Source: Pseudomonadota bacterium
GTDB lineage: Bacteria > Pseudomonadota > Gammaproteobacteria > Steroidobacterales > Steroidobacteraceae
Direction: 5' to 3'
Length of the DNA stretch: 47,916 nt
NCBI GenBank assembly: GCA_021787615.1
Contig: JAJYLP010000017.1
Span: 1-47,916 of the forward strand
How positions within the stretch are numbered: the first letter of the stretch is position 1; each line of letters begins with the position of its first letter. Positions 1-47,916 of the stretch are shown here, piece by piece. A model generated the notes under the pieces. The model saw only the letters and a list, made by a program, of their open reading frames with translations. It was not told where the DNA came from and did not search any database. A program made the translations under genes and the position numbers.

Positions 1-64
1 GCTTGCTTTCGAACGCCCCGTTACGAATCATTCATGACAGTTTCGTCGCGTCGGCGACCGATGT

Positions 65-76
65 CACATGCATGTG
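65..76. promoter_or_regulatory. 12-bp perfect palindrome upstream of the TonB receptor
   Basis: CACATGCATGTG is a perfect palindrome about 75 bp before the receptor start codon. It could be an operator for a sugar-responsive regulator, but no regulator gene is in the window and the site matches no consensus I can name. The role is inference only. Confidence 0.25.
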
Positions 77-97
77 CCCGGCCGCTGCCGAGATGCA

Positions 98-111
98 GTC
101 CGTAAACGGAC
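98..111. promoter_or_regulatory. inverted repeat upstream of the TonB receptor
   Basis: GTCCGTAAACGGAC is a 6-2-6 perfect inverted repeat about 40 bp before the GTG start of the receptor gene, a usual place for an operator. The regulator is unknown. No clear -35/-10 pair was recognised in bases 1-150, which otherwise hold no gene. Confidence 0.3.
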
Positions 112-150
112 GGGTAGTAGCAATTCCACTTTGCCCTCGGGGGGGTTCTC

Positions 151-3090
151 GTGATTACCAGACGCAAGCGCAGTATTCTTGAATTGGCGGTCGCCACCGC
201 CTGCTTCGGCGCCGCCGCCGTCGCCGCCGCCATCCCGGTCACGGCGGTCGCAGCGCCGCAGAGCGCGAGCGCGCAGACGAACTCGCACACCAAGAAGAAA
301 CAAAAGGTCGCCAACGAGGTCATCCTCAAGCAGGTGGTCGTCAACGGCTTCCTGAGCAGCATCCAGAACTCGATCGCGATCCAGAAGAACTCGAACTCCA
401 TCGTCGAGGCAATCTCGGCGCAGGACATCGGCCGGCTTCCGGCCACGAGTATCGCCTCCGCCCTGCAGCAGCTGCCCGGCGTCGCCGTGCAGATGGTCGC
501 CGGCGAGCCCCAGAGCGTGAACTTCCACGGTCTCGGCCAGGACTTCAGCACCGCGCTGCTCGACGGGGTCGAGCAGGTGACGACCGCGGAGAACCGCGGC
601 GTGCATTTCAACCAGTATCCGCCCGGCTTTTTCAAGACCATCAAGGTGTACGTGAGCCCGAAGGCCGACCTGATCGGCCAGGGCATGGCGGCGACCTTCT
701 ACCTGCAGACCTGGCGGCCGCTCGAGGAAAAGCACCGGGAAGCGGTCCTCAACGCCGACTACACCTGGCTCAGCCCCAAGGATCAGATGCCCGGCCCGGG
801 CTCGAGCGCCCAGGGCTACGATGTCAACGGCACATACATCAATCAGTTCGACGACCGGCGCTTCGGTGTGGCGCTCGGCGTCGACCTCAATGTCCTGCCG
901 GGCAAGCGGCTGCACGAGGCGCCCTGGGGCTACCCGACCGATTCGGCCGGCGACTTCGTGATCGGCGGCTCCAAGAACTACAACTATTCGAGCCTGAGCA
1001 AGCGCTATTCCTACTTCGCCACCCTCGAGTACCGGCCGTCGAGCGCCTACGCCACCACGCTCGACCTGTCGTACGAGGGTTACCAGAAGACGAGCCAGCG
1101 CAAGGGCATTGAGTTCCCGTTGTTCTGGTCCAGCGCGACACTTGCCACGGTGGGCCCGGTGGTCAACGGATTCGCCGAGAGCGGCACCTACACCGGCGTC
1201 TACCCGGTGATCCGCAACGACTACAACCATCACAAGGACCGCGTCTACAACATCCGTTGGGGCAACAGGTTCAAGTTCACCGACAGCTGGACCGGCAGCG
1301 TGGACGCGAGCTACAACAGCGCCATGCGGACCTATGGCAAGCTCGAGAATTACTCGGGCTTCGGCTACGACGGCCCGGCCAACAGCGCGACCGTGCCGCC
1401 GACCACCGTCAACTTCAGTTACGCTTCGGACGGCCAGCTGCTGCTGACCTCGCCGCAGAATTTCGCCTCCTCCTCGATCGTCCTGACCGACCCGCAGGGC
1501 TGGGGCGCGGGTGCGGGCCTCGTGCAGCAGGGCTTCCTCAATCAGCTGCACAACGAGGAGTATCTGGCGAACTTGAAGGCGGCCGCCACGCACTATTTCG
1601 AGACCGGGCCGATCTCCAGCGTGGAAATCGGCGCGGACTACGCGCACCATCACAAGAACGCCAACATCGGCCAGGACTACGTGGTGCTGCCGGGCAGCTG
1701 CTACATCTTCAGCAGCACGTGCACGCCGACCGAGACGGCGCCGATTCCCGCGAGTGCCTACACGGGCGCGGTGGATGCCCTCGGCTTCATGGGCATCGGG
1801 CCTCAGGTCACGTACAACCCGAATGCGCTGCTGGCCAGCGGTGCGGATCTGTTCTTCCCGACGACGGGCTCGAACACCGGGCCCATGGGGCCGCCGAACT
1901 GGTCGCTGCACGAGAACGACACTTATGGCTTCCTGCAGTTCAACCTGCAGACGTCGCTCGGTCCGGACGTCGGGCTGCGCGGCAACTTCGGCGTGCAGGT
2001 CGTCCATACTTCGCAGCAGTCCGAGGGCTCCCGTATTGCACCGGGGGTGACGGCAGGCGGCTCGTCGCAGGTCACCCTGATCCCCATGAGGGGCGGCACG
2101 AGCTTCACGCGTTATCTGCCCAGCTTGAATCTGGTGCTGACGCTGCCGCATGACTACCAGGTCAATCTCGGTGTCGCGCGCACCATGGCCCGCCCGCCCA
2201 TGAACGACATGGCGGCCAGCCTGTCGATCGGCACGAGTCCGCAGTACATCAGCAGCACGAACCCGAATCAGGCGTACTTCAGCGCCGGGGGCGGCAATCC
2301 GGCGCTGCTGCCGACCATGGGCACGAATGTCAACGTGAGCCTGGCGAAGTACTTCACCGGCGGTCATTACCAGTGCACCGCCGGGGAGCGGGCGCAGAAC
2401 TCGTCGCTGTGTTTGACCGGGGGCACCGGCTTCGTGCAGCTGTCGGGCTTCTTCCTGTCGCTGAGCAATTACATCAACCCATCTGCGGCTACGCTTTATA
2501 ACTTCGCGCCGTTCGTCAACTCGTACTTCGCGAGCAATCCAACCGGGCTGGCGCAGCTCGGCACGACGTATGGCACCCTGACCATCCCGCAAAACAACGG
2601 CTCCGGCCACATCTATGGCGGGCAGCTCGCGACCAACCTGCCGTTCGGCGATCTGACCCATTGGCTGAACGGCTTCGGCGTGGAGGCGAGCGGCACGCTG
2701 ACCCGCAGCGCGGTGTATTACCCGGGCAACACGCAGCCGGTGACGATCGTGGGCCTTGCCAAGTGGGTGGAGAACTACACGCTGTACTACGCGCACTCAG
2801 GATTCGAGGCGGATGTGAACTTCAACTCCCGCACGGCCGCGCTTGCCACCATCTTCGGCATCAGCGAGACCCGGCAGGAGGACATGCAGCGGGGCCAGCA
2901 CTGGCTCAGCGCCCAGGTGAGCTACCGGTTCGGCAGGGGCATGTTCAAGGGCCTGACGCTCATCGCCTCGGGCTGGAACCTCGGCAACGAGGTGCAGGAG
3001 GAGTACCAGAACAACGACCCGCGGCAGATCATCCGCTGGGAGCAGTACGGCCGCACGTACAACGTGGGATTCTCGTATAAGTTCCAGTAA
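151..3090 (+). CDS. TonB-dependent outer-membrane receptor, MalA-like (maltodextrin uptake predicted)
   Basis: Outer-membrane active transporter of 979 residues. The N terminus has a basic start and an Ala-rich hydrophobic signal peptide (about residues 5-40). A plug domain follows with the typical Xanthomonas/Caulobacter-type run from VVVNGF through IVEAISAQDIGRLP and SIASALQQLPGVAVQ (about 65-120). The rest is the beta-barrel, ending in SYKFQ. The start is GTG at 151: an in-frame TAG lies at 118 and no ATG is available in between, and a G-run sits about 6 bases upstream. The substrate is inferred from context: the genes downstream encode alpha-glucan hydrolases and a MalY-like transporter, as in Caulobacter and Xanthomonas maltose loci. 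Two terminator-like hairpins follow the stop codon, so it is probably a separate transcript. The family call is firm; the ligand is inferred. Confidence 0.9.
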   Translation: MITRRKRSILELAVATACFGAAAVAAAIPVTAVAAPQSASAQTNSHTKKKQKVANEVILKQVVVNGFLSSIQNSIAIQKNSNSIVEAISAQDIGRLPATSIASALQQLPGVAVQMVAGEPQSVNFHGLGQDFSTALLDGVEQVTTAENRGVHFNQYPPGFFKTIKVYVSPKADLIGQGMAATFYLQTWRPLEEKHREAVLNADYTWLSPKDQMPGPGSSAQGYDVNGTYINQFDDRRFGVALGVDLNVLPGKRLHEAPWGYPTDSAGDFVIGGSKNYNYSSLSKRYSYFATLEYRPSSAYATTLDLSYEGYQKTSQRKGIEFPLFWSSATLATVGPVVNGFAESGTYTGVYPVIRNDYNHHKDRVYNIRWGNRFKFTDSWTGSVDASYNSAMRTYGKLENYSGFGYDGPANSATVPPTTVNFSYASDGQLLLTSPQNFASSSIVLTDPQGWGAGAGLVQQGFLNQLHNEEYLANLKAAATHYFETGPISSVEIGADYAHHHKNANIGQDYVVLPGSCYIFSSTCTPTETAPIPASAYTGAVDALGFMGIGPQVTYNPNALLASGADLFFPTTGSNTGPMGPPNWSLHENDTYGFLQFNLQTSLGPDVGLRGNFGVQVVHTSQQSEGSRIAPGVTAGGSSQVTLIPMRGGTSFTRYLPSLNLVLTLPHDYQVNLGVARTMARPPMNDMAASLSIGTSPQYISSTNPNQAYFSAGGGNPALLPTMGTNVNVSLAKYFTGGHYQCTAGERAQNSSLCLTGGTGFVQLSGFFLSLSNYINPSAATLYNFAPFVNSYFASNPTGLAQLGTTYGTLTIPQNNGSGHIYGGQLATNLPFGDLTHWLNGFGVEASGTLTRSAVYYPGNTQPVTIVGLAKWVENYTLYYAHSGFEADVNFNSRTAALATIFGISETRQEDMQRGQHWLSAQVSYRFGRGMFKGLTLIASGWNLGNEVQEEYQNNDPRQIIRWEQYGRTYNVGFSYKFQ

Positions 3091-3110
3091 GCCGCATTCG
3101 GGAGGGAAGC

Positions 3111-3140
3111 ATCCCCGCCGGCTCGCGCCGGCGGGGATTT
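3111..3140 (+). terminator. intrinsic terminator after the TonB receptor gene
   Basis: A 12-bp perfect stem (3111-3122 with 3127-3138) closes a TCGC tetraloop and runs into TTT. It begins 20 bp after the receptor stop codon. The T-tract is short. Confidence 0.65.
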
Positions 3141-3214
3141 CAGAGCCGGCAGGCCGACTGAGCGGGCTCTCGCCTTCGTCTCTCTAACAATGTCGTAAGA
3201 AAAGCAACCCCCTC

Positions 3215-3250
3215 GGGCCCTGTCGGCGCGAACCGGCAGGGCCCTTCTTT
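3215..3250 (+). terminator. second terminator or attenuator before halogenase 1
   Basis: GGGCCCTGTCGG (3215-3226) pairs with CCGGCAGGGCCC (3233-3244) over 12 pairs with one G-T wobble. The loop is CGCGAA and TTCTTT follows. This is the stronger of two hairpins in series between the receptor and the halogenase. It lies 72 bp before the halogenase start, so it could instead attenuate a leader transcript. Confidence 0.65.
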
Positions 3251-3265
3251 ATCAGCCGCGCGCCG

Positions 3266-3294
3266 TTTCGGCTCGGCTTGGGCGGTGCTAGCAT
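3266..3294 (+). promoter_or_regulatory. possible promoter of halogenase 1
   Basis: TTTCGG (3266-3271), a 17-bp spacer and TAGCAT (3289-3294) form a weak sigma70-like promoter just after the terminator. A GGGAGG ribosome-binding site precedes the ATG at 3322. The -35 match is poor. Confidence 0.3.
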
Positions 3295-3321
3295 CGGGCC
3301 CGCGATGCGGGAGGACGGGAC

Positions 3322-4830
3322 ATGACTGAGCGGGCGATCAAGCGAGTGGTCATCGTCGGCGGCGGCACGGCCGGCTGGATGAGCGCGGCGGTACTGATGC
3401 GGACCATGGCTGCGAGCCTCGAGGTGCGCGTCATCGAGTCCGAGGCCATCGGCGTCATCGGGGTGGGCGAGGCGACGATCCCCCAGATCCGTAACGTGAA
3501 CCGCTTCCTCGGCATCGATGAGGACGCGATGCTGCGGGCGACCGGCGGCACCTTCAAGCTCGCGATCGAATTCAACGACTGGCTGCGCGTCGGCCACACG
3601 TACCTGCATGCATTCGGCGAGGTGGGGCTGCCGCTCGGCCCGCTGCCGTTTCAGCACTACTGGCTGCGCAGCCAGAAGGATGCGGCCGCCGCGGACCTGT
3701 GGACCTACTCGCTGAACGGGGCGGCCGCGCGCGCGCACCGCATGGCGCGCCTGGAGAAGATCGGCAATACGCCGCTCTCCGGCATCAACTACGCGTTCCA
3801 TTTCGACGCGACCCGTTACGGCCGCGTGCTGCGCGAGTTCGCCGAGCAGCGCGGCGCGAAGCGCACCGAGGGTCAGATCGTCGAGGTCAAGCTGCGTGGG
3901 ACCGACGGCCATATCGAGTCGCTCGTGCTGCAGAACGGCGAGCGCATCGAGGGGGATCTGTTCATCGATTGCTCGGGATTCCGCGCCCTGCTGATCGAGG
4001 GTGCGCTGCACAGCGGCTTCGACGACTGGCGCGAATGGCTGCCGTGCGATCGGGCCGTGGCGATCACGGCGACCAATGGCGCCGTGGTGCGCCCATTCAC
4101 CCAGGCCACAGCGCGGCCCGCGGGGTGGCAATGGCGCATTCCGCAGCAACATCGCAGCGGAGACGGGCATGTGTACTGCAGCGAGTTCATGAGCGACGAT
4201 GAGGCCACCTCGCTCCTGCTGTCCGGTCTCGAGGGGCCGGCGTTGAGCGAGCCGCGGCTCATTCGGATCTCGACCGGCGTGCGCCGCCGCCTGTGGCTGC
4301 GCAACTGCGTGGCCATCGGGCTCGCCGGGGGATTCATCGAGCCGCTGGAGTCGACGGCAATTCATCTGGCGCAGTCGGGCGTCAGCCGACTGCTCGCGCT
4401 CTTTCCCGACGCCGGCTTCGATCCGGCGATCGCCGAGGAGTACAACCGCCAGATGCGTCAGGAGTACGAACAGGTGCGGGATTTCGTGGTGCTGCACTAT
4501 CGCGCGACCGAGCGGCGCGATACGCCCTTCTGGCGGCACTGTGGGGCGCTACCCGCTCCTGCCGGGCTTGCCCGCAAGCTGGAGATCTTCGAGGCCACCG
4601 GTCAGATCTTTCGCGAGAACGAAGAACTCTTCACCGAGCAATCCTGGCTGCAGGTGATGATCGGACAGGGTATCAGGCCGCGGCGCTATCATCCGGTGGC
4701 CGACAACCTGCCCACCGAGCAATTTAACGAATTCCTGGGCAACATCCGCACGCTGATTCACGGTGCCGTGGAGCGCATGGACAGTCACGAGCGGTTCATT
4801 GCCGGGCATTGCGCGGCCGAGCCGCACTAG
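3322..4830 (+). CDS. flavin-dependent tryptophan-halogenase-family protein 1
   Basis: FADH2-dependent halogenase family member of 502 residues. It carries the nucleotide-binding VVIVGGGTAGWMSA (about 9-22), GVGEATIP, the halogenase lysine in GGTFKLAI (Lys79, the same number as in PrnA), the diagnostic GWQWRIP motif (268-274) and the active-site Glu343-Ser344 in PLEST. All key residues of an active halogenase are therefore present. In this family the lysine handles hypohalous acid and the WxWxIP motif separates halogenases from monooxygenases. The natural substrate is unknown. From memory, related Xanthomonas and Brevundimonas enzymes also lie next to TonB receptors and brominate indoles. A partner flavin reductase is not adjacent. 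The gene converges on halogenase 2, with 13 bp between the stop codons. Confidence 0.92.
   Translation: MTERAIKRVVIVGGGTAGWMSAAVLMRTMAASLEVRVIESEAIGVIGVGEATIPQIRNVNRFLGIDEDAMLRATGGTFKLAIEFNDWLRVGHTYLHAFGEVGLPLGPLPFQHYWLRSQKDAAAADLWTYSLNGAAARAHRMARLEKIGNTPLSGINYAFHFDATRYGRVLREFAEQRGAKRTEGQIVEVKLRGTDGHIESLVLQNGERIEGDLFIDCSGFRALLIEGALHSGFDDWREWLPCDRAVAITATNGAVVRPFTQATARPAGWQWRIPQQHRSGDGHVYCSEFMSDDEATSLLLSGLEGPALSEPRLIRISTGVRRRLWLRNCVAIGLAGGFIEPLESTAIHLAQSGVSRLLALFPDAGFDPAIAEEYNRQMRQEYEQVRDFVVLHYRATERRDTPFWRHCGALPAPAGLARKLEIFEATGQIFRENEELFTEQSWLQVMIGQGIRPRRYHPVADNLPTEQFNEFLGNIRTLIHGAVERMDSHERFIAGHCAAEPH
3886..3980 (+). repeat. tract identical to halogenase 2 (inverted copy at 5697-5791)
   Basis: These 95 bases are identical, in inverted orientation, to 5697-5791. 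The two copies encode the same residues of both halogenases. Similarity continues with scattered mismatches on both sides (about 3866-4055) and then drops sharply. Confidence 0.85.
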
Positions 4831-4843
4831 CGGCCGCTCCCGA

Positions 4844-6364
4844 TCAGATCGACAAGCCCGCGGCGCGGCAGTGCCGCTCGATGTACTCGCGGTGCGTGGG
4901 CAGAGCGTTCGCGGCCCGGTTCAGCACGTCGCGGATTCCTGCCAGATAGCGCCTCGCATCGACTTCGGTGTGCAGGTCGGCGAGCGGATGATGCCGCCCG
5001 GGCCACACCTCCTGGCCGGCGAGCACCGCCAGCCAGTTGCTGTTCTGGAACAGCTCGTGCGGTTCGGCGACGATATGTCCGTAGTGGCGGAACTGATCGA
5101 TCTTGTACCGCAGCGTCTGCGGAATCGGCACGGCGCGCGTGTGGCGCCACAGCGGCTCGTCACGCTGCTGCGCGTGATAGTGCAGGATGAGGAAATCGCG
5201 AATGCGCTCGTACTCGATGCGCGTCAGTCGATTGAACTCGCGCGCCAGCAACGGATCGCAATCCCGGTCCGGGAACAGCGCGAGCAATCGTGCGATCGCC
5301 GATTGCACCAAGTGCAGTGCGGTCGATTCCAGGGGCTCGAGAAAGCCAGCCGCCAGCCCGATGGCCACGCAATTGCGCGACCAGAATTCACGCCGGGCGC
5401 CGGCCGTGAACTTGATCAGCCGGGGCCCTCCCAGCGGCTCGCCCTCGAGGTTTGCCAGCAGAACCGCCGTGGCTTCGTCCTCGCTCGTGAACTCGCTGCA
5501 GTAAACGTGACCGTTCCCGATGCGGTGCTGCAGCGGAATGCGCCATTGCCAGCCGGCCGGCCGTGCTGTCGAACGCGTGTAGGGCGGCAGATCCTGGCCG
5601 ACCGGGCAGCCGACGGCGACGGCCCGGTCGCAGGGCAGCCATTCGCGCCAGTCATCGAAGCCGCTGTGCAGCGCGCCCTCGATCAGCAGGGCGCGAAATC
5701 CCGAGCAATCGATGAACAGATCCCCCTCGATGCGCTCGCCGTTCTGCAGCACGAGCGACTCGATATGGCCGTCGGTCCCACGCAGCTTGACGTCGACGAC
5801 CTTACCCTCGGTGCGCACGACGCCACGCCGCTCCGCGTAGCCGCGCAGGTATTTGGCGTACAGCGCCGCATCAAAATGATAGGCATAGTCGTACATCGAA
5901 AGCACGAGTCGCCGATCGGCGAGCGGCCGGTCAAAGCGGCCCGCCCGGGCCGCTGCCCACGCCATGGCATAGTCCTGTATTGGAACGCCGTCGCCACGCG
6001 ACCGCTCGCGCAGCCAGTAGTGGTGCAGAGGCACGGCATCGAAATCCGGCGCGAATCCCCCGAAAGGATGGAAATATCGCTGCCCGACCCGTGTCCAGTC
6101 GACGAACTCGATCCCGAGCTTGAAGGTGCCGCCGGTCGCGGCCGCGAACGCATTCTCCTCGATTCCCAGCTGCTCGTTGAAACGGCGGATCGGGGGAATC
6201 GTCGCCTCACCGACCCCTATGATCCCGATGGCGTCGGACTCGACCAACTCGATGGGCGTACGGCCCCGTGTCGCGGCGGCGAGCGCCGCCGCGCTCATCC
6301 AGCCCGCTGAACCGCCTCCCACGATGACGATGCGGCGAATATGGCGCTCTGGAGTGTCGGTCAT
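4844..6364 (-). CDS. flavin-dependent tryptophan-halogenase-family protein 2
   Basis: Second halogenase family protein, 506 residues, convergent with the first. It has IRRIVIVGGGSAGWMSA near the N terminus, GVGEATIP, the catalytic lysine in GGTFKLGI (Lys82), GWQWRIP (271-277) and Glu346 in PLEST, so it too looks intact. The start is placed at the ATG at 6364 (MTDTPERHIRR), where homology to the family begins. The frame stays open upstream to about 7036, but that stretch is Arg-rich low-complexity sequence and is not credible protein. There is no good Shine-Dalgarno site; the leader contains the inverted repeat CTCGTGAACACGAG. Most of the protein differs clearly from halogenase 1 except for a block of about 65 residues that is nearly identical even at DNA level, a sign of gene conversion. 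The substrate is unknown. Confidence 0.9.
   Translation of the reverse strand: MTDTPERHIRRIVIVGGGSAGWMSAAALAAATRGRTPIELVESDAIGIIGVGEATIPPIRRFNEQLGIEENAFAAATGGTFKLGIEFVDWTRVGQRYFHPFGGFAPDFDAVPLHHYWLRERSRGDGVPIQDYAMAWAAARAGRFDRPLADRRLVLSMYDYAYHFDAALYAKYLRGYAERRGVVRTEGKVVDVKLRGTDGHIESLVLQNGERIEGDLFIDCSGFRALLIEGALHSGFDDWREWLPCDRAVAVGCPVGQDLPPYTRSTARPAGWQWRIPLQHRIGNGHVYCSEFTSEDEATAVLLANLEGEPLGGPRLIKFTAGARREFWSRNCVAIGLAAGFLEPLESTALHLVQSAIARLLALFPDRDCDPLLAREFNRLTRIEYERIRDFLILHYHAQQRDEPLWRHTRAVPIPQTLRYKIDQFRHYGHIVAEPHELFQNSNWLAVLAGQEVWPGRHHPLADLHTEVDARRYLAGIRDVLNRAANALPTHREYIERHCRAAGLSI
5697..5791 (-). repeat. tract identical to halogenase 1 (inverted copy at 3886-3980)
   Basis: Inverted partner of the 95-bp identical tract in halogenase 1. 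The two copies are about 1.7 kb apart and could recombine to invert the 3' ends of both genes. Confidence 0.85.
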
Positions 6365-6372
6365 GCCGGTTG

Positions 6373-6386
6373 CTCGTGAACACGAG
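6373..6386. promoter_or_regulatory. inverted repeat in the halogenase 2 leader
   Basis: CTCGTGAACACGAG is a perfect 6-2-6 inverted repeat that ends 8 bp upstream of the halogenase 2 start codon (6364). It could be an operator or an mRNA hairpin over the ribosome-binding region. Inference only. Confidence 0.3.
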
Positions 6387-6744
6387 ACGCCGCCGTGCGG
6401 CGTCGCGAGCTCTTCGCGCTGATCTTGCCATAACGTACCGCGTCCCGCCGCGTCACTATGGTGTTCCGCGCGCGTCGGGGTGCGCAACGTCGACTCATTC
6501 CATCGACCATTGAAGCCCGGAGCTTTCGGATCGGGCCGGACCACTCGGCGCACCATGAATACGTATGCGAAGCGTTGCCAAGCCTGGCATACCCGCCGCA
6601 TTCTGCCCCAATAGCTCGGAGGACCGCGCACCGCACGCGCGGCATTGTCTTTGCGATCGCGTATCTGTGCAGAGCGCACGTGACAATGCCACGATGGAAG
6701 CGCGCGGAGCGCCGGCGGTGACGCAGATTGACCGGGATGCTTCG

Positions 6745-6762
6745 GGATGCGGTAACGCATCC
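6745..6762. promoter_or_regulatory. inverted repeat in the divergent control region
   Basis: GGATGCGGTAACGCATCC is a perfect 7-bp inverted repeat with a GTAA centre. TTGACC (6728-6733) lies just before it. It is a candidate operator for the glucan hydrolase run that starts at 7009; no matching regulator is known. Confidence 0.3.
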
Positions 6763-7008
6763 GCTCATCGAATCCGCATCCAATCGTCGCAGGCCGCGCG
6801 CTCTCGCGAATGCCATCGGTGAGAGGCGCCCGCATCGCGTTGCGATCACGGTTGCTCCGCACGCATCCCGGCTCGGCGCACGGCGCCGCAGGCCGCTTCC
6901 GTCGGGTGATCCCGCGAATCCGGCGCGCTGTGCGCCTCAGCGGGCGGTGTCCTCGGCGGCGAATTTGCACTGGCGCCAAGCTGAGCGCGGCGAGGGGGAT
7001 CTGACGAC

Positions 7009-9393
7009 ATGAATCCGGGACATCGATGGGCCGCAATGGCGGCGGCCGGCGTGCTCGCCGCAGGGACCAGCCACGCTGCGCTCGCGGCCGGCGGAGCAGT
7101 CAGGACGCTGCCGAAGGGTGCCGACGTGGCGCTCGCGGGCGGCTCATTGCAACTGACGCTGGTGCGCAGCAACGTGCTGCGGGTGCACTTTCTGCCGGGC
7201 GGCCATGCCTCGCCTGCGGCGCTGGTGATGTCTCCGCGCGCTCCGGTCGAGGCCGCCGGGCCGGTGACCGTTCGTCGCAGCGGCCATCAGCTCGTGCTGG
7301 AGAGCCGGGCGATGCGAGTGGTGTTCGACCGCGGCACGGACACTCTGAGCGTCTTCCGCGCAAACAGCCCGATCGCGGTCCTGACCGAGGCCGATCTCGC
7401 CGGTCTCGCGCACCGCACGCTGGCATTGCGCTATGCGCCGGAGACGGCGGCGCTGTACGGTGTGCACGACTTCAACGCGTTTCAGCGGGCCCGCGCGGGT
7501 CTCTTGCGCAGCGGGCGGCAGCTGGCCACGGCGGGTTTCCAGGGCGACGCCGGAGCGCCGCTGGTGTGGAGCACGGCGGGATTCGCCGTGCTCATCGACA
7601 GTCAGAAGACCCTGTTTGATCTCACGCCCGGCAGCATTCAGGTGCTGCGCGAGACACGCCCTGACCTCGACTACTACCTGATCCTCGGCGCGCCGAAGCG
7701 CATCTTCTCCACCCTGGACGTGCTCACCGGCCATGCGCCGCTGTTTCCCAAGTGGTCCTTCGGCTTCATCAACAGCCAGTGGGGCATAGACGAAGGGGAA
7801 CTGCTGCGCATCATCCACCGCTACCGCGCGCTGCACATTCCGATCGACGCCTTTTCGCTCGACTTCGACTGGAAGGCCTGGGGACAGAACAACTACGGCG
7901 AATTCCGCTGGAACAGCAAGAAGTTCCCCGATGGTCCGACGGGCAAGCTCGACCGCGAGCTCACTGCCCTCGGCATTCATCTGATCGGCATCATGAAGCC
8001 GCGCATCCACGTGCACACGATCGAGGGGCAGTACGCTACCGAGCATCATCTGTGGATGCCTGGCGAGAAGGCGAGCATCGACTATTTCTCGCACAAGCCG
8101 GTGAAGACCCTCGATTTCGACAAGGCGGCGACCCGCAAGTGGTTCTTCAACCCGGCGCTGCGACACAGCTTCGAGACCGGCATCGTCGGCTGGTGGAACG
8201 ATGAGGACGATGAGACCGGCCACGACACGCAGTTCTTCAACATGGAGCGCGCCCTCTACGACGGTCAGCGCAAGTACTTCAAAGAACGTGTCTGGTCGCT
8301 GAATCGCAACTTTTGGCTCGGCGCCCAGCGCTACGCCTACGGCCTGTGGTCCGGGGACATCCGCAGCGGCTTCGCCAGCATGGCCGCGCAGCGCCAGCGG
8401 ATGCTGAGCGCCATCGACGTCGGGGAGATGTGGTGGGGCATGGACGGCGGCGGCTTCCATCTGCATCCCTCCTCGGAGAACTACGCCCGCTGGCTCGAGT
8501 TCGACGCCTTCGCCCCGATCTGCCGTGTCCACGGCAGCCACCTGCAGCGTCGACAGCCGTGGATTTACGGCGGCACCGCGGCGCGCGCGGCTACTGCGGC
8601 GCTCGATCTGCGCTACCGGCTCATGCCCTACATCTACTCGAATGCCTGGCACGAGCACGTCACGGGCATCGGCCTCGTCCGTCCCCTGACGTTCTCCTGG
8701 CCGCATGACCGGCACGTGCGCAACGACTACAGCGCCTGGATGTTCGGCAAGTGGCTGCTCGTCTCGCCGGTGGTGCACCGCCACCAGCGCGTCAAGCACC
8801 TGTACCTTCCGCCCGGCACCTGGACCAATTTCTTCACCGGCAAGATCTACCGGGGCGGCAGGGCCTATACCCTGGCGCTCGACTACAAGACCTGGATGGA
8901 TATTCCGCTGTTCGTCCGCCAGGGAGCGATCATTCCGACCCAGCCGCTGATGCAGTACATCGGGCAGCATCCGGTGACCCAGCTCACCGTGGAAGTGTTC
9001 CCGGACAAACGGGCCACGCACTTCGATTATTACGACGACAACGGCGAGACCTATGCCTACGAGCACGGACAGTACTACCTGCAGCGTCTCGGCACCCAGG
9101 CACTCGGCCGGACCGTTCACCTCACCGTTGGCCCAGTGCGTGGAACGTACAAGCCCGCGTTGCAACGCTATCTGTTCGTCGTGCACCGGGTTGACGCCGG
9201 CGCCGTGCGTGTCGACGGCCGCGCGCTGAACCCCGCCGCCAATCTGGCGGCGCTCAGCGGCTGCACGCAGGTCTGTTGGGCGCGCGGCCACAACCGCGTC
9301 GCCTCCCTTACGTTTATCGATCTGCCCGCCGGTAAGCCCTACCACGTAAGCATCAAGGAGGAGGACGGCCAGCAGGGCCGACGGCCTGACTGA
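7009..9393 (+). CDS. GH31 family alpha-glucosidase, exported
   Basis: Retaining alpha-glycosidase of family 31, 794 residues. An Ala-rich signal peptide (about 1-27) sends it to the periplasm. An N-terminal beta-sandwich is followed by the (beta/alpha)8 barrel, with WSFGFINSQWGIDEGEL, FSLDFDWKAWG, the nucleophile region GWWNDE (Asp398) and the acid/base region YGLWSGDI (Asp450), then LRYRLMPYIYS and a C-terminal beta domain. GH31 enzymes release alpha-glucose or alpha-xylose from oligosaccharide ends; the alpha-glucan neighbours favour glucose. A GAGGGGG ribosome-binding site lies about 10 bases before the ATG. It heads a same-strand run of seven genes. The exact linkage specificity cannot be read from the sequence. 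Confidence 0.92.
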   Translation: MNPGHRWAAMAAAGVLAAGTSHAALAAGGAVRTLPKGADVALAGGSLQLTLVRSNVLRVHFLPGGHASPAALVMSPRAPVEAAGPVTVRRSGHQLVLESRAMRVVFDRGTDTLSVFRANSPIAVLTEADLAGLAHRTLALRYAPETAALYGVHDFNAFQRARAGLLRSGRQLATAGFQGDAGAPLVWSTAGFAVLIDSQKTLFDLTPGSIQVLRETRPDLDYYLILGAPKRIFSTLDVLTGHAPLFPKWSFGFINSQWGIDEGELLRIIHRYRALHIPIDAFSLDFDWKAWGQNNYGEFRWNSKKFPDGPTGKLDRELTALGIHLIGIMKPRIHVHTIEGQYATEHHLWMPGEKASIDYFSHKPVKTLDFDKAATRKWFFNPALRHSFETGIVGWWNDEDDETGHDTQFFNMERALYDGQRKYFKERVWSLNRNFWLGAQRYAYGLWSGDIRSGFASMAAQRQRMLSAIDVGEMWWGMDGGGFHLHPSSENYARWLEFDAFAPICRVHGSHLQRRQPWIYGGTAARAATAALDLRYRLMPYIYSNAWHEHVTGIGLVRPLTFSWPHDRHVRNDYSAWMFGKWLLVSPVVHRHQRVKHLYLPPGTWTNFFTGKIYRGGRAYTLALDYKTWMDIPLFVRQGAIIPTQPLMQYIGQHPVTQLTVEVFPDKRATHFDYYDDNGETYAYEHGQYYLQRLGTQALGRTVHLTVGPVRGTYKPALQRYLFVVHRVDAGAVRVDGRALNPAANLAALSGCTQVCWARGHNRVASLTFIDLPAGKPYHVSIKEEDGQQGRRPD

Positions 9394-9401
9394 ACGAGGC
9401 T

Positions 9402-9441
9402 GCGCACGCGGCCGGCCCGGGGTCCCGGGCCGGGCGTGCGC
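9402..9441 (+). other. stable intercistronic hairpin between GH31 and the first GH13 gene
   Basis: An 8-bp outer stem (9402-9409 with 9434-9441) and a perfect 10-bp inner stem (9412-9421 with 9424-9433) are joined through a two-base bulge. No T-run follows, so mRNA stabilisation or partial termination is as likely as full termination. The 165-bp gap holds no gene. Confidence 0.55.
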
Positions 9442-9462
9442 GCTGGGATGAATCCGGGCTGA

Positions 9463-11652
<2,190 letters not shown>

Positions 11653-11658
11653 GCTGTG

Positions 11659-11705
11659 CAGCAGCCGTGCTGCCGGCCGACGGGCGGCCGGCAGCACGGC
11701 TGCTG
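11659..11705 (+). other. 21-bp perfect hairpin between GH13 paralogues 1 and 2
   Basis: Bases 11659-11679 are exactly complementary to 11685-11705, with a five-base loop (ACGGG). It begins 6 bp after the stop codon of paralogue 1. No T-run follows. A stem this long between co-directional genes resembles mRNA-stabilising intercistronic elements (as between malE and malF of E. coli) more than a standard terminator. Confidence 0.75.
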
Positions 11706-11749
11706 GTGGGTCGCGGATGGAGCGGTGGTGGCCTGATGGCTGACTTTGA

Positions 11750-13846
<2,097 letters not shown>

Positions 13847-13926
13847 GAGCATCGCCCAGGATTTGCGCGGCCGCGGCAGCGCGGGTATCGATATGAGCTT
13901 GGGGGCTCGGCGACCCAATCGGCAGT

Positions 13927-15999
13927 GTGAGTGACACAGACATGATGAATTCGCACGAGCGCAGAGCGGCAGCGACTCTCCGGACAGCGATGCTGGCGCC
14001 GCTCTTGCTCGCCGGGCTGCTGACAGCCTGCGCGCCCACCGCGCCGGCCGGCGGCGGCGCCCCGGGACACGCTGCGGCGGGGGCCAACGCCATCAATACC
14101 TCCGGGCTGTTCTCCGACCAGGGCACGATGTTCGACAGCAATCAGCAGCCGAGCGCTACGCAGCCCGTCACGGTCACACTGCGCACCGGACACGACAACG
14201 TCACCGCCGTCGACATCAAGTACTACGACACGGCCGACGAGGCATTTCATTACGTTCCGATGACTAAATCGGGCACGGATCCAACCGGAAAATTCGATTA
14301 TTGGCGCGGAACCATCCCGGCGAGCGCTTCGGAGAAATACTACCGGTTCAGGGTCACCAATGGCTCGCAGACGGTGTGGTACAACGCGGCCGGCGTCAGC
14401 GCCACCCAGCCTGCCATCGGGGATTTCTACATCATCCCCGGCTATCACACGCCGAACTGGATGACCAACGGCGTGATGTACGAGATCTTCGTGGATCGCT
14501 TCTATGACGGCAATCCCAGCAACGACGTCACCAACGGCCAATACACGTTCCACGGCTGCGCAACCGAGCAGCACGCGTGGGGCACGAGCACGCGTCCCAC
14601 GGCCCGCGGCTGTGGCGCCGAAGTCTTCTTCGGCGGTGATCTGGCCGGCATCGATCAGAAGCTCGATTATATCAAGCACACGCTCGGGGCCAACATCCTC
14701 TATCTCACGCCGATATTCGCGTCCCCGAGCAACCACAAATACGATACGACAAATTACGACAAGGTCGATCCCGCCTTCGGCAGCGCACGAACTCTGGAGA
14801 AGCTGATCCACGCCGTACATAGCGACCGCAACGGCCCGAAGGGCTACATCATTCTCGACGGTGTGTTCAACCACACCGGCGCCGCCAATTGCTGGTTCGG
14901 CCGCTACACCTATGAGCACCTCTCGTGCAACGTGGTCGGGGCCTACCGATCGAAGTCGAGTCCCTACTATTCCTGGTATACGTTTCAGAAGTGGCCGAAG
15001 AAGTACTCGATGTTCTTCACCGTCAGGGAGATGCCGAAGCTCAACTACGGCGCTCCGGGCTCGCCGGTGCGGGAGCAGATATACGCAGGCCCGCACTCCG
15101 TGGTGCAGACCTATCTGAAGGCGCCCTTCGCAATCGACGGCTGGCGGCTCGACTCCGCGCAGATGCTCGATGCCAACGGCGGCCCCGGGAGCGATGCCAC
15201 CAATCATCAGATCATGCGCGAGCTGCGCAGCGCAGTGCTGTCCGTCAATCCCCATGCGGAGATACTCGGGGAGTACTGGGGCAACGCCTCCCCGTGGCTC
15301 GATGACGGCAAGCAGTGGGACGGCGCCATGAACTACGACGGCTTCACCAACCCGGTCTCGGAGTGGCTGTGCGGGGTGAACGAGGGCGGCAAGCCCGCGG
15401 CGCTCGACGTCACTCAGTTCGACGCCTGGCTGCATCGTACGCGGGCGGATCTGCCGGTGAACGCGCAGGAGACCATGACGAACGAGCTCGGCACGCACGA
15501 TACGCCGCGCTTCGCCACCCGCTGCGGCGCAGTGCCGGCCAAGAGCGAGCTCGGCATGATCTTCCAGTTCACGTACGTTGGCACGCCGACGATCTACTAT
15601 GGCGATGAATACGGCATGAAGGGGCCTGCGCCCTTCGGCAACCGCCGGACGTTCGACTGGTCGAAGGCGACGCTGAAGGACCCGCCGGTGGCACTCGCCC
15701 ATCGGCTGATCGCGATCCGCCATCGGTATGCGGCGCTGCGCACCGGCTCCTTCATCACACTGCTCACGAAGGATGCACGCGATGTCTATGCGTTCGGACG
15801 CTTCGATCGCACGCACCGCATTGCGGTGGTGCTGAACAACTCCTCGAAACCGCAGACGATCGCGGTGCCCGTGTGGCAGTTGAGCGATGCCAACGGATCG
15901 AAGGTCACGGACCTGCTCACCGGGAACGATTACCGAGTCGCGAGCGGCACCGTGCGCGTCACGCTTCGGGGTTACCACGGCGCCATTCTGGAGCAGTAG
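13927..15999 (+). CDS. GH13 alpha-glucanase paralogue 3, lipoprotein
   Basis: 690 residues. The leader has a hydrophobic core and the lipobox LTAC (Cys35) followed by a Pro/Ala/Gly-rich linker, so the enzyme should be lipid-anchored, probably to the outer membrane. The E-set-like N-domain, barrel and C-domain match the other paralogues. Catalytic positions are Asp311 (DGVFNH), nucleophile Asp409, Glu449 and Asp525 in GTHDTPRF, all present. The start is uncertain: GTG at 13927 gives MSD, as in paralogue 4, while ATG codons at 13942 and 13945 are alternatives; none has a strong ribosome-binding site. It is closest to paralogue 4. Likely substrates are maltodextrins arriving through the TonB receptor. 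Confidence 0.9.
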   Translation: MSDTDMMNSHERRAAATLRTAMLAPLLLAGLLTACAPTAPAGGGAPGHAAAGANAINTSGLFSDQGTMFDSNQQPSATQPVTVTLRTGHDNVTAVDIKYYDTADEAFHYVPMTKSGTDPTGKFDYWRGTIPASASEKYYRFRVTNGSQTVWYNAAGVSATQPAIGDFYIIPGYHTPNWMTNGVMYEIFVDRFYDGNPSNDVTNGQYTFHGCATEQHAWGTSTRPTARGCGAEVFFGGDLAGIDQKLDYIKHTLGANILYLTPIFASPSNHKYDTTNYDKVDPAFGSARTLEKLIHAVHSDRNGPKGYIILDGVFNHTGAANCWFGRYTYEHLSCNVVGAYRSKSSPYYSWYTFQKWPKKYSMFFTVREMPKLNYGAPGSPVREQIYAGPHSVVQTYLKAPFAIDGWRLDSAQMLDANGGPGSDATNHQIMRELRSAVLSVNPHAEILGEYWGNASPWLDDGKQWDGAMNYDGFTNPVSEWLCGVNEGGKPAALDVTQFDAWLHRTRADLPVNAQETMTNELGTHDTPRFATRCGAVPAKSELGMIFQFTYVGTPTIYYGDEYGMKGPAPFGNRRTFDWSKATLKDPPVALAHRLIAIRHRYAALRTGSFITLLTKDARDVYAFGRFDRTHRIAVVLNNSSKPQTIAVPVWQLSDANGSKVTDLLTGNDYRVASGTVRVTLRGYHGAILEQ

Positions 16000-16045
16000 A
16001 CTGCCGCTGGCTGCCGCAGCGCGGCGCACGCTCGTCTCGTCATGA

Positions 16046-20408
<4,363 letters not shown>

Positions 20409-20412
<4 letters not shown>

Positions 20413-21905
20413 GCAGCAAGCCCGAGCTGTCGGTCCGGCAGATTCTCAACATGTCGGTCGGCTTTCTCGGCATTCAGTTCGCCTTCGGGCTGCAGAACGC
20501 CAACGTCAGCCGCATTTTCCAGACGCTCGGGGCGCACCTTGCCCTGATCCCGGCCCTGTGGATCGCCGCACCGCTCACCGGGCTGCTGGTGCAGCCCATC
20601 ATCGGCTATGCCTCCGACCGCACCTGGGGGCGATTCGGGCGGCGCCGGCCGTACTTCCTCGCCGGCGCGCTGCTCACCGCTCTGGCCCTGCTCCTCATGC
20701 CGGATTCCCCGGCGCTGTGGTTCGCCGCGATGATGCTGTGGTTGATGGATGCCTCCGTGAACATCTCCATGGAGCCCTTCCGCGCCTTCGTCGCCGACCA
20801 GCTGCCCACCTCCCAGCGGCCGCTCGGCTTCGCCCTGCAAACCCTGTTCATCGGCCTCGGCGCGGTGCTGTCCTCGGTACTGCCCTGGGTGCTGGCGCGT
20901 TTCGGCGTGGCCAACGTCGCGCCCCGCGGTGAAATTCCCGCCACGGTGCGGCTGTCCTTCTACGCCGGCGGCGCCGTGCTGGTGGCGGCAGTGCTGTGGA
21001 CGGTGCTGACCACGCGCGAATATCCGCCGGAGCGGCTGCGCGCGTTCGCCGATTCACCTCCGGTGCACCGCCTGTTGGATGTCTCGCGTGCGTGGCGGCC
21101 CGGCTTGCTGCTGCTCGTGCTCGGCGCCACCGGCATCATTCTCATCCGTCACTTTGCCCTCGCCCCCCAGTTGTATCTGCTCGCCGGCGGCCTGGCCGCG
21201 GGGGGCGTGCTGTTCCTGTGGCTGAGCCGCTCGCGCAGCCGCGGCATGGTGCGGCAGGTGATGGCGGACCTCTACGGCATGCCCCAGGCGATGCGCCGCC
21301 TCGCGTGGGTGCAGTTCTTCTCATGGTTCGCCATGTTCGCGCTGTGGATCTACACCACCCCGGCGGTCACCGCCGTGCAGTTCGGCAGCAGCGACCCGCT
21401 CTCGAGCGCCTACAATGCCGGTGCCATTTGGGTGGACGTGTTGTTCGGCGCGTACAACGGCTTCGCCGTGCTGGCCGCGCTCCTCATCCCGCAGATGGTC
21501 CGGTGGGCCGGGGTGCGCTGGACGCACGTCATCAATCTGACTGCCGCCGCCGCCGGGCTGATCTCCTTCGTGTGGGTGCGCGATCCCGATTGGCTGCTGC
21601 TGTCGATGCTCGGCGTCGGGTTCGGCTGGGCGTCGATCCTCTCGCTCCCGTACACGCTGCTCGCCGACAATCTGCCGGCGGAGAAAATGGGCATCTACAT
21701 GGGGATCTTCAATTTCTTCGTCGTCATCCCGCAGCTGCTCGCCGCGAGCGTGCTTGGGGTGCTGCTGCAGGCGTTCTTCCACGACCACGCGGTCTTTGGA
21801 CTGGCGCTTGGCGGCGTGAGCCTGGCGCTCGCGGGTCTGTGCACGCTGCGTGTCGCCGAGCCGGGCGCCGGCCTGCTCGCCGCCGCGCCCGAGCCGCAAG
21901 CGTAG
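20409..21905 (+). CDS. MFS sugar transporter, SLC45/MalY-like
   Basis: Inner-membrane secondary transporter of 498 residues with about 12 hydrophobic segments. The family motif lies after the second helix region, in YASDRTWGRFGRRRPYF, typical of the sucrose/maltose SLC45 group that includes MalY-type proteins of Xanthomonas and Caulobacter. A second conserved region is SVNISMEPFRAFVADQLP. It starts with GTG at 20409 inside the stop of the upstream glycosidase gene (GTGA overlap), so it is translationally coupled. It should carry maltose or glucose, the products of the periplasmic hydrolases, into the cytoplasm with protons. A hairpin follows the gene. Confidence 0.9.
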
Positions 21906-21914
21906 GACGCCGCG

Positions 21915-21938
21915 GATCGGCCGCTCGGGCGGCCGATC
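21915..21938 (+). terminator. hairpin at the end of the glucan-utilisation run
   Basis: A 10-bp perfect stem (21915-21924 with 21929-21938) with a TCGG loop lies 10 bp after the transporter stop codon. The T-tract is lacking (GGTTAT follows), so termination is probable but not certain. Confidence 0.5.
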
Positions 21939-21941
21939 GGT

Positions 21942-21947
21942 TATGCT
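21942..21947 (+). promoter_or_regulatory. -10-like element directly before gloB
   Basis: TATGCT lies 6 bases before the ATG of gloB, which has no ribosome-binding site. This spacing suggests a leaderless transcript. No good -35 hexamer is visible. Confidence 0.35.
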
Positions 21948-21953
21948 CACCCT

Positions 21954-22742
21954 ATGCTGATCGAGCGGATCTGGACCGGCAACGCCTATCGCAACTTCCA
22001 CTACCTGGTGGCCTGCCCCGAGACCGGCGAGGCGCTCGCCATCGACCCGCTCGAGTGGCGACTGTGCTGGGAGACGGCCCGGGCCAAAGGCTGGCGGATC
22101 ACCCAGATCCTCAATACCCACGAGCACCGCGATCACACCGGCGGCAATGCCGGCCTGGTGACGGCGACGGGCGCGAAGGTCCTGGCGCACGCGGGCGCCG
22201 CGGCGCGCATCGGCGGGGTCGATCGAGGGCTCGCGGCCGGCGATGTGATTCGGGTCGGGACGGTCGAGCTGGAATGCCTGGACACCCCCGGGCACACCCT
22301 CGCGCACGTGTGCCTGCTGGCGCACGGGGAGCGCCCGGCGCTCTTCTCGGGCGATACCCTGTTCAACGCCGGTGCCGGCAACTGCCACAACGGCGGCGAT
22401 CCCGAGCGCCTCTATGCGACCTTCAACCGGCTGCTCGCGCCCCTGGCGGATGCGACCCAGGTTTTCCCGGGCCACGAATACCTGGTGCGCAACCTCGAAT
22501 TCACGCTCGACCGCGAGCCGGACAACCCTGCGGCGCGCGAGCTCCTCTCGCGTGTGCGGGCGACCGATCCGGCCGAAGCGCCCATCACCACGCTGGCGGA
22601 CGAGCGGCGCATCAACACCTTCCTGCGCCTCGAGAGTGCCACGCTGATCGAGCGGTTGCGCGAGACGATTCCGGCACTCGGCGCTCACCCGGATGCGCGC
22701 ACGGTCTTCCTGCGGCTGCGCGAGCTGCGCAACCGCTGGTAG
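21954..22742 (+). CDS. gloB: hydroxyacylglutathione hydrolase (glyoxalase II)
   Basis: Metallo-beta-lactamase-fold thioesterase that hydrolyses S-D-lactoylglutathione to D-lactate and glutathione in the methylglyoxal pathway. It has 262 residues, close to the usual 250-260. The binuclear metal site is complete: THEHRDHTGG (HxHxDH), the His in DTPGHT, the Asp in FSGDTLF and the His in FPGHEY. The C-terminal glutathione-binding part follows (TFLRLE, FLRLRELRNRW). There is no Shine-Dalgarno site, and a -10-like TATGCT lies 6 bases before the ATG. The partner glyoxalase I (gloA) lies about 19 kb downstream on the other strand. Confidence 0.93.
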   Translation: MLIERIWTGNAYRNFHYLVACPETGEALAIDPLEWRLCWETARAKGWRITQILNTHEHRDHTGGNAGLVTATGAKVLAHAGAAARIGGVDRGLAAGDVIRVGTVELECLDTPGHTLAHVCLLAHGERPALFSGDTLFNAGAGNCHNGGDPERLYATFNRLLAPLADATQVFPGHEYLVRNLEFTLDREPDNPAARELLSRVRATDPAEAPITTLADERRINTFLRLESATLIERLRETIPALGAHPDARTVFLRLRELRNRW

Positions 22743-22748
22743 TAGAAT
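22743..22748 (+). promoter_or_regulatory. -10-like element before uvrD
   Basis: TAGAAT begins immediately after the gloB stop codon and ends 9 bases before the uvrD ATG, with no ribosome-binding site in between. It may give a leaderless or very short-leader transcript. No -35 match and no LexA box were seen. Confidence 0.35.
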
Positions 22749-22757
22749 GCCCCGCCC

Positions 22758-24977
22758 ATGAGTCTGGATCCGATCCTCGAGCGCCTGAACGCGGCCCAGC
22801 GGGCCGCCGTCACCGCGCCGCTGGGCCCGGTGCTGGTGCTGGCGGGGGCGGGCAGCGGCAAGACACGGGTGCTCACCCACCGCATCGCCTGGCTGATCCA
22901 GGCGGAGGGCGTCTCCCCGCACGCCATCCTCGCGGTGACCTTCACCAACAAGGCCGCGGGCGAGATGCGCGCGCGCGTGGAGAGCCTGCTCGGCATGCCG
23001 CCCGGGGTGCTGTGGATCGGCACCTTCCACGGCATCGCCCACCGGCTGCTGCGGCGCCACTGGCACGAGGCCGGGCTCGTGGAGAGCTTCCAGATCATCG
23101 ACTCGGAAGACCAGCAGCGCCTCATCAAGAAGCTGATCAAGGCGCAGCAGCTCGATGAGACGCGCTGGGTGCCGCGCGAGGTGCAGTGGTTCATCAACTC
23201 CAACAAGGACGAAGGACGGCGCAGCAAGCACCTCAAGGCGGGCAACGACCCGATCCGCGCGCAGATGATCCGCCTCTACGCCCTGTACGAGGACGCGTGC
23301 GCGCGCAGCGGCGTCGTCGATTTCGGCGAGCTGCTGTTGCGCGCGTTCGAAGTGTGGCGCGATCAGCCGGCGCTGCTCGAGCATTACCGCCAGCGCTTTC
23401 GCCACGTTCTGGTCGATGAGTTCCAGGACACCAACACCATCCAGTATGCGTGGCTGAAGCTGCTCGCCGGCGCCGACGGCTGCCCGTTCGTGGTCGGGGA
23501 TGACGACCAGTCTGTCTACCGCTTTCGCGGCGCCCGGGTGGAGAATCTCCAGCAGTTCGGGCGCGACTTCCCGGCCGTCAAGCTGTTCCGCCTGGAGCAG
23601 AATTACCGCTCCACCGGCGCGATTCTCGCCGCGGCGAACGGCCTGATCGCCAACAACGCCGGCCGCCTGGGCAAGACGCTGTGGACCAGCGGCGAGCAGG
23701 GCGAGCCCATACGGCTCTACGCCGCCTTCAACGAGCGCGATGAGGCGGAATTCGTCTGTCAGCGCATCCGCGATCACGTGGCGCACGGCGGACTGCACCG
23801 TGACGTTGCCGTTCTATACCGCTCGAACGCGCAGTCGCGCGTGTTCGAGGAGATCTTTCTCGCCGCGCGCATGCCGTACCGGGTGTACGGCGGTCTGCGC
23901 TTCTTCGAGCGCGCCGAAATCAAGGACGCGCTCGCGTACCTGCGCCTGATCGCCAACCGCCGCGACGACGCTTCCTTCGAACGCGTGGTGAACCTGCCGA
24001 CGCGCGGCATCGGCGCGAAGAGCCTCGAGACGATCCGCGCCGCAGCGCGCGATGCCGCCTGCCCGCTGTGGGCGGCCGCTCGCGCCTGTCTCGGGGATGC
24101 GCTCGGACCGAAGGCCTCGGAGGCGCTGCGCGGCTTTCTCGAGCTCATCGAGCGGCTGGCCGATGAGGTGAAGGGCCTGGCGCTGCACGAGCAGGTCGAC
24201 CGCATGCTTACCGTCAGCGGACTGATCGAGTTCCACAAGCGCGACAAGGCCGATCGCGGCGAGGCCCGGGTAGAGAACCTCGAGGAGCTGGTGAGCGCCG
24301 CCCGGGGCTTCAACGCCGATGCGCTCGAGACCGACCTGCCCCCGCTCGAGGCGTTTCTCGCACACGTCACGCTCGAGTCGGGCGAGGGACAGGCGGATGC
24401 CTGGGAGGACTGTGTGCAGATGATGACGCTGCATACCGCCAAGGGCCTGGAATTCCCCATCGTGTTCCTGTGCGGCATGGAAGACGGCCTGTTCCCCCAT
24501 CAGCGCTCGATCGGCGACCTCGACGGGCTGGAGGAGGAACGCAGGCTCTGCTACGTGGGCATGACGCGCGCGATGAAGCAGCTCTATCTAACCTACGCCG
24601 AGCAGCGCCGTCTGCACGGCATCGACAGCTACAGTCAGCCGTCACGCTTCATCAAGGAGGCGCCCGAGGAGCTGATCGAGGAGATCCGCCCGCGCCTGCA
24701 GGTGAGCCGCCCGGTGGCCTCGGGCCGCTTCGCCCGCGAGCCAAGTCATGAGGCCGTGCCCGTCCGCCGGGCGCTCTCGGCCTCACGCAGCCTGCGCAGC
24801 GAGCCGCCGCCCATGCCGGGGATGCGTCTCGGCGCGCGGGTGCGGCACGGCAAGTTCGGCGAAGGGGTGATCCTCAATCTCGAGGGCAGCGGCCCGCAGG
24901 CCCGCGTGCAGGTCAACTTCGAGCGCCAGGGCACGAAGTGGCTGGTCATGCAGTACGCGAATCTGGAACCATTATGA
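22758..24977 (+). CDS. uvrD: DNA helicase II, UvrD/PcrA family
   Basis: SF1A 3'-5' helicase for nucleotide excision and mismatch repair, 739 residues (E. coli UvrD about 720). Motifs run in order: Q-motif LNAAQRAAV, Walker A GAGSGKT (30-36), Walker B VDEFQDTN (Asp220-Glu221), GDDDQSVYRFRGA, LEQNYRST, TAKGLEFPIVFLCGMEDGLFPH and LCYVGMTRA. The C-terminal Tudor-like domain (RVRHGKFGEGVI through VQVNFERQGTKWL), which binds RNA polymerase in PcrA/UvrD, is present; this favours UvrD over Rep. The stop codon overlaps the trkA start (ATGA), an unusual coupling of a repair gene with a potassium uptake gene. Confidence 0.95.
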   Translation: MSLDPILERLNAAQRAAVTAPLGPVLVLAGAGSGKTRVLTHRIAWLIQAEGVSPHAILAVTFTNKAAGEMRARVESLLGMPPGVLWIGTFHGIAHRLLRRHWHEAGLVESFQIIDSEDQQRLIKKLIKAQQLDETRWVPREVQWFINSNKDEGRRSKHLKAGNDPIRAQMIRLYALYEDACARSGVVDFGELLLRAFEVWRDQPALLEHYRQRFRHVLVDEFQDTNTIQYAWLKLLAGADGCPFVVGDDDQSVYRFRGARVENLQQFGRDFPAVKLFRLEQNYRSTGAILAAANGLIANNAGRLGKTLWTSGEQGEPIRLYAAFNERDEAEFVCQRIRDHVAHGGLHRDVAVLYRSNAQSRVFEEIFLAARMPYRVYGGLRFFERAEIKDALAYLRLIANRRDDASFERVVNLPTRGIGAKSLETIRAAARDAACPLWAAARACLGDALGPKASEALRGFLELIERLADEVKGLALHEQVDRMLTVSGLIEFHKRDKADRGEARVENLEELVSAARGFNADALETDLPPLEAFLAHVTLESGEGQADAWEDCVQMMTLHTAKGLEFPIVFLCGMEDGLFPHQRSIGDLDGLEEERRLCYVGMTRAMKQLYLTYAEQRRLHGIDSYSQPSRFIKEAPEELIEEIRPRLQVSRPVASGRFAREPSHEAVPVRRALSASRSLRSEPPPMPGMRLGARVRHGKFGEGVILNLEGSGPQARVQVNFERQGTKWLVMQYANLEPL

Positions 24978-26344
24978 AGATACTGATCCTCGGCGCCGGG
25001 CAGGTCGGCCGTACGGTGGCCCGGCATTTCTCGCGCGAAGAGTCCAACGACGTGACCGTCGTGGACAACGATGAGGACGTGCTGCGCGACCTGCAGGACC
25101 GCCTCGATGTGGACACGGTCGCGGGCAACGCCTCCTTCCCGTCGGTGCTACAGGCCGCCGGCGCCGGCGAGGCGGACATCCTCATCGCGCTGACCAACAG
25201 CGACGAAGTCAACATGATGGCCTGCGAGGTGGCGTACCGGCTGTTCCGTACACCGACCAAGATCGCGCGCATCCGCTCGTCGGAGTACACCTCGCGGCCG
25301 CAGCTGTTCAGCGAGACGGCCATCCCGGTCGATGTGTTCATCAGCCCGGAGCAGCTCGTCACCGAATACCTCGAGCGGCTGATCCATCACCCCGGCGCGA
25401 TTCAGCTGCGCGAGTTCGCCTCCGGCAAGGTGTCACTCGCCGGGTCGCGCGCGGAGGCGGGCGGGGCGCTCGTCGGCCACAGCCTGCGCGAGATCCCCCA
25501 GCATCTCGAGCAGACCGACGCGCGCGTCGTGGCGATCTATCGCGGCGGACGCATCGTGCCGCCGGAGGGCGACACGGTCATCGAGGCGGGCGATGAGGTG
25601 TTCTTCCTGGCCGCCAGCGAGAATGTCCAGCGCGTGATCGACGAGCTGCGCCGGGTGGACTCGCGCGTGCGGCGCGTGCTCATCGCCGGCGGGGGTAACA
25701 TCGGCCTGCGCCTCGCGCGCGCGCTCGAGCGCAGCGCGCAGATCAAGCTGATCGAGCACGATCCGCGCCGCGCGCAGCTGGTGTCGGAACAGCTGGAGAA
25801 CACCATCGTGCTCGCCGGCGATGCGGCCGACGAGGAGCTGCTCATCGAGGAGAACATCGACAGCACAGACGTGTTCGTGGCGATCACCAACTCCGAGGAG
25901 GCCAACATCCTCTCGGCCATGCTGGCCAAGCGACTCGGTGCGCGCCGGGTGATGGCGCTCGTGAACAGGCCCTCCTACGCCGATCTCATCGAGAGCAGCA
26001 GCATCGATGTGGCGATCGCCCCGCAGACCATCACCATCGGATCGCTCCTCGCCCACGTGCGCCGCGGCGACGTGGTGCGCGTGCATTCGCTGCGCCGGGG
26101 AGCGGCCGAGGCGATCGAGGCGGTGGTGCGCGGCGAGCCGAGCAACTCGCGCGTCATCGGCCGGACGGTCGCAGAGATCGAGCTGCCCGAGGGCGCCTCG
26201 ATCGGCGCGATCGTGCGCGGCGAGGAGGTGCTCATGGCGCATCACGACACGCGCGTGCAGTCGAACGATCACCTCATCCTGTTTCTTGGCGACCGGCGTC
26301 ATATCGATGCGGTCGAGCGGCTGTTCCTGCGGACCGCCCCCTAG
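24974..26344 (+). CDS. trkA: Trk potassium uptake system NAD-binding protein TrkA
   Basis: Cytoplasmic regulatory subunit that gates TrkH in response to nucleotide binding. It has 456 residues (E. coli 458). Two RCK_N Rossmann units are seen, the first opening with MKILILGAGQVGRTVARHF and the second with RVLIAGGGNIGLRLARAL, each followed by an RCK_C unit. The ATG at 24974 is chosen because MKILILGAGQVG is the family N terminus; an in-frame ATG at 24938 would lie inside uvrD. The start overlaps the uvrD stop, and trkH follows after 11 bp, so the two Trk genes are co-transcribed. Confidence 0.95.
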   Translation: MKILILGAGQVGRTVARHFSREESNDVTVVDNDEDVLRDLQDRLDVDTVAGNASFPSVLQAAGAGEADILIALTNSDEVNMMACEVAYRLFRTPTKIARIRSSEYTSRPQLFSETAIPVDVFISPEQLVTEYLERLIHHPGAIQLREFASGKVSLAGSRAEAGGALVGHSLREIPQHLEQTDARVVAIYRGGRIVPPEGDTVIEAGDEVFFLAASENVQRVIDELRRVDSRVRRVLIAGGGNIGLRLARALERSAQIKLIEHDPRRAQLVSEQLENTIVLAGDAADEELLIEENIDSTDVFVAITNSEEANILSAMLAKRLGARRVMALVNRPSYADLIESSSIDVAIAPQTITIGSLLAHVRRGDVVRVHSLRRGAAEAIEAVVRGEPSNSRVIGRTVAEIELPEGASIGAIVRGEEVLMAHHDTRVQSNDHLILFLGDRRHIDAVERLFLRTAP

Positions 26345-26355
26345 GTCCGCGGCGC

Positions 26356-27810
26356 ATGCTCGGCATCATCTATTTTCTGGGCTTGATTCTCGCAGCGTTC
26401 GGCCTGGTCTACCTGCTGCCGCTCGTGTGCTCGATCGTCACGGGTGATGGTTTGTGGGCGATTTTTCTGGCGTGCGCGGCGCTGACGGCCGCGCTCGGCG
26501 CGGGCATGGCGGCCCTCACCTTCAAGTACCGGCGCGAGCTCAAGCCGCGTGACGGCTTCCTGCTGGTGACGGTCGGTTGGATCCTGCTCGCCGTCGCCGC
26601 GACGCTGCCGCTGCTGATGGCCATGCCGGGGCTCACCTTCACCCGGGCGCTGTTTGAGACCATGTCCGGCCTGACCACGACCGGCTCGACCGTGCTCACG
26701 GGCCTCGGCTCGCTCGCGCCGTCGCTGAATTTCTGGCGCTGCTCGCTCATCTGGGTCGGGGGACTCGCCGTGATCGTCGTGGCGATGGGTGTCATGCCGC
26801 TGCTCGGCATCGGTGGCATGGAGCTCTCCAAGGCCGACGCGCCGGGCCCCGTGAAGGATCAGAAGCTCGAGCCGCGCATCACCGAGGCCGCCCGCTCGGT
26901 GTGGCTGGTCTACCTGCTGTTGACCGTCGCCGGCATCGCCGGCCTGCGCCTCGCCGGCATGACCTGGTTTGACGCCATCTGCCACGCCTTCTCGGCCGTC
27001 TCGCTCGGCGGATTCTCGACTCATGATGCCAGCATCGCCTACTTCCACTCCCCGGCGGTGGAATTCGTGCTGATGGTGCTGATGCTGGTCGCATCGATGA
27101 ATTTCACGCGGCATTTCGTCGCGCTGCGCCGCCTGACGCTCAAGCCCTATCGCAACGATCCGGAATTCAAGGCGATGGCGATCATCCTGTCGCTGAGCGT
27201 CGCCGGCGTCGCGCTGCTGCTGTTCGTCGACGGGGTCTATCCGACGTTCAACACCTCGCTGCGCTATGCCGCCTTCAACGTCATTTCCATGGCAACCACC
27301 ACCGGGTGGGTGGCGGCCGGGCACGCCGGCTTCGTGAATTGGCCGGTGTTCGCGCCGATCTGGATGCTGTTCCTCTCCGGCATCGTGTGCAGCACGGGCA
27401 CCAGCGGCGGCGGCATCAAGATGTTCCGCACACTGGTGCTGGCGCGCCAGGCGGAGCGGGAGCTGAAGCTCCTGGTGCACCCGAGCGCCGTCGCGCCGGT
27501 GCGTGTCGGCCGCCGGCCGATCCCCGAGCGGGTGGCCGATGCGATCCTGGCGTTCATGTTCCTCTACTTCATGGCGCTTGCGCTGCTGGTGTTCGCGATG
27601 CTGCTCTCCGGCATGGGGTTCGATTCCGCGTTCCGCGTGGTGGTGGCCTCGATCAACAATACCGCCTACGGACTGCCGGGCCATGCCGAGTGGAATCTGC
27701 ATGCGCTCAGCACGCCGCAGATCTGGATCTGCACCACGGCGATGCTGCTTGGGCGGCTCGAGATCTTCAGCGTCATCGTGCTCTTTACCCGCACGTTCTG
27801 GCGCAAGTAG
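26356..27810 (+). CDS. trkH: Trk potassium transporter TrkH
   Basis: Inner-membrane potassium translocation subunit, 484 residues (E. coli 483). Four MPM repeats with P-loops are recognisable through FETMSGLTTTGSTVL, FDAICHAFSAVSLGGFSTHD, VISMATTTGW and INNTAYGLPG; the glycines at the filter positions are kept. It ends in LFTRTFWRK, as the family does. It lies 11 bp after trkA and converges on oppA, with 24 bp between the stop codons. Confidence 0.94.
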   Translation: MLGIIYFLGLILAAFGLVYLLPLVCSIVTGDGLWAIFLACAALTAALGAGMAALTFKYRRELKPRDGFLLVTVGWILLAVAATLPLLMAMPGLTFTRALFETMSGLTTTGSTVLTGLGSLAPSLNFWRCSLIWVGGLAVIVVAMGVMPLLGIGGMELSKADAPGPVKDQKLEPRITEAARSVWLVYLLLTVAGIAGLRLAGMTWFDAICHAFSAVSLGGFSTHDASIAYFHSPAVEFVLMVLMLVASMNFTRHFVALRRLTLKPYRNDPEFKAMAIILSLSVAGVALLLFVDGVYPTFNTSLRYAAFNVISMATTTGWVAAGHAGFVNWPVFAPIWMLFLSGIVCSTGTSGGGIKMFRTLVLARQAERELKLLVHPSAVAPVRVGRRPIPERVADAILAFMFLYFMALALLVFAMLLSGMGFDSAFRVVVASINNTAYGLPGHAEWNLHALSTPQIWICTTAMLLGRLEIFSVIVLFTRTFWRK

Positions 27811-27834
27811 GCGGCCCCTCCGCCGCGTGTGTGC

Positions 27835-29457
27835 TCAGCGCGGGGCCGCGCGCAGGCCGAGCTCCCGGCTGTAGGTGACGTCCATGACGTTGTCGTACCA
27901 GCCGGTCACCTGCGGCTTGACCAGGTGCTTGCTGACGTAGAAGTAGAGCGGGATGATGGGCTGATCGCGCAGCATGAGCCGCTCGGCGCGCTCGAGCAGG
28001 GCGGCGCGCCGGACCGGATCGAGCGTGGCCTCGGCGCGATCGACCAGCTGGTCGTAGGCGGGACTGTCGTAGTGCGGCAGATTGATCCCGAAGTCGCTCT
28101 TGAAGTACTGGGCGAAGGTGTAAGGGTCGTTGTAATCGCCGATCCAGCTCGAGCGGAACACGGTGGCCTCGCCGTTGTCGATGTCGTGCATCAGGGTGCT
28201 GAAATCCTCGACTTGCAGCCGCGCGCGCACACCGAGCGCGCGCCGCCACATGGACGTGACGGCGAGCGCGACGTCCTGATGGATCTCGCCGGTGTTGTAT
28301 TCGAGCGTGAACCGCAGCGGGTGTGAGGCCGAGTAGCCGGCCGCCGCGTACAGGCGGCGCGCCGCGGCGATGCGCGCGGCCATGCCGAGCCGGCTCCACG
28401 CGGGCGGTTGCGCCTGATAACCGTCGGTGCCCGGGGGCACCCAGCTGTAGGCCGGGCGCTCGCCGGCGCGCAGCACGAAGCGCGTCAGCCTGTGCCGGTC
28501 GATCACCATGGCGAGCGCGCGGCGCAGGCCCGGCTGGCCCTTGAACGGCGCGCGCCGCAGATTGAAGCCGTAGTAGTAGGTGCCGAGCTCCGGCGCGATG
28601 TGCAGCTGGCCCGCGAGGTGCGCGCGGATCCAGCCCATCTCGGCGCGCGGCACCGCGTCCATGATGTCGAGCTCGCCGGCCCGGTACATCTCGAGCTCGG
28701 CGTTCTCGTCGGTTGCGATCACATAGCGCACGCCCGCGAGGCGCGTGGCGGCGCTGCGCCAGTAGTCCGGATTGCGCGCGAGCTCGATGTACGAGCCGTG
28801 CGCCCACTGGGTGAGGACGAAGGCGCCGTCCGAGGGCATGTGGCCGGGCTGTGCGTAGGCGGCGCCGTATTTCGCCACCACCGGCGGATCGACCGGGCAA
28901 GTGGCCGGTGCGGCGAGCAGCGCCGGCAGATAGTGGGCGGGCGCGCGCAGCTTGATGAGCACCGTGTAGGGCGAGGGCGCATACACCCCGAGCGCATCGA
29001 CCGGCCGCCGCCCGGCAATGATGCCGGGCGCGTGGCGGATCACGCTCACGACTGCGGCGTAATCGGATGCCGTGCGCGGATTGACCAGCCGGCGCAATCC
29101 GGCGACGAAGTCCGCGGCTACCACCGGGGCGCCGCTCGACCAGCGGGCATCGTGACGCAGCGTAAAGGTATAGGTCTTGCCGTGCGGTCCGGCCGTCCAG
29201 CGCGTGGCGATGCCCGGCGCGGGGTGCCCCCGGCGATCGAGCGTCGTCAAGCCTTCACAGATATCGCGCAGCACCCGCTGCGCCTCGACGGAGCGGGCCT
29301 TCTGCGGATCGAGGGAGTCGGGATCGAGGTCGAGGCCGCGCAGCAGGATGTCTCCGCCGCCGCCCGCGCCCGCCGGGCTCGCGGCACGCTGCGCGCAGCC
29401 GCCGAGCGCCGCGAGCGAGACCAGGATGACGGCGCTGCGGACGAGTCGCCCGTTCAT
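27835..29457 (-). CDS. peptide ABC transporter substrate-binding lipoprotein (OppA/SBP_bac_5 family)
   Basis: 540 residues. The signal sequence ends in the lipobox LGGC (Cys21), so it is lipid-anchored, unusual for a Gram-negative OppA but known. Family landmarks are LDLDPDSLDPQKARSVEAQRVLRDICEGLTTLD near the N terminus, WSSGAPVVAADFVAGLRRLVNP, and IPLYFYVSKHLVKPQVTGWYDNVMD near the end, as in OppA/MppA. It should bind oligopeptides, perhaps including cell-wall peptides. No permease or ATPase genes are adjacent, so it works with a transporter encoded elsewhere. It lies 6 bp after pyrF on the same strand, so it is probably the last gene of mnmG-pyrF-oppA. Confidence 0.88.
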   Translation of the reverse strand: MNGRLVRSAVILVSLAALGGCAQRAASPAGAGGGGDILLRGLDLDPDSLDPQKARSVEAQRVLRDICEGLTTLDRRGHPAPGIATRWTAGPHGKTYTFTLRHDARWSSGAPVVAADFVAGLRRLVNPRTASDYAAVVSVIRHAPGIIAGRRPVDALGVYAPSPYTVLIKLRAPAHYLPALLAAPATCPVDPPVVAKYGAAYAQPGHMPSDGAFVLTQWAHGSYIELARNPDYWRSAATRLAGVRYVIATDENAELEMYRAGELDIMDAVPRAEMGWIRAHLAGQLHIAPELGTYYYGFNLRRAPFKGQPGLRRALAMVIDRHRLTRFVLRAGERPAYSWVPPGTDGYQAQPPAWSRLGMAARIAAARRLYAAAGYSASHPLRFTLEYNTGEIHQDVALAVTSMWRRALGVRARLQVEDFSTLMHDIDNGEATVFRSSWIGDYNDPYTFAQYFKSDFGINLPHYDSPAYDQLVDRAEATLDPVRRAALLERAERLMLRDQPIIPLYFYVSKHLVKPQVTGWYDNVMDVTYSRELGLRAAPR

Positions 29458-29463
29458 CGCCGC

Positions 29464-30300
29464 TCAGCGCGTCGGACGAAGACGATGGGCGTTGATCTGA
29501 TCGCGCAATCGCTCGGCCGCGCCGCGCGCCGCCGTCGCGAAGTCCCCCCCCCGGGAGGCGTACAGGATTCCCCGCGAGGAGCTGATGATGAGCCCGGTAC
29601 CCGCGGCGGTCTGCCCGCTGCGCACCGCCGCGGCGACGTCGCCTCCCTGCGCGCCGACGCCCGGCACGAGCAGCGGCATGTCCCCGACGATGCGCCGCAC
29701 CTGCGCGAGCTCCTCGGGGTAGGTGGCGCCCACCACCAGCAGGCAGTTGCCGCGAGTATTCCACTGCCGGGCGGCGAGCTCCGCCACGACGTGATAGAGG
29801 CGGCGTCCTGCGCCTTCCACCGCCAGATCCTGCAGATCGCGCGCGCCGGGATTGGAGGTGCGGCACAGCACGATGACGCCGCGGTCGGCGCGCTTGAGAA
29901 ACGGCTCGAGCGAATCGGCGCCGAGGTAAGGGTTGACCGTGACCGCATCCGCGCCATAGCGCTCGAAGGCCTCATCGGCGTAGCGCTCCGCGGTGTTGCC
30001 CACATCGCCGCGCTTGGCATCGAGGATCACCGGCACGTCCGGGTAGGCGGCGTGGATGTACTCGATGGTGCGCTGCAGCTGATCCTCCGCCTCGTAGGCC
30101 GCGTAGTGCGCGAACTGCGGCTTGTAGGCGCACACCAGATCGGCGGTCGCGTCGATGATCGCCTTGTTGAACTGGAAGATGGGCGAGGCGTGCGCCGCGA
30201 TGTGCTCGGGGAAGCGCTCGATCTCCGGGTCGAGCCCGACGCACACCAGGGAATCGCTGTGTGCCCAGCGACGCTCGAGCCGTGCGATGAACTCGCTCAC
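29464..30300 (-). CDS. pyrF: orotidine 5'-phosphate decarboxylase, long (type 2) form
   Basis: Last step of UMP synthesis: decarboxylation of OMP. It has 278 residues, matching the long type 2 subfamily rather than the roughly 230-residue E. coli type. The catalytic charge network lies in [16 protein letters not shown] (Asp94, Lys96, Asp99), with [11 protein letters not shown] near the N terminus and [10 protein letters not shown] in the phosphate-binding loop. It starts with GTG at 30300, overlapping the mnmG stop by four bases (GTGA), so its translation is coupled to mnmG. Confidence 0.94.
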
Positions 30301-32207
30301 GCGACGCGGATCCCGGCCGTGAGCGCGCGCTTCTTCAAGTGCACCAGCAGCAGCGTGACCGCCGCCGGGGTCACCCCGGGCACGCGGCCCGCCTGTCCCA
30401 CCGTGGCCGGCCGGTACTCGCTAAGCCGCGCGCGCACCTCGTGCGAGAGGCCCGTCACCTGCGCGTAGTCGATGTCTTCGGGCAACCGGGTCTCCTCATT
30501 GCGGCGCTGGCGGTCGATTTCCTCCTGCTGGCGCTCGATGTAGCCGGCGTACTTGGCGAGCGCCTCCACTTCAGTGGGCAGTTGCGCCGCGACGCGTGCG
30601 TCGCTCCCGCCGGGCGACTCCCCGCCGATGATCTCGAGCAGCGCAGCGTAGCGAACCTCGGGCCGGCGCAGCAGCTCGAATGCCGACACGTCGCGGCCGA
30701 GAGGCCCGCCGAGCACGCGCTCGCACCAGGCGGCATCGAGTGCCTGCGGATGCAGCCGCAGCCCGCGCAGCCGCTCGACCTCGCGCTCGATGCGGCGCTG
30801 CTTGGTCTCGAACAGCCGCCAGCGCTCCTCATCAACCAGGCCGAGACGACGGCCGATCGGCGTCAGGCGCGCATCGGCGTTGTCTTCGCGCAGCAGCAGG
30901 CGATGCTCGGCGCGGCTCGTGAACATGCGATATGGCTCGCGCGTGCCGCGCGTGACCAGATCGTCGATGAGCACGCCGAGATAGCCCTCGCTGCGGCGCG
31001 GCACCCAGGGCGCCTCGCCGCGCACCGCGAGCGCGGCGTTGATGCCGGCGACGAGACCCTGCGCGGCCGCCTCCTCGTAGCCGGTGGTGCCGTTGATCTG
31101 GCCGGCGAAATACAGGCCGCCGAGCCGGCGGGTCTCGAGCGAGGGGCGCAGGTCGCGCGGATCGAAGAAGTCGTATTCGATCGCGTAGCCGGGCCGGGTG
31201 AGATGGGCGCGCCCGAACCCCGGAATGCTCTGCACCAGCGCCACCTGCACGTCGAACGGCAGGCTGGTCGAGATGCCGTTGGGATAGACCTCGTGCGTGT
31301 CGAGGCCTTCCGGTTCGACGAAGATCTGGTGCGAGCTGCGCTCGGCGAAGCGCACCACCTTGTCCTCGATCGAGGGGCAGTAGCGCGGGCCGATGCCCTC
31401 GATCGCCCCGGTGAACATCGGCGAGCGGTCGGTGGCGGCGCGGATGATCTCATGCGTGCGCTCGGTCGTGTGCGTGATGTGACAGGCCACCTGGCGCGGG
31501 TGCTCCTCGGCGCGGCCGAGGAAGGAGAACACCGGCAGAGGATCGTCGCTGTCCTGCACGCTCATCACGCCGTAATCGAGCGAGCGCCCGTCGAGTCGCG
31601 GTGGCGTGCCGGTCTTCAGCCGCCCGACGCGCAGCGCCTGCTCGCGCAGCCGCGCGGCGAGGCGGTTCGAGGGCTGATCGCCCGCGCGTCCGCCGGCGTA
31701 GTTGTCGAGACCGACGTGGATCCGTCCGCCGAGGAACGTGCCCACGGTAAGCACCACGCGCGGCGCTTCAAACACGATGCCGGTGACGGTGACGACGCCG
31801 CGCACGGTCTCGCCTTCGACCCGCAGGTCAGCCACCTCCTGCTGAAACACGGACAGACCCGGCTCGGCCTCGATGAGCCAGCGGATGGCGCGCTTGTACA
31901 GCTGCCGGTCCGCCTGCGCGCGCGTGGCGCGCACCGCCGGACCCTTGCTGCCGTTCAAGATGCGGAACTGGATGCCGGCCCGATCGGTGGCGCGGGCCAT
32001 CGCGCCGCCGAGGGCGTCGATCTCGCGCACCAGATGCCCCTTGCCGATGCCGCCGATCGCCGGATTGCAGCTCATCTGTCCGAGCGTCTCGATGCTCTGA
32101 GTGAGCAGCAGCGTGCGCGCGCCCATGCGCGCGGCCGCCAGGGCCGCTTCGGTCCCGGCATGACCGCCCCCGACGACGATGACCTCGAACGGATGGCTGA
32201 AGCGCAT
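30297..32207 (-). CDS. mnmG: tRNA uridine-34 carboxymethylaminomethyl modification enzyme MnmG (GidA)
   Basis: FAD enzyme that with MnmE installs cmnm5 at wobble U34 of tRNAs. It has 636 residues (E. coli 629). The dinucleotide fold opens with [21 protein letters not shown]; the family signatures [13 protein letters not shown], the conserved Cys in MSCNPAIGG and the [15 protein letters not shown] region are present, and the C-terminal helical MnmE-binding part ends in [12 protein letters not shown]. The ATG at 32207 is the family start; longer open frame upstream is not homologous. A promoter lies directly before the ATG. The gene is followed by pyrF instead of the common rsmG-parA-parB. Confidence 0.96.
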
Positions 32208-32213
32208 CGGTAT

Positions 32214-32242
32214 AGTGTAGTGCACGCGCAGGTCCCGCCCAA
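32214..32242 (-). promoter_or_regulatory. mnmG promoter, leaderless type
   Basis: On the minus strand TTGGGC (32242-32237), a 17-bp spacer and TACACT (32219-32214) are followed by six bases and the mnmG ATG. Transcription would begin at or next to the start codon. No ribosome-binding site is present. Confidence 0.5.
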
Positions 32243-32266
32243 ACGGCGCGGCCGCGGCCCTTGCAT

Positions 32267-32272
32267 TATCAT
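32267..32272 (+). promoter_or_regulatory. -10-like element before the S33 hydrolase gene
   Basis: TATCAT ends 8 bases before the GTG at 32281. No ribosome-binding site and no clear -35 are visible, so a leaderless start is possible. This promoter would be divergent from that of mnmG. Confidence 0.3.
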
Positions 32273-32280
32273 GCGGATCC

Positions 32281-33765
32281 GTGATGCGAACCGCAGCACT
32301 CATCCTGGCCCTGGCGATGATCGCCGCCGGCCCCGTCGGCAACGCCGCGCCGGCCCGGCGCCTGAGGCTCTTGCCCTGCGAGCTGCGCTCGAGCGGGGCG
32401 CTGCAGCTGGTGAAGGCCGAATGCGGCCGGCTGCCGGTCGCGGAGAATCCGGCCGATCCGCGCGGACGGCAGATCCGTCTCGCCGTGGCCGTGGTGCCGG
32501 CGGTGAGCACCGTGGCCCGTCCCGATCCGCTGTTCGTGCTCGCCGGGGGGCCCGGTGAGGCGGCGAGCACGTTCTACGCCAGCGTGGCGGGCGCCTTCGC
32601 CCTGATCCGACGCGACCACGACATCGTCCTCGTCGACCAGCGCGGCACGGGCGGCTCCAATGCCCTCGTCTGCCCGCGCCGCCACTCGCGCGGCCACAAT
32701 ACGCTCGGACCGCCGACCCGCGCCGAAATCGTCGCTGAGACCGAACGGTGTCTGAAGCATCTGCGCACGCATGCCCACGTGCGCTACTACACCACGGACC
32801 TGGCCGTCGACGACCTGGACCGCGTGCGTGCCGCGCTCGGCTACCGGAAGATCGATATTTACGGCTCCTCCTACGGCACCGTGGTCGCGCAGCAGTACCT
32901 GCGCCGCTTTCCCGACCGGGTGCGCAGCATGATTCTCGACGGGGTGGTCCCGCCGCAGCTGCCGATCGGCGCACTCAGCGCGCTCAGCGCGCAGCGGGCG
33001 GTGCGGCGCATCCTCGGTGAGTGCGCCGGCGAGCGCTCGTGCCGGGCCCGCTTCGGCAATCCGATGACGGACTACCGGCGCGTGCGCGCCGCCCTCGCGG
33101 CCCATCCCGTCGCACTGACCTTGCCCGATCCGACCCGCGGCACGCCCGACCACATGCGCCTGACGACTTATCAGCTGGGCGAGGTGCTGCGGCTCGCCAG
33201 CTACACCCCCGCGCTCGCGGCGCTGCTGCCACTCGATCTGCACGCGGCGGCGGCCGGCAACTACACGCCGCTCGCCGGACAGTTCCTGCTCATCGACCGG
33301 CTGTACAGCGGTGCGATCGCCCTCGGCATGAACAACACCGTGGTCTGCTCCGAGGACGTGCCGTTCTATCGTGTCAGCGCGCGGCAGCGGGCCGAGATGC
33401 GGCGCACCTTCCTCGGCACTGCCCCGCTGCGCGACCTGCAGACGGTGTGCGGTTTGTGGCCGCGGGGACCGGTCGCGGCGGATTTCCATGCGCCGCTGCG
33501 CTCGGACGTGCCGGTGCTGCTGCTGTCGGGCGGCGATGACCCGATCACCCCGCCGCGCGACGCGGCCGAGGCCGCCCGCGGCTACCCGAACAGCCTGAGT
33601 CTGGTGATCCCGGGGATGGGGCACGGCCAGCTGCTCGACCCGTGCATCGACCGGCTGATGGCTCGCTTCATCGAGCGCGCCTCGGTCGCGGGCCTGGATA
33701 CCGCCTGCACCCGCAGGCTTCGCCCCACGCCCTTCTTTCTGACCTTGAACGGACCGGGACCTTGA
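32281..33765 (+). CDS. exported alpha/beta-hydrolase, TAP-like (peptidase S33 group)
   Basis: 494 residues with a short signal peptide (about 1-22). The alpha/beta-hydrolase core shows [12 protein letters not shown] (oxyanion strand), [16 protein letters not shown], the nucleophile elbow GSSYGT, the acid region [12 protein letters not shown] and the His in IPGMGHGQ, so the triad is complete. The Cys-rich insertion and TAP-like C-terminal segment match tripeptidyl/prolyl aminopeptidase relatives. It probably cleaves short peptides or esters in the periplasm; the substrate is unknown. The start may be the GTG at 32281 or the ATG at 32284. It is followed after 13 bp by an ABC exporter pair. Confidence 0.85.
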
Positions 33766-33778
33766 GGGCCATGCCGGC

Positions 33779-34516
33779 ATGATCGAGGCGCGCGGTCTCA
33801 CCAAGCGCTTCGGAGCGCTCACCGCGGTCGATTCCGTCGCGCTGCGAGCGGTGGACGGGCGCATCACCGGGCTGCTCGGGCCGAACGGCGCCGGCAAGTC
33901 GACCACGCTGCGCATGCTCTACACCGTGCTCGCGCCGGATGGCGGCGAGGCCTGGATCGACGGGATCAGCGTCGTGCACGCGCCGCTCGAGGCCCGGCGC
34001 CGCATGGGCGTGCTGCCGCATGGCGCGGGGCTGTATCCGAACCTCACCGCGCGCGAGAACATCGAGTACTTCGGGACGCTGCAGGGGCTGTCGCGCGCCG
34101 TGCGCCGCGCCCGCGCCGCCGAACTGATCGAGCGGCTGGAGATGGCCACGTTCGCCGACCGGCCGGCCAAGGGGTTCTCGCAGGGGCAGCGGGTCAAGAC
34201 CGCGCTCGCCCGGGCGCTCATCCATCAGCCGCGCAACGTGCTGCTCGATGAGCCGACCAACGGCCTCGACGTGATGGCGGTGCGCACGCTGCGGCGGCTG
34301 CTCGGGGAGCTGCGCGCCGAGGGCCACTGCATCCTGTTCTCGAGTCACGTCATGCAGGAGGTCGCGGCGCTGTGCGACGAGGTGATCATCATCGCCGCGG
34401 GCACGGTCATCGTGCAGGCCACGCCGGATGAGCTCAGGGCGCGCGCCGGCACGCAGTCCCTGGAGGAGGCTTTCGTGCGCCTGGTGGGGCTCGAGGGCGA
34501 GGGAGGCCCGGCGTGA
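33779..34516 (+). CDS. natA: ABC transporter ATPase, NatA-like
   Basis: Cytoplasmic ATPase subunit of 245 residues. It has Walker A GPNGAGKST (Lys40), the Q-loop region, the signature FSQGQRVKTALARAL (SQGQ form), Walker B NVLLDEPTNGLD and the H-loop SSHVMQEV. The signature and C terminus resemble NatA of sodium-extruding ABC systems. The membrane partner is the next gene, which overlaps by four bases (GTGA). The exported substrate is not proven; Na+ is suggested only by family likeness. Confidence 0.85.
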   Translation: MIEARGLTKRFGALTAVDSVALRAVDGRITGLLGPNGAGKSTTLRMLYTVLAPDGGEAWIDGISVVHAPLEARRRMGVLPHGAGLYPNLTARENIEYFGTLQGLSRAVRRARAAELIERLEMATFADRPAKGFSQGQRVKTALARALIHQPRNVLLDEPTNGLDVMAVRTLRRLLGELRAEGHCILFSSHVMQEVAALCDEVIIIAAGTVIVQATPDELRARAGTQSLEEAFVRLVGLEGEGGPA

Positions 34517-35688
34517 AGGCGATCTGGCGCGTGTTCCGCAAGGAGTTCGGCGAGACGCTGCGCGAGCGGCGCTCGCTGATCACGACCCTGGTGGTCGGCC
34601 CGCTGCTGATGCCGGCGCTGATCGGGGTCGTCCTGTCGCTCGCCATCCGCCACAGCGGCACCCCGAGCAGCCGGCCGATGGCGCTCGCGGTCGCCCATGC
34701 CGAGCGGGCGCCGCAGCTGATGGCCTTCCTCGCTCAATACGGGGTGCGCATCGAGGCGGTGCACGCCGACCGGCGCCAGTCGCGCCGGCGGGTCGAGCGC
34801 TCGCACGGCCCGCTGCTCTACGTGCCGCGGGATTTCGGCGCGCGGCTCGCCTCCGGCAAGCCCGCCGCGCTGCGCCTCTATGCCGATGAATCCAACCGCG
34901 CGGTGCAGGGCAGGGTCCGGCGCCTGAGCACGCTGATCGGACTCTATGGCGGCACCATCGCGCGGCTGCGCCTCGTGGCGCGCGGGCTCGACCCGCAGCT
35001 GCTCACGCCCATCGCGCTGCACCCGATCGATGTCTCCACGCCGCAGAGCCGCGCCGCGCTCGCACTCGGGATGCTCAGCTACGCGATTCTCTTCACCATG
35101 CTCATGAGTGGCCTGTACATCGCGATCGACGCCACCGCCGGGGAGCGCGAGCGCGGCTCGCTCGAGCCGCTGCTCACCATGCCCGTCCGGCGCGAGCACC
35201 TGGTGTACGGCAAGATGCTCGCCGCGTGCGCCATGATGGTGATCTCGCTGGTGCTCACGGTGGCGGCGTTCGCCTTCGCGATGCGCCACATCGGGCTGGA
35301 CCGGCTCGGCATGAGCGTGAACTTCGGGCCGGCCGTTGCGGCCGGCATCGTGCTCGGCTGCCTGCCGCTGATCCCGGCGGGGGCGGCCCTGATGACCCTG
35401 GTCGCCTCCTTCACGCGCAGCTACCGCGAGGCGCAGACCTACGTGGGCCTCGTGCTGCTGATCCCGACGCTGCCGCTGATCTTCGCCAGCATCATGGGGC
35501 TGCAGCCGCGCGCCGCGCTGATGGCGGTGCCCTCGCTCAGCCAGCACTTCATCATCATGAGTCTGCTGCGGGCCCAGCCACTGCCGGCGCTCGACATCGC
35601 GATCTCCGCGACCGTGAGCCTCGCCCTCGGCGCGGTGCTCATGTTTCTTGCCGGGCGGCTGTACCGGCGCGAGAATCTCCTCGGCTGA
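34513..35688 (+). CDS. natB: ABC transporter permease, NatB-like (ABC-2 type)
   Basis: Inner-membrane subunit, 391 residues. One hydrophobic segment lies near the N terminus (about 20-45), followed by a long periplasmic domain and a cluster of about five segments in the C-terminal half. The family motif ATAGERERGSLEPLLTMPVRREHLVYGKMLA is present. Translation starts with GTG inside the natA stop. It forms the channel for the preceding ATPase. The substrate is unknown; related proteins are annotated as Na+ or drug exporters. Confidence 0.85.
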   Translation: MKAIWRVFRKEFGETLRERRSLITTLVVGPLLMPALIGVVLSLAIRHSGTPSSRPMALAVAHAERAPQLMAFLAQYGVRIEAVHADRRQSRRRVERSHGPLLYVPRDFGARLASGKPAALRLYADESNRAVQGRVRRLSTLIGLYGGTIARLRLVARGLDPQLLTPIALHPIDVSTPQSRAALALGMLSYAILFTMLMSGLYIAIDATAGERERGSLEPLLTMPVRREHLVYGKMLAACAMMVISLVLTVAAFAFAMRHIGLDRLGMSVNFGPAVAAGIVLGCLPLIPAGAALMTLVASFTRSYREAQTYVGLVLLIPTLPLIFASIMGLQPRAALMAVPSLSQHFIIMSLLRAQPLPALDIAISATVSLALGAVLMFLAGRLYRRENLLG

Positions 35689-35736
35689 GCGGCACGGTCA
35701 CCCAAGCTTCGACGGACTGAAGAGGACAAGTCGGCC

Positions 35737-36453
35737 ATGAAACACCTGCTCCGGTCCGCGCTGGCCCTCGCGCCGGCGCTCGCGCTCGCCGGCCCGGCCG
35801 CCGGCGCGCGCCCTCCTGCGACCCTGCAGGTCGGTGCCCGGGCGACGGTCTCGCGCGCGCCGGATCGGGTCTACATCGAGGTCGGCGTGAAAACCGAGGC
35901 GCGCCGGCCCGACGCCGCGACGGCGGACAACGCGGCGCGGGTCGCGGCGGTCGTGGCCGCCGTGCGCAAGGCCGCCGGGCCCGGCGCCCGGCTGACGACC
36001 GCCGACTATTCGGTGGCGCCGCAGTACCAGTACCACAGCAACGGCAAGGCGCCGACGCTGAGCGGCTATGTGGTGACCAACATCCTGCAGGTGCGGCTCG
36101 ATGAGCTCACGCGTATCGGCGCCGTCATCGATGCGGCCAGTGGCGCCGGTGCGAACGTTCAGCAGAATCTGCGCTTTGCCCTGCGCGACCCCGAGGCAGC
36201 CCGGGTGCAGGCCCTGGCGCAGGCGGCGCATCGGGCCCGGCAGGCCGCCCGCGCGCTGGCTGCGGCGCTCGGGCTGCGGATCGTGCGGATTGTCACCGTC
36301 CGGGAGTCCGGCGCCCCGGTCATTCCGCCGGGGCCCGTGATTCACCCGCAGGCGATCCGCATGGCGCGGATGGCGCCCGCCACACCGATCGAGTCGGGCC
36401 GCATCCGCGTGACCGCTGGCGTTAACTTGACTATGGCGGTTGCGCCGCGGTAG
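35737..36453 (+). CDS. SIMPL-domain (DUF541) periplasmic protein
   Basis: 238 residues with a signal peptide (about 1-23, ending near AGARP). The body is a single SIMPL domain with LQVGARATVSRAPDRVYIEVGVKTEA, LTTADYSVAPQYQY, LSGYVVTNILQVRLDEL and the C-terminal ITVAGVNLTM-like strand. Members of this family (for example E. coli YggE, Brucella BP26) form periplasmic oligomers of unclear function linked to oxidative stress. It lies 48 bp after natB on the same strand. Confidence 0.85.
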   Translation: MKHLLRSALALAPALALAGPAAGARPPATLQVGARATVSRAPDRVYIEVGVKTEARRPDAATADNAARVAAVVAAVRKAAGPGARLTTADYSVAPQYQYHSNGKAPTLSGYVVTNILQVRLDELTRIGAVIDAASGAGANVQQNLRFALRDPEAARVQALAQAAHRARQAARALAAALGLRIVRIVTVRESGAPVIPPGPVIHPQAIRMARMAPATPIESGRIRVTAGVNLTMAVAPR

Positions 36454-36515
36454 GGGTACGCTGGGTCAACCTATCCCGTCACGGCACGCCGCGGCGTGCC
36501 CCAGAGGAGGCTGAC

Positions 36516-36944
36516 ATGATCCGGGTGCGTCACCTGCTCGAAAGCAAGAAATCTGCCCTGTACACCATTGGTCCCGACGCCCAGGTGCTCGAGGCGGTCC
36601 GCTCGATGGCCGAGCACGGCGTGGGCGCGCTGCTCGTCATGAGCGGCACGACGCTGAAGGGGATCGTCTCGGAGCGCGACTACGCGCGCAAGGTCGTGCT
36701 GCACGGGCGCGCCTCGGCCGACACGCCCGTCGCGCAGATCATGAGCTCGCCGGTGCTCACGGTCCCGCCGGAGGCCACGGTGCAGCATTGCATGGTGCTC
36801 ATGACCGAGCGGCGCATCCGCCATCTGCCGGTGGTGGAGGACGACCGCGTGGTCGGTATCGTGTCGATCGGCGATCTGGTGAAATCGGTGATCGAGGATC
36901 AGCAGCGCACCATCGAGGAGCTCGAGACCTACATCCACGGATGA
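36516..36944 (+). CDS. tandem CBS-domain protein
   Basis: 142-residue cytoplasmic protein made only of two CBS motifs (about 7-60 and 74-130), the second containing VQHCMVLMTERRIRHLPVVEDDRVVGIVSIGDLVKS. CBS pairs bind adenine nucleotides and sense energy charge. A strong GAGGAGG ribosome-binding site precedes the ATG. The target is unknown; the gene ends 10 bp from the convergent ilvA. Confidence 0.9.
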   Translation: MIRVRHLLESKKSALYTIGPDAQVLEAVRSMAEHGVGALLVMSGTTLKGIVSERDYARKVVLHGRASADTPVAQIMSSPVLTVPPEATVQHCMVLMTERRIRHLPVVEDDRVVGIVSIGDLVKSVIEDQQRTIEELETYIHG

Positions 36945-36954
36945 GCGGCGCCGC

Positions 36955-38472
<1,518 letters not shown>

Positions 38473-38478
38473 GGGTGC

Positions 38479-39282
38479 TCAGGCGATGAGGAAGTCCTGG
38501 ATCGCCGCGACGACCGGCTGCGGCGCGTTCTGCAGCTGCGACAAGTCGCGGCACGGCGTGCGCCGCGCGTGCGCCGGCAGATCGGCGGCGGCTACTCCGG
38601 CCTCGTGCGGCCAATCGGGCGCGTGCAGCACCAGCAGCGGCTGGCAGATCCCGCTCAGCCGCTCGCGCAGCGGGTAGTCCTGCCCGGCGCCGGCGGCATG
38701 TGCGGCATTGCGCAACCGCTCGCTGCACGCGGCAATGACCCTTGCCAGCGTCGCATCGGCGCCACAGTCGCGGCGCGCGCCGGCCCACGCGGCGCGCAGG
38801 TACGCATCCGCCTCATCAGCGGACTGCGGCGGGGGTGGTAATTCGCTCGCGGCAAGCGCGGCGATCACCAGGCGCCGCACGGCGGGTCGCGTCGCGGCCA
38901 GCTCGAGGGCAACGCACGTACCGAGGCCGCAGCCGAGCAAATCGACGTGACGCAGGCGCATGGCATCGAGGAAGTCGCCGATGGCGGCGGCCTGTTCGGC
39001 GATCGACAGTCCGTCCGGCGCATCGGATTCCCCGAATCCCGGCAGGTCCGGCGCGAATGCCGAGCGGTCGCGGCCCAGCGTGACCAGCAGCGCGGTGAAC
39101 AGGCGTCCCGAATGCGTCGCGGGGTGCAGCGCCAGCAGCGGCGTGCCCTCCTCGAACCCGCCGCCGCCGGGGATCGCGTGGTGGACGTGCAGTTGCCCGA
39201 AGCGGGACTCGAAATAGCCGCGCCGGATACGGACGGCCGGGCTCGCGGCGGCCTCGGGACGTAGCGTGGTGCGTTTCGGCAT
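38479..39282 (-). CDS. alpha/beta-hydrolase-fold protein with missing catalytic residues
   Basis: 267 residues with the general fold: PLLALHPATHSGRLF, FAPDLPGFGESDAP and the elbow region VDLLGCGLGTCVAL. In the elbow the nucleophile position of G-x-S-x-G is Gly (GCGLG), and the expected His near the C terminus is absent (DLSQLQNAPQPVVAAIQDFL). It is therefore probably not a hydrolase; a binding or scaffold role is possible. The frame is intact and the fold conserved, so it does not look like a decaying pseudogene. It immediately precedes ilvA (6-bp gap), so the two are likely co-expressed. Confidence 0.75.
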   Translation of the reverse strand: MPKRTTLRPEAAASPAVRIRRGYFESRFGQLHVHHAIPGGGGFEEGTPLLALHPATHSGRLFTALLVTLGRDRSAFAPDLPGFGESDAPDGLSIAEQAAAIGDFLDAMRLRHVDLLGCGLGTCVALELAATRPAVRRLVIAALAASELPPPPQSADEADAYLRAAWAGARRDCGADATLARVIAACSERLRNAAHAAGAGQDYPLRERLSGICQPLLVLHAPDWPHEAGVAAADLPAHARRTPCRDLSQLQNAPQPVVAAIQDFLIA

Positions 39283-39350
39283 GATGTGCCCGCCATTGTG
39301 CCGCAGGCCGGATCGGGGATTCAGCTATTTCAGCGACCGCGGCGGCACGA

Positions 39351-39373
39351 CGCGCGGGAACCGTCCCCGCGCG
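39351..39373 (-). other. GC-rich hairpin between the VOC gene and the hydrolase-fold gene
   Basis: CGCGCGGG (39351-39358) pairs with CCCGCGCG (39366-39373) around a 7-base loop. It lies after the VOC gene on the minus strand and lacks a T-run. The surrounding 134-bp gap shows no gene. Confidence 0.3.
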
Positions 39374-39416
39374 CTGCCGAAGTGGCAATCCAACTCGCGG
39401 CCGCGGCCGCGGCCGC

Positions 39417-40523
39417 TCAGCGGCGCCGCGCTCTGCGCGGCGCCGCCCGACGGGCGGATTTCTTCGGGCGGGCGTGGGCCGCCGTGCGGCTCTTGCGGAC
39501 CGGACGGCGCTTTGCCGCCGCTTTACGCGCCGGCGCGCGCTTCGCGGCCGGTTTCGCCGCACGGCGGACGGCCGGCTTTGCGGCGCGCTTGGCGGGGTGT
39601 TTCGGGCGGCGTTTTGCCGCCGCTTTGGCTGCGGGCTTCTTTTTCGCCGGCGCGGCGCGCTTCGCGGCCGGTTTCGCCGCATGGCGGACGGGCGGCCTTG
39701 CGGCGCGCTTGGCCTTCCCGGGTGCCGCCGGACGGCGCGCCGCGGCCGGCTGCACCGCGGCCGGCGGCTCGTGCAGCGCAATCGTGCCGCCCTGCGGATC
39801 CATGATGTGCGCGACGCGGTCTCCGCCGGGTACGACATGCGGCCCGCGCAGCACGCGGCCGCCGTGCGCCTGGACCGCCGCCACCGCCTCGTCGAGGCGC
39901 TCGACCCGGACGTAACTCAGCCAATGCGGCGGTTTGGAGGGGTCCTGCAGGACATGCACGCCGCCGATCTGGGCGCCGGCATGCTCGATGATCTGGTACA
40001 GGCCGCCGGCGCCCATGTCGTGGGCAGGCCCCCGGGTCCAGCCGAACAGCTGAGCATAGAAGGCGAGCGCGCTCTGCGGATCGAGGGTCGCGAGCTCATG
40101 CCAGGAGAAGCGGCCGACGGGTGGCTTCGCGCCTTCCGGCGCCGCCATGGCGGGCATGAACACCGCAAAGGCCGCGCCCTGGGGATCGGACAGCACGGCG
40201 AAGCGGCCGATGCCCGGAATGTCGGTGGGCGATTTGAGCACCTTGCCGCCGAGGCGCTGCGCGGCCTCGACGGTCGCATCGACGTCGGGCGCGGCGATAT
40301 ACACGAGCCAGCTCGGCGGCGTGCCGCTCTCGCGCACGGCCTGCGGCTGACCCATCAGTCCGGCCACACCCGCCATCGCGCTCATCCACAACGTGTAGCC
40401 CGGAACCGTGGATGCCTCGGTCGTCCAAGGCAGCACGCGCGCGTAGAAGTCCGCCGCGGCTTGCGCATCGGGCGTCATCAACTCGTGCCAGACGAACTTG
40501 CCTCGCAGGTCGGCTTGACTCAT
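39417..40523 (-). CDS. two-domain VOC/glyoxalase-like protein with a histone H1-like tail
   Basis: 368 residues. Two vicinal-oxygen-chelate units (about 8-125 and 136-250) each open with a W-H-E-L motif (KFVWHELMTPDAQAAADFYA and RFSWHELATLDPQSALAFYA) and contain SDPQGA or MDPQGGTIALHEPP. From about residue 254 to the end there is a tail of about 115 residues made almost only of Ala, Lys, Arg and Pro, like eukaryotic H1 C termini and bacterial AlgP/HupB-type tails. Such tails bind nucleic acids. The VOC part resembles 27-kDa antigen Cfp30B-like proteins of unknown reaction. The ATG at 40523 is chosen by homology; the open frame continues upstream without similarity. The tail DNA contains a 120-bp-period duplication. 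Confidence 0.85.
   Translation of the reverse strand: MSQADLRGKFVWHELMTPDAQAAADFYARVLPWTTEASTVPGYTLWMSAMAGVAGLMGQPQAVRESGTPPSWLVYIAAPDVDATVEAAQRLGGKVLKSPTDIPGIGRFAVLSDPQGAAFAVFMPAMAAPEGAKPPVGRFSWHELATLDPQSALAFYAQLFGWTRGPAHDMGAGGLYQIIEHAGAQIGGVHVLQDPSKPPHWLSYVRVERLDEAVAAVQAHGGRVLRGPHVVPGGDRVAHIMDPQGGTIALHEPPAAVQPAAARRPAAPGKAKRAARPPVRHAAKPAAKRAAPAKKKPAAKAAAKRRPKHPAKRAAKPAVRRAAKPAAKRAPARKAAAKRRPVRKSRTAAHARPKKSARRAAPRRARRR
39535..39712 (-). repeat. direct repeat pair in the basic tail, 120-bp period
   Basis: Bases 39535-39592 and 39655-39712 differ at three positions and are offset by exactly 120 bp (40 codons). The repeat encodes KRAAKPAVRRAAKPAAKRA and KRAARPPVRHAAKPAAKRA. In-frame duplication appears to have lengthened the tail. 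Confidence 0.75.
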
Positions 40524-40642
40524 GGCCAGTGTCCCCCAGGGTCTGTCGGAGTGCTTCGATGTTGCGCGAGCGACTGCTCGGCGCGGAGCTTTGCGCCATT
40601 GTGCTCCGACGCGCGCCTGAGTTCCACGTCGTCGTCGGCCGC

Positions 40643-41122
40643 TCAGGGCCCGGTCGGATCGGCCGCGCCGAGCGCACTGCCGAGGGCGGCGAACTCGCCT
40701 TCGAAGCGGCCGACGGTCTCTCGGGCGCAGCTCAGTTCGGCATCGAGCCGCAGACGCGCCCGTCCCCGCCGCGCCAGTATGGTGGCGAAGCGCTCCCAAG
40801 CGGCCGGGTCGCTGAGCCGGCACTCGGCGGCGAAGTCTGCGGGGATGGGGCGCTCATATTCCATGCGGCTGCGCTGAATCACCGTCCGGGCGCTGAGCCC
40901 GGCCGCCGCGAGCCGCAGGTGCAGCAGGCTCCAGGCGGCGAGCGTCGCGACGGCCGCCGCCGAGCCGCCGAAAACCGTGCCGGCGTGATTGATGTTCTCG
41001 GCGAGCGGCGCCGTGAGCCGCACGTACTCGGCGCTGGCTTCGGCAACGCGCACGCCGAGGGCCGCGGATAGGGGAATCCGCCGGTGCAGATAGCGCTCGA
41101 GGGCGGCTTCGGGCGCGTCCAT
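40643..41122 (-). CDS. YiiD C-terminal-type hotdog thioesterase
   Basis: 159-residue single hotdog-fold domain. The motif region is LTAPLAENINHAGTVFGGSAAAVATLAAWSLL, with the conserved N-H-x-G-T-x-F-G-G found in YiiD C-terminal domains; IQRSRMEYERPIPADF follows. It probably hydrolyses an acyl-CoA; the substrate is unknown. It lies 18 bp after gloA on the same strand and may belong to the AHAS-gloA transcript. Confidence 0.82.
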   Translation of the reverse strand: MDAPEAALERYLHRRIPLSAALGVRVAEASAEYVRLTAPLAENINHAGTVFGGSAAAVATLAAWSLLHLRLAAAGLSARTVIQRSRMEYERPIPADFAAECRLSDPAAWERFATILARRGRARLRLDAELSCARETVGRFEGEFAALGSALGAADPTGP

Positions 41123-41140
41123 CGGCGGCCGCGGTGCGTG

Positions 41141-41560
41141 CTACCAGTTCCCGCTGTTCGGCATCGACGCCCACGGCTCGGCCGGCGCCAGCGCCGCCCC
41201 GCGCTGCAGCAGCTCGATCGAAATCTGATCCGGCGAGCGCACGAATGCCATGCGCCCGTCACGCGGCGGGCGATTGATCGTCACGCCATGGCGCTGCAGC
41301 CGCTCGCAGGCGGCGTAGATGTCCTCGACCGCATACGCGAGGTGCCCGAAGTTGCGCCCACCGGTGTAGGTTTCCGGATCCCAGTTGTGCGTGAGCTCCA
41401 CCTGTGCCGATTCATCGCCCGGGGCGGCGAGGAACACCAGCGTGTAGCGCCCCTGGGGGTAGTCCTTGCGCGACACCTCGGTGAGCCCCAGGGCATCACA
41501 GTAAAAGCGCAGCGAGGCGTCCAGATCTGCCACGCGCACCATGGTGTGGAGGTATTTCAT
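41141..41560 (-). CDS. gloA: lactoylglutathione lyase (glyoxalase I)
   Basis: Converts the methylglyoxal-glutathione hemithioacetal to S-lactoylglutathione. It has 139 residues. Metal ligands are visible: His in LHTMVRV, Glu in AQVELTHNW, His in FGHLAYAV and Glu in SIELLQ; the glutathione region [20 protein letters not shown] is typical. The ATG at 41560 is preferred over the GTG at 41566 because AGGAG lies 5-6 bases before it. That ribosome-binding site overlaps the stop codon of the AHAS gene, so the two genes are translationally linked. The protein has an Ala/Pro extension at the C terminus. Confidence 0.93.
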
Positions 41561-41569
41561 CTTCACTCC

Positions 41570-43417
41570 TCAGAACATCTCGGACGGCCCGGGCGGCGTG
41601 ATCTCGACCTTGCGGCGTGAGGCGATGAATTCCCCGGTGATCATCTCCTCGTAGGTCTGCCCGGGACCGACCATCGGATAGACGCCGGCGTCGGGGTCGA
41701 TCATCACCTCGAGGAAGGCCGGCCCCTGGAAGCGCAGGAACTCCTCGATCACGCGCGGCACGTCCGCCTTGCGCTCGAGCCGCACGGCGTAGGGGAAGCC
41801 GTCCGCCTCGGCGGCGCGGATGAAGTCCTTCTTGTGCAGCGAGCGGTCGCTCGCCGACAGGCGGCCCTTGAAGAAGAGCTTCTGCCACTGCTTGACCATG
41901 CCGTCGCCACAGTTGTTGAGCACGACGATCTTGATCGGCAGCTCGTAGGTGGTGACGGTCTCGAGCTCGCCGAGGTTCATGCGGATGCTCGAGTCCCCGT
42001 CGATGTCCACCACCAGGCGCTCGGGGTGCGCGAGCTGCGCGCCGATCGCCGCCGGCAGACCGAACCCCATCGTGCCCATGCTGCCGGAGGTCAGCCACAG
42101 CCGCGGCCGGCGGAAGTCGCAGTATTGCGCCGCCCACATCTGGTGCTGGCCGACCCCGGTGGTGATGATGGCCTCGCCGCCGGTGATCCGGTTGATCTGC
42201 TCGATCACGTAGTACGGCTGGATGAGCGCGCTGTCACGGTCGTAGTTCATGGCGTGCCGGCGCTTGAGCTCGGCCAGGTGCGCGAGCCAGGGCGCGACGT
42301 CGGGCTTGAAGCCCGCAGAGCGGCCATGGGCCGTGAGCGCGCCCAGCGCCTCGGCCAGCAGGCCGACGTGGCTCCAGTGCGCGCGCTTCACCTTGTTGAT
42401 TTCCGCGCTGTCGATGTCCAGATGCGCGACGCGCCGCGCGCCGCGCGCGAACTTGGCCGGCACGCCGGCGACCCGGTCGTCGAAGCGCGCGCCGACGGCG
42501 ATGAGAAAATCGCAGTCATCGACCGCATAGTTGGCGTAGGCCGCCCCGTGCATGCCGAGCATGCGCATCGCGAGCGGATGAGTGGTGTCGATGGAGCCGA
42601 TGCCCATCAGCGTGGTGACCACAGGGAGGTCGAACGCGGTTGCGAACGCAACGAGTTCGTCCGACGCATCGCCGTGGATGACACCGCCGCCGGCGTAGAT
42701 CAGCGGACGGCGCGACTCGCCGAGCATCTCGAAGAAGCGCCCCGACTCGCGCGGCGCGAGCCGCCGCTCGGCGAGCGCCTGCATGCGGCGGCGGTAACCG
42801 GGGATGGGCAGGGTGCCGGCGCCCTGGAAGAGCCCCTCCCAGTTCTGCACGTCCTTGGGCACATCGATCACCACGGGCCCGGGCCGGCCGGTGCGGGCCA
42901 GCTCGAACGCCGTGCGCATGGTGGCCTCGAGGCGCTGCGGCTCGGTCACCAGGAACACGTGTTTGGCGACCGAGCCCATGATGGCGGTCACCGGGGCCTC
43001 CTGGAACGCATCGGTGCCGATGGCCGCGCGCGCCACCTGGCCGCAGATCACCACGATCGGCACCGAATCGGCCATACAGTCGCGCACCGGGGTGACGGTG
43101 TTCGTGGCGCCGGGCCCCGAGGTGACCAGGCAGACGCCGACCCGCCCGGTGGCCCGCGCGAATCCGGCTGCCATGAAGCCCGCGCCCTGCTCGTTGGCCG
43201 GCACGATCAGCGGGATCTGCCGGCCGCCGGCACGCTGCTGCTCCTCGTTGTAGAGGAATATGGCATCGTAGGTCGGCAGGATCGCCCCGCCGCTGTAGCC
43301 GAAGATCGCCTCGACCCCTTCGTCCGCCAGCACCTGCATGATCATCCGGGCGCCGGACATCGGGTGTCCGGCGAGCGGGTGCGCGCCCTGGGCGGATTCG
43401 GGGACGGTCGTGATCAT
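41570..43417 (-). CDS. ilvI: acetohydroxyacid (acetolactate) synthase large subunit
   Basis: TPP-dependent enzyme that condenses pyruvate with pyruvate or 2-oxobutanoate in valine, leucine and isoleucine synthesis. It has 615 residues from the ATG at 43417; an in-frame ATG at 43444 is possible. Landmarks are FGYSGGAILPTYDA, the TPP glutamate in PANEQGAGFMAAG, VTSGPGATNTVTP, IGTDAFQEAP (biosynthetic type), RFDDRVAG, and the TPP/Mg motif DIDGDSSIRMNLGEL with LNN about 26 residues on. The segment GMVKQWQKLFFKGRLS matches the family. The small subunit ilvH is not downstream but divergent, 174 bp away, an atypical layout. The symbol could equally be ilvB. Confidence 0.93.
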   Translation of the reverse strand: MITTVPESAQGAHPLAGHPMSGARMIMQVLADEGVEAIFGYSGGAILPTYDAIFLYNEEQQRAGGRQIPLIVPANEQGAGFMAAGFARATGRVGVCLVTSGPGATNTVTPVRDCMADSVPIVVICGQVARAAIGTDAFQEAPVTAIMGSVAKHVFLVTEPQRLEATMRTAFELARTGRPGPVVIDVPKDVQNWEGLFQGAGTLPIPGYRRRMQALAERRLAPRESGRFFEMLGESRRPLIYAGGGVIHGDASDELVAFATAFDLPVVTTLMGIGSIDTTHPLAMRMLGMHGAAYANYAVDDCDFLIAVGARFDDRVAGVPAKFARGARRVAHLDIDSAEINKVKRAHWSHVGLLAEALGALTAHGRSAGFKPDVAPWLAHLAELKRRHAMNYDRDSALIQPYYVIEQINRITGGEAIITTGVGQHQMWAAQYCDFRRPRLWLTSGSMGTMGFGLPAAIGAQLAHPERLVVDIDGDSSIRMNLGELETVTTYELPIKIVVLNNCGDGMVKQWQKLFFKGRLSASDRSLHKKDFIRAAEADGFPYAVRLERKADVPRVIEEFLRFQGPAFLEVMIDPDAGVYPMVGPGQTYEEMITGEFIASRRKVEITPPGPSEMF

Positions 43418-43521
43418 GGCGGCGCTCTCATGTGGCGGCGGCATCGGTCCGGATAGAGGGAGATGCCATGAGACTAGCAGGTCGCTCCCCCCGCAGGAAG
43501 TTGCGTGCTGCGCGAGCGCGC

Positions 43522-43551
43522 GTGACCGCTGCGGGCGCGATCCTTTATTCT
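43522..43551 (+). promoter_or_regulatory. possible ilvH promoter
   Basis: GTGACC (43522-43527), an 18-bp spacer and TATTCT (43546-43551) would start transcription about 35 bp before the ilvH ATG. It lies in the shared region with the divergent AHAS large-subunit gene. Confidence 0.35.
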
Positions 43552-43591
43552 GCGGGTGCGGGCGGTTGCGCCCGCTGTCCCCTGGAAAACC

Positions 43592-44095
43592 ATGCGTCAC
43601 ATCATCGCCATTCTGCTGCAGAACGAAGCCGGCGCCCTCAGCCGGGTCGCCGGCATGTTCGCCACGCGCGCCTACAACATCGAGTCGCTCTCGGTCGCGG
43701 CCACGCAGGATCCGACCGTATCGCGCCTGACGCTGGTCACCCAAGGGTCGGATGCCGTCATGCAGCAGATCGTCAATCAGCTGCTCAAGCTCATCGACGT
43801 GGTCAGCGTCGAGGACATGACCAGCGGCGAGCACCTCGAGCGCGAACTCATCCTCCTGAAGCTGAAGGTCCGTCCCGAGCAGATCGATCCGGTCAGGGGC
43901 TACGTGGTGCGCACCGGCGGACGGGTGCTCGATCCGGCGCCGGACGGATTCATTGTCGAGCTCACCGCGAGCGAGGCGGAAATCAACACCTTCGCGGCCG
44001 ATCTGGCGCGCAGCGCCGAGCTGCTCGAGGTCGTGCGCAGCGGGGCGCTCGGCATCGCGCGCAACGCGCGCCCGATGCGGATGGTGCGCGCCTGA
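43592..44095 (+). CDS. ilvH: acetohydroxyacid synthase small (regulatory) subunit
   Basis: Regulatory subunit that binds valine and activates the large subunit. It has 167 residues (E. coli IlvH 163). An ACT domain opens the protein (MRHIIAILLQNEAGALSRVAGMFATRAYNIESLSV), followed by the C-terminal AHAS small-subunit domain (LERELILLKLKV, GGRVLDPAPDGFIVELT). The ATG at 43592 is the family start. It is divergent from the large subunit and converges on glnK 41 bp downstream. Confidence 0.95.
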   Translation: MRHIIAILLQNEAGALSRVAGMFATRAYNIESLSVAATQDPTVSRLTLVTQGSDAVMQQIVNQLLKLIDVVSVEDMTSGEHLERELILLKLKVRPEQIDPVRGYVVRTGGRVLDPAPDGFIVELTASEAEINTFAADLARSAELLEVVRSGALGIARNARPMRMVRA

Positions 44096-44136
44096 GCGGC
44101 GCGGGGGGGTGTGCGCGGGCCCGATGTGCGCCCGAA

Positions 44137-45949
<1,813 letters not shown>

Positions 45950-46053
45950 GCCGCTCCGCGATCACCGTCCTCGCTCTACCGCAGATCCAGCGGCCATCGG
46001 GACGCGAGGCGGTATTGATTGTGGGGGCGAGGGGCATTCGCGCGCCGTGCGGC

Positions 46054-46082
46054 TTTACGGCAGGACTGTATGAATGTACAGT
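46054..46082 (+). promoter_or_regulatory. promoter of the intein-bearing radical SAM gene, leaderless type
   Basis: TTTACG (46054-46059), a 17-bp spacer and TACAGT (46077-46082) are followed by six bases and the ATG. The geometry equals that of the mnmG promoter. The LexA box covers the spacer end and the -10 element. Confidence 0.5.
46066..46081. promoter_or_regulatory. LexA (SOS) box
   Basis: CTGTATGAATGTACAG fits the gammaproteobacterial LexA consensus CTG-N10-CAG exactly and is flanked by A and T, giving ACTG...CAGT. It overlaps the -10 element and ends 7 bp before the ATG, an ideal repressor position. From memory, PA0069 of Pseudomonas aeruginosa is itself in the LexA regulon, which supports the call. 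Confidence 0.82.
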
Positions 46083-46088
46083 TGCACC

Positions 46089-47916
46089 ATGACCACTCCC
46101 TTCCGAGCCGGCCCGGTGATGCGCGGGCAGGGCGCGCTGTCGAATCCGGCCGGACGTTTCGAGCGGCGGATCACCGAGGCGGTGGACGACGGCTGGTTCC
46201 AAGAGGAAGTCCCGGACAGCGTGCCGCTCGAGATCATGCCGGACCGCGCCCGCAGCATGATCAGCACCAACGATTCGCCGGACATTCCCTTCGAGCAATC
46301 GATCAATCCCTACCGCGGATGCAGCCATGCCTGTCCGTACTGCCTGGCGCCCGACACCCCGATTCTGATGGGCGACGGCAGCGTGCGCCGCCTCGAGCAG
46401 GTGGAGGTGGGGAGCGAGATCTACGGGACGATGCGCCGCGGCGGCCTGCGCCGCTACGTCCGAACGCGGGTGCTCGCCCACTGGAGCGTCATCAAGCCCG
46501 CCTATCGCATTGGCCTCGAGGACGGAACGGAGCTGGTTGCCGGAGGCGATCACCGCTTTCTCACCGAGCGCGGCTGGAAGTTCGTGACCGGGGCGTTGGG
46601 ATCAGGTCCGGTGCAGAGGCCCGGCCTGACCGTTGGCGAGACGCTGATGGGGACGGGGCACTTCGCCCATGGGGTCGAGAAGAGTGCCGACTACCAGCGC
46701 GGGTATCTCGGCGGCATCATCCGCGGCGGCGGTCATTCGGAGGTGCAGGCCCGCAGGGGCGAAGCCGATAGCCGCACGAGCGCTTATGCATTCCAACTGG
46801 CCCGCTGTGACGAGGAGGCGCTCGGCCGCGCGCACGGCTATCTGAGCGAGTTCCTGGCGCCGGCTCGCGAATCCCGCTGCGCCGCGACCGCCGGCGCGCT
46901 CAGGGCCATGTATGCCCCGGCCACCGGGAGCCGCGCGGGCTTCGAGCACATCTGGCGCCTGGTCGCGTGGCCTGCCGCGCCGACGCGGGCCTGGTGCGCG
47001 GGGTTCCTCGCGGGCATCTACGATGCCGGCGGGTCCTGCGCCCATTCGGGGCTGCGCATCGGCAGCACCGACCCGCGGATCATCGAGCGGGCCGGGCAGT
47101 GCCTCGGCGCACTGGGCTTGCGCTTCGCCCTCGAGGAGGCGCTGGTGGGCGGCGGGCCGGTCCACGCCGTGCGTCTGGCCGGCGGGCTGCGCGAGCGCTT
47201 GAGATTTCTCCACACCGTCGATCCGGCGCTGCGCCGCGGGCTCGACATCGAGGAGGAGATCTTGCGCGGCGATGCGCGCCTGCGGGTCGCCTCGATCGAG
47301 CCCGCCGGGGTGATGCGGCTCTACGACATGACCACGGGAAGCGGGGATTTCATCGCCGACGGTGTCGTCAGTCACAACTGCTACGCGCGGCCGAGTCACG
47401 CCTACATGGGCCTCTCGCCGGGGTTGGATTTCGAGACCCGCTTGTTCTACAAGCAGGACGCCGGCCGGCTGCTCGAGCGCGAGCTCGCGCGCCCCGGTTA
47501 CCTCTGCAAGACGATTACGCTCGGATCCAACACCGATCCGTACCAGCCCGTCGAGCGGCGTCTGCGCGTCACGCGCGACATTCTCGAAGTGCTCGCGCGC
47601 TGCCGACACCCGCTCACCATCATCACCAAGAGCGCGCTCGTGCTGCGCGATCTGGATCTGCTCGGCGCACTGGCGCGCGACAACCTGGCGCGGGTGGGTG
47701 TCAGCATCACCACGCTCGATGCCGAGCTCAAGCGAACCATGGAGCCGCAGGCCGCATCGCCCGCGGCCCGGCTGCGTGTGGTGCGCGAGCTGACCGCGGC
47801 GGGGGTCCCCACCGGGGTGCTGGTGGCGCCGGTGATCCCGGCGCTGACCGATCACGAGATGGAGCACATCGTGCAGGCGGCCGCCGAGGCGGGCGCCCGC
47901 TGGGCCGGCTACGTCC
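46089..47916 (+). CDS. PA0069-family radical SAM protein with in-frame intein, 3' truncated by window end
   Basis: The frame is open from the ATG at 46089 to the last base (609 codons, no stop). The N-extein (1-84) has GQGALSNPAGRFE and INPYRGCSHACPY; the C-extein (from 431) continues CYARPSHAYMGLSPGLDFETRLFYKQDA, then LGSNTDPYQPVERRL, ILEVLARCRHPLTIITKSAL and NLARVGVSITTLD. Once joined, they give the radical SAM motif CX3CX2C (Cys78, Cys82, Cys431). The family is related to SplB-type DNA photoproduct lyases; its reaction is not established. Residues 85-430 are an intein. There is no Shine-Dalgarno site; a promoter with a LexA box abuts the ATG, so SOS control and leaderless translation are likely. 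A later ATG (46119) is a less likely start. Confidence 0.9.
   Translation, partial: MTTPFRAGPVMRGQGALSNPAGRFERRITEAVDDGWFQEEVPDSVPLEIMPDRARSMISTNDSPDIPFEQSINPYRGCSHACPYCLAPDTPILMGDGSVRRLEQVEVGSEIYGTMRRGGLRRYVRTRVLAHWSVIKPAYRIGLEDGTELVAGGDHRFLTERGWKFVTGALGSGPVQRPGLTVGETLMGTGHFAHGVEKSADYQRGYLGGIIRGGGHSEVQARRGEADSRTSAYAFQLARCDEEALGRAHGYLSEFLAPARESRCAATAGALRAMYAPATGSRAGFEHIWRLVAWPAAPTRAWCAGFLAGIYDAGGSCAHSGLRIGSTDPRIIERAGQCLGALGLRFALEEALVGGGPVHAVRLAGGLRERLRFLHTVDPALRRGLDIEEEILRGDARLRVASIEPAGVMRLYDMTTGSGDFIADGVVSHNCYARPSHAYMGLSPGLDFETRLFYKQDAGRLLERELARPGYLCKTITLGSNTDPYQPVERRLRVTRDILEVLARCRHPLTIITKSALVLRDLDLLGALARDNLARVGVSITTLDAELKRTMEPQAASPAARLRVVRELTAAGVPTGVLVAPVIPALTDHEMEHIVQAAAEAGARWAGYV
46341..47378 (+). 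mobile_element. 346-residue intein with degenerate LAGLIDADG endonuclease
   Basis: Protein-level mobile element encoded in frame inside the radical SAM gene. Block A is CLAPDTPILMGDG with nucleophile Cys85 (intein Cys1); block B has GGDHRFLT (His155; the usual Thr three places before is Gly152); block F is LYDMTTGSGDFIADG; block G is VVSHN with His429-Asn430, followed by Cys431 (+1). Between them lie two LAGLIDADG-like helices, LGGIIRGGG (207-215) and LAGIYDAGG (307-315). In both, the catalytic acid at position 8 is Gly, so DNA cleavage is probably lost while all splicing nucleophiles remain. GC content resembles the host gene, so the insertion is not recent. Confidence 0.9.

Follow-up and report, generated by a model that had tools for sequence, protein, structure and literature searches.

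We identified, at the end of the contig analysed here, a gene for a PA0069-family radical SAM protein that very probably carries a class 1 (Cys1/Asn/Cys+1) intein of the NF038136 allele, competent for splicing and no longer able to home. The intein is placed between the second and third Cys of the CX3CX2C motif of its host. As the preliminary description of this DNA had proposed, the third cluster Cys (47379-47381) is the +1 residue, its codon standing directly after that of Asn346. Within one genus and at one site, the life stages of such an element can be seen: the empty site, an intein whose endonuclease acids are intact, one that has lost both, and a mini-intein devoid of the endonuclease.

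The window, by which we mean the whole stretch of DNA analysed, is the entire contig C12 (47,916 bases) of an assembly (G000) of 3.73 Mb in 176 contigs. As read from the ORF, a single open frame runs on the plus strand from 46074 to the window end with no interruption. Its N-extein, belonging to the PA0069-family radical SAM protein, occupies 46074..46340 (+), with an unsure start ATG at either 46074 or 46089, and a profile search of the contigs aligned NF033668 positions 1-82 to 46122-46367. The C-extein (47379..47916, +) starts with the third cluster Cys, the +1 nucleophile, and runs off the contig; its remaining part, up to the stop, was found on contig C1 of the same genome. The two contigs share 364 bases (window 47553-47916, G000:C1:1-364) that are 99.2% identical, with 3 mismatches, which suggests that the assembly mixes strains. 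Truncated in this way, the window ORF scores 362.7 against the cut-off of 360 for NF033668 (PA0069 family radical SAM protein) and just passes, and the full-length near relative L136 reaches 480 bits against the same cut-off. The neighbouring frames (41570-45949) presumably encode the large (-) and small (+) subunits of acetolactate synthase, divergently facing, along with what we take to be a PII protein (-) and an FAD-dependent ferredoxin reductase (+). Nothing else in the window would make the locus a system of its own.

The intein comprises 346 residues, from Cys1 to Asn346 (46341..47378, +), as delimited by its extraction from the frame, by the NF038136 match and by the predicted fold. 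The preliminary description, which had given 46318-47400, brackets these borders and counted the residues correctly. The frame reads GCSHACPY, then CLAPDTPILMGDG...GSGDFIADGVVSHN, then CYARPSHAYMG, and the last residues of the intein are DGVVSHN. The Hint (splicing) domain lies in two parts on the plus strand: the N-terminal part (residues 1-110, 46341..46670) contains Cys1 (46341-46343) and the block B His71 (46551-46553), and the C-terminal part (residues 300-346, 47238..47378) contains the block F Asp329 (47325-47327) and the His345-Asn346 pair (47373-47378). Between them is a LAGLIDADG homing endonuclease region (residues 111-299, 46671..47237, +), whose boundary was set by eye from an alignment with the mini-intein. 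All class 1 residues (C1, H71, D329, H345, N346 and C+1) are present in the window. In block B, Gly stands three residues before His71, where the usual Thr of TxxH would be.

Searched alone against NF038136, annotated as 'intein-containing Rv2578c family radical SAM protein', residues 1-346 of the intein matched positions 76-334 of 574 with 207 bits (4.4e-61). Together with the predicted fold and the empty sites described below, this match confirms the earlier proposal that the insert is an intein, with the reservation that the profile evidence comes from NF038136 and that the general intein models stay below their cut-offs for the window copy (TIGR01445, 22.1 against 24.5; PF14890, 17.4 against 35.8; PF14528, 22.2 against 22.5). 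His71 of block B and Asp329 of block F are kept in 108 of 108 complete inteins (96 among the matches listed in a junction-pattern search and 12 from the same genus), which represent 107 distinct genomes, G008 and L136 being one genome with DNA-identical inteins. Cys1, His345 and Asn346 are likewise found in 108 of 108, a count that reflects the extraction rule, which demanded all three. When the rule is dropped, the intein starts with Cys at 97 of the 98 readable N-junctions among the matches listed, and with Ser at one (L151).

We predicted the structure of the intein with AlphaFold2 from an input of 45 inteins, namely the window copy and, out of the 96 complete inteins of the pattern search (among the matches listed), the 44 that are longer than 320 residues. 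The model has a mean pLDDT of 84.8, and residues 133-145 and 175-190 fall below 50. When it was compared by VIA-align, a second comparison on the list of structures returned by Foldseek, the best hits were mini-inteins and splicing domains, with Z scores up to 20.1 (NpuDnaB intein, rmsd 1.7, 134 aligned). The endonuclease part (residues about 115-296) has an I-DmoI-like fold, I-DmoI itself matching residues 116-294 (Z 15.6, rmsd 2.7, 169 aligned). The top rows of Foldseek itself were whole inteins, the TliVMA intein and PI-SceI, with TM-scores of 0.30-0.40 of the query and an rmsd of about 15, as if the two domains of the predicted model stood in a different mutual orientation. A sequence search of solved structures gave weak matches only, the best at 0.031. 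In the predicted model, the Hint fold is interrupted by an endonuclease domain.

Upstream of the intein, CSHACPY (46320..46340, +) supplies the first two cluster Cys (46320-46322 and 46332-46334) and the residues at -2 and -1; the same sequence is found in intein-free kin. We aligned the joined exteins with same-genus genes; for 8 residues around the junction the alignment is free of gaps, and there is no extra residue, in the 29 genes compared (17 empty, and 12 with the intein left out), the result that the preliminary description had expected of an intein. L013, one of the intein-free genes, has INPYRGCSHACPYCYARPSHAYMGL, identical in every letter to the sequence predicted for the window after splicing. 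Within the genus, we also considered whether the site might be the best-conserved DNA of the gene and rejected this idea, as a 24-nt stretch at the site ranks 394 of 654. Since the DNA near the site is no better conserved than the remaining gene, no conserved homing target is visible.

That the precursor is unable to hold the cluster, as claimed earlier, is not established. As Cys1 directly follows CSHACPY, the precursor reads CSHACPYC, so that CX3CX2C is re-created, and we therefore rejected the idea of a precursor devoid of the third cysteine, whose position is occupied by Cys1. Judging from the sequence, cluster binding by the precursor would depend on Cys1 being free within the Hint active site. 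The accompanying claim, that activity is strictly tied to splicing, is likewise not established in its strict form, and a tie of this kind is still likely because a loop holding 346 further residues would be expected to ruin the SAM site. L151, the intein found at this position in Cryobacterium algoritolerans, opens with Ser (CSYS|LSPET). The presence of Ser1 leaves that precursor with no third cysteine and makes it a natural control for the question of Cys1.

In the genus, the intein is present in 12 of 37 genomes (G000, G001, G005, G006, G008, G009, G013, G016, G027, G030, G034 and G036). The site is empty in 18 of 37, these being the 17 empty genes and G023, where the empty gene is frameshifted. 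G003 has a partial match only (family positions 131-202, lacking the motif), and 6 of 37 genomes, several of them incomplete, have no host-family match. The frameshift of G023 (L051, G023:C91, about 41,020-41,050) lies a few codons past the insertion site and may be a sequencing error, a pseudogene or the scar of a repaired cut, which look alike here.

Among the 23 other genomes of the order, no intein was found at the site; 10 gave strong intein-free matches and one a weak match. Among the 368 other genomes of the class, where up to 5 candidates per genome were scored, G099 alone gave a strong match, in a truncated gene, and 40 further genomes matched weakly (best E 1e-11 to 5e-4, in open frames of 495 to 2406 aa). 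The truncated copy of G099 (L183, G099:C20:3083-3631) consists of the N-extein and the first half of the intein, followed by a stop, and a frame near it resembles what we take to be a REP-associated transposase.

When 84,980 named species genomes were scanned for the junction pattern, at least 119 loci were returned, with 96 complete inteins among the matches listed, distributed over Actinomycetota (83), Pseudomonadota (10) and Omnitrophota (3). A further locus among the matches listed, from Binatia, is cut by its end. Completeness required Cys1 and His-Asn, a rule that left out 23 of the listed 119. Among these, L109 is complete save for the first cluster Cys, which is cut off by its stretch, L151 has Ser1, L071 has stop codons upstream of the junction, and L154 has its frame broken upstream; the remaining ones have no in-frame N-junction, and in almost every case their junction lies near where the available stretch ends. 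In viral contigs the junction pattern had 0 matches. Searched by tblastn, the intein had no match among 50,697 phage records; among 72,556 plasmid records it had a single one, weak and partial (37% covered, 3e-7).

In a quick intein tree of 107 rows, built with no bootstrap, 9 of the 10 Pseudomonadota rows among the matches listed and all 11 genus rows fall into one cluster of 20 (SH-aLRT 89), which adjoins rows of Omnitrophota and Actinomycetota. In the extein tree (37 rows, leaving out L027 and L028 by the motif rule, and G023, which is also outside the junction alignment), explaining where the intein is present or absent takes 7 changes, of which starred branches force at least 3, and its label remains more clustered than in the majority of shuffles. 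This is the pattern that a mobile element gained or lost several times would leave.

The endonuclease of the window intein shows the marks of decay. In the alignment, the catalytic acid is replaced by Gly in both the first LAGLIDADG motif (GYLGGIIRGGG, 46701..46733, +) and the second (GFLAGIYDAGG, 47001..47033, +), and an active LAGLIDADG endonuclease carries acids ending both motifs. We infer that the endonuclease is inactive and that homing has been lost. Both acids are also gone in G006 and G013 and are kept at both motifs in G008, G030, G001, G005, G009, G016, G027 and G034; G036 carries, at the same site, a mini-intein of 158 residues with no endonuclease. Beyond the genus, the 68 inteins of at least 250 residues among the matches listed include 42 with both acids, 16 with one and 10 with none, and 27 of the 96 complete inteins among these matches have 172 residues or fewer.

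Codon changes indicate that the splicing domain has stayed under constraint. After the window and G008 lineages parted, this domain accumulated 7 synonymous and 0 nonsynonymous changes on the window branch, against 3 synonymous and 10 nonsynonymous in the endonuclease (Fisher p 0.003); the counts behind this and the pairwise tests are small numbers. The G008 branch shows no such contrast (splicing domain, 5 nonsynonymous and 4 synonymous; endonuclease, 10 and 6). In pairwise comparisons, the nonsynonymous contrast between endonuclease and splicing domain has p <0.05 in only 2 of 6 (G000-G030, 0.011; G006-G013, 0.0077), with 0.067 for the G000-G008 pair, and that between endonuclease and exteins in 5 of 6. 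For G000, G008 and G030, pairwise dN/dS is 0.13-0.35 in the N-terminal splicing part, 0.40-0.62 in the short C-terminal part and 0.62-0.90 in the endonuclease region; the N-extein gives 0.35-0.44 and the C-extein 0.12-0.15.

The best-supported mechanism is conventional class 1 splicing, in which the gene would be made as a single precursor. The Hint domain (residues 1-110 and 300-346) would catalyse an N-to-S shift at Tyr(-1)-Cys1, to be followed by transesterification to Cys+1, cyclisation of Asn346 and an S-to-N shift. The product would be the unscarred CSHACPYCYARPSHAY enzyme, which could then load its [4Fe-4S] cluster. The patchy distribution suggests that homing and horizontal transfer carried the allele among Actinomycetota, Pseudomonadota and Omnitrophota. 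As both LAGLIDADG catalytic acids have been lost in the window lineage, the intein is now most likely inherited vertically there, and it would persist because the host gene works only via splicing or exact deletion.

The spacing of cysteines at the N-junction raises a different reading, which we hold to be unlikely: that the intein is a conditional switch, in which a disulfide between Cys(-3) and Cys1 (CPYC), or the binding of iron, zinc or a nascent cluster, blocks the first splicing step until reduction or metal loss. An oxygen-sensitive enzyme would then mature only when able to work. The same spacing characterises the native P. abyssi MoaA intein and the design in which Ssp DnaE is redox-trapped (PMC3922620, PMC10663303), and the redox-trap structure 3nzm is among the rows of our structural comparison. 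Cys1 restores CX3CX2C in the precursor sequence, and on the window branch constraint is tighter in the splicing domain than in the endonuclease. However, Cys(-3) is itself a cluster cysteine that is present in the 17 intein-free genes too, and as it is fixed by the cluster need of the enzyme, its presence is uninformative on selection for a switch. The patchy gain and loss fits a parasite, and with 18 of 37 genus genomes having the gene and no intein, a switch would be dispensable and selection for it is not visible. We regard as distinctly improbable a further proposal, that N-extein and intein jointly hold an Fe-S cluster or iron that caps the nucleophile, that metal loss or reduction of Cys(-3)-Cys1 frees splicing, and that Cys+1 then replaces Cys1; if true, the intein would act as a switch, gated by a cluster or by redox state, in the maturation of a radical SAM enzyme. 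Redox or metal regulation through Cys(-3)/Cys1 may exist, and no observation made here needs it.

The loss of both endonuclease acids could also be expected of a splicing-dead intein in a gene decaying to a pseudogene, and 6 of the 37 genus genomes (several incomplete) have no host-family match, with a truncated copy in G099 elsewhere in the class. This reading is very improbable in our judgement, as the frame is open throughout, the splicing residues are kept, and the nonsynonymous changes on the window branch number 0 in the splicing domain against 10 in the endonuclease. The C-extein has a dN/dS of 0.12 against G008 and 0.15 against G030, the N-extein being less constrained (0.35 and 0.44). 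From the anatomy and this constraint, we infer that the intein splices. We give practically no credence to an assembly artefact or chimera, which could be suspected because the window is a whole contig, the gene runs off its end and the 364-base overlap with C1 contains 3 mismatches. The intein stops 538 bases short of the contig end, and for the insertion itself an artefact is refuted by G008 and G030, in which this intein occupies the identical site and lies far from the contig ends.

Compared with known systems, the intein is a known allele in a new host subfamily (PA0069). The allele was already catalogued, since NF038136 positions 76-334 match the window intein end to end; the two have a homologous intein, the same insertion site and a homologous host, and differ in that the window host belongs to the sister family PA0069 (NF033668) and not to Rv2578c. 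The whole-protein cut-off of 700 for NF038136 was reached neither by the truncated window ORF (459) nor by the full-length L136 (471). All four scanned PA0069-type precursors with the intein pass NF033668, and they score 454-481 against the NF038136 cut-off of 700, whereas the actinobacterial protein L112 passes it (900) and another, L062, falls just short (668). Our literature search, with most subscription papers outside its coverage, found no description of an intein in a PA0069-type or Rv2578c host. To this extent the novelty claimed in the preliminary description stands for the PA0069-type host, although it was overstated, given the NF038136 entry and the precedent of a redox-gated MoaA intein whose Cys(-3)/Cys1 spacing is the same.

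The same genome holds a second intein (L182, G000:C21:11684-11941, minus strand) in a 905-aa frame that is presumably the replicative helicase DnaB. To our knowledge, the mycobacterial SufB and DnaB inteins are not placed at a cluster-binding Cys of a radical SAM motif. These mycobacterial inteins lie in core proteins and have been investigated for regulation by oxidation or zinc (PMC8891592, PMC6195587, PMC7360933). LAGLIDADG inteins with active or inactive endonucleases (PMC8966425) share with ours the Hint domain, the inserted LAGLIDADG and, in part, an inactive endonuclease; they have archaeal VMA hosts, and the inactivity in the window is deduced from the lost acids. In the Pyrococcus abyssi MoaA intein, a Cys(-3)-Cys1 disulfide is reported to block splicing until reduction (PMC3922620, PMC10663303). 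This intein (Callahan et al. 2011) has the Cys(-3)/Cys1 spacing of CPY|C in the window and differs in its host family and domain of life, the redox control being reported for MoaA. The -3 spacing suggests that the MoaA site may also be a CX3CX2C motif. In the window, the known redox-trap spacing of Cys(-3) and Cys1 lies inside a radical SAM enzyme, so that conditional splicing is directly testable in E. coli with a short precursor.
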